Shown: piece after piece, positions 1 through 64,000 of the stretch | Layout of the letters: each line of letters starts with the position of its first letter | Numbering within the stretch: the stretch's first letter is position 1 | Program-made: the position numbers and the translations under genes | Notes under the pieces: generated by a model | Databases searched by the model: none | What the model was told of the DNA's origin: nothing | The model's input: the letters and a program-made list of their open reading frames with translations, nothing else | From: Fibrobacter succinogenes | Lineage (GTDB): Bacteria; Fibrobacterota; Fibrobacteria; Fibrobacterales; Fibrobacteraceae | DNA: 64,000 nt | Reading direction: 5' to 3' | Assembly (NCBI GenBank): GCA_902756345.1 | Contig: CACVQR010000005.1 | Coordinates: forward strand, 1 to 64,000

Positions 1-1
1 T

Positions 2-301
2 TATATTGTTGCACATGCTGATAAAAACAAGAATGGTGTTTCTGATGTTCGGGCAACATTCTTTGGTGGCTTGAATTATAGTGGATACACCTTGATTGGT
101 TCGGGGTATCTTTGGAATTATGGGTTTACGAACTTGAACGAAACTACATATTGGCATTATCCAGAAGAGGCTATAAGAGGTGGTGACATCAATGTGAAAT
201 CGTTCTCTGGTCGGCAAAATAACACATCTACTGCTATAACATCTCAGGATGCAAAAAAGACACATGGTTTTTCTGTTCGTTGTGTAAAAATAAGCAAATG
301 A
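2..301 (+). CDS. FISUMP-domain protein, C-terminal part (start lies before the window)
   Basis: The reading frame is open from the first bases and ends in FSVRCVKISK before a TGA stop. The visible part (YIVAHADKN, a Gly-rich GGLNYSGYTLIGSGYLW stretch, then a VRC ending) aligns with the C-terminal ends of the two complete FISUMP lipoproteins downstream (508-1653 and 3192-4307). It is therefore the first of three paralogues in a row. FISUMP proteins are an expanded Fibrobacter surface family whose function is not established. The N-terminal lipobox and Ser-rich stalk, if present, are outside the window. Confidence 0.85.
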   Translation, partial: YIVAHADKNKNGVSDVRATFFGGLNYSGYTLIGSGYLWNYGFTNLNETTYWHYPEEAIRGGDINVKSFSGRQNNTSTAITSQDAKKTHGFSVRCVKISK

Positions 302-307
302 ACAGGT

Positions 308-383
308 AAGAGAACTCTTTAATCACAATATGTCAAAGGGCCTGAAGAATGTCTAAAAAGAATAATAAAAAAAGAATCGGCGA
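308..383 (+). repeat. Direct repeat, copy 1 (leader plus start of LEPR ORF)
   Basis: These 76 bases match 1665-1740 with a single visible difference (the second codon of the small ORF, TCT versus ACT). The repeat covers the non-coding leader and the first residues (KKNNKKRIG) of the LEPR small ORF. Sequence identity in non-coding DNA means recent duplication or selection on the leader. Confidence 0.9.
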
Positions 384-441
384 TTTTAATTATAAAATCG
401 AACAACTCGAACCTCGTCTGATGATGGATTTTGCGGTATAA
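349..441 (+). CDS. LEPR-motif mini-protein, copy 1 (30 aa)
   Basis: This 30-residue ORF begins MSKKNNKKRI and contains YKIEQLEPRLMM before stopping three residues later. LEPR-XLL motifs are known at the extreme N-terminus of large secreted or adhesin-like proteins, where LEPR is followed by two or three hydrophobic residues. Here the body of the protein is absent. Two relatives occur in the window, at 1706-2146 (146 aa) and 4331-4417 (28 aa), each just after a FISUMP gene. The ORF could be a remnant of a larger protein or a real short peptide. The conserved leader and the repeated arrangement favour something kept or mobile rather than chance. Confidence 0.55.
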   Translation: MSKKNNKKRIGDFNYKIEQLEPRLMMDFAV

Positions 442-442
442 A

Positions 443-468
443 TTCCACATTCCATATTTCACATTGCT
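443..468. repeat. CAC-rich intergenic word repeat, copy 1
   Basis: A short string of CACATT/CATATT/CACATTGC words follows the first LEPR ORF. Similar strings follow the second (about 2153-2180) and third (about 4418-4450) LEPR ORFs, and a reverse-oriented one lies before larC (6741-6766). Confidence 0.5.
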
Positions 469-507
469 TGGTTTGTGGGTGGTGAAAATTTTACAGGAGA
501 TAATGGT

Positions 508-1653
508 ATGAAGTGTGTCAAGGGTCTTGGTTTCTTGTGGGTGGCGGTGCTCGCGGCACTCGCCCTTTCCGCCTGCGACGACTCGTCGTCGGCTAGTTCC
601 GACGAAACTGGTACTTCCAGTTCATCGGTAGAAACTTCTGATTTGGATGAGTCGTCATCTTCTGTTGACAAGAAGTTGTCAGGAAATGAATCTACAGAAA
701 AAGACAAGTCTTCGAGTAGTGAGAATAAGTCTAGCAGTTCCACAAAAGAAACAAAAGTCTCTTCTGATTCCAAGAGTTCCAGTTCTGTGAAGTCCGATGA
801 CTCATCCAGCAGCAACAAGGACAACTCTAGTTCATCGGTGAGTTCGTCTTCGAGTGAAATGCAAAATAGCAGTTCTTCTGTGAAACAGTCTAGTTCAAGT
901 TCTGTCTTGCCTAAATCCAGTAGTTCCGTTTTTGAAGTTGACTCTTCCAGATTATGCACGCCTGGGTATGATTATTGTTATCGTCCTTTGGGAGCAGATA
1001 GTTTACAGGCGGGAGCGTATAAAAAATATAAGGATACTCGCAATGGACGAGAATATTTCTATTTGACAATAAATGGTAAAGATACAAGTGGAAAAAAGGC
1101 TTCTGTAACGGTATTTGCGGAAAATCTCAATGTTGGTATAATGGTTGATGGTGCAACCGATCAAAAAAATAATGATGAAATAGAACGTTACTGTTATAAC
1201 AATGATACGACGAACTGTGTGGAGTATGGTGGGCTTTACCAGTGGGCGGAGATGATGAACCTTCCGTTCGAATGCAATAGTAAGAGCTGTGCCGACTCCA
1301 TTAAGCCGAATCATCAGGGAATTTGCCCAAAGGACTGGCATCTTATGACATATAATGACTTTTATATTGTAGTTCACGCAGATGGAAATGATGCGGGTGT
1401 GAAAGGTGTTAGATCAATGGGTTTTGGCGGCCTTAACTATACAGGGTATAGTTTAATTGCCGCTGGATATAATTGGGCATATGAGTTTTCGGATCTTAAT
1501 GATTACACATATTGGTTTTATCCTGAAGAATCAAAGAATTATGCACAAGAGGGGGCTGTTGCCGGGTCACAGGGAAAATCGTCTACGGGCAATTCTCGTT
1601 CCGATCAATATAAGACATATGGCTTTTCCGTTCGTTGCGCAAAAAACAAATGA
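508..1653 (+). CDS. FISUMP-domain lipoprotein with Ser-rich stalk
   Basis: The ATG at 508 is preferred because it follows an AGGAGA-type ribosome site and opens a lipoprotein signal (MKCVKGLG, hydrophobic core, lipobox LSAC with Cys23). The mature protein starts CDDSSSASSDETG and continues through about 130 residues dominated by runs of Ser with Lys, Asp and Glu, a likely flexible stalk. The FISUMP domain follows (FAENLNVGIMVDG, LYQWAEMMNLPF, GICPKDWHLMTYNDF, then VRCAKNK at the end). It is probably anchored in the outer membrane and displayed outside. The function is unknown. It shares a 78-bp identical block with the paralogue at 3192-4307. Confidence 0.88.
   Translation: MKCVKGLGFLWVAVLAALALSACDDSSSASSDETGTSSSSVETSDLDESSSSVDKKLSGNESTEKDKSSSSENKSSSSTKETKVSSDSKSSSSVKSDDSSSSNKDNSSSSVSSSSSEMQNSSSSVKQSSSSSVLPKSSSSVFEVDSSRLCTPGYDYCYRPLGADSLQAGAYKKYKDTRNGREYFYLTINGKDTSGKKASVTVFAENLNVGIMVDGATDQKNNDEIERYCYNNDTTNCVEYGGLYQWAEMMNLPFECNSKSCADSIKPNHQGICPKDWHLMTYNDFYIVVHADGNDAGVKGVRSMGFGGLNYTGYSLIAAGYNWAYEFSDLNDYTYWFYPEESKNYAQEGAVAGSQGKSSTGNSRSDQYKTYGFSVRCAKNK
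1252..1329 (+). repeat. 78-bp block identical to 3897-3974
   Basis: The stretch coding for MMNLPFECNSKSC through HQGICP is base-for-base identical in the FISUMP genes at 508-1653 and 3192-4307, while flanking codons differ. This is the pattern expected of recent gene conversion or recombination between paralogues. Confidence 0.85.
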
Positions 1654-1664
1654 AAAATAAAAGA

Positions 1665-1740
1665 AAGAGAACTCTTTAATCACAATATGTCAAAGGGCCT
1701 GAAGAATGACTAAAAAGAATAATAAAAAAAGAATCGGCGA
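1665..1740 (+). repeat. Direct repeat, copy 2 (leader plus start of LEPR ORF)
   Basis: This is the second copy of the 76-bp element described at 308-383, 1357 bases downstream. It again spans the leader and the first residues of an LEPR ORF. Confidence 0.9.
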
Positions 1741-2146
1741 GTTGAACTACAAAATCGAATCTTTAGAACCTCGCATGATGATGAATGCGGATGTTGTCTT
1801 GGAGGACTTTGAGGACAATATATCCAATGTTTCAACTACAGTTGAAAGTGCCCTGAATGAAGTTGATGATTTGCAGTTGTCTGGGCTTGGCTTGAACGAG
1901 TCTCTTGATTCTGCCTCAGCATATTTTTCTGCTGTAGGCACTAGTATTCAATCTTTAATATCTACAGCATTCGAAAACTATAGAGATGCTCTGCCCGATG
2001 GGACAACATCTGTCCCCTTGGCTGCACTTGTTTCTGGATTGAACACGAATCTCCCAGATCAGTTACCGTCAAATATTGGAAATCCCGTTTTTAGTGCCCC
2101 AAATAATGATACACTCAAGCTAGATTTTGATGTTCTTGCCGCCTAG
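1706..2146 (+). CDS. LEPR-motif protein, long copy (146 aa)
   Basis: The N-terminus (TKKNNKKRIGELNYKIESLEPRMMMNAD) matches the short LEPR ORFs on either side, but here it continues into an acidic, Ser/Leu-rich body of about 115 residues ending in LDFDVLAA. The arrangement follows the LEPR-XLL pattern: a basic N-terminus, the LEPR motif at residues 20-23, hydrophobic MMM, then Asn-Ala-Asp like the usual SAD. The body has no recognised domain and looks amphipathic. It could be a complete small secreted protein or the head of a truncated adhesin. It follows the FISUMP lipoprotein by 52 bases and may be co-transcribed with it. Confidence 0.7.
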   Translation: MTKKNNKKRIGELNYKIESLEPRMMMNADVVLEDFEDNISNVSTTVESALNEVDDLQLSGLGLNESLDSASAYFSAVGTSIQSLISTAFENYRDALPDGTTSVPLAALVSGLNTNLPDQLPSNIGNPVFSAPNNDTLKLDFDVLAA

Positions 2147-2223
2147 CGGGATAATTCCGCACCCCACACTACACATTGCTTCTGCCTGTTGATTCTGGGT
2201 AAAAAAAATTATATATTGACGGT

Positions 2224-2601
2224 ATGGCGCAGCCTTTGTCGAAAATCAGCATCCTTGAACCCCTTTGCTGGGATTCAAGCGTGAGTGCCGAGACGCTCCT
2301 TCCCCTGGTGGACGGGACGGTGTCTTCGGTTGGGGGCATATCCCGTGAAGCCCTGTTCCTGCGTTCGCTGGAGCGGGTGCCGTGGCACAACCTGGTAGTG
2401 CTGTGGGGCGGGGCGGAAAACTGTGCAAAACTTTATACGGAAAAGGTCCGAAGGGGGCTTCGCAATGGCGACTTCAGACAAAAATACGATTTCGCTTTCG
2501 GAATTCTACGAGGAGAACCTGTACAGGCTCCAAGATGGGGTTCTGAATATTGTGAAAAACTGCGGCACACCTTTGTATCTGACCGGTGGAACCGCGCTTA
2601 G
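2224..2601 (+). CDS. Small protein upstream of the nucleotidyltransferase, possibly DUF6922-like
   Basis: A 125-residue ORF with a tryptophan motif early (PLCWDSS) and a pattern RSLERVPWHNLVVLWGG followed by a basic helix and FAFGILRGEPV. The WD start and the ERV..W..L....G helix layout resemble DUF6922-type antitoxin-like partners that commonly precede AbiEii nucleotidyltransferases. This resemblance is from memory and tentative. The last 45 codons overlap the following gene in another frame, so only the first 95 or so residues may matter. A TATATT box lies 6 bases before the ATG, with no clear ribosome site. Confidence 0.5.
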   Translation: MAQPLSKISILEPLCWDSSVSAETLLPLVDGTVSSVGGISREALFLRSLERVPWHNLVVLWGGAENCAKLYTEKVRRGLRNGDFRQKYDFAFGILRGEPVQAPRWGSEYCEKLRHTFVSDRWNRA

Positions 2602-3205
2602 CAGGGCGTATTACCGCCACCGCTATTCAGACGACCTGGATTTCTTTGTCAACAACGACAATTCCTTCAATCAGTATGTCGACGCCGTTCTAGATGGTCT
2701 TCGAAAGGCCGGTTATGACTGGAGTGTCGAAACGGGATTTGTCAAGTCTCCCGATTTCAGGACCCTTGTCTTAAGACATCCCGATTTCCAGATGGGGCTG
2801 AAACTCGATTTCGTAAACGATGTCGCCGCACACTATGGCGAGATAACCGAAACGGACCTGTTCTACAGGACGGATTCTGTCAGGAACATTCTTTCGAATA
2901 AGGTGACCGCGATTTTCAGGATGTCGGCAAAGGACATTGTGGATATCCATCGGATATGCCTGAACGAAAAATTCGAATGGCGGGAAGTCTTTGAAGAAGT
3001 CAGGGAAAAGGAACTGGGCGTAGAACCATTAGATGTTTCCCAGGTCATGCAGGGAATAACGCAGGCTGCGTTTGAGAGTATCAAGTGGAAATGCGGATTG
3101 ACCTTTGCCGAGTTCAAGCGGGACATCGATATGATTGCCGCCGACATGCTTTGCCTGAAGGACAACGGCTTGAACGACAGGAGAATGGGTAATGAAAATG
3201 TTTAA
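2465..3205 (+). CDS. AbiEii/AbiGii-family nucleotidyltransferase
   Basis: The sequence has the family signature YLTGGTALSRAYYRHRYSDDLDFF (GG-T/S-A then SDDLD with metal-binding Asp residues) at about residues 38-61, and a third acidic position in LKLDFVND. The proteins of this family transfer nucleotides and act as toxins in abortive-infection (type IV toxin-antitoxin) systems. A start at 2465 (MATSDKNT) follows a GAAGGGGG stretch and removes 14 unlikely residues. The upstream ORF overlaps it by 137 bases, and its own end overlaps the next FISUMP start by 14 bases. Whether it is a defence toxin or a neighbour-linked enzyme is open. Confidence 0.82.
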   Translation: MATSDKNTISLSEFYEENLYRLQDGVLNIVKNCGTPLYLTGGTALSRAYYRHRYSDDLDFFVNNDNSFNQYVDAVLDGLRKAGYDWSVETGFVKSPDFRTLVLRHPDFQMGLKLDFVNDVAAHYGEITETDLFYRTDSVRNILSNKVTAIFRMSAKDIVDIHRICLNEKFEWREVFEEVREKELGVEPLDVSQVMQGITQAAFESIKWKCGLTFAEFKRDIDMIAADMLCLKDNGLNDRRMGNENV

Positions 3206-4307
3206 GAATCTCGGCTTGGTGAGTGCGGTTGTGCTTGCAATGCTTGCGTTCTCGGCTTGTGACGATTCGTCGTCGGCTAGTTCCGACGAAACCGGTGTTT
3301 CCAGTTCGTCTGTAGAGCCGCCTGATTCGAGTGTCACCCTGAGCGGAGCGTCAGCGGAGTCGAATGGGTCTAGTGACGAAAATATGGAAAAAGACAAGTC
3401 TTCCAGTAGTGTCAAGGGATCTGAACCTGTCGAAGTATCAAGTAGTTCCGCGAAAGAAACAAAGGACTCGTCCGATTCCAAGAGCTCCAGTTCCATAAAG
3501 TCGGGAGATTCTTCTAGCAGCAAGAAGGATGTGTCAAGTTCGTCTTCGAGTGAAAAGCAAAGTAGTAGTTCCGTAAAGTCGTCTAGTTCTTCTGTGAAGC
3601 GTTCTTCGTCATCAGTCGCTTCGAGTAGTAGCTTCGTAAAACAGGACTATACTAGTCCAAATCTTTCGTATGGTGTATTTGAATATGAACAACGCAAATA
3701 CAAGTATTTGACTGTGACAGGAAAAGATACTAATAATAAAGCGGCAACAATCAATGTTATGGCAGAGAACTTGAATGTTGGCATAATGGTTGATGGTTCT
3801 GAGAATCAATCTGATAACTCTAAAGTTGAACGCTACTGCTATAACAATGATACCACAAAATGCCTAAATTATGGTGGACTTTACCAATGGGCTGAAATGA
3901 TGAACCTTCCGTTCGAATGCAATAGTAAGAGCTGTGCCGACTCCATTAAGCCGAATCATCAGGGAATTTGCCCAGATGGTTGGCGTTTGCTTACATACAA
4001 TGATTTTTATATTGTAGTTCACGCAGATGGAAATGATGCGGGCGTGAAAGGTGTAAGGTCGACCCCTTTTGGGGGGCTTAACTATACAGGGTATAGCTTG
4101 ATCGGTGCGGGAATGAGGCTCGATGATGATGGGGTATCATCTTTTATTGATATAAATGAAGCTGCATATTGGTTTTTCCCTACAGAAAAAGAAAATAAGA
4201 CAACATGGGCAGGTGTGGCTGCCACTATCAAATCAATTCAAAATTTTGATAATGGTTATGGACCGAAGATTGATGGATATCCAGTCCGTTGTGTAAAGAT
4301 TGACTAA
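3192..4307 (+). CDS. FISUMP-domain lipoprotein with Ser-rich stalk
   Basis: The signal MKMFKNLGLVS with lipobox FSAC (Cys23) leads into CDDSSSASSDETG, almost the same mature start as the paralogue at 508-1653. A Ser-rich stalk of about 120 residues and a FISUMP domain (MAENLNVGIMVDG, GICPDGWRLLTYNDF, PVRCVKID) follow. The gene starts inside the last codons of the nucleotidyltransferase (14-base overlap) with GGAG upstream, so translation may be coupled. It carries the 78-bp block shared with the paralogue. The likely location is the cell surface and the role is unknown. Confidence 0.88.
   Translation: MKMFKNLGLVSAVVLAMLAFSACDDSSSASSDETGVSSSSVEPPDSSVTLSGASAESNGSSDENMEKDKSSSSVKGSEPVEVSSSSAKETKDSSDSKSSSSIKSGDSSSSKKDVSSSSSSEKQSSSSVKSSSSSVKRSSSSVASSSSFVKQDYTSPNLSYGVFEYEQRKYKYLTVTGKDTNNKAATINVMAENLNVGIMVDGSENQSDNSKVERYCYNNDTTKCLNYGGLYQWAEMMNLPFECNSKSCADSIKPNHQGICPDGWRLLTYNDFYIVVHADGNDAGVKGVRSTPFGGLNYTGYSLIGAGMRLDDDGVSSFIDINEAAYWFFPTEKENKTTWAGVAATIKSIQNFDNGYGPKIDGYPVRCVKID
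3897..3974 (+). repeat. 78-bp block identical to 1252-1329
   Basis: This is the partner copy of the identical FISUMP-coding block, a likely product of gene conversion. Confidence 0.85.
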
Positions 4308-4330
4308 CGAATTCATAATAAGGGTGATAT

Positions 4331-4417
4331 ATGGCCAAGAAAAAATACGATCGCGGAATGAACAATTTCAAAATTGAACAGCTCGAACCCCGCCTACTCA
4401 TGGCAGCCGTCGAATAA
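4331..4417 (+). CDS. LEPR-motif mini-protein, copy 3 (28 aa)
   Basis: The ORF reads MAKKKYDRGMNNFKIEQLEP followed by RLLMAAVE and a stop. It keeps the basic start, FKIEQLEPR and the hydrophobic LLMAA that define the motif, although its leader differs from the other two copies. It lies 23 bases after a FISUMP lipoprotein gene, the same position as copies 1 and 2. A CACACTACACATT-type repeat follows the stop, again as in the other copies. Confidence 0.55.
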   Translation: MAKKKYDRGMNNFKIEQLEPRLLMAAVE

Positions 4418-4595
4418 TCATCCCACATCCCACACTACACATTACACACCCGCTTCTGCGTTAGGGGGCGTCGCACCGCCACGCGGTGGCGAGACGCGCA
4501 AGCGGCTCGATGAGCCGACCCCGGATCAGGTCCGGGGTGACGAGAGGCGAGCAGCACCCGCCCCGGCCCCTGGCCGGGGAACGTCCAATAGTGGG
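4418..4595. repeat. GC-rich intergenic repeat with several hairpins
   Basis: After the CAC-word string come three short palindromes: CACCGCCACGCGGTGGCG (about 4477), CCCCGGATCAGGTCCGGGG (about 4519), and CCCCGGCCCCTGGCCGGGG (about 4561). No coding signal is visible. The region separates the plus-strand FISUMP cluster from the end of larE and may serve as a transcription end for both strands. It resembles dispersed intergenic repeats rather than a gene. Confidence 0.55.
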
Positions 4596-5411
4596 CTAAA
4601 CTTGCTTTGTGGCTAAAGTCTCGTTCAGGCTGCCGCTGCGGAAGCCCTGCAGGTCTAGCGAGATGTAGGTAAATCCGATTTTCTTGAAGGCTGCGAGAAT
4701 CTGGTCGCGCTTTTCTAGAACCTTGTCGAAATCTTCCGGCAACACCTCGATGCGTGCGAGGTTGCCGTGCAGGCGCACGCGGAACTGCTTGAAGCCCAGT
4801 TCAAAAAGCAGTTGCTCCGCATTGGAGACCATGGAAAGTTTTTCTCGGGAAATGGGTTCTCCGTAAGGGATGCGGCTTGCGAGGCAGGCGAAGGAAGGTT
4901 TGTCCCACGTGGGTAAATCCAGTTGGTGTGAAAGTTCGCGGATGTCTGCTTTTGTGAGTCCGCATTCTAGGAGGGGGCTCCTGATGCCTAGTTCCTGGAG
5001 AGCGCGCATTCCCGGGCGGTAGTCGTGAATATCGTTGGCATTGCTGCCTTCGCAGACGGTTGAAAATCCTGCGGCCTTTGCGCGTTCTGTAATTTTCGAA
5101 AACAGGTTGCGTTTGCAAAAGTAGCAACGTTCCCTGGAGTTTTCGGCAAAGCCTTCTACCTGCATTTCGTCAACTTCTATCAGCTGCTGCGGGATTCCGT
5201 GCAACTTGCAGAACTCTCGGGAAAATGCGATTTCGCGCTCGGGGACCATTCCCGCCTTGACTGTGTAGGCGACCATGTTGTCGCCCAGCGTGTCGTGGGC
5301 GACTTTTGCTAGGAACGTAGAATCTACGCCGGCAGAAAATGCGATGGCGATGCGGTCCATTTCGCGCAGGAGGGCTTTCAGTTTTTCAAACTTTTGACTC
5401 AAACTTTCCAT
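4596..5411 (-). CDS. larE: LarE, sulfur transferase for the nickel-pincer cofactor
   Basis: A 271-aa PP-loop ATPase with AFSAGVDSTF (residues 24-33), the adenylating site that activates the carboxylates of the pyridinium nucleotide before sulfur insertion. The ACLASR motif holds Cys176, the same number as the sacrificial cysteine of Lactobacillus plantarum LarE. An additional RCYFCK pair (Cys96, Cys99) is present. LarE proteins with three such cysteines are reported to bind an iron-sulfur cluster and act catalytically, so this copy is probably of that type (inference). It ends the larB-larC-larE series. No larA is present in the window. Confidence 0.93.
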   Translation of the reverse strand: MESLSQKFEKLKALLREMDRIAIAFSAGVDSTFLAKVAHDTLGDNMVAYTVKAGMVPEREIAFSREFCKLHGIPQQLIEVDEMQVEGFAENSRERCYFCKRNLFSKITERAKAAGFSTVCEGSNANDIHDYRPGMRALQELGIRSPLLECGLTKADIRELSHQLDLPTWDKPSFACLASRIPYGEPISREKLSMVSNAEQLLFELGFKQFRVRLHGNLARIEVLPEDFDKVLEKRDQILAAFKKIGFTYISLDLQGFRSGSLNETLATKQV

Positions 5412-5450
5412 ATAAAGTAAAATTCAAAATTGCGGCTTGACAATCCACTT

Positions 5451-6740
5451 TTAGTGCAGTTTCTTCTCGACCGCTTTCTGGATTTCGCGGATGGGAACGG
5501 CCGCCTTGTCGGCGCATGCTTTCAGGTCGTCAAATTCGGGCTTGATTTTTTCGATGTCGCCCAAAACGGATTTCTTGACGCGAACCTTGCCAAATTCCGT
5601 TTCGACTTCGAAGGTGCTGCGGGCCATGCAGGTGCGTTCTACGGGGAAACGGCGCACGCCGACGGTCGATGTATGCAAGAAAATGGCTTTCTCTACGGCA
5701 GCCAGGTGCTCGCTGTCGGCGAGGGCGCACAGGAGAGTGCCCATGCGGTTTTTCTTCATGTAGCAGGGGGTAAAATGAACATCGCGGGCACCCGCCTCGA
5801 AGAGTTTGTCCATGGCGTAGCCCAGTTCTTCAGGAGTGGAATCGTCGATGTTCGCTTCAATTTGGAAAACGTTGCAATCTGCGGGGGTGCAGCCTGTGGT
5901 AGTGGATGTTGCGTCGCCGCATTTGTCGTTTGCGCAGTCCTCGATGATTTGTGCCCGCAAGAAGTTCGCACGCCCGAAATCACGCTTGCCGAGACCTATG
6001 CCCGATTTTAAAATTTTGTAGCTTGCGGGGAGGCTTTCGCTTGTCCGCAGAGCTGCCACGATGCCCGCTCCCGTTGGGGTGACCATTTCGCCTTTCGTTT
6101 CGGTGATGTGAAGCGCGATGCCCGCAGCTTCTGCAATGTGCGCTACCGCCGGAACGGGAATCGGCAACTGGCCATGTTGCGTTTCCACAAAGCCAGAGCC
6201 TTCGTTGAGCCCTGTAACGATGCAATTTTCTATGCCAAGGTCATCGGTAAGGACGGCTACCGCCAAGATATCGACGATAGAATCGACGGCACCCACTTCG
6301 TGGAAATGGACTTCTTCTACGGGCACGCCGTGAGCCTTTGCCTCGGCTTCGGCGATGATACGGAAAATCTTCTTTGCGGTTTCAAGGGCGCGGGGCGTGA
6401 TAGCCCCTGCATTTGCGGCGCGGTCCAGAATCTCGTAAACTTCGGACAAGTGCCGATGTTCGTGATGATGGTGCCCGTGCTCATGGTGATGATGGTGCTC
6501 TACATACCCTTCTTCGTGAGAATGCACGTGGTCTGCGTCGTGGTCATGGACATGCACCGCAAAAGAAAGCCCCGCGATGCTGTAGCTGCTCGCGCGCTCC
6601 ACATGGACGTGGACGCCTTCTAGATTGAGCCCCGCAATCGCCGCATCCAGTTTTTCGCGTGATGCGCCAAGTCCAAGAAGTGCGGCAACCGTCATGTCGC
6701 CGCTGATACCGCAAGAGCCGTCGAGAAAGAGATATTTCAT
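5451..6740 (-). CDS. larC: LarC, nickel insertase for the pincer cofactor
   Basis: The 429-aa protein starts MKYLFLDGSCGISGDM, the LarC hallmark, and has a metal-storing His-rich stretch (residues 63-97, including HHHHHEHGHHHH). It inserts nickel into the bis-thiocarboxylated pyridinium nucleotide, a CTP-dependent step in characterised LarC. In L. plantarum, LarC is made from two ORFs by frameshifting. Here one continuous frame covers both halves, so no frameshift is needed. The gene lies 39 bases upstream of larE and 44 bases downstream of larB. A purine-rich GTGTGAAGTGTGAAATG repeat lies just before its start. Confidence 0.95.
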   Translation of the reverse strand: MKYLFLDGSCGISGDMTVAALLGLGASREKLDAAIAGLNLEGVHVHVERASSYSIAGLSFAVHVHDHDADHVHSHEEGYVEHHHHHEHGHHHHEHRHLSEVYEILDRAANAGAITPRALETAKKIFRIIAEAEAKAHGVPVEEVHFHEVGAVDSIVDILAVAVLTDDLGIENCIVTGLNEGSGFVETQHGQLPIPVPAVAHIAEAAGIALHITETKGEMVTPTGAGIVAALRTSESLPASYKILKSGIGLGKRDFGRANFLRAQIIEDCANDKCGDATSTTTGCTPADCNVFQIEANIDDSTPEELGYAMDKLFEAGARDVHFTPCYMKKNRMGTLLCALADSEHLAAVEKAIFLHTSTVGVRRFPVERTCMARSTFEVETEFGKVRVKKSVLGDIEKIKPEFDDLKACADKAAVPIREIQKAVEKKLH

Positions 6741-6766
6741 AAAAGTGTGAAGTGTGAAATGTGAAG
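6741..6766. repeat. Short GTGTGAAGTGTGAAATGTG word repeat
   Basis: This short tandem-like string between larC and larB is the reverse-strand counterpart of the CACATT-type words found after the LEPR ORFs. Confidence 0.45.
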
Positions 6767-6784
6767 TTATTCGTCTTGATTTAG

Positions 6785-7513
6785 TCAGTTTATTTGTAGC
6801 ATGCGGAATGCGGCGATGGCCGCCCCGAAACCGTTATCGATATTTACCACCGTCACGCCCTCGGCGCAGGTGTTGAGCATGGTGAGCAGTGCGCTGATCC
6901 CGCCGAAGGATGCCCCATACCCGACCGACGTGGGCACGGCAATCACGGGCGCTTTCACGAGTCCGGCAATCACACCGGGGAGCGCGCCTTCCATTCCGGC
7001 AACGGCGATAACCACCGAGGCCTTGCGGATTTCCTCCACCTTCGAAAGCAGGCGGTGCAGCCCCGCAATCCCTACGTCGTATTGGCGCACAACTTTCACG
7101 CCGTTAAATTCCAGCGTTTTGGCGGCTTCTTCGGCAATAGGCAGGTCCGCCGTTCCTGCGCAACAAACAGCCACCGACCTGAGTTTTGCAACCGTTTGCG
7201 ATGCCTTGCCGCCGGAACGCCCACGTTTCTGTTTGGCAGGTATTTCATCTGCCAGTGAAATCGTCCGAGAAAGTTCGTCGTAGCAGATTTTCTCGCCTGC
7301 ATTTGCGATGAATTCCGCCTGTTCCTTGCTGCAGCGGGTCCCGAGCACGCGGATGCCTTTCTCGCGGAACTTTCTAAGAATTTTCAGGAGCTGTTCCGAC
7401 GTCTTGCCAGCGCAATAAACGGCCTCGCAAGTGCCTGTGCGCGATTCGCGGCTCACGTCCAGCTTGGCAAAACCGAGGTCTTTAAAGGAATCTTTTGAGA
7501 CAAACTTTTTCAT
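6785..7513 (-). CDS. larB: LarB, pyridinium-3,5-biscarboxylic acid mononucleotide synthase
   Basis: The 242-aa protein has an N-terminal region typical of LarB and a C-terminal AIR-carboxylase (PurE)-like domain (VAVCCAGTADLPIAEEA, AGMEGALPGVIAGL, TSVGYGASFGG). It carboxylates and hydrolyses nicotinic acid adenine dinucleotide, the first step of nickel-pincer nucleotide synthesis. A TATATT box lies six bases before the ATG with no clear ribosome site, so the message may be leaderless. A MerR-type dyad sits in the promoter spacer (7531-7544), so larB probably has its own regulated promoter although tatC ends only 54 bases away. Confidence 0.95.
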   Translation of the reverse strand: MKKFVSKDSFKDLGFAKLDVSRESRTGTCEAVYCAGKTSEQLLKILRKFREKGIRVLGTRCSKEQAEFIANAGEKICYDELSRTISLADEIPAKQKRGRSGGKASQTVAKLRSVAVCCAGTADLPIAEEAAKTLEFNGVKVVRQYDVGIAGLHRLLSKVEEIRKASVVIAVAGMEGALPGVIAGLVKAPVIAVPTSVGYGASFGGISALLTMLNTCAEGVTVVNIDNGFGAAIAAFRMLQIN

Positions 7514-7519
7514 ACTTCT

Positions 7520-7550
7520 AATATATCACTTAGAGTCGGCTCTAAGGCAA
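7520..7550 (-). promoter_or_regulatory. larB promoter with MerR-type dyad in a 19-bp spacer
   Basis: On the minus strand, TTGCCT (7550-7545) and TATATT (7525-7520) are separated by 19 bases. Bases 7531-7544 form the dyad TAGAGNCGNCTCTA-like element, TAGAGTCGGCTCTA on the plus strand. A long 19-bp spacer with a dyad is the classic MerR-activated promoter. The dyad abuts the -35 box exactly as in the promoter at 10265-10295. Confidence 0.8.
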
Positions 7551-7567
7551 ATAAATTTTTCTAAAAA

Positions 7568-8491
7568 TCAATAAGGTTTCCACTTGTCGGCGTCTTTTTC
7601 TGCGCCGACCTGGAACTTGGAAGAAGGTGCCGCGAAATCGATGTCGTCGGTTGTGGGGGAGTCGGTTTCGGCTTTCGTCGCTGTAGTTTGCGCAGGTTCT
7701 GATTCCGTCGCGGTTGCAGTTGAATCTCGCGGTGCGATGTTCGGGGCGTTTTCAGGGTGGACTTCTTTCAAGGCGCGTCCCTTGTAACGCCTGGCCGCAA
7801 GGAGGCCCGCTTCAAAGAGCAGATACGTCGGGACTCCAAGCAACAGCTGGCTTACAACATCGGGGGGTGTGAGGAGAGCCGCCAGCACAAGGATTGCCAC
7901 CACCACGTAGGGGCGCTTGCTGCAGACGGTTTCGTAATTCACGATGCCCGCACGGATAAGTGCGTAGGTCACCAGCGGGAACTGGAACATGCATCCGAAC
8001 GCAAGCGAAAGCCAGAGTGCGAGTGTTACCAGGTTAGAGACGCCGAATACGGGTTGCAGGGTCGTGCTTGCAAAGCTCATGCCGAACTGCACAATCAGCG
8101 GGAAGCAGACGACAAGGCAGAAGGCGACGCCTGCGATAAAGAGCCCGCTGGTCATGGCCACGATGGAGCGGATGAAGCGTTTTTCGTTGTCGTATAGGGC
8201 GGGGAGCACGAACTGCCACATGTTCCAGGCGATGTAGGGCGAAAACAGCACGCAGTCCAGCAGTGCAGAAATCTTGAGCTGCAGCAGGAACACTTCCATC
8301 GGGGAAAAGTAATGGAGCGTGACTCCGCCCTGCAGGGCAATTTGTTCACAGAACCAGTCCAGAACGTAGGGCGAAACAAGGAACAGGGGCACGATGCCGA
8401 TGGCAAGGGCGACAATAGAACGCAAAAGCGCCCGACGGAGCGCTTCCAAATGCGAAATCAGCGTAGCCTCTTGATCCTGTTTGGAGGACAT
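7568..8491 (-). CDS. tatC: TatC, twin-arginine translocase receptor
   Basis: The 307-aa protein shows the TatC landmarks: HLEALRRALLRS at the cytosolic N-terminus, YFSPMEVFLLQLK in the first periplasmic region, FQFPLVTYAL, and LTPPDVVSQLLLGVPTY near the last helices, with six hydrophobic segments. TatC binds RR signal peptides and moves folded proteins across the inner membrane. A C-terminal extension of about 65 residues rich in Ala, Thr, Glu and Asp is unusual in length. Its ATG overlaps the tatA stop (TAATG). Confidence 0.95.
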   Translation of the reverse strand: MSSKQDQEATLISHLEALRRALLRSIVALAIGIVPLFLVSPYVLDWFCEQIALQGGVTLHYFSPMEVFLLQLKISALLDCVLFSPYIAWNMWQFVLPALYDNEKRFIRSIVAMTSGLFIAGVAFCLVVCFPLIVQFGMSFASTTLQPVFGVSNLVTLALWLSLAFGCMFQFPLVTYALIRAGIVNYETVCSKRPYVVVAILVLAALLTPPDVVSQLLLGVPTYLLFEAGLLAARRYKGRALKEVHPENAPNIAPRDSTATATESEPAQTTATKAETDSPTTDDIDFAAPSSKFQVGAEKDADKWKPY

Positions 8492-8694
8492 TAGCCTTTC
8501 TTTTCTTCTGCCTCGGCGGCTTTTTCTACCGTCTTCTGCAGGTCTTCGGCTTCTTCCTTCAGGGCGTCTTTCGCCTTCTTGTACTCGTTCTGGGCTTTGC
8601 CCAGGGAACGAGCAAGTTCAGGAATACGCTTTGCCCCGAACAGGAGAAGCACCACGACCACGATCAGGATTATTTCTGGAATTCCAAGGGACAT
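8491..8694 (-). CDS. tatA: TatA, twin-arginine translocase pore protein
   Basis: A 67-aa protein with one N-terminal membrane helix (IPEIILIVVVVLLLF), the FGxxxxP hinge (FGAKRIPEL) and a charged amphipathic tail (ARSLGKAQNEYKKAKDAL). No separate tatB is present, so this looks like a minimal TatAC system. It is directly followed by tatC and preceded by the gene for a Tat substrate (8776-9780). A TATATT box about 30 bases upstream could give it an additional promoter. Confidence 0.93.
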   Translation of the reverse strand: MSLGIPEIILIVVVVLLLFGAKRIPELARSLGKAQNEYKKAKDALKEEAEDLQKTVEKAAEAEEKKG

Positions 8695-8730
8695 ATTTTA
8701 CCTGCCTTTTCTTAGAAATATAACATAATC

Positions 8731-8768
8731 CGCGACGGTGCCGAAAATTTATCTACGGTGCCGTCGCG
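8731..8768. repeat. Long inverted repeat between the DUF362 gene and tatA
   Basis: Arms CGCGACGGTGCCG and CGGTGCCGTCGCG can pair over 13 positions with two G-U pairs around an AT-rich loop. There is no U-run on the minus strand after the stem, so it is more likely a processing or stability element than a classic terminator. Confidence 0.6.
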
Positions 8769-8775
8769 AACTAGG

Positions 8776-9780
8776 CTACAGTTCGATAATCCTGTATTTG
8801 CGGTTACCCATCTTCAGCTTTTCCATGGCGGGCAGCTGGTGCAGGCCCTCGCGGGTCTCGATGCGTTCCTTTAGGTCGTGAAGTTCCTTGGGCGGGAGCT
8901 TGTAAACCATGTCGACGCTGGCCTGGTCCACCGCCACGATGTCTGTGGAGGCGAGAATTCCGATGTCGCGGCACTTGGGTTCCGCTGCAGAAAGCCCCGC
9001 GCAGTCGCAGTCTACGGACATGCGGCGCAGCACGTTGATAAAGCAGATGTGTCCCTTGAAAAAGTCGCAGGTGGCCTTCGCGGAATCGGCCATGGTTTCC
9101 ATGAACAGGGCTCCGCTGGTTTTCCAGCCCGCGGTGCCGCCCGCTTCCATCTTGGTGGGGCCGCCCTTCACGTATTCGTGAATCATCTTCTTGCCCAGGC
9201 GTCCGCCTGCGCAACCGATGGCGATGTTCTTCATGGAGCCGCCGAAACCGCCCATGGCGTGGCCCTTGAAGTGGGTCAGCACGATCATGGAGTCGTAATT
9301 CTTGATGTGTGCGCCCATGGACATTTCCTTGAAAATGAGGCCGTCCTTTACGGGGAGCATCACTTCGCCATCTTCGTCCATGATGTCCACATCGCAGAAG
9401 GTCCAGCCGTTCACCTTGAGGGTTTCGCGGTGCTGTTCGGTGGTGTACCGGTCGCCTTCGTACCAGGTGTTGGTCTCCACGATTTTGGAGTTGGGAACCT
9501 GTGCCTGGAATTCCTTGACCCATTCGCGGGGCAAAATATTGGGGCCGTTCTTTTCGCCGGTGTGGAGCTTGATGGCCACGCGTCCGGTAATGCCCTCGTT
9601 GATTTTCTTGTACAACTTGATGAGGCCTGCGGCACTCAGGTCCTTGGTGAAATAGACGTTGGAAACGTCCTTTCCGGGCTCCTTCTGTTCCATGGATTTC
9701 CCTTTCGCGAAAGCGGGTGTGAATACGGCGGAAGCGAGTGCTGCTGCGCCTGCGGTTTTTAAAAAGTCTCTTCTATCCAT
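8776..9780 (-). CDS. Tat-exported DUF362 protein, candidate nickel-pincer enzyme
   Basis: The 334-aa protein begins MDRRDFLKTAGAAALASAVF, a textbook Tat signal with cleavage expected near AFA-KG. The rest is a DUF362 domain. Conserved segments include NTWYEGDRYTTEQHRETL (His117-Arg118) and THFKGHAMGGFGGSMKN followed by a Gly/Ala-rich stretch ending in His201. His174, Lys184 and His201 match in order and nearly in spacing the residues of lactate racemase LarA (His174, Lys184, His200), and His117-Arg118 resembles the LarA His108 motif. The neighbours make the cofactor (larBCE) and export folded proteins (tatAC). A role as a nickel-pincer isomerase or racemase in the periplasm is inference. The alternative is an uncharacterised DUF362 function. 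Confidence 0.85.
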   Translation of the reverse strand: MDRRDFLKTAGAAALASAVFTPAFAKGKSMEQKEPGKDVSNVYFTKDLSAAGLIKLYKKINEGITGRVAIKLHTGEKNGPNILPREWVKEFQAQVPNSKIVETNTWYEGDRYTTEQHRETLKVNGWTFCDVDIMDEDGEVMLPVKDGLIFKEMSMGAHIKNYDSMIVLTHFKGHAMGGFGGSMKNIAIGCAGGRLGKKMIHEYVKGGPTKMEAGGTAGWKTSGALFMETMADSAKATCDFFKGHICFINVLRRMSVDCDCAGLSAAEPKCRDIGILASTDIVAVDQASVDMVYKLPPKELHDLKERIETREGLHQLPAMEKLKMGNRKYRIIEL

Positions 9781-9812
9781 AAGTTTAGTGGTTGGTGGTT
9801 AGTGATTAGGCC
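9781..9812. repeat. GGTTAGTG-type word repeat
   Basis: The string AGTGGTTGGTGGTTAGTGA between two minus-strand genes is built from a repeated 6-8 base word. It belongs to the low-complexity intergenic strings seen elsewhere in the window. Confidence 0.4.
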
Positions 9813-9829
9813 GTGGTTCGGACCGAAGG

Positions 9830-10234
9830 TCAGTGATTTGAGTGAGCCTCGGCCTTGGCGAGGGTTTGGGCCTTGTACTTGCGTGCGATAATCATCACCG
9901 CCCATACGGACGTGATAAATGCCGACATGGCAACGCCTACCGTTGACATTTCCCGGACCATCTCGGAAACACCTTCGGGGCTTGTGGCAGCGGTAAAGAA
10001 GGGATAGCTCCACATGAGTTCTCCGTTCATGACATGGTCGATAATCAGGACGCCCGTCACGAGCCAGAGCATACGGGCGAGCAGGCGCAGGCTTTTATAG
10101 AAGGGCTGCGGAGCGCCGGAAACAGCGGCTTCCAGGTTCCTGGATTCACTTTTGGACTTGTCGGTCTGTTGCAACACGAGGGTTGCGATGGTGGTGACGA
10201 CCGCTTCGGCCATGGGCACGACAAAACAGCACAT
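9830..10234 (-). CDS. Small membrane protein of unknown function
   Basis: A 134-aa protein with three hydrophobic segments: about residues 2-20 (CFVVPMAEAVVTTIATLVL), 50-67 (LLARMLWLVTGVLIIDHVM) and 95-115 (GVAMSAFITSVWAVMIIA). It is not a recognised family. The start at 10234 follows AAGGAGATTTT. It is the first gene of the minus-strand unit leading to the DUF362 protein and tatAC, directly behind a promoter with a MerR-type dyad. It may be a membrane anchor or partner for the exported DUF362 protein. This rests on position alone. Confidence 0.75.
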   Translation of the reverse strand: MCCFVVPMAEAVVTTIATLVLQQTDKSKSESRNLEAAVSGAPQPFYKSLRLLARMLWLVTGVLIIDHVMNGELMWSYPFFTAATSPEGVSEMVREMSTVGVAMSAFITSVWAVMIIARKYKAQTLAKAEAHSNH

Positions 10235-10264
10235 AAAATCTCCTTTTGAAAATGTTCTATAAGA

Positions 10265-10295
10265 AATATAACACCTAGAGTTGACTCTAGGTGTT
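10265..10295 (-). promoter_or_regulatory. Promoter with perfect 26-bp palindrome (MerR operator)
   Basis: Bases 10270-10295 form a perfect inverted repeat with 12-bp arms (AACACCTAGAGT and its complement) and a 2-bp centre. On the minus strand a TATATT box (10270-10265) and a poor -35 (AACACC) flank a 19-bp spacer. The core TAGAGTTGACTCTA (10276-10289) sits at the same place in the spacer as in the larB promoter. A weak -35 with a long spacer suits MerR-type activation. Confidence 0.8.
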
Positions 10296-10328
10296 GAGTT
10301 TTTGTGAAAAAAGTTGAAAAATTTTATT

Positions 10329-10348
10329 TAGAGTTGGCTCTAACTCTA
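10329..10348 (+). promoter_or_regulatory. MerR-type dyad upstream of the regulator gene
   Basis: TAGAGTTGGCTCTAACTCTA contains the same 14-bp core as the other two dyads. It lies 33 bases before the merR-family start. A TATATT box at 10368-10373 is 8 bases before that ATG. The dyad overlaps the expected -35 position rather than the spacer, which would suit autorepression. Confidence 0.7.
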
Positions 10349-10381
10349 TCATTTGGGCGAAAATATTTATATTTTGTAAAC

Positions 10382-10828
10382 ATGACTTACTCTATAGGCG
10401 ATGTTGTCAAGAAAACAGGGCTTTCGGCCTACACCCTGCGTTACTATGAAAAAGAGGGCCTGCTTCCCTTTGTCAAGAAGAACGCCTCGGGCGTGCGGGC
10501 CTACAGCGACGAAGACCTTCGCTGGCTTACCATGATTGAATGCCTCAAGGATTCGGGATTACAAATCAAGGAAATCCGCCAGTACATCGAGTGGTTCAAC
10601 GAGGGCGATTCCACGCTTTCCCAAAGGCTGTCCCTTTTTGAAAACCGCCGCAAGATTCTTGAAAAGGAAATGGCCCGCCTTACGGTGGTCATGAACAAGA
10701 TTCGCTACAAGGAACTCCTGTATCGGGAAGCGGTTCGGGTGGGGAACCTGGACATCGCCACCAACGAAAGGCGTTTCATGCAGCTGAAGAAAAAGTTGTT
10801 CGAATCCCCGGACGATTTTGACAAGTAG
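10382..10828 (+). CDS. MerR-family transcriptional regulator
   Basis: The 148-aa protein starts MTYSIGDVVKKTGLSAYTLR and carries the MerR helix-turn-helix and wing (RYYEKEGLLPFVKKNASGVR). It continues with IECLKDSGLQIKEIRQYIEW and a coiled-coil dimer helix. The sequence lacks the metal-binding cysteines of CueR- or ZntR-type proteins and resembles aldehyde- or redox-sensing (AdhR-like) members, whose operators contain TAGAGTTAACTCTA-like dyads. Three such dyads occur within 3 kb: before itself, before the membrane protein/DUF362/tat unit, and before larB. It is the likely regulator of all of them. The gene may be leaderless (TATATT 8 bases before ATG). Confidence 0.9.
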   Translation: MTYSIGDVVKKTGLSAYTLRYYEKEGLLPFVKKNASGVRAYSDEDLRWLTMIECLKDSGLQIKEIRQYIEWFNEGDSTLSQRLSLFENRRKILEKEMARLTVVMNKIRYKELLYREAVRVGNLDIATNERRFMQLKKKLFESPDDFDK

Positions 10829-10876
10829 AATTTTAATAAAGAAACTTTTTATTTTAGGCAAAAGACAAAGGAGTTT

Positions 10877-11461
10877 ATGATGAAGGTCGTTTTATTCAAT
10901 GGAAGTCGTCGTGAAAAGGGTTGCACTTATACGGCGCTGAGCCTGGTGGCTGGCGAACTCAAGGCCGCTGGCATCGAGACAGAAATCTTCTTCGTGGGTG
11001 GCCGCGTGCTGAAGGGCGAAACCGACGCCGTGGTTCACGAAGCCAAGGAAATCCTTAAAACGGTCGACGCCGTCGTTTACGGCTCTCCGGTGTATTACGC
11101 ATCCCCGAGTGGCGAAATGCTGATGTTCCTGGACAGGCTTTACGGCATCGCCGAAGCGGAACTTCTCTTTAAGCCGGCAGCAACCGTTGCCTCTGCCCGC
11201 CGTGCCGGCACTACCGCAACGCTCGACGCCCTGAACAAGTACCCCACCTTTGCGCAACAGCCCCTGGTGACATCTCGCTATTGGAACATGGTTCACGGTT
11301 CCAGCCCGGAAGATGTGCTGAAGGACGATGAGGGCGTGCAGGTGATGAAGGAACTGGGCCGCAACATGGCGTGGATCCTGAAGAGCATCGAAGCGGGCAA
11401 GAAAGCGGGTGTCGTGCAGCCCGTTGCCGAAAAGAAAATCTTCACGAACTTTATACGATAG
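10877..11461 (+). CDS. Flavodoxin-fold NAD(P)H-dependent oxidoreductase
   Basis: A 194-aa flavoprotein of the NADPH-dependent FMN reductase family. It opens with VVLFNGSRREKGCTYTAL (the GSxR-type FMN phosphate loop) and has VVYGSPVYYASPSGEMLMFLDRL, the conserved flavin-binding segment. No CxxC iron-sulfur motif is visible. It follows the MerR gene by 48 bases with AAGGAG before the ATG and is probably co-transcribed, so it may detoxify or sense the inducer of the regulator. The substrate is unknown. Confidence 0.85.
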   Translation: MMKVVLFNGSRREKGCTYTALSLVAGELKAAGIETEIFFVGGRVLKGETDAVVHEAKEILKTVDAVVYGSPVYYASPSGEMLMFLDRLYGIAEAELLFKPAATVASARRAGTTATLDALNKYPTFAQQPLVTSRYWNMVHGSSPEDVLKDDEGVQVMKELGRNMAWILKSIEAGKKAGVVQPVAEKKIFTNFIR

Positions 11462-11474
11462 AGGGAAGATTCGC

Positions 11475-12560
11475 TTGCGTTTTAGAAAGAATAAAAAACT
11501 CATGATTACGGCGATTATCTTATCTGTACTTTTTATTTTGGGAGACGTGGGCGTGTTGTTCTTATCGCAGGCGAGCTTCGGCCATATTCCGCAAGGCAAG
11601 CGCCTTGAACGCATCAAGCAGTCGCCGAATTACGATGGCAAACAGTTCGTAAACGAGGTCGAGACCGTCACCATGACGGGCGACAGGAGCGTGTTTGCCG
11701 TATGGAAGGACTTCCTGTTCGGCGACAAGAGCCTGACTGTTCCCGATACCGCAATGAACGTCATCAAGACAGACCTGAAATCGCTGCCGCAGGACCGCGA
11801 TTGGATTGTGTGGTTCGGGCATTCCTCGTACCTTCTTAATTTGTCCGGAAAGAAGGTACTGGTGGATCCGGTTTTTTACCAGGGCTCGCCGGTGAGTTTC
11901 GTGAACAAGATGTTCAAGGGAACGGACATCTACAAGCCCGTCGACATGCCGGATATTGACTACCTAGTGATTACCCACGACCACTGGGATCACTTGGATT
12001 ACCGGGTGGTGACGGAACTGGAACCCCGCGTAAAGCGCGTGGTGACTGGCCTCGGCGTGGGTGAGCATTTTGAATACTGGAAGTATCCCGTTGAAAAACT
12101 TACTGAACTCGACTGGTGGGAATCTGCCGACTTGGGTGATGGCTTTAGCGTGACGGCGACTCCGGCAAGGCATTTTTCGGGCCGCGATCTTCACCAGAAC
12201 AAGACCCTGTGGGCATCATTCGCCTTCAAGTCTCCCAAGCGCACCGTTTGGATTGGCGGCGATACGGGTTATGGTCCGCACTTCGAGAAAATCGGAAAGA
12301 AATTCACCGACATCGATTTGGCGATTCTTGAAAACGGGCAGTATGACAAGGACTGGTCGCTTATCCACACCATGCCGGAATACCTGGGCAAGGAAATGGT
12401 GGAACTGGATGCAAACCGCTACATGACGGTTCACCATTCCAAGTTCTGCCTGAGCAAGCATTCGTACACGGAACCGCTGGAAAATGCGAAACGCGCCGCC
12501 CAGGAATCGGGCAAGCCCGTGCTTATGCCGCAAATGGGTGAAGTCGTGTACCTGGAGTAA
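11475..12560 (+). CDS. Membrane-anchored metallo-beta-lactamase-fold hydrolase (UlaG/NAPE-PLD-like)
   Basis: A TTG start at 11475 follows GAGGGAAG and gives RFRKNKK then a membrane helix (ITAIILSVLFILGDVGVLFL). The catalytic domain shows WFGHSSYLLNLSGKKVLVDPVF and the metal site THDHWDHLD (HxHxDH), with further ligands in TPARHFSGRD, IGGDTGYGPHF and VHHSKF. This is the pattern of UlaG/RomA/NAPE-PLD-like hydrolases acting on phosphodiesters or lactones. It lies 13 bases after the flavin oxidoreductase, in the same unit as the MerR regulator. An ATG at 11502 is an alternative start. Confidence 0.85.
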   Translation: MRFRKNKKLMITAIILSVLFILGDVGVLFLSQASFGHIPQGKRLERIKQSPNYDGKQFVNEVETVTMTGDRSVFAVWKDFLFGDKSLTVPDTAMNVIKTDLKSLPQDRDWIVWFGHSSYLLNLSGKKVLVDPVFYQGSPVSFVNKMFKGTDIYKPVDMPDIDYLVITHDHWDHLDYRVVTELEPRVKRVVTGLGVGEHFEYWKYPVEKLTELDWWESADLGDGFSVTATPARHFSGRDLHQNKTLWASFAFKSPKRTVWIGGDTGYGPHFEKIGKKFTDIDLAILENGQYDKDWSLIHTMPEYLGKEMVELDANRYMTVHHSKFCLSKHSYTEPLENAKRAAQESGKPVLMPQMGEVVYLE

Positions 12561-12621
12561 ACCGCATTACCTATGTTAGCGCGTCGATGGCGATATAGTA
12601 TTTTTCTATATTTGGGCGCGG

Positions 12622-13971
12622 ATGAAAAGACTTTTAGATTTTGATAGCGAGCATTTGTGGCATCCGTATGCGGCGCTGAAAAATACTCCCGCAAGATTTC
12701 TCGCCAAGACAGCTCACGGAACAACGATAGAAACGGCAGACGGCTTGAAATTGATTGATGCCGTTTCGAGTTGGTGGTGTATGGCGCATGGGCATAACGC
12801 CCCTGAAATCGTTGAGGCGATTCAGAAGCAAAGCGAAAAGATGTGCCATGTGATGTTCGGCGGTTTTACGCACGAGCCCGCGATTGAGCTTGGCGAAAAG
12901 CTGGTGAATTTTTTGCCCGAAGGCTTGAACAAGATTTTCTTTGCGGATTCGGGAAGCATTGCCGTGGAATGTGCCGCCAAGATGGCGGTGCAGTACCAGT
13001 ATTCCCTCGGACATCCGGAGCGCTGCAAGTTGGTCGCCTTGAAGGGCGGTTACCATGGAGATACCGCAGGTGCGATGGCGCTTAGCGACCCGGACGGCAT
13101 GCATACGCTTTTCCGTGGAATCATGCCGCATCATTATTTTGCGGAACGTCCGAACTGCCGCTTTGACGAGGCTTGGAACCAGGCGGATTTCGCTTCAATG
13201 GAACGCGTCGTCGAAGAACATAAGGATGAAATTGCTGCCGTAATTTGTGAGCCCGTATTCCAGGGCGGAAACGGCATGTGGCTTTACAATGCGGGTTACC
13301 TGAAATCGCTCCGCGAACTTTGTGACCGTTACGGAATCTTGTTGATTCTAGACGAAATTGCCGCTGGTTTTTACCGCACGGGACCGCGCTTTGCGATGAT
13401 GCATACCGCTGAAAATGGAGCGAATGCTGGTGAAAACCGCGCCGGCTTTATAAAGCCGGACATCATGTGCATCGGCAAGGCGCTCACGGGCGGATGCATT
13501 ACGATGGCGGCCTGCGTTGCGTCCGAGAAGGTCGCCGAAACGATTACGAACAGCAAGATTCCTGCGTTTATGCACGGCCCTACCTACATGGCGAACCCGC
13601 TCGCTTGTGCCGCAGGAATTGCTTCGCTTTCGCTGTTCGAAAGTCGCAATTACGAGGCTAGTGTTGCACGAATTGAAAAACGCCTCAAGCAGAATCTGGA
13701 GCCGCTCCGTGCGCTTGAAAATGCGGCGGACGTGCGTGTTCTCGGCGCTATCGGAGTCTTGGAACTGAAGGCGAAACCTTCCGCAGACGACATTCTGCGC
13801 GTGATTCGCGAAACCGGCGTGTGGCTCAGGCCTTTCTGCAATTACGTTTACACGATGCCTCCGTTCATTACGACTGATTCTGAAATCGACCGCATCTGCG
13901 AAGCCATCAAGATGATTGGCGAATGTGAACCCGCGCCTGTCGTAGAAGGCGAAGACGATTTTCATGAGTAA
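12622..13971 (+). CDS. bioA: BioA, adenosylmethionine-8-amino-7-oxononanoate aminotransferase
   Basis: The 449-aa fold-type I PLP enzyme starts DFDSEHLWHPYA, the BioA signature. It shows SSWWCMAHGHNAPEI and the PLP lysine in CIGKALTGG (Lys286). It makes 7,8-diaminopelargonic acid from KAPA using S-adenosylmethionine as amino donor. It is the first gene of the biotin cluster bioA-bioW-bioF-bioD. A TATATT box is 9 bases before the ATG with no strong ribosome site, so the message may be leaderless or nearly so. No BirA-type operator was recognised. Confidence 0.95.
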   Translation: MKRLLDFDSEHLWHPYAALKNTPARFLAKTAHGTTIETADGLKLIDAVSSWWCMAHGHNAPEIVEAIQKQSEKMCHVMFGGFTHEPAIELGEKLVNFLPEGLNKIFFADSGSIAVECAAKMAVQYQYSLGHPERCKLVALKGGYHGDTAGAMALSDPDGMHTLFRGIMPHHYFAERPNCRFDEAWNQADFASMERVVEEHKDEIAAVICEPVFQGGNGMWLYNAGYLKSLRELCDRYGILLILDEIAAGFYRTGPRFAMMHTAENGANAGENRAGFIKPDIMCIGKALTGGCITMAACVASEKVAETITNSKIPAFMHGPTYMANPLACAAGIASLSLFESRNYEASVARIEKRLKQNLEPLRALENAADVRVLGAIGVLELKAKPSADDILRVIRETGVWLRPFCNYVYTMPPFITTDSEIDRICEAIKMIGECEPAPVVEGEDDFHE

Positions 13972-13974
13972 GTG

Positions 13975-14721
13975 ATGGATTATTATAGTTTAAAAATGCG
14001 AGCCTCGCAGCAAGTGGGCGAGGGCGAACAAAAGCGTGAGCAGCACATTTCCGGCGCCGAACGCATTGTGGACCGTGACTCTGTAGAAGCGGTATGTTCA
14101 GCGATGGTGCGCCGTGCCATGACGCATTCCAAGGGCGATCCTGATTTTATCAATGTGAAAATCGAAAAGGTTCATGAAAGCGATATCCAGATTTTGAAGG
14201 CCTTGCCGGTGACACGTATCGATGTGGAAACGTGGCAGGAAGGGCTGGAGAAGGCTTTTGGGGTGGTTGGCGACGCTGCGGCCGGCATTCGTGAAAAGCT
14301 GCCGGAACTGTTGCGCGAAACTTTCCCGATGCGTGGCGCGATGCTGTACGATATCGCGACGGGCGAGCGCCTGGAACCAGACCACGAACGCGGAGTGCGC
14401 GCAACTTATATGGATGCACTGCATTCGAGCGAAGTGGATGGCTGCAAGAATCACTTCAACGAAGCCATCGTACTTGCGACCAAGGTGGCGAACGCTCCCG
14501 GAATGGTTGCGGAATTTTGCGTGAGCGATGACCCGAATTACGTGACGGGCTATGTCGCGAGCAAGGAACTCGGTTACGTGCGCATCATGAAGATGAAGGA
14601 AATGGGCGACGAAAACGGAGGCCGCATTTTCCTGTTTGATTCGCGCAAGGCGAGTGCCGAAGAATGTATCGAGTACTTGCAGAAGAAAAAAGTGCTGGTG
14701 GAAGTAGTCGGCAGAACTTAG
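13975..14721 (+). CDS. bioW: BioW, 6-carboxyhexanoate-CoA ligase
   Basis: The protein starts MDYYSLKMRASQ, typical of BioW, and keeps HISGAERIV, the arginine-rich GERLEPDHERGVRATYMD segment, and the C-terminal GYVRIMKMKE..GGRIFLFD region. It activates free pimelate with CoA and ATP. Its presence means that pimelate is the biotin precursor here, rather than the BioC/BioH route. The start is 3 bases after the bioA stop (GTG 13972 is also possible), so translation is probably coupled. Confidence 0.93.
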   Translation: MDYYSLKMRASQQVGEGEQKREQHISGAERIVDRDSVEAVCSAMVRRAMTHSKGDPDFINVKIEKVHESDIQILKALPVTRIDVETWQEGLEKAFGVVGDAAAGIREKLPELLRETFPMRGAMLYDIATGERLEPDHERGVRATYMDALHSSEVDGCKNHFNEAIVLATKVANAPGMVAEFCVSDDPNYVTGYVASKELGYVRIMKMKEMGDENGGRIFLFDSRKASAEECIEYLQKKKVLVEVVGRT

Positions 14722-14724
14722 ATT

Positions 14725-14773
14725 GTCATCCTGAGCTGAGAACCAAAGGTTCGAAGTCGAAGGATCTAGGGCA
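14725..14773. repeat. Dispersed repeat of the GTCATCCTGAGC type
   Basis: The sequence GTCATCCTGAGCTGAGAACC and the following TCGAAGTCGAAGGATCTA are a variant of a widespread intergenic repeat. Related copies in the window lie at 21163-21209 and 36090-36132. It separates bioW and bioF. Confidence 0.7.
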
Positions 14774-14780
14774 GAATAGC

Positions 14781-16013
14781 ATGAACGAAAGAATCTTAGA
14801 CTTATTTACGAAAGACGCTTTGGAAACGGCTCGGGCGAATAACACTTACCGCTCGATGCGCTTGATGGAAACGCCGGAATCGTCGCGGGTAAAAATCCGT
14901 ATGCCAAGTGGCGCTTTGCAGGAACAGATTCTGCTGGCGTCCAATTCTTATCTGGACTTGGTGAACGTGGACGAACTCAAGCAGGCGATGGCCCAGGCGG
15001 TTTTGGAGTGGGGGACTGGTAGCGGCGGCGCTCGCCTTACGACAGGCAACAAGACTCCGCATCAGGAATTAGAGGAATTTATCGCGAAATTCAAGGGCGA
15101 AGAATCCGCTATTACCTTCAATACGGGCTACATGGCGAATGTCGGTACGATTTCGGCTTTGTGTGGCAAGAGCGACTTTGTCTTTAGCGATGAACTGAAC
15201 CACGCGAGCATTATCGACGGAATTAGGTTATCGCGAGCCAAATGCTTTGTTTACAAGCATAACGATATGGCGGATTTGGAACGTGTGATTTCGGCGGCCA
15301 AGGCAGAATTTAGCACACGTGAAATGCCTGCAAAACAAGATGCGCGGCCCTTCCGCGGGCTTATCGTGACGGATGCTGTTTTCAGCATGGATGGCGACCT
15401 TGCGAATTTGCCGGAACTCCTACGGATTGCTAGGGAGCAGGGCGTTTTGTTGATGATTGATGAAGCGCACGCCACGGGCGTGCTCGGCAAGACCGGGCGA
15501 GGCCTTGCCGAACACTACGGCTGTGCTCATGCCGATGTAACCGTTGGTACATTGAGCAAAGCCGTCGCCGCCGAGGGCGGCTTCGTGGCGGGCAAGCAGC
15601 AACTGATTGATTTCCTCCGCAACAAGGCACGCAGTTTTATCTTTACGACGGCGATGGCTCCTGCCGTTGCCGCTGCCGCCTGCAATAACTTGCACTACAT
15701 CGATGCGCATCCAGAACGCGTGCAGAACTTGCGCGATAACGTGAAATTTTTCTGCGATGCCTTGCAGCAAGAAGGCGTGAACGTTGATCAGTCCCTGTCT
15801 GCAATTGTTCCGATACTCATCGGAGACGAAGGCCGTGCACTTAAAATATCCGCCGCACTCCAGGATGCGGGAATCCTGATTCCTGCCATTCGTTACCCGA
15901 CAGTCGCCAAGGGCCAAGCCCGCCTGCGCGCAAGCCTAATGGCAACGCACACGCACGAACAGCTTCAAACTGCCGCAACAACCATTGCTAAAACCATAAA
16001 AAACTTTGATTAA
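14781..16013 (+). CDS. bioF: BioF, 8-amino-7-oxononanoate synthase
   Basis: The 410-aa alpha-oxoamine synthase has ASNSYLDLV, WGTGSGGARLTTG, the cofactor motif DEAHATGVLG and the PLP lysine in GTLSKAVAAEGGF (Lys260). It condenses pimeloyl-CoA with alanine to form KAPA. The start at 14781 is chosen because upstream in-frame sequence comes from the intergenic repeat and is not part of the family. The second residue of the usual GTLGKA motif region differs (TLSKA), a common variation. It sits between bioW and bioD. Confidence 0.93.
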   Translation: MNERILDLFTKDALETARANNTYRSMRLMETPESSRVKIRMPSGALQEQILLASNSYLDLVNVDELKQAMAQAVLEWGTGSGGARLTTGNKTPHQELEEFIAKFKGEESAITFNTGYMANVGTISALCGKSDFVFSDELNHASIIDGIRLSRAKCFVYKHNDMADLERVISAAKAEFSTREMPAKQDARPFRGLIVTDAVFSMDGDLANLPELLRIAREQGVLLMIDEAHATGVLGKTGRGLAEHYGCAHADVTVGTLSKAVAAEGGFVAGKQQLIDFLRNKARSFIFTTAMAPAVAAAACNNLHYIDAHPERVQNLRDNVKFFCDALQQEGVNVDQSLSAIVPILIGDEGRALKISAALQDAGILIPAIRYPTVAKGQARLRASLMATHTHEQLQTAATTIAKTIKNFD

Positions 16014-16017
16014 AAAT

Positions 16018-16728
16018 ATGCCCCTCAAAAATCTTTTGTCTTTCGTCTCTCATCTTTCGTCTAAACCTAAGGGTTATTTCGTTACAGCCACCGGAACCGA
16101 TGTCGGCAAAACATTCATCACCGCCCTCCTTGTAAAAAAGTGGCGCGATTCCGGCATTGATGCGGGCTATTATAAGGCTGCCCTCAGCGGCGCAGAACTC
16201 CGCGACGGCAAATGGGTTGCAGGTGATGCCGATTACGTGAAACGCATCGCAAATCTTCCCGATACGCAAGAACAACTCGTGAGTTATGTCTATAAAGAAG
16301 CGGTCTCGCCGCATCTCGCTGCCCGCAAAGAAGGCAATCCAGTAGAACTCGCGAAAGTCAAAGCCGATTTTGATGCGGCCTGCGTTCGCCACGAATTTGT
16401 TTTTGCGGAAGGCAGCGGCGGAATCATTTGCCCCATCCGCTACGATGACCAGAAAGTATTCCTCGTCGATATTATGAAAATGTTGGACCTTCCGCTGGTT
16501 ATTGTTACGACAGCGGCTCTCGGCTCCATTAACGCTTGCGTACTTACGGTGGAGTATGCTCGCAGCTGTGGCCTCGATGTTCGCGGCCTCATCGTGAACC
16601 GCTACGGCTCTAGCGGTAACCTCGAAATGGAAGACGACAACATCCGCATGATGCAAGACCTGACGGGGCTTGAAATCCTTGCAAAAGTAAAAAACGGCGA
16701 CACCGATCTAGGTGTGCAACCGTTTTAA
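16018..16728 (+). CDS. bioD: BioD, dethiobiotin synthetase
   Basis: The ATP-binding start GYFVTATGTDVGKTFIT and the segments YYKAALSG, EGSGGIICPI and LGSINACVLTVEYAR identify BioD, which closes the ureido ring of dethiobiotin. BioD normally begins right at the FVTxTDTxVGKT motif. Here about 18 extra residues (MPLKNLLSFVSHLSSKPK) precede it, encoded by a TCTTTCGTCTCTCATCTTTC word repeat that also occurs between genes. The start follows the bioF stop by 4 bases. bioB is not in the window. Confidence 0.93.
   Translation: MPLKNLLSFVSHLSSKPKGYFVTATGTDVGKTFITALLVKKWRDSGIDAGYYKAALSGAELRDGKWVAGDADYVKRIANLPDTQEQLVSYVYKEAVSPHLAARKEGNPVELAKVKADFDAACVRHEFVFAEGSGGIICPIRYDDQKVFLVDIMKMLDLPLVIVTTAALGSINACVLTVEYARSCGLDVRGLIVNRYGSSGNLEMEDDNIRMMQDLTGLEILAKVKNGDTDLGVQPF
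16031..16064. repeat. CTTTCGTC word repeat inside the 5' end of bioD
   Basis: This string has the words TCTTTCGTCTC and ATCTTTCGTCT. Similar text occurs between genes at 36133-36178. Here it is translated as part of the BioD N-terminal extension. Confidence 0.5.
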
Positions 16729-16754
16729 AAACTAAAGAAACAAATCAGTCGGCG

Positions 16755-17867
16755 TTACGATGCGTCGATATCGGCGGCGATATGTAAATCGTAGTCGGGG
16801 TAGGCTTCGCCGATTTCCTTGTGCAGAATGTCCAGGCCTTCTTGCGGCTTGACCTCGAAATTCATGACCACATCAAAACGCATGGTGCGGTCTTCAAGGT
16901 TCACATAAAAGCCGTGGAGTTGCAATGCCCAAGGGTGCTCCTTTACCAACTTCAGCACGTTGCTGCGAATTTTGGCAGCTTCGTCATTCTTGGTGTTGTG
17001 TGAATACACGCCTACGCCCGTGAGAATCACGCCGGTTTCTTTGAGTACGCGTGCCTGTACCCTGCGGGTCAGTACGTCAACTTCTTCGACGGTCATGGTA
17101 TCGGGGAGTTCCAAGTGCACGGAACCGAGAAACTTGTCTGGACCGTAATTGTTGAGAATGACGTCGTAGGCTCCGCGGACTTGCGGTTCTTCGGTGAGTA
17201 GCGCCTTGATTTTCTTGACCAGGTCGCCATCGGCGCGCTTGCCCAGAATGTCGTCCAGGGTTTCGATCAGCATGCCTATACCTGACTTGATGATGAATCC
17301 TGAAATCACGAGGCCCACGTAGGCTTCAAGTGAAATTCCCGTGAGGATGAAGACGATGGCTGATGCCAGCACCGAAAGGGAGAGGATGGCGTCGAACAGC
17401 GCGTCTGCACCCGATGCTACGAGCGCTCCCGAATTCACGCGCTCCCCCTGGCGTTTCACGAATTTGCCGAGCACGAGTTTTACCACCACCGCCGAGGCGA
17501 TAATCACCAGCGAGACGGTGGAGTAGTCCGCTGCTTCGGGGTGGATGATTTTCTTGACGGATTCCACCGCCGAGGTACCGCCGGCGTAAAGCACGATTGC
17601 CGCAACTACCATTGCACTCAGGTATTCGATTCGACCGTAACCGAGCGGGTGTTTTTTGTCGGGCAACTTGTTCGAAAGTTTTGCGCCCACAATCGTAATG
17701 ACCGAGGACAAAGCGTCAGAAAGGTTGTTCACCGCATCGAGCGTCACGGCGATGGAATTTGTTGCAAAACCGACGAAAGCCTTGAACGTCGACAGCACGA
17801 TGTTTGCCGCGATGCCGATGATGCTTGTCCGGACAATGACCTTTTGGCGGTTCTCCGCTTCGTTCAT
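16755..17867 (-). CDS. Cation diffusion facilitator transporter
   Basis: The 370-aa protein has six membrane helices with the CDF metal-site motifs TLDAVNNLSDALSS (helix 2) and SGADALFDAILS (helix 5), the HPLGYGRIEYLSAM loop, and a cytosolic C-terminal domain. The HxxxD and NxxxD variants here differ from strict zinc exporters and could fit Mn, Fe or Co as well as Zn. The proteins export divalent metal in exchange for protons. It converges with bioD and diverges from the CE1 esterase. The start follows an AAAAAAGGATCAGA segment. Confidence 0.88.
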   Translation of the reverse strand: MNEAENRQKVIVRTSIIGIAANIVLSTFKAFVGFATNSIAVTLDAVNNLSDALSSVITIVGAKLSNKLPDKKHPLGYGRIEYLSAMVVAAIVLYAGGTSAVESVKKIIHPEAADYSTVSLVIIASAVVVKLVLGKFVKRQGERVNSGALVASGADALFDAILSLSVLASAIVFILTGISLEAYVGLVISGFIIKSGIGMLIETLDDILGKRADGDLVKKIKALLTEEPQVRGAYDVILNNYGPDKFLGSVHLELPDTMTVEEVDVLTRRVQARVLKETGVILTGVGVYSHNTKNDEAAKIRSNVLKLVKEHPWALQLHGFYVNLEDRTMRFDVVMNFEVKPQEGLDILHKEIGEAYPDYDLHIAADIDAS

Positions 17868-18020
17868 AAAATCTGATCCTTTTTTTAACGGAAATTAGAA
17901 ATAAATGACCTTTGGAATTTTTTGTGGACAGCGATGTCAACGGAAAAAAGTTTACATGCGAGCGGAACAATTTTTTTGAAAGTATTTTCTGGAATAGAAA
18001 ATCAAAAAAGGAGTGGTTTT

Positions 18021-19478
18021 ATGAATCATGCTCTATGGACCGGTGTGTCCGTTGGCGTTATTATGGCGTTGTCTGCAATGTCGGCGAATGCGTTTACCCT
18101 GACAGGCAAGGTGAGCGATGATAGTGGCAAGGCTATCCGTGGCGCAGATGTTTTGCTTGTTCAAAAAGGCCTCAATGCGAAAACGGATGCCTCGGGCGCG
18201 TTCACGATTCACCAGGACGAGGAATCGCAGGCATTGGCGAGCAGGACTGCTGTCGGATATCTCTCCGTGAACAACGGCATCCTATCGTTTTCGCAGGGGC
18301 AAAATTCTCCGGTACAGGTGCAGATTTTCGACGTGTTCGGAAACCGCCTGCTGAATGAAACTCTCTACGGCTCGGGGACGGTTGACATGAAGTCTTCCGT
18401 GAAAGCGCAGGGCAAGTATTTCGCGCGCGTCCGCGTAGGTAGCGCTTCGCAAACGTTCCAGTTTGTCGCCGATGGAAGTTTCAATACGGCATTCGGCGCG
18501 AAGTCCGGAGCAAAGGCGCTTCTCAAGGTGGGCGATTCGGACAATCTGCGCGTTGTTGCCGACGGTTTCGACACCCTCAATGTAAAGCTCGACAATCTTG
18601 ACACGAATCTTGCGCTTACGCTCAAGAAAACCGCACCGCCGCAACCGCAGTACGAATACGGATGGGGCCTCAAGAACGACCCGGTCCCCACTCGTGGTTG
18701 TGGCAAGGACACGAAACTTGATTACAAGTATCGTGGCGACAAGCCCTACATTGATTTCAGGTGGAGCAAGGGCGTGCGTACCGTGCGTATTGACATGCCG
18801 AAAAGTTACGACAAGAACAAACCGTACAAACTCATTTTCGGAATGCAGTGCATGGGCGGAGCCGGAAGTATCGTGCAAGATGAAGGCTATCATGGCCTCA
18901 AATGGATTGACAAGAACGAAACCGCAATTTTCGTTGCGCCCGAAGGCAATGGAAACCAGCTGCCCTGGGGGCAGGATGATTACCTCCTGTTTGACGAACT
19001 CCTCGCATATCTCGAAGGCAACTTCTGCATCGATTCGAGCCGCGTTTTTTCCACGGGATTCAGCTACGGCGCCATGTTCAGCAATGGCCTTTCGTGGAAC
19101 CACCAGGACGTGCTCCGCGCAGTGGCCGTTTACGAAACCGCGGAACGCAACATCTGGCTCCCGCAGCGCAAGAAAATGGGAATCGGCTGGATGGGCGTGC
19201 TCGGCCTCGATGATGGCATGTGCACCCCTGAAATGGGCAGGAACGCGCGTGACATCATCTTGACTCTCAACTCCGAAGGCGGCAAGGCGAAGAACGAACG
19301 CGCCGAAGAAGCCCAGCGCAACGCCCCGCACAAGTGCTACGACTACACGACCGTCGAGGAAAGATTCCCCGTTCGCTGGTGCACGCAGAGCGGCGGCCAC
19401 ATTTGGGACCACAAGGACCCCGGCCAGCAGCAGTCCTGGGTGCCACAAGCTACGTGGGAATTTTTCGAGAAGTTCTAG
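18021..19478 (+). CDS. Secreted CE1-type esterase (feruloyl/acetylxylan esterase-like)
   Basis: The start at 18021 follows AAAAAAGGAGTGG and encodes a signal peptide ending SANA. Next come a carboxypeptidase-regulatory-like beta domain (FTLTGKVSDDSGKAIRGADV), then a short beta module (SPVQVQIFDVFGNRLLNETL to GKYFARVRVG) of the kind Fibrobacter enzymes usually carry at the C-terminus. The catalytic domain follows, with a nucleophile in GFSYGAM (Ser348) and a late SGGHIWD histidine. CE1 enzymes remove ferulic or acetyl groups from xylan. It lies next to a GH30 xylanase, a fitting partner. Confidence 0.87.
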   Translation: MNHALWTGVSVGVIMALSAMSANAFTLTGKVSDDSGKAIRGADVLLVQKGLNAKTDASGAFTIHQDEESQALASRTAVGYLSVNNGILSFSQGQNSPVQVQIFDVFGNRLLNETLYGSGTVDMKSSVKAQGKYFARVRVGSASQTFQFVADGSFNTAFGAKSGAKALLKVGDSDNLRVVADGFDTLNVKLDNLDTNLALTLKKTAPPQPQYEYGWGLKNDPVPTRGCGKDTKLDYKYRGDKPYIDFRWSKGVRTVRIDMPKSYDKNKPYKLIFGMQCMGGAGSIVQDEGYHGLKWIDKNETAIFVAPEGNGNQLPWGQDDYLLFDELLAYLEGNFCIDSSRVFSTGFSYGAMFSNGLSWNHQDVLRAVAVYETAERNIWLPQRKKMGIGWMGVLGLDDGMCTPEMGRNARDIILTLNSEGGKAKNERAEEAQRNAPHKCYDYTTVEERFPVRWCTQSGGHIWDHKDPGQQQSWVPQATWEFFEKF

Positions 19479-19592
19479 CGGATAAATACATCATTCTGTT
19501 GTCAATTTATCAAAACGAATTCGAATAAAGCCTTATATTAAACGAATTTTTCAACTTATTTTATAGTAAGTAAAGTTCGTATGGGAGGCTTT

Positions 19593-21089
19593 ATGTCGTT
19601 TTCAATTAAGGAATTTCCCTTTTTTGCAGGTTTTGTCGCGTTTTTGGGCACCCTCGCCAGTGCGGCAACGATTAACGTAGATATCGGCAAGGAATACCAG
19701 CGCATCAGCGGCTTTGGGGCCGCCTCGGCATGGGCCGGTTCCATCACCGACAAGAATGCCGCCTTCCTTTGGGACTCCACCAGTGGCGCCGGGCTTACGC
19801 TGCACCGCATCCGTATCGCCCCGGACGGCACCACATCTGAAACGAGTATCGCAAAAAAGGCGAGTGAATACGGCGTCAAGGTCTGGGCAGCCCCGTGGAC
19901 ATCCAGATACACCATAAATTACGACGGTGACAAAAAGCACCTGGATTTCAATCACGCTCAGGACTGGGCCAACACCATCTTGAAGTTTACGCAAGATATG
20001 CGGAAGGCTGGCGTTAATCTATATGCAATTTCGTCGCAAAACGAGCCCGACGGCACCGGAGACAACCACTACGAACCCGATGAATTGGCACGTTGGGTCG
20101 GCGACTACCTTGGCCCCACCCTCGATACCACGGGCATCAAAATTATTGGCACCGAAGCTATCAACTGGTATGGATTCCCCAATTACAAAAAAGCTTTCTT
20201 CAACAACCCTGCCGCCTTGAAATACACGGACATTTTTGGGACGCACGAATACGGCGGAGACCCGGCCGCTTACCCCGAAATTCACGAAGCCGGCAAGGAA
20301 TTCTGGGAAACCGAAGTCTATGATCTTGGAAGTAACAAGGAAGACGTGGGCATGGGAAGTGCTCTCCGCGTTGCAGGTGTAATCCATGACGCCCTGACTA
20401 TTGCGAACATGAACGCCTGGCATTTTTGGTGGATTTATTCCTGCAGCGAAGCCAGCTGCGGCAACGGAGCCCTCTGGCCGCAAGGACAAGGCAACCCCGA
20501 CAATGTGGAGCCTACCAAGCGACTCTGGGTCATGGGGAACTTCAGCCGCTTCGCGCGACCCGGCTCCTGGAGAATCGACGCCACCAAGAATCCGGAAGCA
20601 AACGTAAAGGTCACCGCCTACCGCGACTCCCTCAAGACGAAAATCGCAGTCGTCATTCTCAATTCCAAAAACGAGGAATTCAAGGCGGACTTTGATTTCG
20701 GAAACACAAAAATTGGAAGTTTTAAACCCTACGTCACCGACGACAATAGTAACCTCAAGGAAGGAAGCGAAGTCAAGGTTGATGGTACAAAGTGCAGTTA
20801 CAGCGTCCCGGCCCGCAGTGCAACGACCGTCGAATTCGTTCTGTGGCAAGAACCAAAGGTAGAACCGCCTTCAGACTCTACCGATGCAATTGCCTTCGGG
20901 ACGCATGCTGCGCCCCAAGGCCTTCAAAGTACATATAAAGTATTTAGCCTGCTCGGCGCGTTCATCGGTGAATTCCAAGCCGGACATATCGGCGATCTCC
21001 GCAACGCCATGACAAACGCAGGCTTAAGCCGCGGTGTGTACATGGTCAAATGCAGCAATGCAAAAATGCAACATATGATTTTGAAATAG
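19593..21089 (+). CDS. Secreted GH30 glucuronoxylanase
   Basis: The ATG at 19593 follows GGAGGC and opens a signal peptide ending LASA. The GH30 fold begins with INVDIGKEYQRISGFGAASAW. The acid/base is Glu151 in SSQNEPDG and the likely nucleophile Glu241 in FWETEVYD. The side beta domain follows and the protein ends with a sorting-type module (YKVFSLLGAFIGEFQ to RGVYMVKC). Members of this subfamily cut xylan, often at methylglucuronic acid branches. With the adjacent CE1 esterase it forms a small xylan-degrading pair. Confidence 0.9.
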   Translation: MSFSIKEFPFFAGFVAFLGTLASAATINVDIGKEYQRISGFGAASAWAGSITDKNAAFLWDSTSGAGLTLHRIRIAPDGTTSETSIAKKASEYGVKVWAAPWTSRYTINYDGDKKHLDFNHAQDWANTILKFTQDMRKAGVNLYAISSQNEPDGTGDNHYEPDELARWVGDYLGPTLDTTGIKIIGTEAINWYGFPNYKKAFFNNPAALKYTDIFGTHEYGGDPAAYPEIHEAGKEFWETEVYDLGSNKEDVGMGSALRVAGVIHDALTIANMNAWHFWWIYSCSEASCGNGALWPQGQGNPDNVEPTKRLWVMGNFSRFARPGSWRIDATKNPEANVKVTAYRDSLKTKIAVVILNSKNEEFKADFDFGNTKIGSFKPYVTDDNSNLKEGSEVKVDGTKCSYSVPARSATTVEFVLWQEPKVEPPSDSTDAIAFGTHAAPQGLQSTYKVFSLLGAFIGEFQAGHIGDLRNAMTNAGLSRGVYMVKCSNAKMQHMILK

Positions 21090-21118
21090 CCCAATTCAAG
21101 ATATAGGGTTAGTTAAAG

Positions 21119-21148
21119 CAAAAAACGCAGGCTCGTGTTGAGTCTGCG
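21119..21148 (-). terminator. Rho-independent terminator of carA-pyrG-carB
   Basis: On the minus strand the stem CGCAGACTC/GAGCCTGCG (one mismatch, loop AACAC) is followed by TTTTTTGC. It lies about 70 bases after the carB stop. Confidence 0.75.
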
Positions 21149-21162
21149 CTTAATGCTTTAGA

Positions 21163-21209
21163 TCCTTCGACGGAGTTTATCCTGAGCTTGTCGAAGGACT
21201 CAGGATGAC
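21163..21209. repeat. Dispersed repeat of the GTCATCCTGAG type
   Basis: Inverted arms TCCTTCGAC and GTCGAAGGA flank TATCCTGAGCTT, followed by CTCAGGATGACA. It is the second copy of the family noted at 14725-14773. Confidence 0.7.
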
Positions 21210-21217
21210 ATGTTGTA

Positions 21218-27336
<6,119 letters not shown>

Positions 27337-27348
27337 ATATTGCTCGCG

Positions 27349-27609
27349 TTAAGTGAAAACTTGTTTTGTAATGTCATTCTGGAGCCCTGTAAGGGTGATA
27401 GAATCCATATGGACCCTATCGCGCGGCGTGGCCTTGCTCCAGGGTGACAGTAAAAAATAAAGGCAAAAGCCAAATGCTTTTGCCAAACGATTGAAAAAAT
27501 TAAAGACGGAAATGAAAATCAGATGCCCGGGGAGAGTCGGCTGGTTCCGTTGCGAGATGGCTGCAACGGCTGCGCTCTGGTGTGCCACGATGGTTTCCGA
27601 TATTTTCAT
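27349..27609 (-). CDS. Possible pyrimidine-operon leader peptide
   Basis: An 86-codon frame starts at an ATG 9 bases after a TATATT box and ends 12 bases before carA. The coding strand has a U-rich stretch (FISVFNFF region, about 27500-27530) just before a terminator hairpin (27452-27484) that lies inside the frame. This resembles the E. coli pyrBI leader, where slow transcription at U-rich tracts under low UTP lets the ribosome reach and disrupt the terminator. The peptide itself matches no family, and its last third is built from an intergenic repeat. Confidence 0.45.
   Translation of the reverse strand: MKISETIVAHQSAAVAAISQRNQPTLPGHLIFISVFNFFNRLAKAFGFCLYFLLSPWSKATPRDRVHMDSITLTGLQNDITKQVFT
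27360..27450. repeat. GTCATTCTGGAGC-type intergenic repeat
   Basis: Inverted ends ATGTCATTCTGGAGCCC and GCTCCAGGGTGACA flank a middle containing the nested palindrome-like ATAGAATCCATATGGACCCTA. It belongs to the same broad class as the other GTCAT-ended repeats and sits between the attenuator hairpin and carA. Confidence 0.6.
27452..27484 (-). terminator. Attenuator-type terminator before carA
   Basis: On the minus strand GGCAAAAGC pairs with GCTTTTGCC around a 5-base loop and is followed by TTTATTTTTT. It is about 115 bases upstream of carA, within a possible leader ORF and after a U-rich stretch, so it is placed to control the pyrimidine operon. Confidence 0.75.
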
Positions 27610-27790
27610 CGGGCTCAAAATATAGTAAATCTTGAGCCAAGGGAGGAAGAGTGTTTTTGAATAATTTTTTTGAGTCACGAGGGGTTAAACTTTTTTAAAA
27701 GCATCCGCCGGCGCGGGGCCGACGAATTGCATTTTGAGGTTCGGATTATTATGAGGTTTTGGAGTACAATTAGTAAATAAATTGGCATTT

Positions 27791-27815
27791 GGCTGCGCAC
27801 CTTCGACGCGCAGCC
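27791..27815 (-). terminator. Hairpin after glnN
   Basis: The arms GGCTGCGC and GCGCAGCC form a strong stem 16 bases past the glnN stop. The U-run on the minus strand is poor, so its strength as a terminator is uncertain. Confidence 0.5.
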
Positions 27816-27830
27816 GATGTTATTCATCTA

Positions 27831-29951
27831 CTAATAGATGAACAACATCTCACGATACTTCGGCAGCGGCCACTTTTCGTCGGGCACGATGCTTTCGATC
27901 TTGTCCACGATAATGCGGAGGTTTGCCATAGCGTCGAGAATGACTTCGTGCTTTTCGCCGAGGGCGGTTTCCATCTGGGCGACTGCGGCTTCAAGTTCCT
28001 TGAGCTTGTCGCCGAGTTCGCGAGCGTAACCGTCTACAGCGTAGAAGCCCTGGCCCTTAGCTAACTCGTTGGTCTTCAATGCGTTAGAGTAGGCGCAGAG
28101 TACCTGCGGGAGCACCACGTTCTTCGCGATGTCGAAAGCGATCTTGCCTTCGATGTGAATCTTCTTGTGGTAATCTTCCATGTTGACTTCGTAGCGGGAG
28201 TCGAGTTCGCGCTTGTTGAACACGCCGTACTTTTCGAACAGAGCCACGTTTTCCTTCTTGGCGAGGGCCTGGAGGGCTTCCATGGTGGTGCGAACGTTCG
28301 GGAGGCCGCGCTTGGCAGCTTCTTCGACCCATTCGTCGGTGTAGCCGTTGCCGTTGAAAATCACGCGCTTGTGTTCCTTCACGATCTTCTGCAACAGGTT
28401 CTGCAGTTCTTCGTGGAACTTGTCGGCCGGAACGCTCTGCAGCTTGTCGGCGATGAGGTCGAAGGCTTCGGCGACGATGGTGTTGAGGATAACGTTTGGT
28501 TCGGAGCAACTCTGGCTAGAACCCGGAGCGCGGAATTCGAACTTGTTGCCGGTGAAGGCGAACGGAGAAGTACGGTTACGGTCGGTAGCGTCGCGCGGGA
28601 GCGGCGGGAGAGTGTCAGAACCGAGCTTCAGTGCACCGGCCTGCTTGCTGGACTTCGGATCGCCCTTTTCGAGCTGGTCGATGACGTCGGCGAGCTGGTC
28701 GCCCAGGTACATGGAGATGATTGCCGGAGGAGCTTCGTTGGCACCGAGACGGTGGTCGTTACCGGCGCTAGCGACTGCCATGCGGAGTAAGTCGGCGTGG
28801 GTGTCGACAGCGTAGATGACAGCGCAGAGCGTGGTGAGGAAGATGGCGTTCTGGTGCGGGTCCTTGCCCGGGTTCAACAGGTTCACCTTGCCGTAGTTCA
28901 CGGACCAGTTGTTGTGCTTGCCGGAACCGTTGATGCCGGCGAACGGCTTTTCGTGCAGCAGGCAAACGAGTCCGTGGCGGTCGGCAACCTGGCGGAGCAC
29001 TTCCATAATCTGCATGTTGTGGTCGCAAGCGAGGTTCACTTCCTCGAACATCGGGGCAAGTTCGAACTGTGCAGGAGCGACTTCGTTGTGGCGGGTCTTG
29101 GCCGGAATGCCGAGCTTCCAGAGTTCCTTTTCAACGTCGTTCATGAAGTTGATGATGCGAGCCGGAATGCTACCGAAGTAGTGGTCTTCCATCTGCTGGT
29201 GCTTGGCAGGGGCTGCACCGAACAAGGTGCGACCGGCCTGGTACAGGTCCGGGCGCTGCAGGTAGAAACGCTTGTCAATCAAGAAATATTCCTGTTCGGC
29301 ACCGAGAGTGACGGTGACCTTCTGCTGAGCGACGCCGAAGAGACCCATAAGGCGGTCGGCGGACTTCTGGAGAGCCTGAATGGAACGGAGAAGCGGAGTC
29401 TTCTTGTCCAAGGCTTCGCCGGTGTAGCTACAGAATGCGGTCGGGATGCAAAGCGTTGCGCCGTTGCCGTGGCGCTTGATGAAGGCCGGAGAGGTCGGAT
29501 CCCAGGCGGTATAGCCGCGGGCTTCGAAAGTAGAGCGGAGGCCGCCGCTCGGGAAAGACGATGCGTCCGGTTCGCCGACGATCAGGTTCTTGCCGCTGAA
29601 GGCCATGATGGCCTTGCCGTTTTCGGGTTCCAGGAAGGAATCGTGTTTTTCGGCGGTGGAACCGGTGAGGGGCTGGAACCAGTGCGTAAAGTGGGTGGCG
29701 CCGCGGTCGATGGCCCATTTTTTTATGGCATGTGCCACTTCGTTCGCGATGCTCGCGTCAAGCGGTGCGCCCTCGTCGATGGTGGCGAAAAGCTTCTTGC
29801 AGATGTCCTTGGGCAGGTAGGCGCGCATGGCCTCTGCGTTAAAGACATCCTCTCCGTAAAAGTCGAGGCTTGCGGGGGCGGCAGGCATATTTTCGCCTGC
29901 GTTTTCGCTCGCGATTTCCTTGATGGCTTTTAATCTGTATTCGTTGCTCAT
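27831..29951 (-). CDS. glnN: Type III glutamine synthetase (GlnN)
   Basis: At 706 aa it has the length of GSIII rather than GSI (about 450). GSIII features include the N-terminal [49 protein letters not shown] and [18 protein letters not shown]. It assimilates ammonia into glutamine using ATP. GSIII is typical of Bacteroidetes, Fibrobacter and some clostridia. The start follows AGGAGATTGCC. It stands alone between the pyrimidine operon and a FISUMP gene. Confidence 0.95.
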
Positions 29952-30009
29952 GGCAATCTCCTATGAATTTTGTTTTCGGTGCCATAAAAGCAAAACGCGT
30001 GCCAAAATC

Positions 30010-30039
30010 AAAAAGTGGCGAATTCTTTGTAGAATCGCC
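30010..30039 (-). terminator. Terminator after the FISUMP fusion gene
   Basis: On the minus strand GGCGATTCT and AGAATTCGCC pair with one bulge, followed by ACTTTTT. It lies about 50 bases beyond the stop of the minus-strand gene at 30092. A T-run on the plus side also exists, but no plus-strand gene ends here. Confidence 0.65.
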
Positions 30040-30091
30040 AAATTTCTTTTTTTTACAAAAATTCAATCTTTTTCAAAAATTGAAAATTCGC

Positions 30092-31345
30092 TTATTCATT
30101 TACGGAATCTGTAAAGCCTGTGTCGGGGCTTTCTGAATTTGTATAGGTCGGAGGCGTGTAACCGTCGTCCTTGATGCAGCGGACAAAATGATAGTCTTCG
30201 TGGCAGAGCATGGCTTCGCAGTAATCGGTGCCGCCAAAGCGGTAATGCCTTAATTGCTTGACTTCTACATTGCCGTTTTCGTCGGGCCAGAGTGGGATTT
30301 CCTTGGAATCTAGGGTCCAGTAAGAGCCGAAAGCGTAAGTTTCGCCCGTTTCTTCGGTGCATTCGCTATCGTAATAGCGGCGGGTGAGAGTCGAAAAGTT
30401 CATGCCGTAAGCGTTCGTGGGGTAGAAGAATACTTCGGCGTCGGTAGAATACGATTGTGATCCGCTCAGTTTTCCAATTTGGTGTATAGAATAACGCGGC
30501 CTGCGGTAAGCGGTCGAGAATAAGTCGTCGTAAGAGGCCGTAGGCGAAAGATCCGAGAGCAAGTTTGCAAATTCTGTCTGGGTCGGGAGTCGCCAGCCTT
30601 CGGGGCAAATATTGTATTCGATGTCGGCGGTAGGGTATTCAAGGCCTGCATCCGTCGGGATTTTTACATTGGGCCTGTTGGCGTCAGTAAAGGGGCGGCT
30701 GCCGCTGGTCTTGTAGCGTAAATCCTGGGCCATCCAGATGCGGTCGCCTACGCTAATGGTTCTGTAGGTCTGTCCGTCGCGCACGTCGGTCAATTGTGCA
30801 AAGTTGGGCTTGTGCGGCAGTCGGGTGAATCCCCAGAATTTGATTAACGCAATGCATACATCCTGGTAAAGCTTGCCTGGGTAAATATCTTCGATTTCGA
30901 TGATAATCTTGAATACGTTCTTGAGCGGCTTTTCGAACATGATTACGTCGGCAAGGGGATCTTTGTGCCCGCGCCAATTGGGCTTGGCAAGCGTATGCAC
31001 CTTGATCAGGTTGTCGGTGGTGTTCTGGTAAATCTTGATGGTCTTTGCGAGGCTGTAATTTGTGTAAGCCGAAGAATCCCGCAAAAAACCGTTATAAAGG
31101 GTGATAAGGTCCAAACGCGGGGCCTCTACCAAGAATTCCAAGGTGATGGGCTTGTTCTTGTACTTGGCCCCCCAAACCTGAAAAAACGGGTGCACGTGCT
31201 TTTTCATGACCATGTTTTCGGGTCTGTACGTGGTTTGTCCAATGTCGGGCAGCGTTGCCGAAGCCTTGATTCCGCTAATCGGGATAGAGGTAATTGCGTG
31301 CGATAACGAAGCGGCAACAAGAACGGCAACAAAAAAACGAATCAT
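30092..31345 (-). CDS. Secreted protein with NADase-type glycan-binding-like domain and FISUMP domain
   Basis: MIRFFVAVLVAASLSHA is a signal peptide without a lipobox. Residues about 25-150 (ASATLPDIGQTTYRPENMV, ITLEFLVEAPRLDLITLYNG, LAKTIKIYQN) have the pattern of NADase-type glycan-binding (discoidin-like) domains. The second half is FISUMP (DVRDGQTYRTISVGDRIWMAQDL, NICPEGWRLPTQTEF, FVRCIKDD) with a Thr/Pro-rich tail. Unlike the three FISUMP lipoproteins at the left end it has no Ser stalk. A role in binding surface glycans is inference. Confidence 0.8.
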   Translation of the reverse strand: MIRFFVAVLVAASLSHAITSIPISGIKASATLPDIGQTTYRPENMVMKKHVHPFFQVWGAKYKNKPITLEFLVEAPRLDLITLYNGFLRDSSAYTNYSLAKTIKIYQNTTDNLIKVHTLAKPNWRGHKDPLADVIMFEKPLKNVFKIIIEIEDIYPGKLYQDVCIALIKFWGFTRLPHKPNFAQLTDVRDGQTYRTISVGDRIWMAQDLRYKTSGSRPFTDANRPNVKIPTDAGLEYPTADIEYNICPEGWRLPTQTEFANLLSDLSPTASYDDLFSTAYRRPRYSIHQIGKLSGSQSYSTDAEVFFYPTNAYGMNFSTLTRRYYDSECTEETGETYAFGSYWTLDSKEIPLWPDENGNVEVKQLRHYRFGGTDYCEAMLCHEDYHFVRCIKDDGYTPPTYTNSESPDTGFTDSVNE

Positions 31346-31479
31346 GCGAGGGCCCAAAGCTAAAGACGAGCGGAAAATATAAAAATAACTAGTTCTATAT
31401 ATATATGGATTTTTTACGAAAAATGAATAAAAAAAGGTAAAATTTTCTTTTATATTTAGATTGAAATTGAGGAAAAATC

Positions 31480-32070
31480 TTGCGGATGCGATTGTCGTAT
31501 ATATTGCTGTTGCTAGTCGGCTTTGTTGTCATGGCCGAGGCGCACCCGCATGTGTTTGCCGACGTGTCTATTAAGGCTGTATTCAGTCAAGATGCCTTTA
31601 CAGGGGTCCAGAATCGTTGGACCTTTGACGAGGTATACAGTGCGGCAATGTTTGCTTCTGCAGATGAAAATGGCGATGGTAAAATTACATGGAACGAAAT
31701 CGACGAGGTGAAAAGACTCGTGCTTGATCCGTTGCAGCAAAGCGGCTATTTTAACTATGTAACGGTTGAAAGTAAGTTTGCTCCGGCACAGAAAATCGAA
31801 GGGTTTTCGGTGGCTATGACAAATGGAAAATTGGTGCTGGATTTTAAGGTGGCTTATTCTATTCCGGCAACTTCGGAATACACGATGCTTGTCATTGTTG
31901 TCAGTGACCAGACGAATTACATTCAGATGACGACGGATATGGAAAATGCGGATGTCGATGCACCTGATGGACTTGATGTCGAGTTCTTTCCTGACGAAGT
32001 TCGTGGATTGACCTTGTTCCGGGCTTTCAGAAGTGATACGGAAGGTCTTTTTTTAAGGTTTAAAAAGTGA
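31480..32070 (+). CDS. DUF1007 family periplasmic protein with EF-hand-like loop
   Basis: A TTG start at 31480 (6 bases after GAGGA) gives a signal peptide (MRMRLSYILLLLVGFVVMAEA) and AHPHVFADVSIKAVF, the DUF1007 opening with a HxH pair at the mature N-terminus. A DENGDGKITWNE loop resembles an EF-hand calcium site. DUF1007 proteins often lie beside nickel/cobalt permeases and are thought to handle the metal in the periplasm. The next gene is such a permease, 13 bases away. Confidence 0.85.
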   Translation: MRMRLSYILLLLVGFVVMAEAHPHVFADVSIKAVFSQDAFTGVQNRWTFDEVYSAAMFASADENGDGKITWNEIDEVKRLVLDPLQQSGYFNYVTVESKFAPAQKIEGFSVAMTNGKLVLDFKVAYSIPATSEYTMLVIVVSDQTNYIQMTTDMENADVDAPDGLDVEFFPDEVRGLTLFRAFRSDTEGLFLRFKK

Positions 32071-32083
32071 TTGCTGGGGCTTT

Positions 32084-33109
32084 ATGAAGAAGTCTATTGT
32101 GTTTTTGTTTGTTCTTTTGATTGCGGTGGCGGCTTCGGCGGCTGTCAAGAAGAAACGTTTTGACGTGGGTGGGGGAGATACTCCGACTGCTGCGGAAATG
32201 GTGGCGCCTGCTGAAGGTGCGTCTGCTGTGCCTGCGGCGGTGCCAAAAAAAACGGTGGAAAAGACGCGGTCTTTTTATACGGTGATTGCGGAGGAACAGA
32301 AGGTGCTTCGTGAAAAGTTGACTGCGGCGATTTCGGCAATGAAAAGCGGTGACTGGGGCGCTATCTGGAAATTCCTTCTCATCTGCCTTGTGTACGGCAT
32401 GCTGCACGCGCTTGGCCCCGGACATGGCAAGTCGATTGTTGTGGGTTACTTTATTGCGCGTCGGGGTCGCTGGCGGCAGGGTGTTGCGCTTGGCGCAGGC
32501 ATTACCGTAACGCATACGATGAGTGCTGTTCTGCTGTTGCTTATTTTGTATGCAATTTTCAAGGCGACCGTGTTTAATGCGTTTGAGACTGGTCGCATCG
32601 GAATTGAACGGGCGAGTTACGCGCTGATTATGCTCACGGGTGTATTGCTGGTGGTGCTTGGAATTCGCGATGTGATTAAGTCGCGCAAGGGCTGTGGCTG
32701 TGCCGCTCGGATTGATACCGCGGAAGAGGCCGCGCAAGATGGTGCGTGCGCGGAATCTAGCTCTGGAATTGCGCTCCCGCCGGTTGCCCGCTGGCGTGAA
32801 ATTATCGGAGTTGCCGCCGTTACGGGAATTGTGCCCTGCCCGGCTGTGGCGTTGATTGTTCTGTTCTGCCTACTGAATTCCATGGTGGCGCTTTCGCTCT
32901 TGGGTGCGCTTGTCATTTGCATCGGCATGACGATTACGAATGTGGCCTTCGGCATTGCGGCCGTGGCATTCCGCAAGGGAATTGACAAGGGAAGTGCCCA
33001 TACCCGTATTGCGACAAAAATATACACCGTCGCGACTCTCGCAGGCGGTGTTATAATCTTTATTTCGGGGCTGTTGCTGTTTACGAACCAGTTCGCGGGC
33101 CGCGTATAA
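32084..33109 (+). CDS. NicO/RcnA-type nickel-cobalt permease
   Basis: The protein has a signal-like first helix and a soluble stretch of about 80 residues. It then has YGMLHALGPGHGKSIVVGYF, the HxxGPGHGK metal motif of the NicO family, a second motif TVTHTMSAVLLLL, and about six further helices. The loop KGCGCAARIDTAEEAA carries extra cysteines. These proteins move Ni or Co, usually outward for RcnA types. It pairs with the DUF1007 protein. Nickel handling is relevant to the larBCE genes elsewhere in the window, but no direct link is visible. Confidence 0.87.
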   Translation: MKKSIVFLFVLLIAVAASAAVKKKRFDVGGGDTPTAAEMVAPAEGASAVPAAVPKKTVEKTRSFYTVIAEEQKVLREKLTAAISAMKSGDWGAIWKFLLICLVYGMLHALGPGHGKSIVVGYFIARRGRWRQGVALGAGITVTHTMSAVLLLLILYAIFKATVFNAFETGRIGIERASYALIMLTGVLLVVLGIRDVIKSRKGCGCAARIDTAEEAAQDGACAESSSGIALPPVARWREIIGVAAVTGIVPCPAVALIVLFCLLNSMVALSLLGALVICIGMTITNVAFGIAAVAFRKGIDKGSAHTRIATKIYTVATLAGGVIIFISGLLLFTNQFAGRV

Positions 33110-33114
33110 AACCC

Positions 33115-33134
33115 TGCGGCAGAAGAATGCCGCA
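33115..33134. terminator. Hairpin between converging genes
   Basis: TGCGGCA and TGCCGCA form a 7-bp stem with a 6-base loop between the permease stop and the exbD stop. No T-run follows on either strand. Confidence 0.4.
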
Positions 33135-33141
33135 AGCGGCC

Positions 33142-33537
33142 TTATTCCGCGCTTTCCATCTCGTTAATCAGCTGGATATTGTACAGCTTTTGTACCTGTA
33201 AAATATCGAGGATGACGGCGATGCGCTCGTAAGTGGTTCCCTTGTCGATCTTGATGGCGACAGGGGATTTCTTGTTCTGCACCGTGGAGGCCTTTTCGCG
33301 GAGTTCGTCGGGGGTTCCGCGCTGGCCATTAAAGGCGAGTTCCGTCTCAGAGAGTTCGATGTACAGACCCTCGGGCGTGTCGCGCTTGGTTTCGGTCTGT
33401 GTTTCGGGCAGAATCAGCTTGAGCACCGATTCGTCTTGCTTAAAGACGGATGTCACTAGAAAGAACACCAGTAGCAAAAAAACGCAGTCGATGAGCGGCG
33501 TCATGTCGGGGCGGATTCGGCGGGTGCGCTTGGCCAT
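33142..33537 (-). CDS. exbD: ExbD, TonB energiser subunit
   Basis: A 131-aa protein with a short cytosolic start (RTRRIRPDMTPLIDCVFLLLVFFLVTS) containing the proton-relevant Asp in the only helix, and a periplasmic domain ending in a peptidoglycan-like binding fold. With ExbB it converts the proton gradient into movement of TonB. It directly follows exbB (adjacent stop and start). Confidence 0.92.
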   Translation of the reverse strand: MAKRTRRIRPDMTPLIDCVFLLLVFFLVTSVFKQDESVLKLILPETQTETKRDTPEGLYIELSETELAFNGQRGTPDELREKASTVQNKKSPVAIKIDKGTTYERIAVILDILQVQKLYNIQLINEMESAE

Positions 33538-34104
33538 TTATGCATCCTCGTTTTGAGAACGAAGGTGGTCTTTCTCCTTGAGAATGCGGCCCAGCTGCAA
33601 AAGCACATCGTTTTCAACGTTGTCCTGCTCCGATTCCATGCTTGCGTTCAAGTAGTTGAACGCGATGACGTGCGGAATGGCGACCACGAGGCCAATCACC
33701 GTCGTAATGAGGGCGAGTTTGATGCCTGTTGCGAATGCGCCTGCGTCAGAAAGGCCCGAAACGGCGATGACGCTGAAGGCGTTGAAGATGCCGAACACGG
33801 TGCCCAAAAGACCGAGCAGCGGCGAAATGCTTGCGATGTTTTCAATCGTAGTCATACCCTTCTGCAGCGGCGAGAAAGCGAGCGCGATTTCGGTGCGGAT
33901 GCTTTCCATGATGATGTGGTGGTCGGTGTTGTGGCTCACCACGCGATGCAGAATTTTAGACGGAAGGCGCTTGCGGATGCTCCTGTTGAAGAGAATCAGC
34001 GAGATGATTTTCCATACGATGATGGAATAACCGACGAAATTCATCGCTACGAGTACGTAGGCGATAACGCCGCCCTGCTGGATAAAGTCTAAGATGTAGT
34101 TCAT
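33538..34104 (-). CDS. exbB: ExbB/TolQ-like proton channel subunit
   Basis: The 188-aa protein has three hydrophobic segments and the MotA/TolQ/ExbB domain (IASISPLLGLLGTVFGIFNAFSVIAVSG, GIKLALITTVIGLVVAIPHVIAFN). It lies between tonB and exbD. A GTCATTCCGG-type repeat lies just before it (34105-34143). Confidence 0.92.
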   Translation of the reverse strand: MNYILDFIQQGGVIAYVLVAMNFVGYSIIVWKIISLILFNRSIRKRLPSKILHRVVSHNTDHHIIMESIRTEIALAFSPLQKGMTTIENIASISPLLGLLGTVFGIFNAFSVIAVSGLSDAGAFATGIKLALITTVIGLVVAIPHVIAFNYLNASMESEQDNVENDVLLQLGRILKEKDHLRSQNEDA

Positions 34105-34143
34105 GTTTATGTCATTCCGGCCTCCGAGCCGGAATCTCCTTTG
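34105..34143. repeat. GTCATTCCGGCC...GGCCGGAAT-like repeat
   Basis: GTCATTCCGGCCTCCGAGCC followed by GGAATCTCC is a short hairpin repeat (CCGG arms) between tonB and exbB. Confidence 0.5.
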
Positions 34144-34854
34144 TTAGTGAAGGTTATACTTGATTGGAATTTCCATTTTCCAGGTGTCTTTGCCAAGTAC
34201 AGCTGGAATCGGATCAAATTTGGGCACGGCCTGCACGGCGGCAAGCGCACTTTCGTTCAGCGAAGAATACGGACACGGCTTTGCCACAACCGCACCGCTG
34301 ATGCTTCCGTCTTTTGCAACGGTGAATTGCACGCGCACGGTGCCTTCTTGCTTTAGGCGGCGGGCTGTAGCGGGGTAGTCCTTCTGCTTTTCGAACGCCT
34401 TGGAAAGCCCGATAAGGTAGGCTTTCGTCACCTTCATCAGCGAATCCTTCGAAGGTTTCGGTGGAGGTGGCGGCGGTGGGGGCGGTGCCACTGGCTCAGG
34501 CGGTGCTTCGACAACGGGTTCGGCATCCGTAACCACAATCGGTTCCGGCTCTGGCTCCGGTTCAGGTTCCGGCACCGTATCTTGCACGATGTTCGGGATA
34601 ATTTTTGCGCGAACCACCTTCTTCACGATTTTCTTGATTTCGGGCGGGGGCGGAGGTGGTTGCAAGAGCAAACGCTCTACATGAATCACCTCGGCGTCTT
34701 CGCGGGTGGTAACCACCTGCGTCCGCTTCAGGAATCCCCAAGCGTAAAAGCCTGCGTGCAGCAAAACGGCGATAACAATGCCAAAGCAAAATACACGCCG
34801 CATCGTGAACGCGGAATAGGGATTGCGGGAGTTTGATTCAAATTCAAAATACAT
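34144..34854 (-). CDS. tonB: TonB, outer-membrane energy transducer
   Basis: The protein has one N-terminal membrane helix (VFCFGIVIAVLLHAGFYAWGF), a long Pro/Glu-rich spacer (PPPPPE, repeated EPEP, a run of nine prolines), and the TonB C-terminal domain (YPATARRLKQEGTVRVQFTVAKDGSISGAVV). It transmits energy to TonB-dependent receptors such as the one at 54472-56730. It is encoded 10 bases after the beta-barrel gene, in one long operon. Confidence 0.92.
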   Translation of the reverse strand: MYFEFESNSRNPYSAFTMRRVFCFGIVIAVLLHAGFYAWGFLKRTQVVTTREDAEVIHVERLLLQPPPPPPEIKKIVKKVVRAKIIPNIVQDTVPEPEPEPEPEPIVVTDAEPVVEAPPEPVAPPPPPPPPPKPSKDSLMKVTKAYLIGLSKAFEKQKDYPATARRLKQEGTVRVQFTVAKDGSISGAVVAKPCPYSSLNESALAAVQAVPKFDPIPAVLGKDTWKMEIPIKYNLH

Positions 34855-34863
34855 TAGGTCTTA

Positions 34864-36084
34864 TTAGAAGTAGTACTTCGCTTTCGCCCAGATTTCGCGG
34901 TTCTTGTCGTAGCCTGCGAGTTGGCCGCGTTTGCCGCCAAAGTGGTCGTAACCGAGCGAGAGCATCACTTGGTCAGTAACTGAGTAATCGCCCGAAACGC
35001 GCGCGTAATAGGCAAGGTTGTCTATATCGAACATTCCGTAGAGCGAGAGCTTGAGCGTGTTGTTCAGCAGTTCCTTTGAAATGCGGAAGGTCATTTCAGA
35101 GGAATTCTTTTCGGCGGCCAAGTTATGCGAATAGTCGGCGATGTACTTGTGCAAATACTGTACCATGAAAGTCCAGTTGTCGCCGGCGTACCAGTCGATT
35201 CCACCGAGGGCATTGAAGGTGTTCTTGCGGGCGTAATCGAGGTTGCTTGCGTAACCGAGCGCTTCACCGAAGTATTCTGCGATTTCAGCGCGAATCACAA
35301 ATTCTCCGAGAGGCATCGAGAGATCGCCGCCAAACATGGTCATGGTTTCGTGAATGCCGTGGATGACAATAGAATCCTTGACGGGATCGTAGCCTACGAC
35401 CGTAACGGGCGACTGGTTATGCGTATGGAGTGCTGAGATGGAAAAGTCTAGATTCGAGAGGAAGAACGAAACTCGCGTTCCGAAGTCGCCGTTCTTGAAT
35501 TTGGCATCGGGGCCTTCCGGAAAATCGAGACCCGCCTTCTCGGGCAATTCAGGACGCCACGGGTTGTCTTCGCCGAGCGGCATCTGAAAATACCGCGGCA
35601 CAGGCACGTACACGACTTCGGCATTCATGCACTCGCCGGGGTACTTGATGCGGAACCCATCAACGGCCATTCGCATGTCATCGTAATCGCTCGACATGAA
35701 TTCGGTGTAGTCAACAGGCGAAATCAGGTCGGTAACACGAAGTCCGTCGGCAACGCCCCACACGACGATTTGGCGGCCCGCACGAATTTCAAGAAAGTCA
35801 TTCTGGTAGTTGAAATATGCTTCTTGCAACTGCACTCCGGTGCGGTCTTCGAGAATGCTGTTGTGTACGCCATTCAGGCTGGTGAATAGGTAGGCGTTCT
35901 CGTAATCCACGCGAAGTTCTGCGCGCAGGCGCGTTCGCGACGTGGTAAAATCGTGCGGATGTTGCGTTTGCACGGCGTGATACGTATCCACGAACCCGTT
36001 AAACTGGAATGGAGATTCTTGGGCGAAGGCAACGCTCGCTACCGTCCCCGCAACAACCATCGTAAAAGCAGCAATCTTATTCAT
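34864..36084 (-). CDS. DUF1302-like outer-membrane beta-barrel protein
   Basis: The start at 36084 (MNKIAAFTMV) gives a signal peptide ending VAFA. The mature part is a run of alternating short beta strands with GRQIVVWGVADGLRVTDLISPVDYTEF, characteristic of the DUF1302 family, and ends with an aromatic AKAKYYF typical of outer-membrane barrels. It lies between a LolA-like protein and TonB in an operon headed by an RND permease, a gene order known for envelope lipid or lipoprotein traffic. The substrate is unknown. Confidence 0.85.
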   Translation of the reverse strand: MNKIAAFTMVVAGTVASVAFAQESPFQFNGFVDTYHAVQTQHPHDFTTSRTRLRAELRVDYENAYLFTSLNGVHNSILEDRTGVQLQEAYFNYQNDFLEIRAGRQIVVWGVADGLRVTDLISPVDYTEFMSSDYDDMRMAVDGFRIKYPGECMNAEVVYVPVPRYFQMPLGEDNPWRPELPEKAGLDFPEGPDAKFKNGDFGTRVSFFLSNLDFSISALHTHNQSPVTVVGYDPVKDSIVIHGIHETMTMFGGDLSMPLGEFVIRAEIAEYFGEALGYASNLDYARKNTFNALGGIDWYAGDNWTFMVQYLHKYIADYSHNLAAEKNSSEMTFRISKELLNNTLKLSLYGMFDIDNLAYYARVSGDYSVTDQVMLSLGYDHFGGKRGQLAGYDKNREIWAKAKYYF

Positions 36085-36089
36085 AACTA

Positions 36090-36178
36090 GATCCTTCGAC
36101 TTCGTGCTTCGCACTCCGCTCAGGATGACACTCTCTCGTCTTTCGTCTGTAGGACCGAAGGTCCGTTCTTTCGTCTAT
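36090..36178. repeat. Dispersed repeats (GTCATCCTGAGC type and CTTTCGTC words)
   Basis: Bases 36090-36132 are a third copy of the CTTCGAC...CAGGATGACA repeat. Bases 36133-36178 contain CTCTCGTCTTTCGTC and TTCTTTCGTC around the short palindrome GGACCGAAGGTCC. It separates two genes of the same operon. Confidence 0.6.
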
Positions 36179-36179
36179 T

Positions 36180-36962
36180 TTACAGTCCTCTTTCCAGGCG
36201 CGGGACGGTGAATGTCTTTGCGTCAAGCGGAATGTTGAACTTGATGTCTCCGAATTCAAGGAGCGTCTTGTGGTTGGTCTGCACGTTTTCCATGCTCATC
36301 TTGGCGATAGACCAGAAGCCGTCAACCTGAACCACGTTTTCGACCTTCAGCGAGCGGTGCAACTTGCCGAGCTTGTCGTAGTATTCCACCTTGGCGGCAA
36401 TCAGGCAGTCCTTGCGAATCCAGGAAATTTTTTTCGAGAAGATTTCGTCGCCCTTTTTCGGCACGGATTCAACCACCCAGCAATCGATTCCGTCCACTTT
36501 TTCTTCGCGGAGGAGCTTGTGGGTGTCTTCGTCGATGTTGCGCTGGCCAACGTCGTCGTAAGTGAAGTCGGAACCCATGAAGTAATCCGTCTTGGAACTC
36601 TTTCCGCTAATACGGCGCGTCTTTTTCATGGCGGGCAGGTAAAGCCACTTGTCGTCATCCTTGTTGATGTCGTCGTAATCGACCGTCAGGAATCCTGTGC
36701 CCTTCACGTCGTTGGGGTAGCGGAAGAACATAATCTGCTTGGTGTCTTTGCCCACGTCCATCGCAAACGAGGTGATCTTGCGTTCGCGCTTGGCCCCGCT
36801 CTTGTTGATGAGAGTCATCGAGAGTTCGGAACTGCGGGTGTCGCCATCGGGGCGGTCATGCACTTTTTGCACGATATCGCGGCCGGTCAATGTTTCTGCG
36901 CTCACCATGACGCTCAAGGCGACAATAATTGTCGCGGCTGTTTTTGTGAATTTCATATTCAT
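36180..36962 (-). CDS. LolA-like outer-membrane lipoprotein-sorting protein
   Basis: The 260-aa protein has a signal peptide ([22 protein letters not shown]) and the pattern of LolA-fold periplasmic proteins in RND clusters ([57 protein letters not shown]). It probably carries a lipid or lipoprotein between the RND permease and the outer-membrane barrel encoded next to it. The start follows AGGAGAAAAAT. Confidence 0.87.
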
Positions 36963-36971
36963 ATTTTTCTC

Positions 36972-39347
36972 CTATTTTCCAAAAATCTTGAATTTCTTGA
37001 TTAAAAGCGGTGTCACGAACAGGTCGGCGAGCAGTGCCGAGACAAGACCCACGAACACCACGAAGCCGAAGTTGAACATTTGCGTTGCGGCCGAGGTGGT
37101 AAAGCCTGCAAAGGTTGCCACCATGATAATCGTCGTCATCACGAGAGCCGGACCCGCCGTGCGGAATACGTTGAGAATGGATTCGCGGTAATCGCGGGTG
37201 CGGTCGAATTCCACATGCCCGTGATTGATAAAGTGAATTGTGTCGTCAACGGAAAGGCCGATAATCATCGGGATGAGTGTTGCGGTCATCATGTCAAGCG
37301 GAATGTCCGTGAGTCCGAGGTAGCCGCCCACGAAAATACCCGGAGCGATGTTCGGAATCATGCCGATAAGGCCCGTGCGAATGCTGCCGAAGACAATCAT
37401 CAAAAGGACAGCCACAATGACTACAGAAATCAGGAACGAAGTCATCTGGCCCACTTCCAGGTACTGTTGCATGGCGGTGAACTGCGGCAAGTTACCCACT
37501 GCAGTCACCTTTGCGTCCGGGTAAAGCTTGCGTGCGAAATTCTGCAAGTCCTCGATTTCCTTCTGGAGTTCGTTGGAGTTGTAGCTCGAAATTTCAATCA
37601 TCAGGCGGAGCTTCCTGTAATCGTAATCCATCCAGTAGCTCGCTTCGCTGCCGCCCGCGTTTTCGTAGAGCAAAAGCAACTGAGCGACTTCTTCTTCCGT
37701 TTCGGGAATGGCGTATTTATCCTGACGGTTTTCGTTCAGCGTGCGGTCCAGATCCTTGACGATGTCAAGAATGGAGGTGGATCGCTTGGTAAGCGGGTAG
37801 TTGCCGGCGTGTTCCTGCAACTGTTCCAACTTTTTAAGGTTCTCGACTTCCTTGGCCTTGTCGTTTGTACCAAAGTCAATCACCAGGTCGTAAGAGTAGA
37901 AGCTTCCGATTTCGGATTCTGCCACGTAGAGCATCTTGTTCACGTATTCGACCTTGCGGCCCATGGTGCGTTCTACGTCAAAGGCGGGTTCTATCTTGGT
38001 GAGTCCGAAAACAGAAATTGCAGTCACGATGGCGAATACAATCGCAATCGGCTTGCCGTGCCCGAGAACGAATTTGCCGATAGAATCGAGAATGATTCCC
38101 ATGCGCGTGTCGCCGCGTTCAAGCACCTTGGCGTTCGGCTTCTTGTCTTTGCCGAAACTCAGGAGAATCGGCGAAACCGTTAGTGCTACAAGCAGAATAA
38201 ACGCAATAGCAATCGACGAGAGAATGCCCACGGAGCGGATCGGCTTGAGCATCACCGAAAGGAAGCTGAGCAACGCGACAATCGTGGTAAGGCCCGAGAA
38301 TAGCACCGACCAACCGGTTTCACGCATGGCGTAGAGCACCGATTCTTTGCGCTTGCCCGTAAGCATCATGTTCTTGCGGAAGAACGAGTTGATGTGAATG
38401 TTGTATGCAATTGAAACGGCGAAGGCCAAAATCACGGGCACCATGATGTTGGTCGCATCCATGTAAAGTCCGAGATAACCCACCAGGCCAAATGTCATGA
38501 TGACGCCTGCAAAAGTCGTAATCAGCGGAGAGACAATTCCGCGGAGCGAACGCGTCACCAAGAACATCACGATGATGGCGCAGAGAATCGTCATGATGAA
38601 AATACGGCCCATTTCCTGACCGATGTAAGTCATCTTCTCGAAACTCAGGTAAGGCATGCCCGTAGCGCGCGGATTCAGCGGTGCGTACTTTTCTTTTGCG
38701 ATGATTGCAGCCGTTTCGCGGCCCGTTTTCATGTCGGGCGCTTCTGCCTTCACGCCCTTCGCTTCGCCTTCAGCCTTCCATACGGAATCTTCGGGGAAGG
38801 GGCGCAGCTTGATGTTGATGAAGGCCTGCTTGCGGTCGCTCGAAATAAGCTTCTTCGCCAGTTCCGGCTTGTCAGCCAAACGCTTTTCGATTTCGGCAAG
38901 TCCCGCTTCGTCTGTCGGAATTTCTTCGGGCACAATCTGCGTGATTTCCATGCCCTCTTCGGTACCGAGCATGTATTCCAAATCGACAATCGAAGTCGCC
39001 TTGCCGTCGGAATACGAAAGGCTATCGCGCAGTTCGTTCGAAAGTTCGCGTAAAAGTTTCAGGTTGTCCGGCGTCAAGATGGAATGGTCGCTTTCTACTA
39101 GCACGCCCACGAAATAGTCGTTACCGAAAGTTTCCTTGAACTTGTCCGTTTCGACAAGCATCGGGTCGCCCTCGATAAAGTAGCTGTCCCACGAGGCCTC
39201 GACGTAGATTTTTTTCATGCCCACGATCGAAACCGCAAGCAAAACGACAAACGCCACCAGCATAATGGCGCGGTGACCGAGCAAAAATTCGCCAAAACGG
39301 CCGAATCGCTCGTTGATTTTTTCAATGTTGATTTTTGGAAGGCTCAT
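36972..39347 (-). CDS. RND-family (MMPL-type) permease
   Basis: The 791-aa protein has about 12 membrane helices in two repeats, each with one helix followed by a large periplasmic loop and five helices. The RND motifs are GTVASTI-free but include ILCAIIVMFLVTRSL and MTATLIPMIIGLSVDDTIHF (the proton-relay Asp pair). It belongs to the MMPL/HpnN branch, which moves lipids. It heads a six-gene operon ending with TonB-ExbB-ExbD, and a TTTGGAGTAGAA promoter lies upstream. Confidence 0.88.
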   Translation of the reverse strand: MSLPKINIEKINERFGRFGEFLLGHRAIMLVAFVVLLAVSIVGMKKIYVEASWDSYFIEGDPMLVETDKFKETFGNDYFVGVLVESDHSILTPDNLKLLRELSNELRDSLSYSDGKATSIVDLEYMLGTEEGMEITQIVPEEIPTDEAGLAEIEKRLADKPELAKKLISSDRKQAFINIKLRPFPEDSVWKAEGEAKGVKAEAPDMKTGRETAAIIAKEKYAPLNPRATGMPYLSFEKMTYIGQEMGRIFIMTILCAIIVMFLVTRSLRGIVSPLITTFAGVIMTFGLVGYLGLYMDATNIMVPVILAFAVSIAYNIHINSFFRKNMMLTGKRKESVLYAMRETGWSVLFSGLTTIVALLSFLSVMLKPIRSVGILSSIAIAFILLVALTVSPILLSFGKDKKPNAKVLERGDTRMGIILDSIGKFVLGHGKPIAIVFAIVTAISVFGLTKIEPAFDVERTMGRKVEYVNKMLYVAESEIGSFYSYDLVIDFGTNDKAKEVENLKKLEQLQEHAGNYPLTKRSTSILDIVKDLDRTLNENRQDKYAIPETEEEVAQLLLLYENAGGSEASYWMDYDYRKLRLMIEISSYNSNELQKEIEDLQNFARKLYPDAKVTAVGNLPQFTAMQQYLEVGQMTSFLISVVIVAVLLMIVFGSIRTGLIGMIPNIAPGIFVGGYLGLTDIPLDMMTATLIPMIIGLSVDDTIHFINHGHVEFDRTRDYRESILNVFRTAGPALVMTTIIMVATFAGFTTSAATQMFNFGFVVFVGLVSALLADLFVTPLLIKKFKIFGK

Positions 39348-39373
39348 TGTATCCTCTTTTTTTTGCGGTGCAA

Positions 39374-39411
39374 AAATAGGGATATGGGCCTAAAAATTCT
39401 ACTCCAAATGG
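39374..39411 (-). promoter_or_regulatory. TTTGGAGTAGAA promoter of the RND-LolA-barrel-TonB operon
   Basis: On the minus strand CCATTTGGAGTAGAA (39411-39397) is followed, 17 bases after its last A, by CTATTT (39379-39374). The start codon is 26 bases further. The same element and spacing occur at four other promoters (39464, 45027, 52869, 54428). Confidence 0.75.
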
Positions 39412-39463
39412 TTTTGCTTAAAACCGAACGGACTGTAAATCGTTCTGGATTCCCCGTAGTCTA

Positions 39464-39498
39464 TTTGGAGCGGTTTTTTGAGCGCTTTTCGGCTACTT
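39464..39498 (+). promoter_or_regulatory. TTTGGAGCGGTT variant promoter of feoAB
   Basis: TTTGGAG starts at 39464 and CTACTT lies at 39493-39498, the same distance as in the other four promoters. The right half of the motif is diverged (CGGTT instead of TAGAA). Only 7 bases separate CTACTT from the feoA ATG, suggesting a leaderless message. Confidence 0.6.
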
Positions 39499-39505
39499 TT
39501 GGCGC

Positions 39506-39757
39506 ATGAAAAATGCTGATTTTGTTGACCGATTGAGTCTCGCCGAAATGGGCGAGAATCGTTGCGGAACTGTCGCCCAGATCGAGGGCGATTCCCGCTT
39601 TATTTCAAGAATTGTTTCCATCGGGCTTACGCCGGGTTCCGCCTTTACGCTTCTCAAGAATGACGGGCGCTCGCCGGTGCTCGTTTTTTGCCGCGATACG
39701 GTTATCGCTGTCAATCACAAGGAATGTTCACAGATTTTTGTCAAGGTGGAATCGTAA
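39506..39757 (+). CDS. feoA: FeoA, ferrous-iron uptake accessory protein
   Basis: An 83-aa SH3-like protein with LSLAEMGENRCGTVAQIEG, RRI-like SRIVSIGLTPGSAFTLL and ALRxTEA-replaced ending FCRDTVIAVNHKEC. It matches FeoA in length and layout and is followed 2 bases later by feoB. It helps or regulates the FeoB transporter. No ribosome site precedes the ATG. Confidence 0.88.
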   Translation: MKNADFVDRLSLAEMGENRCGTVAQIEGDSRFISRIVSIGLTPGSAFTLLKNDGRSPVLVFCRDTVIAVNHKECSQIFVKVES

Positions 39758-39759
39758 AA

Positions 39760-41808
39760 ATGAGCGAAATCAAGACTATTGCCTTGCTCGGGCAACCCAA
39801 TTCCGGTAAATCGACGCTTTTTAACAACTTAACGGGACTTCACCAGCGCGTGGGCAACTGGCCCGGTAAAACGGTGGAACAGGCCGAGGGTGAATTTGTT
39901 TTTGATGGTACGACATATAAAGTAATTGACCTTCCGGGCAGTTATGGACTTTCGGCGAACTCCGAAGAAGAAGTCGTCACACGCGACTACATTCAGAGCG
40001 GCAAGGCGGACCTCGTGTGCATCCTGGTAGATGCGTCGCAGCTGGAACGCAGCCTTTACATGCTGGCGGATTTTGTGGGCATTCGCATGCCTGTGATGCT
40101 GGTGCTCAACATGATGGATGTGGCCGAAGCGGCGGGCAAGAAGATTGACGTGGCTGCGATTGAAAAGCGCCTCGGCGTTCCGGTGCTTGGCTTCAGTGCG
40201 GCCGAAACGGAACGTTATCCGGAATTTTTCAAGAAGATGGTTTCGGCTATCAAGACGCCCGTTTGCCTGGATAGCGGGAGCCTGCGCGAGGAACTCGTTG
40301 GCGGGGGAGAGCTTGCTGAAAAAACGGATAGTCTCATTAGCCGCATCGAAGCGGCTTTAGGCGATTTTGAATACGGCGTGTGCGAAAAAATCTGGATTGT
40401 GGAAAAACTCCTCGAAAAAGACAAACTCATTTGCGATGTGGTGAATGAAATGCTCCCGTTCGCTAGGAAGAATGCGATTGATGCAATCCTCGATAGCGAC
40501 GAGGGGCGTGACGGTGGTATTCTTACTGGTGAAGCCAAGTATCGCTGGGTTTCAAAGATTGTGCGTGAATCGGCAACGCCCAAGTCCATCGAGAAAGTCT
40601 TTAGCAAGTGGGACCGCATCGCAACGCACCATATCAAGGGCAAGTTCTTTGCTTTCGGCATCATGGTTGTATCGCTGATTGCATGTATGATTCTCGCTTT
40701 CCCGGGCATGGGAATCGGCTTTGGAATGCAGCCTGTATTGCAGTCGCTCGTAGAACGTGTTGGCGGCGCACTTGGCGTCTGGCCTGTGGTGATTTCGTTC
40801 ATCAATCTGGTGCTCGTCGGTGGAACTTGCATCACGATTTGTATGACGAGTTTCATTTTCTCCATCATTTTCGTATTCCGCATTCTCGAAGAAATCGGCT
40901 ACATGGCGCGTTTCTCGTATGCGTTCGACAACTGGCTTTCGCGCCTCGGTTTGCAGGGTAAGGCGATTATGCCGCTGTTCTCCGGAATTGGATGCACTGC
41001 GGGTGCAGTTTGCGGCACGCGCGTACTCGATACCCGCGGGCAACGCCTGCTTGCGCTCGTTCTGTTGTGGGCGATTCCGTGCGGGAGCAAGGTGGCTGTG
41101 GTGCTGTTCCTGGCGTCGACTTTCTTCGGGTCGGCCGCACCGCTGTTCGGTATCGGCTACGTGGCGCTGATTTTTGCAAGCTTCTACCTGTCTTCGCGCC
41201 TGTTCGGCAAAAAACTTGTCCCGCAGAATGAACGCGTGGGCATGATTATGGAACTCCCGCCGTATCACAAGCCGCACTGGAAGATGATTGCTGCGATGGT
41301 CGGGCGCAGCACCTGGGGCATTTTCAAGAAGGCCTTGAAGATGATCCTGATGGTGGCGGCTCTTTTCTGGGCGCTCTCTTACGCAAGCGACGGGAATGTG
41401 GAAAATACACTCCTGTACAAGATTGGCAATGCGATTGAGCCCGTGACGATGTTCTTCGGTATGCGCTGGGAGCTGTTCGTCTCTTATCTGGGCGGCATGT
41501 TCAGCAAGGAAGCTTCGCTTGGCATCATGAGTACGCTCTTCAACCACACCGGCGAGGCGTTCTCGCTCGTGACCCGCGTGGCGGCAAGTGAAAACCTGGG
41601 CGAGGTTCTTGCAAGTACCATCACCAAGCCCGAAGCGCTCGCATTCCTGTTTGCATCGATGTTCAATGTTCCCTGCGTGCTGGCGATGGGCACCACCTAC
41701 CGCGAGGCGGGCTCGTTCAAGTGGCTAGCCACCATCATGGGCTACTACTTGGCACTTTCTTTGGGGCTCGCCTTTATCGGCTACCACATCGGATTGCTGA
41801 TTTTCTAA
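39760..41808 (+). CDS. feoB: FeoB, ferrous-iron transporter
   Basis: The start at 39760 gives MSEIKTIALLGQPNSGKSTL (G1 loop), then NWPGKTVEQ (G2), DLPGSYGL (G3), NMMD (G4) and a membrane part with two gate domains. The gates read FSGIGCTAGAVCGTR and WAIPCGSKVAVV. The key cysteines are kept, but the surrounding residues differ from the usual GCAVPGIMATR and CSARLPV text, so this is a divergent branch. It imports Fe(II), driven or gated by the GTPase domain. It is coupled to feoA. Confidence 0.9.
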   Translation: MSEIKTIALLGQPNSGKSTLFNNLTGLHQRVGNWPGKTVEQAEGEFVFDGTTYKVIDLPGSYGLSANSEEEVVTRDYIQSGKADLVCILVDASQLERSLYMLADFVGIRMPVMLVLNMMDVAEAAGKKIDVAAIEKRLGVPVLGFSAAETERYPEFFKKMVSAIKTPVCLDSGSLREELVGGGELAEKTDSLISRIEAALGDFEYGVCEKIWIVEKLLEKDKLICDVVNEMLPFARKNAIDAILDSDEGRDGGILTGEAKYRWVSKIVRESATPKSIEKVFSKWDRIATHHIKGKFFAFGIMVVSLIACMILAFPGMGIGFGMQPVLQSLVERVGGALGVWPVVISFINLVLVGGTCITICMTSFIFSIIFVFRILEEIGYMARFSYAFDNWLSRLGLQGKAIMPLFSGIGCTAGAVCGTRVLDTRGQRLLALVLLWAIPCGSKVAVVLFLASTFFGSAAPLFGIGYVALIFASFYLSSRLFGKKLVPQNERVGMIMELPPYHKPHWKMIAAMVGRSTWGIFKKALKMILMVAALFWALSYASDGNVENTLLYKIGNAIEPVTMFFGMRWELFVSYLGGMFSKEASLGIMSTLFNHTGEAFSLVTRVAASENLGEVLASTITKPEALAFLFASMFNVPCVLAMGTTYREAGSFKWLATIMGYYLALSLGLAFIGYHIGLLIF

Positions 41809-41816
41809 CGGAAAAA

Positions 41817-42605
41817 TTATAGCGCGCTGTCGAGCACCATCATGAGCGTGAAGCCTACGGCAAAAAGGATGGTGCCTGCATCAAAATGCTCTCCTTCGCT
41901 GACTTCGGGGAGCATTTCTTCGATTACGACATAAATCATGGCGCCCGCCGCAAGCGAGAGCAGATAGGGCATGAACGGCGAGAGCGCCTCAGCCGCAAGC
42001 AGCGTGATTAAGGCCCCTACGGGTTCTACGGCTCCGGAGAGCGCTCCCAAGGCGAAAGCCTTTTTGCGGGAAGCCCCTTCGGCACGGAGCGGGAGCGAAA
42101 CCACCGCCCCTTCAGGGAAATTTTGAATCGCAATGCCTATGGCAAGCGCAAACGCACCCGAAAGCGTGATGGCCACGTTCCCCGAAAGCCAGCCTGCGAA
42201 AACGATACCGACAGCCATGCCCTCGGGCAAGTTGTGCAATGTTACCGCCAGCGTAAGCATGGTCGTGCGCTTGAGTTTTGCCTTGGGGCCTTCTGGCGTG
42301 GCGCTACCCAGATGCAAGTGTGGCGTTATTTTGTCTAAAATGTACAGGAACAGAATGCCTGCCCAGAATCCGACCGTCGCCGGGATGAAAGCGAGTTTGC
42401 CCATCGATTCGCTCGCGCTGATTGCAGGCAAAAGCAGGCTCCAGACGGATGCCGCCACCATGACTCCCGCCGCAAACGACAAAAGTCCGCGCTTGAGGTT
42501 TTGCCCCATCTGCTTCTTCATAAAAAATACGCAGGCGGCTCCAAGAACCGTCCCTAAAAACGGGATGGCAAGACCTTGGGCAATTTGTAATATGGGCTCG
42601 TTCAT
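41817..42605 (-). CDS. ZIP-family metal transporter
   Basis: The 262-aa protein has eight predicted helices and the ZIP metal motifs TLHNLPEGMAVG (helix 4) and IAIQNFPEGAVVSLPL (helix 5), with EEMLPE near the end. A short loop HLHLGS may bind metal. It imports zinc or iron into the cytosol. It follows the second RND permease by 15 bases and is probably part of its operon, hence under the TTTGGAGTAGAA promoter. Confidence 0.88.
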   Translation of the reverse strand: MNEPILQIAQGLAIPFLGTVLGAACVFFMKKQMGQNLKRGLLSFAAGVMVAASVWSLLLPAISASESMGKLAFIPATVGFWAGILFLYILDKITPHLHLGSATPEGPKAKLKRTTMLTLAVTLHNLPEGMAVGIVFAGWLSGNVAITLSGAFALAIGIAIQNFPEGAVVSLPLRAEGASRKKAFALGALSGAVEPVGALITLLAAEALSPFMPYLLSLAAGAMIYVVIEEMLPEVSEGEHFDAGTILFAVGFTLMMVLDSAL

Positions 42606-42620
42606 GCCATAAAGATAGTA

Positions 42621-44969
42621 TTAACCTTTTCCGTATGGTTTTGTAAGGTACACGAGCGCCGTGGTGAGCGTGTAGTCGGCAAGGAGTGCGGCACCGAGGC
42701 CCACGATGGAGAGCAAACCCACGTTGTGGAGGGCCCCCATGGGGCTGAAAATGAACACGAAGAACATCGCGCAAAGGATGAAAGTGGTCATGCCCATGGT
42801 CTTTCCGATTTCGCGGTAAGAGAGCAGTAACGCGTGCCTGTAACTACCCGTGCGTTCAAAGCCGTATTTGATGTGGTTGTTCATGTGGATGGTATCGTCG
42901 ACGGCGATGCCCAAAATCATTGGCATCACGATCATCGTAATCATGTCGAGCGGCATGCCCGAATAGCCCATGACGCCGCCTATCAGGAGAACCGGCGCTA
43001 CGTTTGGAATCATCCCGATAAGGCCCGCCTTGATGCTTCCGAACGCAAGAATCATCATGATGGCGATAATCACGAATGAACCGCCGAAGGAGCGCAGAAG
43101 TCCGCCGACCAGTTTGCCGTTCATTTCGGCGTAGTTCACAACTTCGCCCACCACGGAGACTTTTGCGTCGGGGAAAATGCGGGCGGCATAGGCGTTTGCC
43201 GAATCCAGGTCTTCTACGATTTTGTTGGCATCGTAGCCGGCGAGTTCTATGTGAATGAAGGTTGTCTTGTATTCTTCGTCCATGCGTTCAAAGAGCGCGT
43301 CGGGGTCCGAGATTTCGTACAGGAACAGCAGTTGCGTGAGCATGTCCTGCGCGTCGGGAATCTTGTAATACTCGATGCTGTCGGCGTTCAGCGTGCGATT
43401 CATCTCTTTCACGAGGCGCGTCACCGATTGCACGCGCGGCTTGTCGCCCGAAATTTTCGTGAGCTGGAGCGTTCCGAGTTTTTGTTCAAGTTGCTCGATG
43501 CGCTTCATATTGGCGGGATCCTTGAGCGCATCCGCGTCATCGAATTCCACCATCACGTTAAAGTCGTAAAGGCTTCCGAGTTTTCCGCTGAGCATGTCCT
43601 TGAGCCGCACCACGAAGGGAATCTTTTCGCCCATAGTTTCGGTGTAGTCCATATTCACGTCGATACGCATCATGCCTGGAACTTGCAACAGCATAATTGC
43701 GGCCGAAATCACTGCGACAATAACGCTGTGCCTGCACACCTTGCGCCCGAAGAATTCAAAGAGAATGTCCGCCTTGGTGGCCCCTGCGGACTTTACCTGC
43801 GTCGGGTCGGGTTCTGCGTTCTTGCCGAAGCTCATGAGAATCGGAATCAAGATGATGACATACAGATAAACCATCGTGACGATGCCCGCTGAAATCCCGC
43901 CAATCCAGCGGATAGGGCGAATGCCTGCGAACAGGAACGAAATCAGCGATGCGACCGTGGTAATGACGGTAAAGAGGATGGGCCAGCCCGTCTCTTCGAC
44001 GGCGTAAATCACGGATTCGCGGCGGTTGCCCGTGCGCCTAAAGTGCATGCGGAATGAATTGATGTAGTGAATGGAATAGCCCACCGAAAGTGCCATGCCT
44101 AAAAGCACCGGGAGCGCGACCATGCTCTCGTCGCCGACAACGCCGAGCCACGCATTAATGCCGAGTACCGAAGCGATGCCGCCGACTGTTGCAATCGCGG
44201 GCACCACCACGCCACGCAACGACCTTACAAACAAGATAAGGCATACAAGCATCACCAGGAACCCGAAACCGATACGCATGGCGCATTCTCGCGAGATGAC
44301 TTCGTTTTCTTCCATCTCGGTGTAGCTCATGCCCGTCGGGAGCATCTCGAACTTGTCGCTTTTGAATTCGTCGGAATAGATGACGTTGCGAGCAAAAGGC
44401 GCGATACTGTCCTTGCCAAAATTGACGCCGCCTTCGTATGATTTCAGCGCGAGAATAATCCAGGTTTCTTTCGCGTCGTCAGAAACGATGTTGTTCACGA
44501 GCGATTCGCGAGAAAGAATTAGCCGTTTTTTCGCTTCCAGTTCCTGCGGGTCAGTGGGAACGCCGCCCTCGAAGGGATTGATGACTTCAAAACCTTCGTC
44601 ATTTGCGACCGGAATCGACAAATTGTGCGTCAGTGAAACCACACGGTCGGCATACGGGACCTCGTTTTCGAGCCTGCGCGAAAGCCTGTCGATTGCCTGC
44701 AACACCTCTGGCGCAAAAACGTCGTCGGCGCGGACCATCACCATGTAGCCGTCGTCGCTACCGAATTTTTCGTTGAAGTGCGCCTGATCAATTTTCACCT
44801 TATCCCAGTCGTCAAACCATTCCTCTTCGCTGCTCGTCATCTGCAATTGCGGGAGCCCGAGGCACGCCAAAAAAGTCACAATTGCCGTTACCAGCAGAAT
44901 CAACCAGCGAAACTTCACCTGAAAACGCCCTAATCGGGCAAAAACCTTGTTGACACGAGAAACTTGCAT
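42621..44969 (-). CDS. Second RND-family (MMPL-type) permease
   Basis: The 782-aa protein is a paralogue of the permease at 36972-39347, with the same two-repeat layout and MIVMPMILGIAVDDTIHMNNH as the relay motif. The first loop (TSSEEEWFDDWDKVKIDQAHF) differs, so its cargo may differ. It is followed by a ZIP transporter and preceded by the shared promoter element, which ties it to the same control as FeoAB and TonB. Confidence 0.87.
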   Translation of the reverse strand: MQVSRVNKVFARLGRFQVKFRWLILLVTAIVTFLACLGLPQLQMTSSEEEWFDDWDKVKIDQAHFNEKFGSDDGYMVMVRADDVFAPEVLQAIDRLSRRLENEVPYADRVVSLTHNLSIPVANDEGFEVINPFEGGVPTDPQELEAKKRLILSRESLVNNIVSDDAKETWIILALKSYEGGVNFGKDSIAPFARNVIYSDEFKSDKFEMLPTGMSYTEMEENEVISRECAMRIGFGFLVMLVCLILFVRSLRGVVVPAIATVGGIASVLGINAWLGVVGDESMVALPVLLGMALSVGYSIHYINSFRMHFRRTGNRRESVIYAVEETGWPILFTVITTVASLISFLFAGIRPIRWIGGISAGIVTMVYLYVIILIPILMSFGKNAEPDPTQVKSAGATKADILFEFFGRKVCRHSVIVAVISAAIMLLQVPGMMRIDVNMDYTETMGEKIPFVVRLKDMLSGKLGSLYDFNVMVEFDDADALKDPANMKRIEQLEQKLGTLQLTKISGDKPRVQSVTRLVKEMNRTLNADSIEYYKIPDAQDMLTQLLFLYEISDPDALFERMDEEYKTTFIHIELAGYDANKIVEDLDSANAYAARIFPDAKVSVVGEVVNYAEMNGKLVGGLLRSFGGSFVIIAIMMILAFGSIKAGLIGMIPNVAPVLLIGGVMGYSGMPLDMITMIVMPMILGIAVDDTIHMNNHIKYGFERTGSYRHALLLSYREIGKTMGMTTFILCAMFFVFIFSPMGALHNVGLLSIVGLGAALLADYTLTTALVYLTKPYGKG

Positions 44970-44992
44970 AAAACCCTCAATTTTTGAGGGAA

Positions 44993-45030
44993 AAATAGAG
45001 CCATAGCGCTGTTTTTTCTACTCCAAACGG
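44993..45030 (-). promoter_or_regulatory. TTTGGAGTAGAA promoter of the RND2-ZIP operon
   Basis: On the minus strand CCGTTTGGAGTAGAA (45030-45016) is followed by CTATTT (44998-44993), with the same spacing as in the other copies. The ATG is 23 bases after the CTATTT box. Confidence 0.75.
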
Positions 45031-45054
45031 ACGGGCTCAAAAAATACGGCTCGT

Positions 45055-45921
45055 TTACCCTTTCTGCGGTAAGCGTTCCTCGTAATCGTCCAGGAACGAA
45101 TGCAGTTCGCCGCCGGCCTTGTAGCCGGGGAATGTCTCGATGCAGACGGAGTGCAGACTGTTGAAGATGCTCTTTTCGATGTTCGGGTTTTCGCGCTTGA
45201 GGCGCTTGATGAGCGCTTTGATTTCTTGACGCTTGCTACCGCCACCGCCGTTGTCACAGACGGTGCAACTTTCGGTAAAGCGGCAGGCGCACTGGATAAA
45301 CTGCAGCCCGTTGTAATTTTTCCAGTTGATAATGTCTTGCTCGTTGATGCAATACATAGGGCGGATGAGTTCCATGCCGCCGAAATTCAGGCTGTGGAGT
45401 TTGGGCATCATGCCCTGCAGTTGCGAGCCGTAGAACATCGCCATGACGGTGGTCTCGATGACGTCGGAGAGGTGGTGACCCAGCGCAATCTTGTTGCAGC
45501 CTAGGTCTTTTGCCTTGTGGTAGAGGTGGCCGCGGCGCATCTTGGCGCAAACGTAGCAGGGGGAACGTTCGGTGTTGTTTGCCACGTCGAAAATGTTCGT
45601 CTCGAAAACGGTGATGGGAATTTCCAGGAGCTTCGCGTTGCTTTCGATTTTCTGGCGGTTGATTTCGTTGTAACCGGGGTCCATCACCAGGTATTCCACG
45701 TCGAATTTCACGTCGCTGTGGCGGTGAAGCATCTGGATGAGCTTCGCCATGAGCATGGAATCCTTGCCGCCAGAGATGCAGACGGCGATTTTGTCGCCTT
45801 CTTCGATGAGCTTGTAGTTCTTGATGGCGGTAATGAACGGCGTCCAGAGCCTTTCGCGGTAAGTTTTCGAAATGCTCCGTTCTACGCTTTGGACAAATGA
45901 AAGTTCTCTTGCCATTTTCAT
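45055..45921 (-). CDS. ttcA: TtcA-type tRNA 2-thiocytidine synthetase
   Basis: The PP-loop is IAVCISGGKDSMLMAK, and the two CxxC-type motifs are PCYVCAKMRRG and FTESCTVCDN, in keeping with an iron-sulfur-cluster thiolase of the TtcA/TtuA group. TtcA thiolates cytidine 32 in tRNA. The GALGHH-type IALGHHLSDVIETTVMAM is also present. It directly follows a cysteine desulfurase gene, the likely sulfur donor. ATG 45921 after AAAAAGGT is preferred over upstream ATG 45945. ATG 45915 is also possible. Confidence 0.88.
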   Translation of the reverse strand: MKMARELSFVQSVERSISKTYRERLWTPFITAIKNYKLIEEGDKIAVCISGGKDSMLMAKLIQMLHRHSDVKFDVEYLVMDPGYNEINRQKIESNAKLLEIPITVFETNIFDVANNTERSPCYVCAKMRRGHLYHKAKDLGCNKIALGHHLSDVIETTVMAMFYGSQLQGMMPKLHSLNFGGMELIRPMYCINEQDIINWKNYNGLQFIQCACRFTESCTVCDNGGGGSKRQEIKALIKRLKRENPNIEKSIFNSLHSVCIETFPGYKAGGELHSFLDDYEERLPQKG

Positions 45922-45935
45922 TACCTTTTTTGCGT

Positions 45936-47057
45936 TTATTTGCAAAGTTCCTTGTAGCAGCTGTCGAATGCGGCCATGAATTCGTCGATTTCTTTTTCGG
46001 TGGTGAGGTGCGAAAGGCTTATGCGCCAGGAGTTCAAGGCGTTTTTGCGGTCGCGGCTGACGGCAAAAACGGCGCGGGAGGGGAGCGCATCTACGCTGCA
46101 GGCGGACTTGACCGACACGTAAATTCCTTTGTCCGAAAGAGCTTTCTGGAAAATGTTCCCGCGGACTCCCGCGACACTCAGGTTCAAAATGTGCGGAACA
46201 GCGTCTGCGGGGGAATTGATGCGGACTTTCGGATAGCCGCAGAGTTTTTCTTGCAAAATCTTTCGCAGCTCCTTGACGCGGGCAAATCGTTCTTCGAAAT
46301 GCTCCACGGCAAGTGACAGTGCCGTTTCGAGGGATGCGTCCAACGCGAGTGTCGGGGTGCCGCTGCGGTAAATGGTGGTGCTTGCTCCGCCGTAAATGAG
46401 CGGTTCCATGGCGATTCCGCTTTTCTTGTACAAAAGCCCGCTGCCCGAAAGCCCGTAGAACTTGTGCGCGCCGATGCTTGCCGTGTCTGCCAAATTCAGG
46501 TTTATAGGCGTTTTGCCGATGGCCTGCGTTGCATCCACGTGAAGGCTGCAGCTCGGTAACTCGCGGACAATATTACTGATGGATTCCAGCGGCTGCACCG
46601 TCCCGAGTTCGCTATCGACCGCGTTTACCGTCACGAGCACCGTATCTTTGCGGAGCAGGCTCTTCAAGTCTTCCAGGTCGATTTTCCCGTCGGTGCCGAT
46701 TTTTGCCATCTCGATTTCGTAGCCCGCTTCTTGCAGGGCCGTGAGCGTTGCGCTTACCGAAGAATGTTCCAGCGGGTTCGTGACGATGTGCTTGCCCACA
46801 TGGCGCTTGGCCTGGACGATGCCGCGGATGGCGGTATTGTTGCTTTCGCTGGCGCCCGAGGTGTAAATGATTTCGTCGGGGTTTACGCCCAAAAGTTTCG
46901 CGATGGAATCGGTCACCTGGGCGAGAAATGCTTTTGCGGCATGCCCTGCTTCGTGATTCGAATTGGCGTTGCCGATAAACCTGCGTTCAACTTCGCAGAA
47001 TCGTTGCAAGGCTTCTTCGCATGCCGGGGTATTTGCCGTGTAGTCGAAGTAGGACAT
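45936..47057 (-). CDS. Cysteine desulfurase (NifS/IscS-like)
   Basis: The start MSYFDYTANTPACEEAL at 47057 fits the family. PLP-fold features include HSSVSATL, HVDATQAIGK, the PLP lysine in GAHKFYGLSG, and the catalytic Cys in VKSACSVDALPSR. It releases sulfur from cysteine. The 14-base gap to ttcA points to a dedicated sulfur relay for tRNA thiolation. The hairpin upstream (47094-47122) separates it from the flavodoxin gene. Confidence 0.9.
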   Translation of the reverse strand: MSYFDYTANTPACEEALQRFCEVERRFIGNANSNHEAGHAAKAFLAQVTDSIAKLLGVNPDEIIYTSGASESNNTAIRGIVQAKRHVGKHIVTNPLEHSSVSATLTALQEAGYEIEMAKIGTDGKIDLEDLKSLLRKDTVLVTVNAVDSELGTVQPLESISNIVRELPSCSLHVDATQAIGKTPINLNLADTASIGAHKFYGLSGSGLLYKKSGIAMEPLIYGGASTTIYRSGTPTLALDASLETALSLAVEHFEERFARVKELRKILQEKLCGYPKVRINSPADAVPHILNLSVAGVRGNIFQKALSDKGIYVSVKSACSVDALPSRAVFAVSRDRKNALNSWRISLSHLTTEKEIDEFMAAFDSCYKELCK

Positions 47058-47093
47058 AACTACCAAAAAGATAGAAAAATGGGGAACGGCAAA

Positions 47094-47122
47094 GCCCCAA
47101 CGGAATGTTGTTCCGTCGGGGC
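47094..47122 (-). terminator. Hairpin after the flavodoxin gene
   Basis: GCCCCGACGGAA and TTCCGTTGGGGC pair over 12 positions with one G-U pair on the minus strand. It is followed by TTTGCCGTT, a weak U-run. It lies about 40 bases after the flavodoxin stop. Confidence 0.55.
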
Positions 47123-47161
47123 TGAAGCTAACCAAAACACTATAAAAAAGAAAATGTCATT

Positions 47162-47590
47162 TTAGGCGGTGGCGAGAGTCTTGCCGAGTTCCTGGCAAGC
47201 GGTCTTGCCGGCGTCATCGGGGGCGTTCTCGATGGCGAGCGGATCTGCCACAAGCACGAGCCCAGCGGCTTCGGCGTCGGCCTTCCACGGGTTCATCCAT
47301 TCGCCGCCACCCCAGCCGTAAGAGCCGAACAGGGCGACTTTCTTGCCGTTAAGAGCGGGCTTGACGGCTTCGTAGAAGGGCTGGAATTCGGAATCTTCGA
47401 GTTCCTCGGCGCCCATGGCGGGGCAACCCAAAGCATAGCGGGCATATTCAGCCAGCTGATTCTGAGAAAAATCCGAAACGCTGAACACGTCGGCTTCGGC
47501 ACCTGCTGCTTTGGCACCTTCGGCAACGTATTTTGCCATCATTTCGGTGTTTCCTGTTCCGCTCCAGTAGATTACTGCAATTTTTTCCAT
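47162..47590 (-). CDS. Flavodoxin
   Basis: A 142-aa protein with the FMN-phosphate loop VIYWSGTGNTEMMAKYV, the GCPAMGAEELED isoalloxazine loop and FGSYGWGGGEWM. Flavodoxins replace ferredoxin as electron carriers when iron is scarce. It is preceded by a DUF3793 gene 41 bases upstream and lies near siderophore-type genes, which suits iron-limited expression. The start follows CTAGGAGAATCACA. Confidence 0.92.
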   Translation of the reverse strand: MEKIAVIYWSGTGNTEMMAKYVAEGAKAAGAEADVFSVSDFSQNQLAEYARYALGCPAMGAEELEDSEFQPFYEAVKPALNGKKVALFGSYGWGGGEWMNPWKADAEAAGLVLVADPLAIENAPDDAGKTACQELGKTLATA

Positions 47591-47631
47591 TGTGATTCTC
47601 CTAGGTGATTTAAAGAGGTTAAGATTATGGG

Positions 47632-48198
47632 CTACGCTGCGTTTCGGACGGTCAGCATCGGCAGCGAGTAGCCTTTTTCAAATAGTTTGTTGAATACGTT
47701 GAAGCATTTGCGAAAGCAGGCGAATCGTTTTTCGCATTCGCTTACATCGCCGTAAACCTTCCAGTAGCCCGTATATTTGCTGTTTCTGCCGCCGTTGATA
47801 ATGAATCCTTTCACGTCTTCGAGGGGGTAGCCCAAGAAAAGACCGACTTCGTGCGGAAAGCAGTGGCATTTACGAATTCTTGTGGTCATGTAGGCGAGTG
47901 CGTGGTCGGTGTTAAAATCGACGTAGCCGTAGGCAGCCAGAAAATGGCGGATTTCCGGTTCGGCAATGAGCTTTTGCAGAGCGTCTTCGCGATAGACGTA
48001 AATAAAACTGCGACCGCAGCGTTCTGCAATAACGCGCACGCACACTCCGCGAGGGTTAAGTTCCTTGTTCCAGTGAGCGAGCTGCTTGCAGAGAGCATCG
48101 CTGGGTGAAGATTCCATGCAGAATAGGCTTCCGACCTTGAGCCCAGCGAGTGTTGGTGCGCATTGGCGAACGAGACGGTGATCTAAAAGACGGTTCAT
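47632..48198 (-). CDS. DUF3793 family protein
   Basis: The 188-aa protein has the DUF3793 layout (DHRLVRQCAPTLAGLKVGSLF, CHCFPHEVGLFLGYPLEDVKGFI, YWKVYGD). These proteins commonly sit beside flavodoxin genes in anaerobes. The function is unknown, and a link with iron limitation is a guess from context. A short element identical to one before the AraC gene lies upstream (48270-48286). Confidence 0.82.
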   Translation of the reverse strand: MNRLLDHRLVRQCAPTLAGLKVGSLFCMESSPSDALCKQLAHWNKELNPRGVCVRVIAERCGRSFIYVYREDALQKLIAEPEIRHFLAAYGYVDFNTDHALAYMTTRIRKCHCFPHEVGLFLGYPLEDVKGFIINGGRNSKYTGYWKVYGDVSECEKRFACFRKCFNVFNKLFEKGYSLPMLTVRNAA

Positions 48199-48251
48199 TT
48201 TATTGCAAGCTACAAATAAATTGTGAAGTTAGATTTCTCTAACAAATATAC

Positions 48252-48278
48252 AAAAAAGCCTTGGAGTTTGTCAAGGCT
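48252..48278 (-). terminator. Terminator of the ABC transporter operon
   Basis: On the minus strand AGCCTTG and CAAGGCT form a stem with an 8-base loop, followed by TTTTTT. It is 10 bases past the stop of the second ABC gene. It shares bases with the 48270-48286 element. Confidence 0.7.
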
Positions 48279-48286
48279 AATTTTGT
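48270..48286 (-). promoter_or_regulatory. Shared 17-bp element ACAAAATTAGCCTTGAC (copy 1)
   Basis: The same 17 bases occur at 52719-52735 before the AraC gene, in the same orientation relative to the downstream minus-strand gene. In this copy TTGACA and TATATT, 18 bases apart, could form a promoter for DUF3793-flavodoxin. Confidence 0.55.
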
Positions 48287-48287
48287 A

Positions 48288-50018
48288 TTAATTTTTGTTC
48301 ATTTGCAATTCAAGCATCTTGCAGAACAGCCCGCCTTTCGCCTTGAGTTCAGCAGGGGAGCCGGTTTCGGCGATGCTTCCGTCTTGCAGAACCACGACCT
48401 TGTCGGCGTTTGCGATGGTACGCATGCGGTGCGCAATGATGATGACGGTTTTGCCCTTCACCAGCTGCGAAATGCCGCGCTGGATCTTGGATTCATTTTC
48501 TACGTCGAGGCTTGCGGTTGCTTCGTCGAGCAAGATAATCGGAGCGTCTTTCAACAGGGCGCGCGCAATGGAAATGCGCTGGCGTTCACCGCCCGAGAGT
48601 GTGTCGCCGTTTTCGCCGATGACGGTATCGTAACCCTGCGGCATCTTCTGCACGAATTCGTCGCAACCCGCAAGCTTTGCCACCTTCAAGATTTCTTCGT
48701 CGGTGGCTCCGCGCTTGCCGATACGAATGTTGTCCTTGATGCTTGTATTGAACAGTACCACGTCCTGGAAGACGATAGAGAAGTTCTTGAGGAGCGTTTC
48801 GGGGTCAATCTTACTGATATCCTGGCCACCGAGCGTTACCGTTCCGCCTTGAATGTCCCAGAATCGTGCGGCAATTTTGGCGGCGGTTGTCTTTCCGCTA
48901 CCGCTCGGCCCCACAAGTGCGGTGATTTCGCCCTGCTTTGCCGTGAACGAAACTTTTTTCAGGACTTGCTTGTTCTCGTTGTAATTGAAGTCGACATCCT
49001 TGAATTCGATATCGTAATTCTGTGGAACGAATGCCGTTACGTCTTCCTGAGGTTTCATCTGATCCATTTCGCGGAAACGGCGCAGGCGCACATTCACAAA
49101 GAAGAGCTCGGCGAGATTGTTGAACACCAAGAAAACCGGATTGTAGACCGTTGCCGCGCACACGATAAACACCAGATAGGTGAATACATCGATTTCGCCC
49201 TTGGTCCAGAGGCGAGCTCCTGTAATCAGCACCGTGGCAAGACCCATCTTGAGAATGCCCTGCGCCGAATTCAGGAACATGCCAACCTTGATATCGGAAT
49301 CCATCTGCGTTTTTTCGTATTTGATGCAGTCCTTGTCGAAATGGTCGAGGTAGGCGGCTTCGCCCGAGTAGGAACGGATTTCCTGCACGTTTTCGAGGCC
49401 TTCCTGGATGTCTTCCATGATTTCACGACGCGCATTGTAAGAACTCTGGAACCAGCGGTCCTGAATTTTCTTGGAAAGCGCAATGAGCAATGCTGCTGCG
49501 GGCACCACCCAGAAAAGCGCGATAGACATTTTCCAGTTGTAGCAGAACAGCATGATTCCGATTATGGTGACGCTCCCGATGGCGGCGAAAAGTTCCGGCA
49601 CCGCATGCGAGAAAATCATTTCGAGTGCGTTGCAATCGTCCATGATGGTCGAAGTCAAATCCGAAAGGTTCTTCTTGCCAAAGAAGGAGAGCGGCAACTT
49701 GCGGAGTTTTTCGGCAATCGAAACGCGGCGACGCATGCTTTCGTCGTACACGCTACTGTAAGTCGCGCTGTACGAGAACCTGTAAATGACAAGCATCACC
49801 ACAAACAGAATTACCGCAATGCCCACATAGAACCATGTCCCGTGCGGAGTCTTGCCGGCAAATTCACCAATGCCCATCTGCTCCATCAAAAAGTAAAAGA
49901 GCATCATCATCGGGAACATGAGCGAAACAAAGTGCAGGAATGTCCAGACGACGCCACGGACAAACGTGCGCGAGCCTTCTTCCGATAGAGCAAAAGTATT
50001 CTGAACCCACTTATACAT
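48288..50018 (-). CDS. ABC transporter, fused membrane-ATPase subunit 2
   Basis: The start MYKWVQNTF at 50018 has a strong AAGGAGGCG ribosome site. Six helices are followed by an ATPase domain with VGPSGSGKTTAAKIAARFW (Walker A), LSGGERQRISIARALLK (signature) and ILLDEATASLD (Walker B). It pairs with the upstream ABC gene (8-base overlap) as a heterodimer of the YbtP-YbtQ/IrtA-IrtB type, exporter-fold proteins that import siderophores. The AraC regulator upstream completes the usual set. Confidence 0.88.
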   Translation of the reverse strand: MYKWVQNTFALSEEGSRTFVRGVVWTFLHFVSLMFPMMMLFYFLMEQMGIGEFAGKTPHGTWFYVGIAVILFVVMLVIYRFSYSATYSSVYDESMRRRVSIAEKLRKLPLSFFGKKNLSDLTSTIMDDCNALEMIFSHAVPELFAAIGSVTIIGIMLFCYNWKMSIALFWVVPAAALLIALSKKIQDRWFQSSYNARREIMEDIQEGLENVQEIRSYSGEAAYLDHFDKDCIKYEKTQMDSDIKVGMFLNSAQGILKMGLATVLITGARLWTKGEIDVFTYLVFIVCAATVYNPVFLVFNNLAELFFVNVRLRRFREMDQMKPQEDVTAFVPQNYDIEFKDVDFNYNENKQVLKKVSFTAKQGEITALVGPSGSGKTTAAKIAARFWDIQGGTVTLGGQDISKIDPETLLKNFSIVFQDVVLFNTSIKDNIRIGKRGATDEEILKVAKLAGCDEFVQKMPQGYDTVIGENGDTLSGGERQRISIARALLKDAPIILLDEATASLDVENESKIQRGISQLVKGKTVIIIAHRMRTIANADKVVVLQDGSIAETGSPAELKAKGGLFCKMLELQMNKN

Positions 50019-51795
50019 TTTCGCCTCCTTCATTATCCTTGGAATTGTCGAGGGTCCATGTGACAGACTGCTGGTATTCGGCCCACATCTTGGCATAAAT
50101 GCCGTTCTTTTCAAGTAATTCGCTGTGCGTTCCGCGTTCAGCGATTTCGCCATCTTCCACAACGATAATCTGGTCGGCGTTCACCACGCTTGTAAGCCTG
50201 TGGGCGATCATCAGAACGGTCTTGCCTGCGGCCAGTTTGTGCAAAGCTTCTTGAATCAGGCGTTCATTTTCGGGGTCTGCAAAGGCGGTCGCTTCGTCGA
50301 GCACAACGATGGGGGCGTTCTTCAAGATGGCGCGCGCAAGCACCACTCGCTGCTGCTCGCCACCCGAAAGGTAGGTTCCCTTGCTCCCGATAACGGTATC
50401 AATACCGCCGGGCAACTTGTCGATGATTTCGCGGCACTGCGCAAGATCGAGCGCCTTGTTTACTTGCTCGAGAGTCGCGTCGGGCATGCCGTAGCGAACG
50501 TTGTCCAGAATGCTCATCTTGAAAAGTCGCGTATTCTGGAATACAAACGAAACGTTCTTCATCAGTTCCTTCGGGTCAATCTGCTTTACGGGAACACCGC
50601 CAATGGTAATCTCGCCGCTATCGACATCGAAGAATCGCGGCAGGAGTTTTGCAATCGTACTCTTGCCGCCACCCGAAGGCCCGACAAGTGCTACCGTATG
50701 GCCCGCCGGTACCGTGAGTGAGATGTCGCTCAGTACCTGCTTGTTGGTGTCGGGATAGGTGAAGTTCACGTTCCGGAATTCTACATCGAACTTTTGCATC
50801 GGTACGGGATTTTCACAAACTTCTAAATCCTTGGTGCGTGCAATATCGTTGATGCGGTCAATGGCAAGCCCCGCCTGGTTCGTAGCGTTGCTTAGGTACA
50901 TGCTGCGCATGACGCACTGCGAAAACAGCGGCGTCACCAGCACGTAAATCATCATGTTCACGATGGTGAGTTTTACATCGCCGTCGTTACCGATAATGAG
51001 CGCTGCCGTCGGTACCAGGAACAGTACGAAGCCGTTCACGAGGGCCGTGTAGATGCAGTAAGGAACTTTCCAATTGTCGGAATAGGCTGTCACCATCTTG
51101 TGGTAGGTCGCGATGCTGTTGTAGAAACTCTTGAATGAAAAAATGGTCTGCTGGAAAACCTTGACTACGGGAATCCCGCGCACGTATTCCACCGCTTCGG
51201 AGTTCATCTCTTCGAGGGCCTGCATGTAGCGTTCCATGAACTTGGTTCCCCTACGGCCAAGGGTGCCTAAAATGAACATGGCGTAGGCGATAGGCACCAA
51301 AGAGGCGAGGCCAAGTCGCCAGTCAAAGCTGAACATCATCACGAGCGCCACGACGGGAATCAAGATTGTGCCCGAAATGTCGGGCATCTGGTGCGCAATG
51401 AAGGTGTGCGTAATCGCGGCGTTGTCGTCAATAATCTTGCGGAGTTTGCCGGTCGGGTTCTTGTCGAAAAATCCGAGAGGTGCACTCATCAGTTTTTTCA
51501 TGGCAAACCGACGCAGGTCTCCTTCGAGCCTGAACGCGACCAAGTGCGAGCAGGCGAGGGCCGCAAAGTAGAGCAGAACGCTTGCGACCGAGGCGAGAAC
51601 CGCTCCGATGGAGTAGTCAAAAATCTTGATGTTCGTCATGTCACCGCCAGAGATAACCTCGCGGACAATCAGCCACATCAGTAAAAACGGCACGAGCCCT
51701 GCGATGGCGCTCAATGCCGAGAGAATCAATGCTAGCGGGAACAGCGGTTTTCGCGAACCCATGTAAGCGTAGAGTTTAGAGAATGTCTTTTTCAT
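50011..51795 (-). CDS. ABC transporter, fused membrane-ATPase subunit 1
   Basis: The 594-aa protein has six helices and an ATPase domain with VGPSGGGKSTIAKLLPRFF, LSGGEQQRVVLARAILK and VVLDEATAFADPEN. It is the first ABC gene after the AraC regulator (start 3 bases before the AraC gene stop region). With the next gene it forms a YbtPQ/IrtAB-like pair. Substrate assignment to a metal-siderophore is inference from neighbours. Confidence 0.88.
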   Translation of the reverse strand: MKKTFSKLYAYMGSRKPLFPLALILSALSAIAGLVPFLLMWLIVREVISGGDMTNIKIFDYSIGAVLASVASVLLYFAALACSHLVAFRLEGDLRRFAMKKLMSAPLGFFDKNPTGKLRKIIDDNAAITHTFIAHQMPDISGTILIPVVALVMMFSFDWRLGLASLVPIAYAMFILGTLGRRGTKFMERYMQALEEMNSEAVEYVRGIPVVKVFQQTIFSFKSFYNSIATYHKMVTAYSDNWKVPYCIYTALVNGFVLFLVPTAALIIGNDGDVKLTIVNMMIYVLVTPLFSQCVMRSMYLSNATNQAGLAIDRINDIARTKDLEVCENPVPMQKFDVEFRNVNFTYPDTNKQVLSDISLTVPAGHTVALVGPSGGGKSTIAKLLPRFFDVDSGEITIGGVPVKQIDPKELMKNVSFVFQNTRLFKMSILDNVRYGMPDATLEQVNKALDLAQCREIIDKLPGGIDTVIGSKGTYLSGGEQQRVVLARAILKNAPIVVLDEATAFADPENERLIQEALHKLAAGKTVLMIAHRLTSVVNADQIIVVEDGEIAERGTHSELLEKNGIYAKMWAEYQQSVTWTLDNSKDNEGGENV

Positions 51796-51797
51796 AA

Positions 51798-52634
51798 TTA
51801 TGCGACGTTTGTCATCCTGTATTTTTTCCGGTATTCCTTCGGGGTCATGCCCATCACATTCTGGAAGGCGTGGGCGAACTTGCTCCCGTTATTGTAACCG
51901 ACTTCACCTGCGATCTCGAGAATCCCGCGGTCGCACTCGCGAAGTTGCTTGGCAGCCAGTTTCATGCGCTCGCGGCGAGCGTAAGTGAATACCGGCAAAC
52001 CGAACACGTTCTTGAAGCAGAGTTTCATTGCGGTAGGCGGCATGTCAAACTTGTCGGAAAGTTCCTCGATGGTAAAATGGCTGTCCATGTTTTCGCAGAT
52101 AAACGAACGGATGCAGTAGATTTTTTCAATTTGCATCGAAGATAAATTGCATTCGCGGCAAATGGATTCTCGCTGTGTATCAAGATTCTTCAGGGTGAGC
52201 AAAAGTTCCAAAATGGCGAGCCTGCCGTATTCCGCCTGCAAGTTCTTAGACTTGTTATCGACTTTTTCGAAGGCGCTAGCGACTTCTTCCTTGGTGTGGA
52301 CGATAAACGGTCGGCCCGGTCGGCACATTTTCTGTGCGAGCATCTTGATGTCAATCAAAAATCCTGCAAAATGTTCGCGGATGTACCTTATCGATTCTTC
52401 AAAGAACAAAATGCGGTCGCCGCAGTAATCGGCAGAACGCGTCAGCGCTCCCGAAGTCCATGCGTCGTAAACCAGCATTTCTCCTGCCTTCAGCTGATTG
52501 CAGGGGAGTGCTCCGCCGGCCCAGCTGATTTGCCCCTTTCGGCAAAATTCAAGAACCAGGAGCGGATCCCTTTCAAGCGTTGTATGGTAGCACCCGACTT
52601 TGTGCAACCATTTAATTCCGTTAATGTTCAACAT
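51798..52634 (-). CDS. AraC-family regulator
   Basis: The 278-aa protein has an N-terminal sensing domain and the C-terminal pair of helix-turn-helix units (TIEELSDKFDMPPTAMKLCFKN and GILEIAGEVGYNNGSKFAHAFQ followed by GMTPKEYRKKY). YbtA-like AraC proteins activate siderophore genes when the metal-siderophore is bound. It directly precedes the two ABC genes. Its promoter has TTGACG and TAGATT 17 bases apart inside the divergent region. Confidence 0.88.
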   Translation of the reverse strand: MLNINGIKWLHKVGCYHTTLERDPLLVLEFCRKGQISWAGGALPCNQLKAGEMLVYDAWTSGALTRSADYCGDRILFFEESIRYIREHFAGFLIDIKMLAQKMCRPGRPFIVHTKEEVASAFEKVDNKSKNLQAEYGRLAILELLLTLKNLDTQRESICRECNLSSMQIEKIYCIRSFICENMDSHFTIEELSDKFDMPPTAMKLCFKNVFGLPVFTYARRERMKLAAKQLRECDRGILEIAGEVGYNNGSKFAHAFQNVMGMTPKEYRKKYRMTNVA

Positions 52635-52718
52635 ATTTCCCTCAAAAATCTCTTTAAACCGGCTTTGTTAGTCTAGTCTTAAAAAGTAAGCTAAATCTAA
52701 TTAGTAAACAAAACTTCG

Positions 52719-52735
52719 TCAAGGCTAATTTTGTT
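52719..52735 (-). promoter_or_regulatory. Shared 17-bp element ACAAAATTAGCCTTGAC (copy 2)
   Basis: Identical to 48286-48270 (minus strand). Here it runs directly into the -35 box TTGACG of the AraC promoter. It is a possible operator for the AraC protein. Confidence 0.55.
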
Positions 52736-52868
52736 TTGAGCTTATCATATTTTGAATACGATTCCGTCTAAATGGATTGAAAAATGACTAAATGGAATTA
52801 AATGGTGGCCTAACATTGATAAAATGAAGTTTTTGGCTTTATAATCCAATTGGATTTTTTCATTCCTT

Positions 52869-52903
52869 TTTGGAGTAGAACGCCCCAAAAATCATTTCTA
52901 AAA
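52869..52903 (+). promoter_or_regulatory. TTTGGAGTAGAA promoter of the XusB-like gene
   Basis: TTTGGAGTAGAA at 52869-52880 and CTAAAA at 52898-52903 keep the 17-base spacing. The ATG lies 54 bases further. Confidence 0.7.
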
Positions 52904-52957
52904 TGCTCCGCAAAATTAACAAACGCGGTTTTTCCGCATCAATTTCAAGGAGTATTT

Positions 52958-54298
52958 ATGAAAAAAAGATTCTTGGCGGCGCTCATTGTGTCGCTCGGTA
53001 TGCTGGTTGCTTGCGACGATTCTTCTTCGGCAAGCTCTGAAAACGACAAGGAACTTTCTAGTTCTTCGACCGAAAAGTCCGGCAACAGCAAGGACAAGTC
53101 CAGTAGCAGTAAGGGCAAGTCCAGCAGCAGCGAGGCGAAGTCTAGCGATAGCAAGGATAATTCCAGCAGTTCCAAGAAGGAAGAAAAAGGCGAATACAAA
53201 CGCGAATTTGCAACTTCGATTGCCTCGGGCGAAACGATGTTCATCGGCACGATGTCGCTGGACCATACAGATGATATCGGCACCGACTATATCGAAGTCG
53301 GAACCCGCGCAGGCGTTGTCTATTACGACAATTCCCTGTTCATTGCCGACCTTGATGTGGGAACCATTGCACGCTACAGTCTCGATGCAAACAACAAGAT
53401 TGGTAGCAAGACGGCTGAACTTTCGCTTGCTGGCGCATGGGCGAACCACATTTACTTCGTGAATGAAGAAAAAGCCTACTTGGGCGGCATGCTTGACTCG
53501 CTGCTCATCATCAACCCGAAGACCATGAAGCGCACGGGCGCGATTGACCTGTCCAAATACAAGAACAAGGACGCTCTCGTGGTGAGCCCGGGTACAGGCG
53601 TAATCGTGGACGGTCGGCTCTATGTTGGCCTGTTGCAGAACGTGAGCGACTATGCTACCGGTAATACCGCTCAGGTTGCCATCATTGACATCAAAAAGGA
53701 TTCCGTGATTGCCGTGGCTGAAGATGACCGCGTTGCTGCTGTGGGCTCTCTTGACGACTCTCAGAATCAGGCTTTCATCGTCGCTGATGGCTACATTTAC
53801 TGCTACAGTAACGCCTCCTGGGGCTACGCTCCGGGCCAGGTTGATGGCTTCCTGCGTATCAAGGTGGGTGAAACCAAGTTCGATAAGGATTATGCTTGGC
53901 TCGTAACCAAGGACGTCGCTATCGATGATGTTACCAAGAAAGGTAACTTCAAGTACCTGAGCCCCACTACCTACGCGAATGGAACTAAGGTTTATGCATT
54001 CTTGAACGTGATGGTGGACCTGCAGCAGGTTTGGACTGATATGGATAGCTACCACAATAACACTTGCAAGCCGGTGGAAATCGATCTTGCCAAGAAGACC
54101 ATGAAGGCTCTCCCGATTGGTTACTCTTCTAGCTGGGCTAGCTACGGCAAGTACATTGATGAAGACGGTACCGTGATTTTTGCTGTGTCTACCGAAGAAG
54201 ACGGCAATGCCTACTTCCGTTATGACCCGAAGACCGGAAAGGCTAAAAAGATTGCTACAGTGGAACCGATTCCGATGTGGCTTGTCCCGCTCAAGTAA
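52958..54298 (+). CDS. XusB-like (DUF4374-like) surface lipoprotein, possible siderophore binder
   Basis: The start MKKRFLAALIVSLGMLVAC follows AAGGAG and ends in a lipobox with Cys19. A Ser/Lys stalk (residues about 20-75) is followed by about 370 residues of repeated beta strands (GVVYYDNSLFIADL, HIYFVNEEKAYLGG, DGRLYVGLLQN, YIYCYSNASW) that suggest a beta-propeller. This layout resembles DUF4374 lipoproteins such as XusB of Bacteroides, which captures ferric siderophores for a TonB receptor. The next gene is a TonB-dependent receptor and the divergent operon encodes a siderophore-type ABC pair. The assignment is inference. Confidence 0.72.
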   Translation: MKKRFLAALIVSLGMLVACDDSSSASSENDKELSSSSTEKSGNSKDKSSSSKGKSSSSEAKSSDSKDNSSSSKKEEKGEYKREFATSIASGETMFIGTMSLDHTDDIGTDYIEVGTRAGVVYYDNSLFIADLDVGTIARYSLDANNKIGSKTAELSLAGAWANHIYFVNEEKAYLGGMLDSLLIINPKTMKRTGAIDLSKYKNKDALVVSPGTGVIVDGRLYVGLLQNVSDYATGNTAQVAIIDIKKDSVIAVAEDDRVAAVGSLDDSQNQAFIVADGYIYCYSNASWGYAPGQVDGFLRIKVGETKFDKDYAWLVTKDVAIDDVTKKGNFKYLSPTTYANGTKVYAFLNVMVDLQQVWTDMDSYHNNTCKPVEIDLAKKTMKALPIGYSSSWASYGKYIDEDGTVIFAVSTEEDGNAYFRYDPKTGKAKKIATVEPIPMWLVPLK

Positions 54299-54345
54299 GC
54301 AAAAGAATCTCCATAAACCCTCAATATCCTCATAAACACAAACTT

Positions 54346-54378
54346 CCGTTCTTGCTCAAGCAAGGGCGGATTTTTTTT
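54346..54378 (+). terminator. Terminator of the XusB-like gene
   Basis: CCGTTCTTGC and GCAAGGGCGG pair (two G-U pairs) around TCAA, followed by ATTTTTTTT. It separates the lipoprotein from the receptor, which has its own promoter. Confidence 0.8.
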
Positions 54379-54427
54379 GATTCGCAAATTCAAAATTCAA
54401 AAAGCTATTCGGATTTTCAAAGACCCG

Positions 54428-54462
54428 TTTGGAGTAGAAAATTAGTCTGAAAATTGCTTAAT
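54428..54462 (+). promoter_or_regulatory. TTTGGAGTAGAA promoter of the TonB-dependent receptor
   Basis: The 12-bp element at 54428-54439 is followed at the usual spacing by CTTAAT (54457-54462). Only 9 bases separate this from the ATG, so the transcript may be leaderless. Confidence 0.72.
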
Positions 54463-54471
54463 TGCGCTGCG

Positions 54472-56730
54472 ATGAAAAAGATGATTTTTTATAAGGCGGC
54501 AACGCTTGCCCTTATATTTGCAACGGTTGGTGCGGTTTCGGCCCGTGCCCAAGATGATGAAATTACCTCGATAGACGATTTTCTTGAAGAATCTGCTCCG
54601 GAAAGTAATGCGGCAACTGACAACGCAAACAGCGCGACGGCGCAATCAGGTACTCCCGTAGCCAATGCATCGGGTGTTACGCAGCTGGATGAGCTCTCGG
54701 TGGAATCTGAAATCGAGGCGGAACAGGCGAAACAGGCCAAAAAGGCGGAATCGGTTGCCACGATTGATGCTGCCGAAATGCAGAATACGAGCAAGACTGT
54801 CTCGAAGGCGATAAATTCCGCTTCGGGCGTGAAAGTGCGCAAGTCGGGCGGCATGGGTAGCGAAGGCAAGGTCAACATTCGCGGCATGGAAGGCAAGAAT
54901 ATCAAGGTGCTGGTAAACGGTGTCCCTGTCGAGACGCAGGGCAACTTGGGCCTTGACGATATTCCTATTGACCAGATTGCCGATATCGAAGTTTACAAGG
55001 GTTATGTTCCGGCGCGTTTTGCGACAGATGGCGCTGGCGGTGCTATCAATATCATCACCAAGAAACGCCCTGCCAATTCGATTGATGCTTCTTACAGCCT
55101 TTCGAGTTTTAATACGCACAAGGCTTCTGTTACTGCAAGCCACCTGATTGATAGCATTGCGGGTGGTGTTGGCCTAGAAGTGGGTGTTTCGGGCTACTTT
55201 AATCATTCCGATAATGATTACAAGTTTACTTCGCCTTACATGAAAAGCTCGACAGGTAAAGATACGAGCGTCGTTCGCGATCACGACCATTACACCTCTT
55301 ACAATGTACAGGCCTTTGCGAACTTGATGAATGCCTGGTTCGACCAGGTTTCGCTTGGTGCAAGCTACGGTGCGTTCGATAAGGAAATTCAAGGCGAAAC
55401 GAACCGCATTGTTGAAGCGACTGCCGAAGGGTATAATTTAGGCGCTATATTCGGACTCGATAAGAAGAATTTGTTTGTAAAAGACTTGAATTTCGGCAAT
55501 CATTTTTCGTTTGGATACAATGAAAACAAGGTTATTGACACGAGTCGTGTCCATTGCCGCAACTGGTATAGTTGCGATACCGCCAAAAAGAATGTGGGCG
55601 AAATTTCTTCGATGGGACTTCCGAAATTCCGCACTGTGCAGGCGTACGATTTCAATAATTTACTGAATCTGGATTATCAGTTCTTTAAGAATCAATTTAT
55701 TTACTGGAATACGCTTTTCCGGTATCACAAGGAAGATCCTGAAGATGACTTGGGTTCCGAAATGGTCGGTTTCAATACGGCAGGCTATCCTGGCAAGACA
55801 ATTTCGGTGACGACGGGGCTTTCGCTTGAAGATAATTTCTTTGATTCGAGACTCCAGAACCTATTGGGTTTCAAGTTCCATTACATGAAGGCTGAAATTT
55901 CAAATACTTCTACAAGTATGATACAGCAGGCCAAATTAGAAACGAACGATTATACGGACTTTAGCTACGATGAAAGCTTGATGTTCCGGATTGTAAAACC
56001 GCTTGCGGTCAAGGGCTCTTACCAGCATGCGGTACGTCTGCCCACGCCTGATGAACTCTTTGGCGATGGAATCCGCGTGAGTGCTGCGACAAACCTCAAG
56101 CCCGAAGAAGCGGACAATTTTAACGTAGGCCTGTCTCTTGATTTGCAAGAAATTCCGCTGTTTGCGCGGTTCCGATTTGATGGCGACGTTTTCTATTCCT
56201 ATTACAAGAACCGCATTCACTATATGAGCGCTTCTCAGATGTCGGTGCCGTATTTCAACATGGACCCGATTCGCGGCTGGGGCTACGAGGGCGATGTGAA
56301 ACTTGATGTGAATGAATGGGTGTTGCTTGGAACGAACTGGACTTTCCAGGATTTGCGCAACATAGATTACAATGCGAAGCAGGGTATTCTTGAAGATGCG
56401 ATTATCCCGAACATTCCGCGATTCTTCATGAACTACCTCGCTGAATTCCACATGGGCGATATATTCAATAAGAACGATTTTGTCAAGTTCTGGTGGGCTG
56501 CTAACTACACCGATGAATATTATTACGGTTGGAAAATCAGTTCTCGCCAGAGCCGGAAAATAGACGCCTCGTTCACGCAGGATTTGGGTATTGAATATTC
56601 CGTGTGGGAAAACAAACTCGCTTGGAGCTTTGAAGTCGATAACTTTATGGACGAAACCGTTTACGACAAGTATGGAGAATCTAAACCGGGACGCACCTTC
56701 GCAACCAAGATTAGATACAGTTTCAGATAG
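54472..56730 (+). CDS. TonB-dependent outer-membrane receptor
   Basis: The 752-aa protein has a signal peptide (KKMIFYKAATLALIF to ARA), an acidic/Ala stretch, a TonB-box-like VTQLDELSVES, and the plug domain (ASGVKVRKSGGMGSEGKVNI, RGMEGKNIKVLVNGVPVET, FATDGAGGAINIITK). The 22-strand barrel follows and ends with aromatic KIRYSFR. It probably takes up a metal chelate with the adjacent lipoprotein, energised by TonB-ExbBD at 33142-34854. No ribosome site precedes the ATG. Confidence 0.92.
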   Translation: MKKMIFYKAATLALIFATVGAVSARAQDDEITSIDDFLEESAPESNAATDNANSATAQSGTPVANASGVTQLDELSVESEIEAEQAKQAKKAESVATIDAAEMQNTSKTVSKAINSASGVKVRKSGGMGSEGKVNIRGMEGKNIKVLVNGVPVETQGNLGLDDIPIDQIADIEVYKGYVPARFATDGAGGAINIITKKRPANSIDASYSLSSFNTHKASVTASHLIDSIAGGVGLEVGVSGYFNHSDNDYKFTSPYMKSSTGKDTSVVRDHDHYTSYNVQAFANLMNAWFDQVSLGASYGAFDKEIQGETNRIVEATAEGYNLGAIFGLDKKNLFVKDLNFGNHFSFGYNENKVIDTSRVHCRNWYSCDTAKKNVGEISSMGLPKFRTVQAYDFNNLLNLDYQFFKNQFIYWNTLFRYHKEDPEDDLGSEMVGFNTAGYPGKTISVTTGLSLEDNFFDSRLQNLLGFKFHYMKAEISNTSTSMIQQAKLETNDYTDFSYDESLMFRIVKPLAVKGSYQHAVRLPTPDELFGDGIRVSAATNLKPEEADNFNVGLSLDLQEIPLFARFRFDGDVFYSYYKNRIHYMSASQMSVPYFNMDPIRGWGYEGDVKLDVNEWVLLGTNWTFQDLRNIDYNAKQGILEDAIIPNIPRFFMNYLAEFHMGDIFNKNDFVKFWWAANYTDEYYYGWKISSRQSRKIDASFTQDLGIEYSVWENKLAWSFEVDNFMDETVYDKYGESKPGRTFATKIRYSFR

Positions 56731-56976
56731 TTGATTCTAACTAAGTTGTGTTGCTGCTAACTAAGTTTCAAGTTTTCAACTAAATTTCAAATTTGCAACA
56801 ATGTTAGTCGCTCGGAAAGCTTATGGGACCTGGGCTTGAAGTCTGTTTGTTAGTTTGTATGTAAGTTGTTTTTTGGTAAAAATTTAGATAGATTATTAAG
56901 CAAAGAACAACAAAGCTTTAATGGTGATCCCCGCCTTCGCGGGGATGACATTAGGGCGGAACAAAAGGAGTAAGCT

Positions 56977-57198
56977 ATGTCCGTATGGAAAAATGAAAAG
57001 TTCTGGTGTGTGGTGGCCGGTGTCGTTGGCCCGGCTATCATCAAGAAGATTCTCAAGGCTCCCAAAACCCGCGAATATGCCGTCAAGGGACTTGCCGAAG
57101 GCATGAAGATTACCGCCGACGCCAAGGCCGCCTTCCAGGATATGAAGGACCAGGCTGCCGACATCTGCAACGACGCAAAGAAAGAAGCAGGTAAGTAA
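56977..57198 (+). CDS. DUF6110-like small protein
   Basis: A 73-aa protein with KFWCVVAGVVGPAIIKKIL, a short hydrophobic N-terminal segment, and a charged helical tail with KGLAEGMKITADAKAAFQD. Small DUF6110-type proteins commonly precede P1B ATPases of the kind encoded next. The start follows AAAAGGAG. Its role with the ATPase is unknown. Confidence 0.7.
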   Translation: MSVWKNEKFWCVVAGVVGPAIIKKILKAPKTREYAVKGLAEGMKITADAKAAFQDMKDQAADICNDAKKEAGK

Positions 57199-57371
57199 GC
57201 ATTGCTATGAGGTCGGTCGCCTTCGGCTCCCTTTGAGCATTGAGTTCGCCCTGCAATAGCAGGGCTTTGAGCAAATCAAGGCAACGGAGTTGCAATTGCA
57301 AGACTCAAGGGGCGTAAGCCCGAGCTCATACCCCATACCTCATACCTCAAACCTAAAATCCCTGTTTTATT
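57199..57371. repeat. Intergenic repeat strings with small hairpins
   Basis: It contains the hairpin GCCCTGCAATAGCAGGGC and a CATACCTCATACCTCAAACC word string just before the ATPase gene. No ribosome site of standard form precedes the ATPase ATG. Confidence 0.4.
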
Positions 57372-59459
57372 ATGAACTTCAGAATTACCTATGATCAGCC
57401 GGGGCGTATCCGCTTTCGGGCGGGGGCCTATGCGTTTGAAAAAATGCATGAACCGCGCATCCACAAGGCATGCGTGAGTGTACCTTATGTCCAGAAAGCG
57501 GTAGTCCATTCGGAAAACGGCGGCATTCTGCTGGAATACGAAGACGGCTATCGTGAACAGGTGATTGATTTCGTCCGGAATCTAAACGTTGCTAATCTTC
57601 CGGAAATTGAACCCGATACCGAATACCAACTGCAGGAACTCGACACGCAATTCAAGAACCGACTCGCGTTCATGATTGCGCGGCGTTACCTTGCCAAGTT
57701 GTTTATTCCGCCTCCCATCCGCACGGCGCACCTGATTTACAGGGGCCTCAAGTTTGTGGCGAAGGGCTTGAACTGCCTTGGCGAAGGAAAACTCTCCGTC
57801 GAAGTGCTGGACGGTGCCGCCATCGGGGCGAGCATCTTGCAGCGCAATTACGAATCGGCTGGAACCATCATGTTCCTGCTGAACGTGAGCAGCCTTCTGG
57901 AAGATTACACCAAGGCGCGTACGCGAACCGCCCTTACCGCAAGCCTTGCCGTTAAGGTTGACCGCGTGTGGGTAGTCAAGGACGGCGTCGATGTTCAGGT
58001 GCGTATGCAGGATGTTCAGGTGGGCGACCTCGTGCGTGTGCGTTCCGGCAGCATGATTCCGGTGGACGGAACCGTTGCCGAAGGCGATGCGTTCGTGAAC
58101 GAAGCGACCATGACGGGCGAATCGCAGGCAGTGCACAAGACGGTCGGAAAGTCTGTTTTTGCGGGCACCGTCGTAGACGAAGGTTCCATTGTGGTGTCGG
58201 TGCGGGCTGTAAGCGGCAACACCAAGATTCAAAAAATCATCGAACTCATCGACCGCTCCGAAGACCTGAAGGCCTCTATCCAGAGCCGCGCCGAACGCCT
58301 TGCTGATGGTATCGTGCCGTTCAGCTTTATCGGATTCGGGCTAACGCTCCTGTTTACGCGCAACATTACCAAGGCCGTCTCGATTCTGATGGTGGATTAT
58401 TCTTGCGCCATCAAGCTTTCCACCCCGATTTCGGTGATTTCGGCGCTGCGCGAAGCGGCTGACCGCAACATGACCGTGAAGGGCGGCAAGTACCTGGAAG
58501 AATTCGCGCTTGCAGACACCATCGTTTTCGACAAGACGGGAACACTCACCAAGGCGGAACCGAAACTCGAACGCGTGATTCCGTTCGGAAACCGCAGCGA
58601 AGAAGAAATTCTGCGCATTGCGGCCTGCATCGAAGAGCACTTCCCGCACAGCATGGCGCGCGCCATTGTGCGCGGTGCCGCCGAACGGGGAATCGACCAC
58701 GAAGAAGAACATGCCGATGTCAAATACATCGTGGCGCATGGAATCGCGACGACACTCGACGGTGAACGCGCCGTTATCGGCAGCAAGCATTTCGTCGTCG
58801 AAGACGAAAAGATTGCAGTGGACGAGGCGGAACAGAAAAAAATCGACGAACTCGCCGGAGCCGCATCCGTGATTTACCTTGCCATTGGCGGGAACCTCGC
58901 GGGAGTGCTTTGCATTAGCGATCCTCCGCGGGACGAAGCGGCCGAGGCCATTTGCATGCTCCGTGAACGCGGAATCAAGCATGTAGCGATGATTACCGGC
59001 GACAGCCAGAAGGCTGCCGAACGCACGGCGCAACTTTTGGGCATCGACACCTTCTTTGCGCAGGTGCTGCCCGAAGACAAGCACCGCTATGTGGAAAAAA
59101 TGAAGGCCGAAGGCCGCCGCGTGATTATGGTGGGCGATGGAATCAACGATGCGCCCGCATTGGCCGCTGCGAATGTGTCGGTCGCCATGAGCGATGCCAG
59201 CGACATTGCCCGCGAAACCGCCGACGTGACCCTCCGCAGCGAAGACCTGCGCGACCTCGCCGAACTCCGCACGTTGAGTACGCAGCTCATGGAACGCATC
59301 CAGGCGAATTACCGCTTTATCGTCGCCTTCAACACGTCGCTCCTGGCCGCAGGTTTCTTCGGAATACTTGCCCCCTCGACCTCGGCCCTGCTGCATAACC
59401 TCTCGACCATGGCGATTTGCGCCAAGAGCATGACTCCGTTGAAGCGGAATCAGCCCTAA
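57372..59459 (+). CDS. P1B-type metal ATPase with altered CPC motif
   Basis: The N-terminal part (GRIRFRAGAYAFEK) is an HMA-like domain without a CxxC. The actuator domain has TMTGES, the phosphorylation site is FDKTGTLTK, and the hinge is GDGINDAPAL. The membrane motif that is CPC in classical copper or zinc pumps reads DYSCAIKLSTP, so Tyr-Ser-Cys replaces Cys-Pro-Cys. This group is found with DUF6110-type partners, and its metal is not clear (Mn, Fe and Zn are candidates). A terminator follows at 59479. Confidence 0.87.
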   Translation: MNFRITYDQPGRIRFRAGAYAFEKMHEPRIHKACVSVPYVQKAVVHSENGGILLEYEDGYREQVIDFVRNLNVANLPEIEPDTEYQLQELDTQFKNRLAFMIARRYLAKLFIPPPIRTAHLIYRGLKFVAKGLNCLGEGKLSVEVLDGAAIGASILQRNYESAGTIMFLLNVSSLLEDYTKARTRTALTASLAVKVDRVWVVKDGVDVQVRMQDVQVGDLVRVRSGSMIPVDGTVAEGDAFVNEATMTGESQAVHKTVGKSVFAGTVVDEGSIVVSVRAVSGNTKIQKIIELIDRSEDLKASIQSRAERLADGIVPFSFIGFGLTLLFTRNITKAVSILMVDYSCAIKLSTPISVISALREAADRNMTVKGGKYLEEFALADTIVFDKTGTLTKAEPKLERVIPFGNRSEEEILRIAACIEEHFPHSMARAIVRGAAERGIDHEEEHADVKYIVAHGIATTLDGERAVIGSKHFVVEDEKIAVDEAEQKKIDELAGAASVIYLAIGGNLAGVLCISDPPRDEAAEAICMLRERGIKHVAMITGDSQKAAERTAQLLGIDTFFAQVLPEDKHRYVEKMKAEGRRVIMVGDGINDAPALAAANVSVAMSDASDIARETADVTLRSEDLRDLAELRTLSTQLMERIQANYRFIVAFNTSLLAAGFFGILAPSTSALLHNLSTMAICAKSMTPLKRNQP

Positions 59460-59478
59460 AATTCCACAAAATCTCGTT

Positions 59479-59505
59479 AAAAGGTGGTGTAATGCCACTT
59501 TTTTC
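59479..59505 (+). terminator. Terminator of the P1B ATPase gene
   Basis: AAAAGGTGGT and GCCACTTTTTT pair around a short loop, followed by the T-run. It is about 20 bases after the stop. Confidence 0.7.
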
Positions 59506-59560
59506 GTGTTTTTATGGATGCGTTCTTTTACGACATTATTTGTCGCAGTCGTTATTTATT

Positions 59561-59586
59561 TTTAGTGAATAACGAAATTCACTAAA
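59561..59586. promoter_or_regulatory. Palindrome before an unrecognised gene
   Basis: TTTAGTGAAT and ATTCACTAAA, with a 6-base centre, form a perfect inverted repeat 20 bases before the ATG at 59607. Its position near the expected promoter suggests an operator. No regulator for it is evident in the window. Confidence 0.6.
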
Positions 59587-59606
59587 ATTTTCAAACGGGA
59601 GTCTCA

Positions 59607-60278
59607 ATGACTAGGATTCTTTCACGCGCGCCGCGGTGGGACATTCTCCGGAATTTCTACCGCGACTTCGATAACGGCCGCAAACGCGGCTGTGTCGAGA
59701 AGTGGAAAAAAGAAATGCCCCAAAGCAGGTTTGAACAGGAACTTTTCGAAACAAAAATCCACACCGAATTCCTGCGCGACCGCCAGAAGATGCTGAACAA
59801 GAATTTCCGTTGGACCTACACGAACATGAAAAAGCTCATCGCGCTCGACCAGTATTTCAGGGAACTGCACCGGAGCATCGCCCGCACCTTCGAGGCAACC
59901 AAAAGGGACATCGCCGCTCTCACCGCGCAAAATCACAAGTGGTACAGGGAATACGAACTAGAAGCCGAAATTTGCCCTAGCAACGACTGGGACATCGCGG
60001 GCGAACACGAATACGTCAGCGATTTGCTCTTCTGGTACGCAAATTGGGGCTCCATCAACATCTGCTCAAGCACGAACGAACACTACACCGACCGTCACAA
60101 GGTCTACCTCGTTCCCCCTTGGAAACAGATGCTGCTCGTCGACAAGTTCGTCAAGGACGATGTCACTTGGGAACTAGATTCGCTCCTCTACGACAGCGAA
60201 TCAAGCCTCTACACCTTCCACGACATTGTCCGCATGAAACCGGAACAATTCGAAGTGCGATACACATTGAGTTTTTAA
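59607..60278 (+). CDS. Unrecognised protein, 223 aa
   Basis: The family is not recognised. The sequence is charged and Trp/Tyr-rich (RWDILRNFYRDFDNGRKRGC, DLLFWYANWGSINICSS), with no signal peptide or membrane helix. Residues 30-115 look helical (basic and acidic residues alternate). The start is followed by MTRILSRAPRW, and GGGAGTC upstream is a fair ribosome site. It is followed 16 bases later by a second unrecognised gene, so the two probably act together. Confidence 0.7.
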   Translation: MTRILSRAPRWDILRNFYRDFDNGRKRGCVEKWKKEMPQSRFEQELFETKIHTEFLRDRQKMLNKNFRWTYTNMKKLIALDQYFRELHRSIARTFEATKRDIAALTAQNHKWYREYELEAEICPSNDWDIAGEHEYVSDLLFWYANWGSINICSSTNEHYTDRHKVYLVPPWKQMLLVDKFVKDDVTWELDSLLYDSESSLYTFHDIVRMKPEQFEVRYTLSF

Positions 60279-60294
60279 ACAAAAGCGAGGTACT

Positions 60295-60954
60295 ATGAGA
60301 AGACGATACATTTATCAGCTGGCGGCAACGATACTGCCGAATGGACGGGGCTATGATACCGTTGACCATGACCTGGGAATTTTCACGTCGCTTCGCACCG
60401 CCAAAAAAGTTCTGCGGGATTACGTCAAGGGCGGAGATTTCTATTGCCCGGTCTATAGCTTTTCCATCATGTACCTGCCCGTCGACAACGATCTGGATTA
60501 TGAATCCGATAGGCAAATCAACGTCTATTCGCCCGATGGCAAATTGCAACTTTCGGAATTCAACATGATGTCCTGTAACGGAGCATGGAGCAAGAGTCTG
60601 AATATAGACCTTCGCGCAGTCATCGACATCGGCCCCGGCAAGAAACCGTATTTCACGCTGTACAACCATTGGAAACGAGGACTCGCGACTAAGTGCGCGC
60701 GCATCTCCTTTCTGGAACCCAAATACGAACTGGGCTCCTCTTACAACAAATCCGTTTGGTTCCTGGACGATAACGAGAAAAAGATGCTCATGAAGTTCCT
60801 GAAAACAAAATGCAGGAGCATCTTTAGCGACAAGTGCACGAACAACTGGATGAGCGTCATCGGGGCGTTCAACAACGAAGTCCAAGGTGACGATGACAGT
60901 CGCATTCTGCCCTACGATTTACCCATCCCTAATTACAACAAACTAGAACCGTAG
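60295..60954 (+). CDS. Unrecognised protein, 219 aa
   Basis: It begins MRRRYIYQLAATILPNGRGY and has a mixed alpha/beta composition (GGDFYCPVYSFSIMYLPVDND, NVYSPDGKLQLSEFN). There is no signal peptide and no known motif. A ribosome site AGCGAGGT lies just before the ATG. Pairing with the previous gene and the isolated position suggest a two-gene accessory unit. Confidence 0.7.
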   Translation: MRRRYIYQLAATILPNGRGYDTVDHDLGIFTSLRTAKKVLRDYVKGGDFYCPVYSFSIMYLPVDNDLDYESDRQINVYSPDGKLQLSEFNMMSCNGAWSKSLNIDLRAVIDIGPGKKPYFTLYNHWKRGLATKCARISFLEPKYELGSSYNKSVWFLDDNEKKMLMKFLKTKCRSIFSDKCTNNWMSVIGAFNNEVQGDDDSRILPYDLPIPNYNKLEP

Positions 60955-61140
60955 TGAAAACTGTCCTTATGGGCGTTCCCCTAGCGGGTCGGGCCATACT
61001 CGCACGCCGCTAACGGCGCGCTCACCGAGCCTTGCTTACGCAAGTCTCGTCCCTTCGGGTAACTGTCCCTAACGCAATAAACAGCCAAGTGACAGGAGGC
61101 CTAACGCATGATGCGTAAAGATATTCCAACTTGGAGTATT
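60955..61140. repeat. GC-rich repeat at the edge of the AT-rich island
   Basis: The region holds GCGGGTCGGGCC, CGCCGCTAACGGCG (a short hairpin) and CCTTGCTTACGCAAG, and ends with the near-palindrome TAACGCATGATGCGTAA (61092-61108). It is non-coding and unlike the AT-rich genes that follow. It marks a sharp change in base composition. Confidence 0.5.
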
Positions 61141-61162
61141 ATCCTTGAATTTTTGGAGGAAA

Positions 61163-62272
61163 ATGAGTATAGATTTAAAAGAACGGACATCAAAAAAGGA
61201 TGGTTATATGAAAATATTCGTTGTGGCCTTGAATGCGGACACTCGTGGGGTCAATGAAAGATATCAAGAATTCCCGAAATCGTACAAAGAATACAAAAAT
61301 ATTCTTGGGGAAAAGCCTTCCGGCAATGGCTTCCATGAATGCGTTAATTTTCGAGAATATCATGATCAAGTATATGGATATTTTCAGGCTTGGCGCAATA
61401 AATCCATTCGTAATCCTAATGAAGAATTTTTGCTTATCAGCGTTACATATAAAAAAAGAAATTCTTTTTCTAACAAAATTATAGGCATTCAAGCAGGCTG
61501 CCGTTATCAAGCGGTAGATAATATATACGGAATTCCTCGCGATGATGTTCCCCCTACATTATATAACGAATTAAAAAAGAAACTAAGTCCTTTAACATAT
61601 CATTATGCATGTCCTTCTAAATATTCTTTATTGCTTTCAAAACAGATAAATGATGCGGTAAAGGTTGTCTTTGGAAAAGATGAGTGGAAGCGTCCTAGTA
61701 TAAAGGAGATTGATGAAAAAAGATGGCCTGCAATTGTGAAAATAATAGACATGCACTTTTCTAGCACAAAAAGTAAAGATTGCAAAACTGAATTGACAAA
61801 ATGGAATAATATAAAAATTTATCTAGAAATGCCCGATTTACAGGAAATCAGTAATTCCGATGGGTTTGTCTATGATGAAGAAAATGAAAGAAATAAGCAA
61901 TTTCAGGAACTACTAGAAAAAGTGAAATCTGCAAAAACGAATCCTTATGTTGAATACAAGGGAAAACGTTTCTCTAGAAGTTCATTGGTAAAGCGGATAG
62001 CTTTGTTAAGATCCTGTGGTAAGTGTGAATATTGCAAAAAAGATCCTCCCTTTTTTGATAGATATGGAGAACCTTTTTTTGAAGTACATCATATTATGCC
62101 ATTAAGCAAAGGCGGTGAGGACGATATTGATAATGTTGCCGCTTTATGCCCCAATTGTCATCGGACAATACATTTAGCAGGAACTCCGTCAAGACACTCG
62201 ATGAGGGTCCAATTAGAAAATAGAATTCCAAAAGCCAATTTAAAAATGAGTAATGTTAAAATCAAATTCTAA
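61163..62272 (+). CDS. HNH endonuclease-like protein
   Basis: The C-terminal part carries the HNH/treble-clef set: CGKCEYCKKDPPFF (CxxC), VHHIMPLSKGGEDD and ALCPNCHRTIH (CxxC with His). The N-terminal 240 residues are not recognised and could be a DNA- or modification-recognition domain, as in McrA-like enzymes (inference). The start at 61163 follows GGAGGA. The gene is clearly AT-rich compared with the rest of the window, a sign of transfer. No methylase is nearby, so a modification-dependent nuclease is possible. Confidence 0.82.
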   Translation: MSIDLKERTSKKDGYMKIFVVALNADTRGVNERYQEFPKSYKEYKNILGEKPSGNGFHECVNFREYHDQVYGYFQAWRNKSIRNPNEEFLLISVTYKKRNSFSNKIIGIQAGCRYQAVDNIYGIPRDDVPPTLYNELKKKLSPLTYHYACPSKYSLLLSKQINDAVKVVFGKDEWKRPSIKEIDEKRWPAIVKIIDMHFSSTKSKDCKTELTKWNNIKIYLEMPDLQEISNSDGFVYDEENERNKQFQELLEKVKSAKTNPYVEYKGKRFSRSSLVKRIALLRSCGKCEYCKKDPPFFDRYGEPFFEVHHIMPLSKGGEDDIDNVAALCPNCHRTIHLAGTPSRHSMRVQLENRIPKANLKMSNVKIKF

Positions 62273-62663
62273 GAAACCACTTTCCCCGATAGGTTCTGCC
62301 ATCGGGTTTTTCTTTTTCTCAAAATTTAATCGGAAAATCTTTTCATCAGTATAATGAAATAAAAGCTATGAAGAGGTTATACAAAACTGTTTGGGCAATC
62401 AAGTACCGCACTTGTGTGAACAATTTTGCCTATGAAACTGCAGAAATAAGCATTGAAGTAAAACATGTTCATTTATAAATACAATATAACATGTGAAAAT
62501 ACTAGAAAACGGTGGAATTTGATATAATTATATAGAAATTGGACTAAAATCAATTTTTGCCATTGAATTAATAAGAAGACCTAAAAAAAAAAGGATGTTC
62601 AATGATGTTAAAATAGGGTATATTTCTTTTAAATGGCCGAATAAACCACAAAGGAAGGAAAAA
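62273..62663. other. 391-bp AT-rich gap before the UDG-like gene
   Basis: Apart from the terminator at its start, no gene or RNA is seen. A run of A around 62583-62592 and several TATAAT-like strings are present, one of which may be the promoter of the next gene. Confidence 0.5.
62285..62318 (+). terminator. Terminator of the HNH gene
   Basis: CCCGAT and ATCGGG form the stem around a 10-base loop, followed by TTTTTCTTTTTC. It is 13 bases after the stop. Confidence 0.7.
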
Positions 62664-63227
62664 ATGGAAGAATCAAAACTGAAACCATTTGTTAAAGAAG
62701 GGCTTGATATCCTTTTCGTTCCTCTAAACCCTGCCAATGGTTCTGATGATAATGGGCACTATTTTTCCGTGAATCAAGCCTTTTGGAATCAATTGCTCGC
62801 TTCTGGCTTGATTACAGAAAATGTTGATAAACTATATGCCGATGATGAAATCTTTGGTAAAAATGAAAAGAATTATAAGGGATGGTTTTATGGTATAACG
62901 GATCTTGTTCCTAATGTTGTAAATAGTAACGGCAAAGACATTAATCCCAGTGACGATGATTGCGAGCATCTAAAAGAACTAATAAAGAGAAACTCTCCTA
63001 AAGTCGTTGTTTTGCTACATGGTACCGTTAAAGATAAATTCTTAGCATACATGGGCGTGAAATTTGATAAAAATAAATATGGGGAAATTGGCAGAATAAT
63101 TGAAAATTGCTCAACGATGTTTTATGCTGTTCCATTTCCACATGGAAATAATATTGAAAAAGAAACAAAAATTGGGCACTATAAAGCAATTAAAGGTTAT
63201 CTAGACGGACTTCTCCAAAAAGATTAA
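62664..63227 (+). CDS. Uracil-DNA-glycosylase-like superfamily protein
   Basis: MEESKLKPFV at 62664 follows AGGAAGG. DILFVPLNPANGSDDNGHYF and QAFWNQLLASGL have the layout of the UDG superfamily (GxNPG-type motif, then the FW.LL helix), and the late VPFPHGNN recalls the PSPS.N loop. Key catalytic residues cannot be confirmed, so activity is uncertain. Together with the HNH gene it suggests an island concerned with modified or uracil-containing DNA (inference). Confidence 0.6.
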   Translation: MEESKLKPFVKEGLDILFVPLNPANGSDDNGHYFSVNQAFWNQLLASGLITENVDKLYADDEIFGKNEKNYKGWFYGITDLVPNVVNSNGKDINPSDDDCEHLKELIKRNSPKVVVLLHGTVKDKFLAYMGVKFDKNKYGEIGRIIENCSTMFYAVPFPHGNNIEKETKIGHYKAIKGYLDGLLQKD

Positions 63228-63266
63228 AACGAAACCGTGGAGAAAAGGTAGACTGGGGAAATTTAT

Positions 63267-63692
63267 ATGACAACACGTTTCCAAAAGGCTCGATTTCATA
63301 TAGATAGTGGCCCACGCTCATTATTTGAGCGAATTCACTATAAAATGGATTCAGTTTGTTCCCTAAATTTGTCGGCAAAACATTTTGTAGAACGATGTAA
63401 GGAACGAGTTGTCCCAGCTGAGATAATTCAGAAAATGCAGAATTTTAATACCCATGAATGGAAATTGGTTGTAAGTGAAGTTCGTGTTGATACGGGAAAA
63501 TTTGTGAATTCAACATGGGAATATGCTCTTGAAAATGAAAAATATTGGTTGACGATAGGTTTCGGAAATGTTGCAGAAACCATTGTAAAAAAGGAAAGCG
63601 ATGGCAAAAATAAGGTTGTTGTGTCAGGACCAGTTTATGATTATGTTGATGCGGTCAACAAAAAATTAATGGAAAATGAGGAAAAGGTTTAA
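63267..63692 (+). CDS. Unrecognised AT-rich gene, 141 aa
   Basis: The protein starts TTRFQKARFHIDSGPRSLFE. A middle section reads HFVERCKERVVPAEIIQKMQ, then WKLVVSEVRVDTG and YWLTIGFGNVAETIV. The ERCKER..P...I....W and GxGN pattern resembles small toxin-type or DUF4258-like proteins, but this is a guess. It is followed by the next gene after 28 bases and is probably in the same operon as the UDG-like gene. Confidence 0.6.
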   Translation: MTTRFQKARFHIDSGPRSLFERIHYKMDSVCSLNLSAKHFVERCKERVVPAEIIQKMQNFNTHEWKLVVSEVRVDTGKFVNSTWEYALENEKYWLTIGFGNVAETIVKKESDGKNKVVVSGPVYDYVDAVNKKLMENEEKV

Positions 63693-63720
63693 CCCCCTCC
63701 AAAAAAAGGAGATAAAGACA

Positions 63721-64000
63721 ATGTCTATTGAATTTATAAATTACGAAGGATTGCAAATAAAGTACAATCCTGATGAATTGATCGTAGTGCCTTTAAAAGT
63801 AACACAATCGAAAATTGGTGATTTTGGAGAAGCTGATTATCAAACACTTTGGAAAATAAATGGAAAAATAGAAGAAGTTCCTTCTTATCATATAAGATGG
63901 GTGCACAAGAGTGATTTTATTGAGATTGTGTATGATGAAAAACAAAATGACAAAATAGAAGAATATGTGAAAACACATCCAAAGAGTGCTCCAAATGGAA
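63721..64000 (+). CDS. Unrecognised AT-rich gene, 5' part (runs off the window)
   Basis: The ATG follows AAAAAGGAGATAAAGACA, a strong ribosome site. The 93 visible residues (MSIEFINYEGLQIKYNPDEL, then ADYQTLWKINGKIEEVPSYH) show no known motif. It belongs to the same AT-rich unit. The stop codon is beyond the window. Confidence 0.65.
   Translation, partial: MSIEFINYEGLQIKYNPDELIVVPLKVTQSKIGDFGEADYQTLWKINGKIEEVPSYHIRWVHKSDFIEIVYDEKQNDKIEEYVKTHPKSAPNG

Follow-up and report, generated by a model that had tools for sequence, protein, structure and literature searches.

A conserved leader reading frame spanning an intrinsic terminator before carA-pyrG-carB in Fibrobacter, a candidate UTP-sensing attenuator of the pyrBI type

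The stretch of Fibrobacter succinogenes DNA analysed here, 64,000 nt long and called the window below, carries on its minus strand three genes that overlap end to start in the list of open reading frames (ORFs): carA, for the small chain of carbamoyl-phosphate synthase (26158..27336; Pfam CPSase_sm_chain 1.9e-42, GATase 1.7e-54), pyrG, for CTP synthase (24474..26171, overlapping the end of carA), and carB, for the large chain of carbamoyl-phosphate synthase (21218..24496, overlapping the end of pyrG), the last two identified from their own sequence. Carbamoyl phosphate and CTP are the products of the enzymes that they encode. The 5' neighbour in the same list and direction is glnN (27831-29951, minus strand), and the question raised by the locus is what the 494 nt between glnN and carA on that strand are for. 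Read 5' to 3', this gap holds a TATATT box, the motif CCCG, the start of a leader ORF, a hairpin, a U-rich tract, an intrinsic terminator, a repeat and the stop of the leader ORF, and then carA itself. To our knowledge, UTP-sensing attenuation coupled to translation has been known mainly from enterobacterial pyrBI and pyrE. Our preferred reading, to which we give a probability of roughly three in four on the strength of the sequence comparisons below, is that this leader is a translation-coupled attenuator of the pyrBI type that senses UTP.

The leader ORF (27349..27609, minus strand) comprises 86 codons, spans the terminator and closes with a TAA (27351-27349) that leaves 12 nt before the carA ATG (27336). 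An earlier note on this DNA had described a leader with a U-rich stretch, a strong terminator inside it and an end 12 nt short of carA, and the window bears all of this out; it had also let the leader start at 27624, directly after the TATATT box, of which the placement after the box stands, but the ORF begins at 27609, 27624 being where the box itself starts. Among 80 genomes of the genus, carA was found in 59, of which 58 have readable upstream DNA, and all 58 carry the leader; as members of one genus they are related, and counts over them are not counts of independent events. Conservation in relatives was the check that the earlier note had proposed, and the hairpin, the U-rich tract and the frame are all retained in the 58. 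Nine distances from ATG to terminator occur among them (62, 95, 125, 128, 131, 134, 140, 143 and 188 nt), every one of them 2 modulo 3, and the frame up to the terminator is intact throughout despite at least eight different indel lengths, where eight frame-blind length changes would all be divisible by three only about once in 6,500 cases. The ORF also extends beyond the terminator in each genome, and its stop falls between 8 nt inside carA and 38 nt before it in 56 of them, 29 of the 58 having a TGA that overlaps the carA start (ATGA); the exceptions, L143 and L156, with stops 99 and 54 nt upstream of carA, count against the preferred reading.

The gene 5' of the leader varies from genome to genome (glnN in some, others elsewhere) while the leader stays, which assigns the leader to carA. 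This bears on the plainest alternative, that the hairpin is the ordinary terminator of the upstream gene and the ORF a chance one. The presence of glnN upstream in the same direction in the window would suit it, but a promoter stands at fixed spacing before the terminator, the frame is kept in 58 of 58 genomes, and in many genomes the terminator is only about 40 nt from carA, too short a gap for another full promoter; we regard this alternative as extremely improbable. As a candidate, an upstream-gene terminator was rejected, the leader remaining with carA when the neighbour changes.

The peptide itself has no protein family match above the cut-off, and a search of the leader's own genome found no further copies of it, the matches being the repeat and short stretches. 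When L018 and L166 (the leaders of G009 and G067) are compared with the main clade, 18 codons of the stretch SIEAHL..AVA.ISQRNQ show 11 synonymous changes and 3 nonsynonymous ones, a pattern suggestive of selection on the peptide as such; the leader peptides of other clades are very unlike this stretch.

The terminator (27452..27484, minus strand) consists of the stem GGCAAAAGC-ATTTG-GCTTTTGCC at 27484-27462, followed by the U tail TTTATTTTTT. Its hairpin is predicted at -13.9 kcal/mol (z -3.2 against shuffles), its sequence is single-copy in the 3.36-Mb genome with 2 mismatches allowed, and an intrinsic terminator lies inside the ORF in all 58 relatives. In 19 of the 20 leaders tested, the terminator is stronger than the best upstream pairing open to its 5' arm, the exception being L168 (-13.1 kcal/mol upstream against -12.5 for the terminator), and there is accordingly little sign of an antiterminator in these 20. 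Comparison with Rfam gave no match at the gathering score, and a lax threshold returned only sub-threshold matches on the other strand.

A terminator in a pyrimidine leader could instead be worked by PyrR, which, with UMP or UTP bound, would attach to the leader RNA and promote termination as in Bacillus. The genus does encode pyrR, a possible other regulator and in that respect a point against the preferred reading, and it does so in the form pyrR-pyrB-pyrC; scored against what we take to be the PyrR box consensus, 22 of 58 leaders hold a near-box, AATCCATCGAGGCA, with 2 mismatches of 11, above the number in shuffles. By the same assumed consensus, however, the box is broken in the leader of the window (4 mismatches) and in other clades, and where it occurs it lies about 100 nt upstream of the terminator, and there is hardly any trace of an antiterminator. 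No Rfam PyrR match appears up to E 5, and PyrR control would leave both the conserved frame and the U-rich tract unexplained, so that such control of the car leader seems unlikely. PyrR is encoded in the pyrR-pyrB-pyrC operon (L043/L067, G000:C10 about 43170-44154), and that operon shows no recognisable attenuator leader.

Between the hairpin and the terminator lies the U-rich tract (27485..27534, minus strand; 48% T in the window), which we propose as a UTP-sensitive pause region. Over the 58 genomes the 50 nt upstream of the terminator average 50% T, with a range of 36-64%, whereas 8,077 windows of coding sequence from four neighbouring genes average 18.5% T with a maximum of 38%, a maximum that the tract exceeds in 57 of the 58 leaders. 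The first part of the leader, for its part, has 18% T. Synonymous choice is shifted in the same sense, the ratio of NNT to NNC codons being 595:189 in the tract against 365:1355 in coding sequence, and that of TTT to TTC for Phe 147:64 against 21:89, from which we conclude that by these codon counts the tract is selected for U in the RNA and not for Phe in the peptide.

This shift bears directly on the alternative of amino-acid attenuation, in which the ribosome would stall at Phe (or other) codons when charged tRNA runs short. Phe is indeed the most frequent residue of the tract, with 211 codons over the 58 leaders, but Phe sensing would not require T-rich synonymous sites, the ORF passes through the terminator instead of ending before it, antiterminator pairing is hardly to be seen, and carA-pyrG-carB is unrelated to Phe; the alternative is very unlikely. 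Very unlikely, too, is a leader that reads general translation or growth rate, opened by a slowed polymerase or boosted ribosomes with UTP not the specific signal. The anatomy would require coupling alone, and a nearby ribosome weakens a terminator that lies in a translated frame (PMC4824070), which speaks for it; the step from a U-poor first part (18% T) to a U-rich tract (50% T), together with the products of the operon, nevertheless points to UTP.

In the preferred reading, transcription would start no more than about 4 nt from the leader AUG, and the polymerase would pass the U-poor first part fast and then meet the hairpin and the U-rich tract. At low UTP it would pause in the tract, letting the translating ribosome close in and mask the terminator 5' arm, and with a ribosome there transcription would read through into carA-pyrG-carB; at high UTP the polymerase would outpace the ribosome, the terminator would form and transcription would end. 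A leader ORF that spans the terminator and runs to the carA start would allow the ribosome to stay behind the polymerase, and may let it hand over to carA by reinitiation. Promoter spacing, open frame, tract, terminator, their conservation and the stop position can be read from the sequences directly, and we infer UTP sensing itself, and with it pausing, from this arrangement. One point against the preferred reading is that carA is needed for arginine synthesis as well, a demand that a UTP sensor would ignore.

The promoter region is as constant as the frame. The -10 box TATATT of the carA operon (27619..27624, minus strand) corresponds to a TAnnnT hexamer that stands 9 nt (45 genomes) or 8 nt (13 genomes) upstream of the leader ATG, in all 58, and such a box occupies the equivalent spot in 4 of the 45 long ORFs of the window. 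In 57 of the 58 genomes a motif YCCG abuts the leader ATG, and the remaining one has TTCG; in the window the motif is CCCG (27610..27613, minus strand), at positions 6-9 past the -10 box, and from this spacing it is the probable region of the transcription start. The usual -10 spacing, if it applies, would put that start 1-4 nt before the leader AUG, and the transcript is for that reason probably leaderless or nearly so; no Shine-Dalgarno sequence precedes the leader ATG, and no start-site map for Fibrobacter was found in the open-licence papers searched. Elsewhere in the window, the ATG of the ORF at 12622 (12601-12622) is likewise preceded, at 9 nt, by a TATATT box (CTATATTTGGGCGCGG-ATG), and this ORF is another candidate for a leaderless transcript.

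Around the leader AUG lies a small hairpin, P1 (CCGAU-GAAAAU-AUCGG; 27597..27612, minus strand), whose 5-bp stem CCGAU/AUCGG is present in every main-clade leader with a loop of varying length and sequence, and is absent from the two other Fibrobacter clades. The codon whose third base closes the stem is ATA, AAA, ACA or GTA in 35 leaders, so that the residue varies and the third base is always A; ATA makes up 1 of 167 Ile codons in neighbouring genes, and rare codons preserve the P1 arm. Folding gives P1 -4.4 kcal/mol in a transcript that starts at C, against -0.4 kcal/mol in one that starts at G.

These energies invite a different account, in which the main sensor would be start-site control like that of pyrC and pyrD: with ample CTP, transcription would begin at C, P1 would hide the AUG, the leader would go untranslated and the terminator would act, and with scarce CTP, it would begin at G and the leader would be translated. 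Of the 58 genomes, 57 have YCCG where the start is expected, and in the main clade P1 has been kept by means of rare codons, both as this account would have it, but two of the three clades have no P1, whereas all of them have the U-rich tract, the tract would be left unexplained, and the position of the start is itself derived from spacing. As the main sensor we consider it unlikely. It need not compete with pyrBI-type attenuation, since pyrC-like switching (for which E. coli pyrC is the precedent; PMC7818426) may have been added on top in the main clade. The result would be a sensor of two layers on a single leader that is leaderless or nearly so, in which the choice between C and G starts would free or hide the AUG through P1 in response to CTP, and the U-rich tract would govern, in response to UTP, whether the ribosome catches up. 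We hold this composite to be possible but doubtful; if true, the mechanisms of pyrC and pyrBI would be joined in one element ahead of the genes that make carbamoyl phosphate and CTP.

A second hairpin, P2 (CCGUUGC-loop-GCAACGG; 27547..27569, minus strand; -9.6 kcal/mol, z -3.5), stands 5' of the U-rich tract as a possible pause hairpin. Different hairpins hold its position in other clades, among them CCGACC/GGUCGG, ACCGACC/GGUCGGU, GGCUU/AAGCC and CAUACC/GGUAUG, and the codons of its arms are rare in neighbouring genes (CGG 0 of 124 Arg codons, CAA 14 of 88 Gln, GTT 26 of 198 Val), while those of the loop vary. Position, rare arm codons and replacement by other hairpins are what support P2. 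That it is an exceptionally strong hairpin was considered and rejected, the mean z against synonymous-codon shuffles being about 0. With P2 not above these shuffles and pausing in E. coli pyrL reported to be independent of a hairpin (PMC9291695), its role in pausing is uncertain.

Where the leader ends is a matter in its own right. Between terminator and carA the window holds a dispersed repeat (TGTCA...TGACA; 27372..27449, minus strand) with other copies in the genome, which confirms, at 27449-27372, the claim of the earlier note that the last part of the leader is repetitive. The same repeat (TGTCACCCTGGAGC...GCTCCAGAATGACA) is found at this site in L010, L138, L142 and L153 and is missing from the closest relative, L006; dispersed repeats are frequent in this interval, and several other families occupy the same spot in other species. 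The further suggestion that the exact stop may be accidental holds in part: the repeat does shift the stop in this genome, but, besides the many stops that overlap the carA start, in 21 of 23 distinct long spacers the leader frame closes no more than 40 nt from carA, against 13 and 7 for the other two frames. Judged by these frames, the exact stop in the window is determined by the repeat, yet a leader that reaches carA is maintained. The leader region of the window (27336-27760) is moreover a mosaic: identity to L006 is 99% over the 150 nt upstream, but the leader itself matches L145, of a more distant species, at 96-98% identity, which suggests that leaders have been exchanged between species.

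No such leader was seen before carA in the order relative L022 or in the eleven class and phylum relatives that were read, and inspection by eye of pyrR-pyrB-pyrC, pyrE, pyrD and pyrF in the same genome found no recognisable leader of this design; on these grounds the device appears to be confined to Fibrobacter as a genus and to the car operon among those pyr genes that were looked at. A literature search likewise found no description of a Fibrobacter carA leader, though it was limited to open-licence sources and such absence is not proof. Sharing no sequence with its enterobacterial counterpart, the Fibrobacter device possibly evolved independently. If the preferred reading is true, attenuation in Fibrobacter, where both the operon and the sequences differ, would suggest that the mechanism arose more than once, and transcription and translation in this phylum would be coupled tightly enough for attenuation, and this on a leader whose 5' untranslated region is probably close to nil. 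In a major degrader of cellulose in the rumen, the leader would also serve as a natural reporter of how well nucleotides are supplied, and it offers point changes that can be tested.

Several known systems can be set beside the Fibrobacter leader. The carAB promoter P1 of E. coli controls the same genes and likewise responds to UTP, but its control works at initiation, through reiterative transcription and several DNA-binding proteins, with no attenuator (PMC6245113). With the PyrR-dependent pyr attenuators (Bacillus; Rfam PyrR) the Fibrobacter leader has in common a terminator in a pyr leader and a pyrR gene in the genome; unlike them, its box is degenerate and not conserved, there is little sign of an antiterminator, and its leader ORF is predicted to be translated. 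Like E. coli pyrC and pyrD, it has YCCG 6-9 nt past the -10 box and, in the main clade, a 5' hairpin predicted only for the transcript that starts at C, although here the switch would act on the leader ORF of an attenuator, not on a structural gene, in one clade only and from a start placed by spacing. The nearest likeness is to E. coli pyrBI; pyrBI and pyrE respond to UTP through pausing and attenuation, ribosome coupling across pyrL blocking the terminator (PMC7818426; PMC5021804). The Fibrobacter leader differs from pyrBI in controlling carA-pyrG-carB and in belonging to another phylum, with similarity of leader sequence neither expected nor seen, and its tract is far more U-rich, averaging 50% T where no 50-nt stretch of pyrL exceeds 36%. 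It is also without a Shine-Dalgarno sequence and probably leaderless or nearly so, whereas pyrL has GGAGG, and it often overlaps the gene start (ATGA), whereas the pyrL stop lies 3 nt before pyrB. The same measurement applied to pyrL of E. coli K-12 finds a hairpin GCGUC/GACGC about 32 nt past the ATG, a U-rich stretch, and, at about 89 nt, a terminator inside the ORF. Both leaders precede a pyrimidine operon and have a Phe-rich 3' half, and both consist of an ORF, a hairpin, a U-rich stretch, a terminator inside the ORF and a stop near the first gene, in identical order, in support of the pyrBI-like arrangement that the earlier note had put forward as possible.
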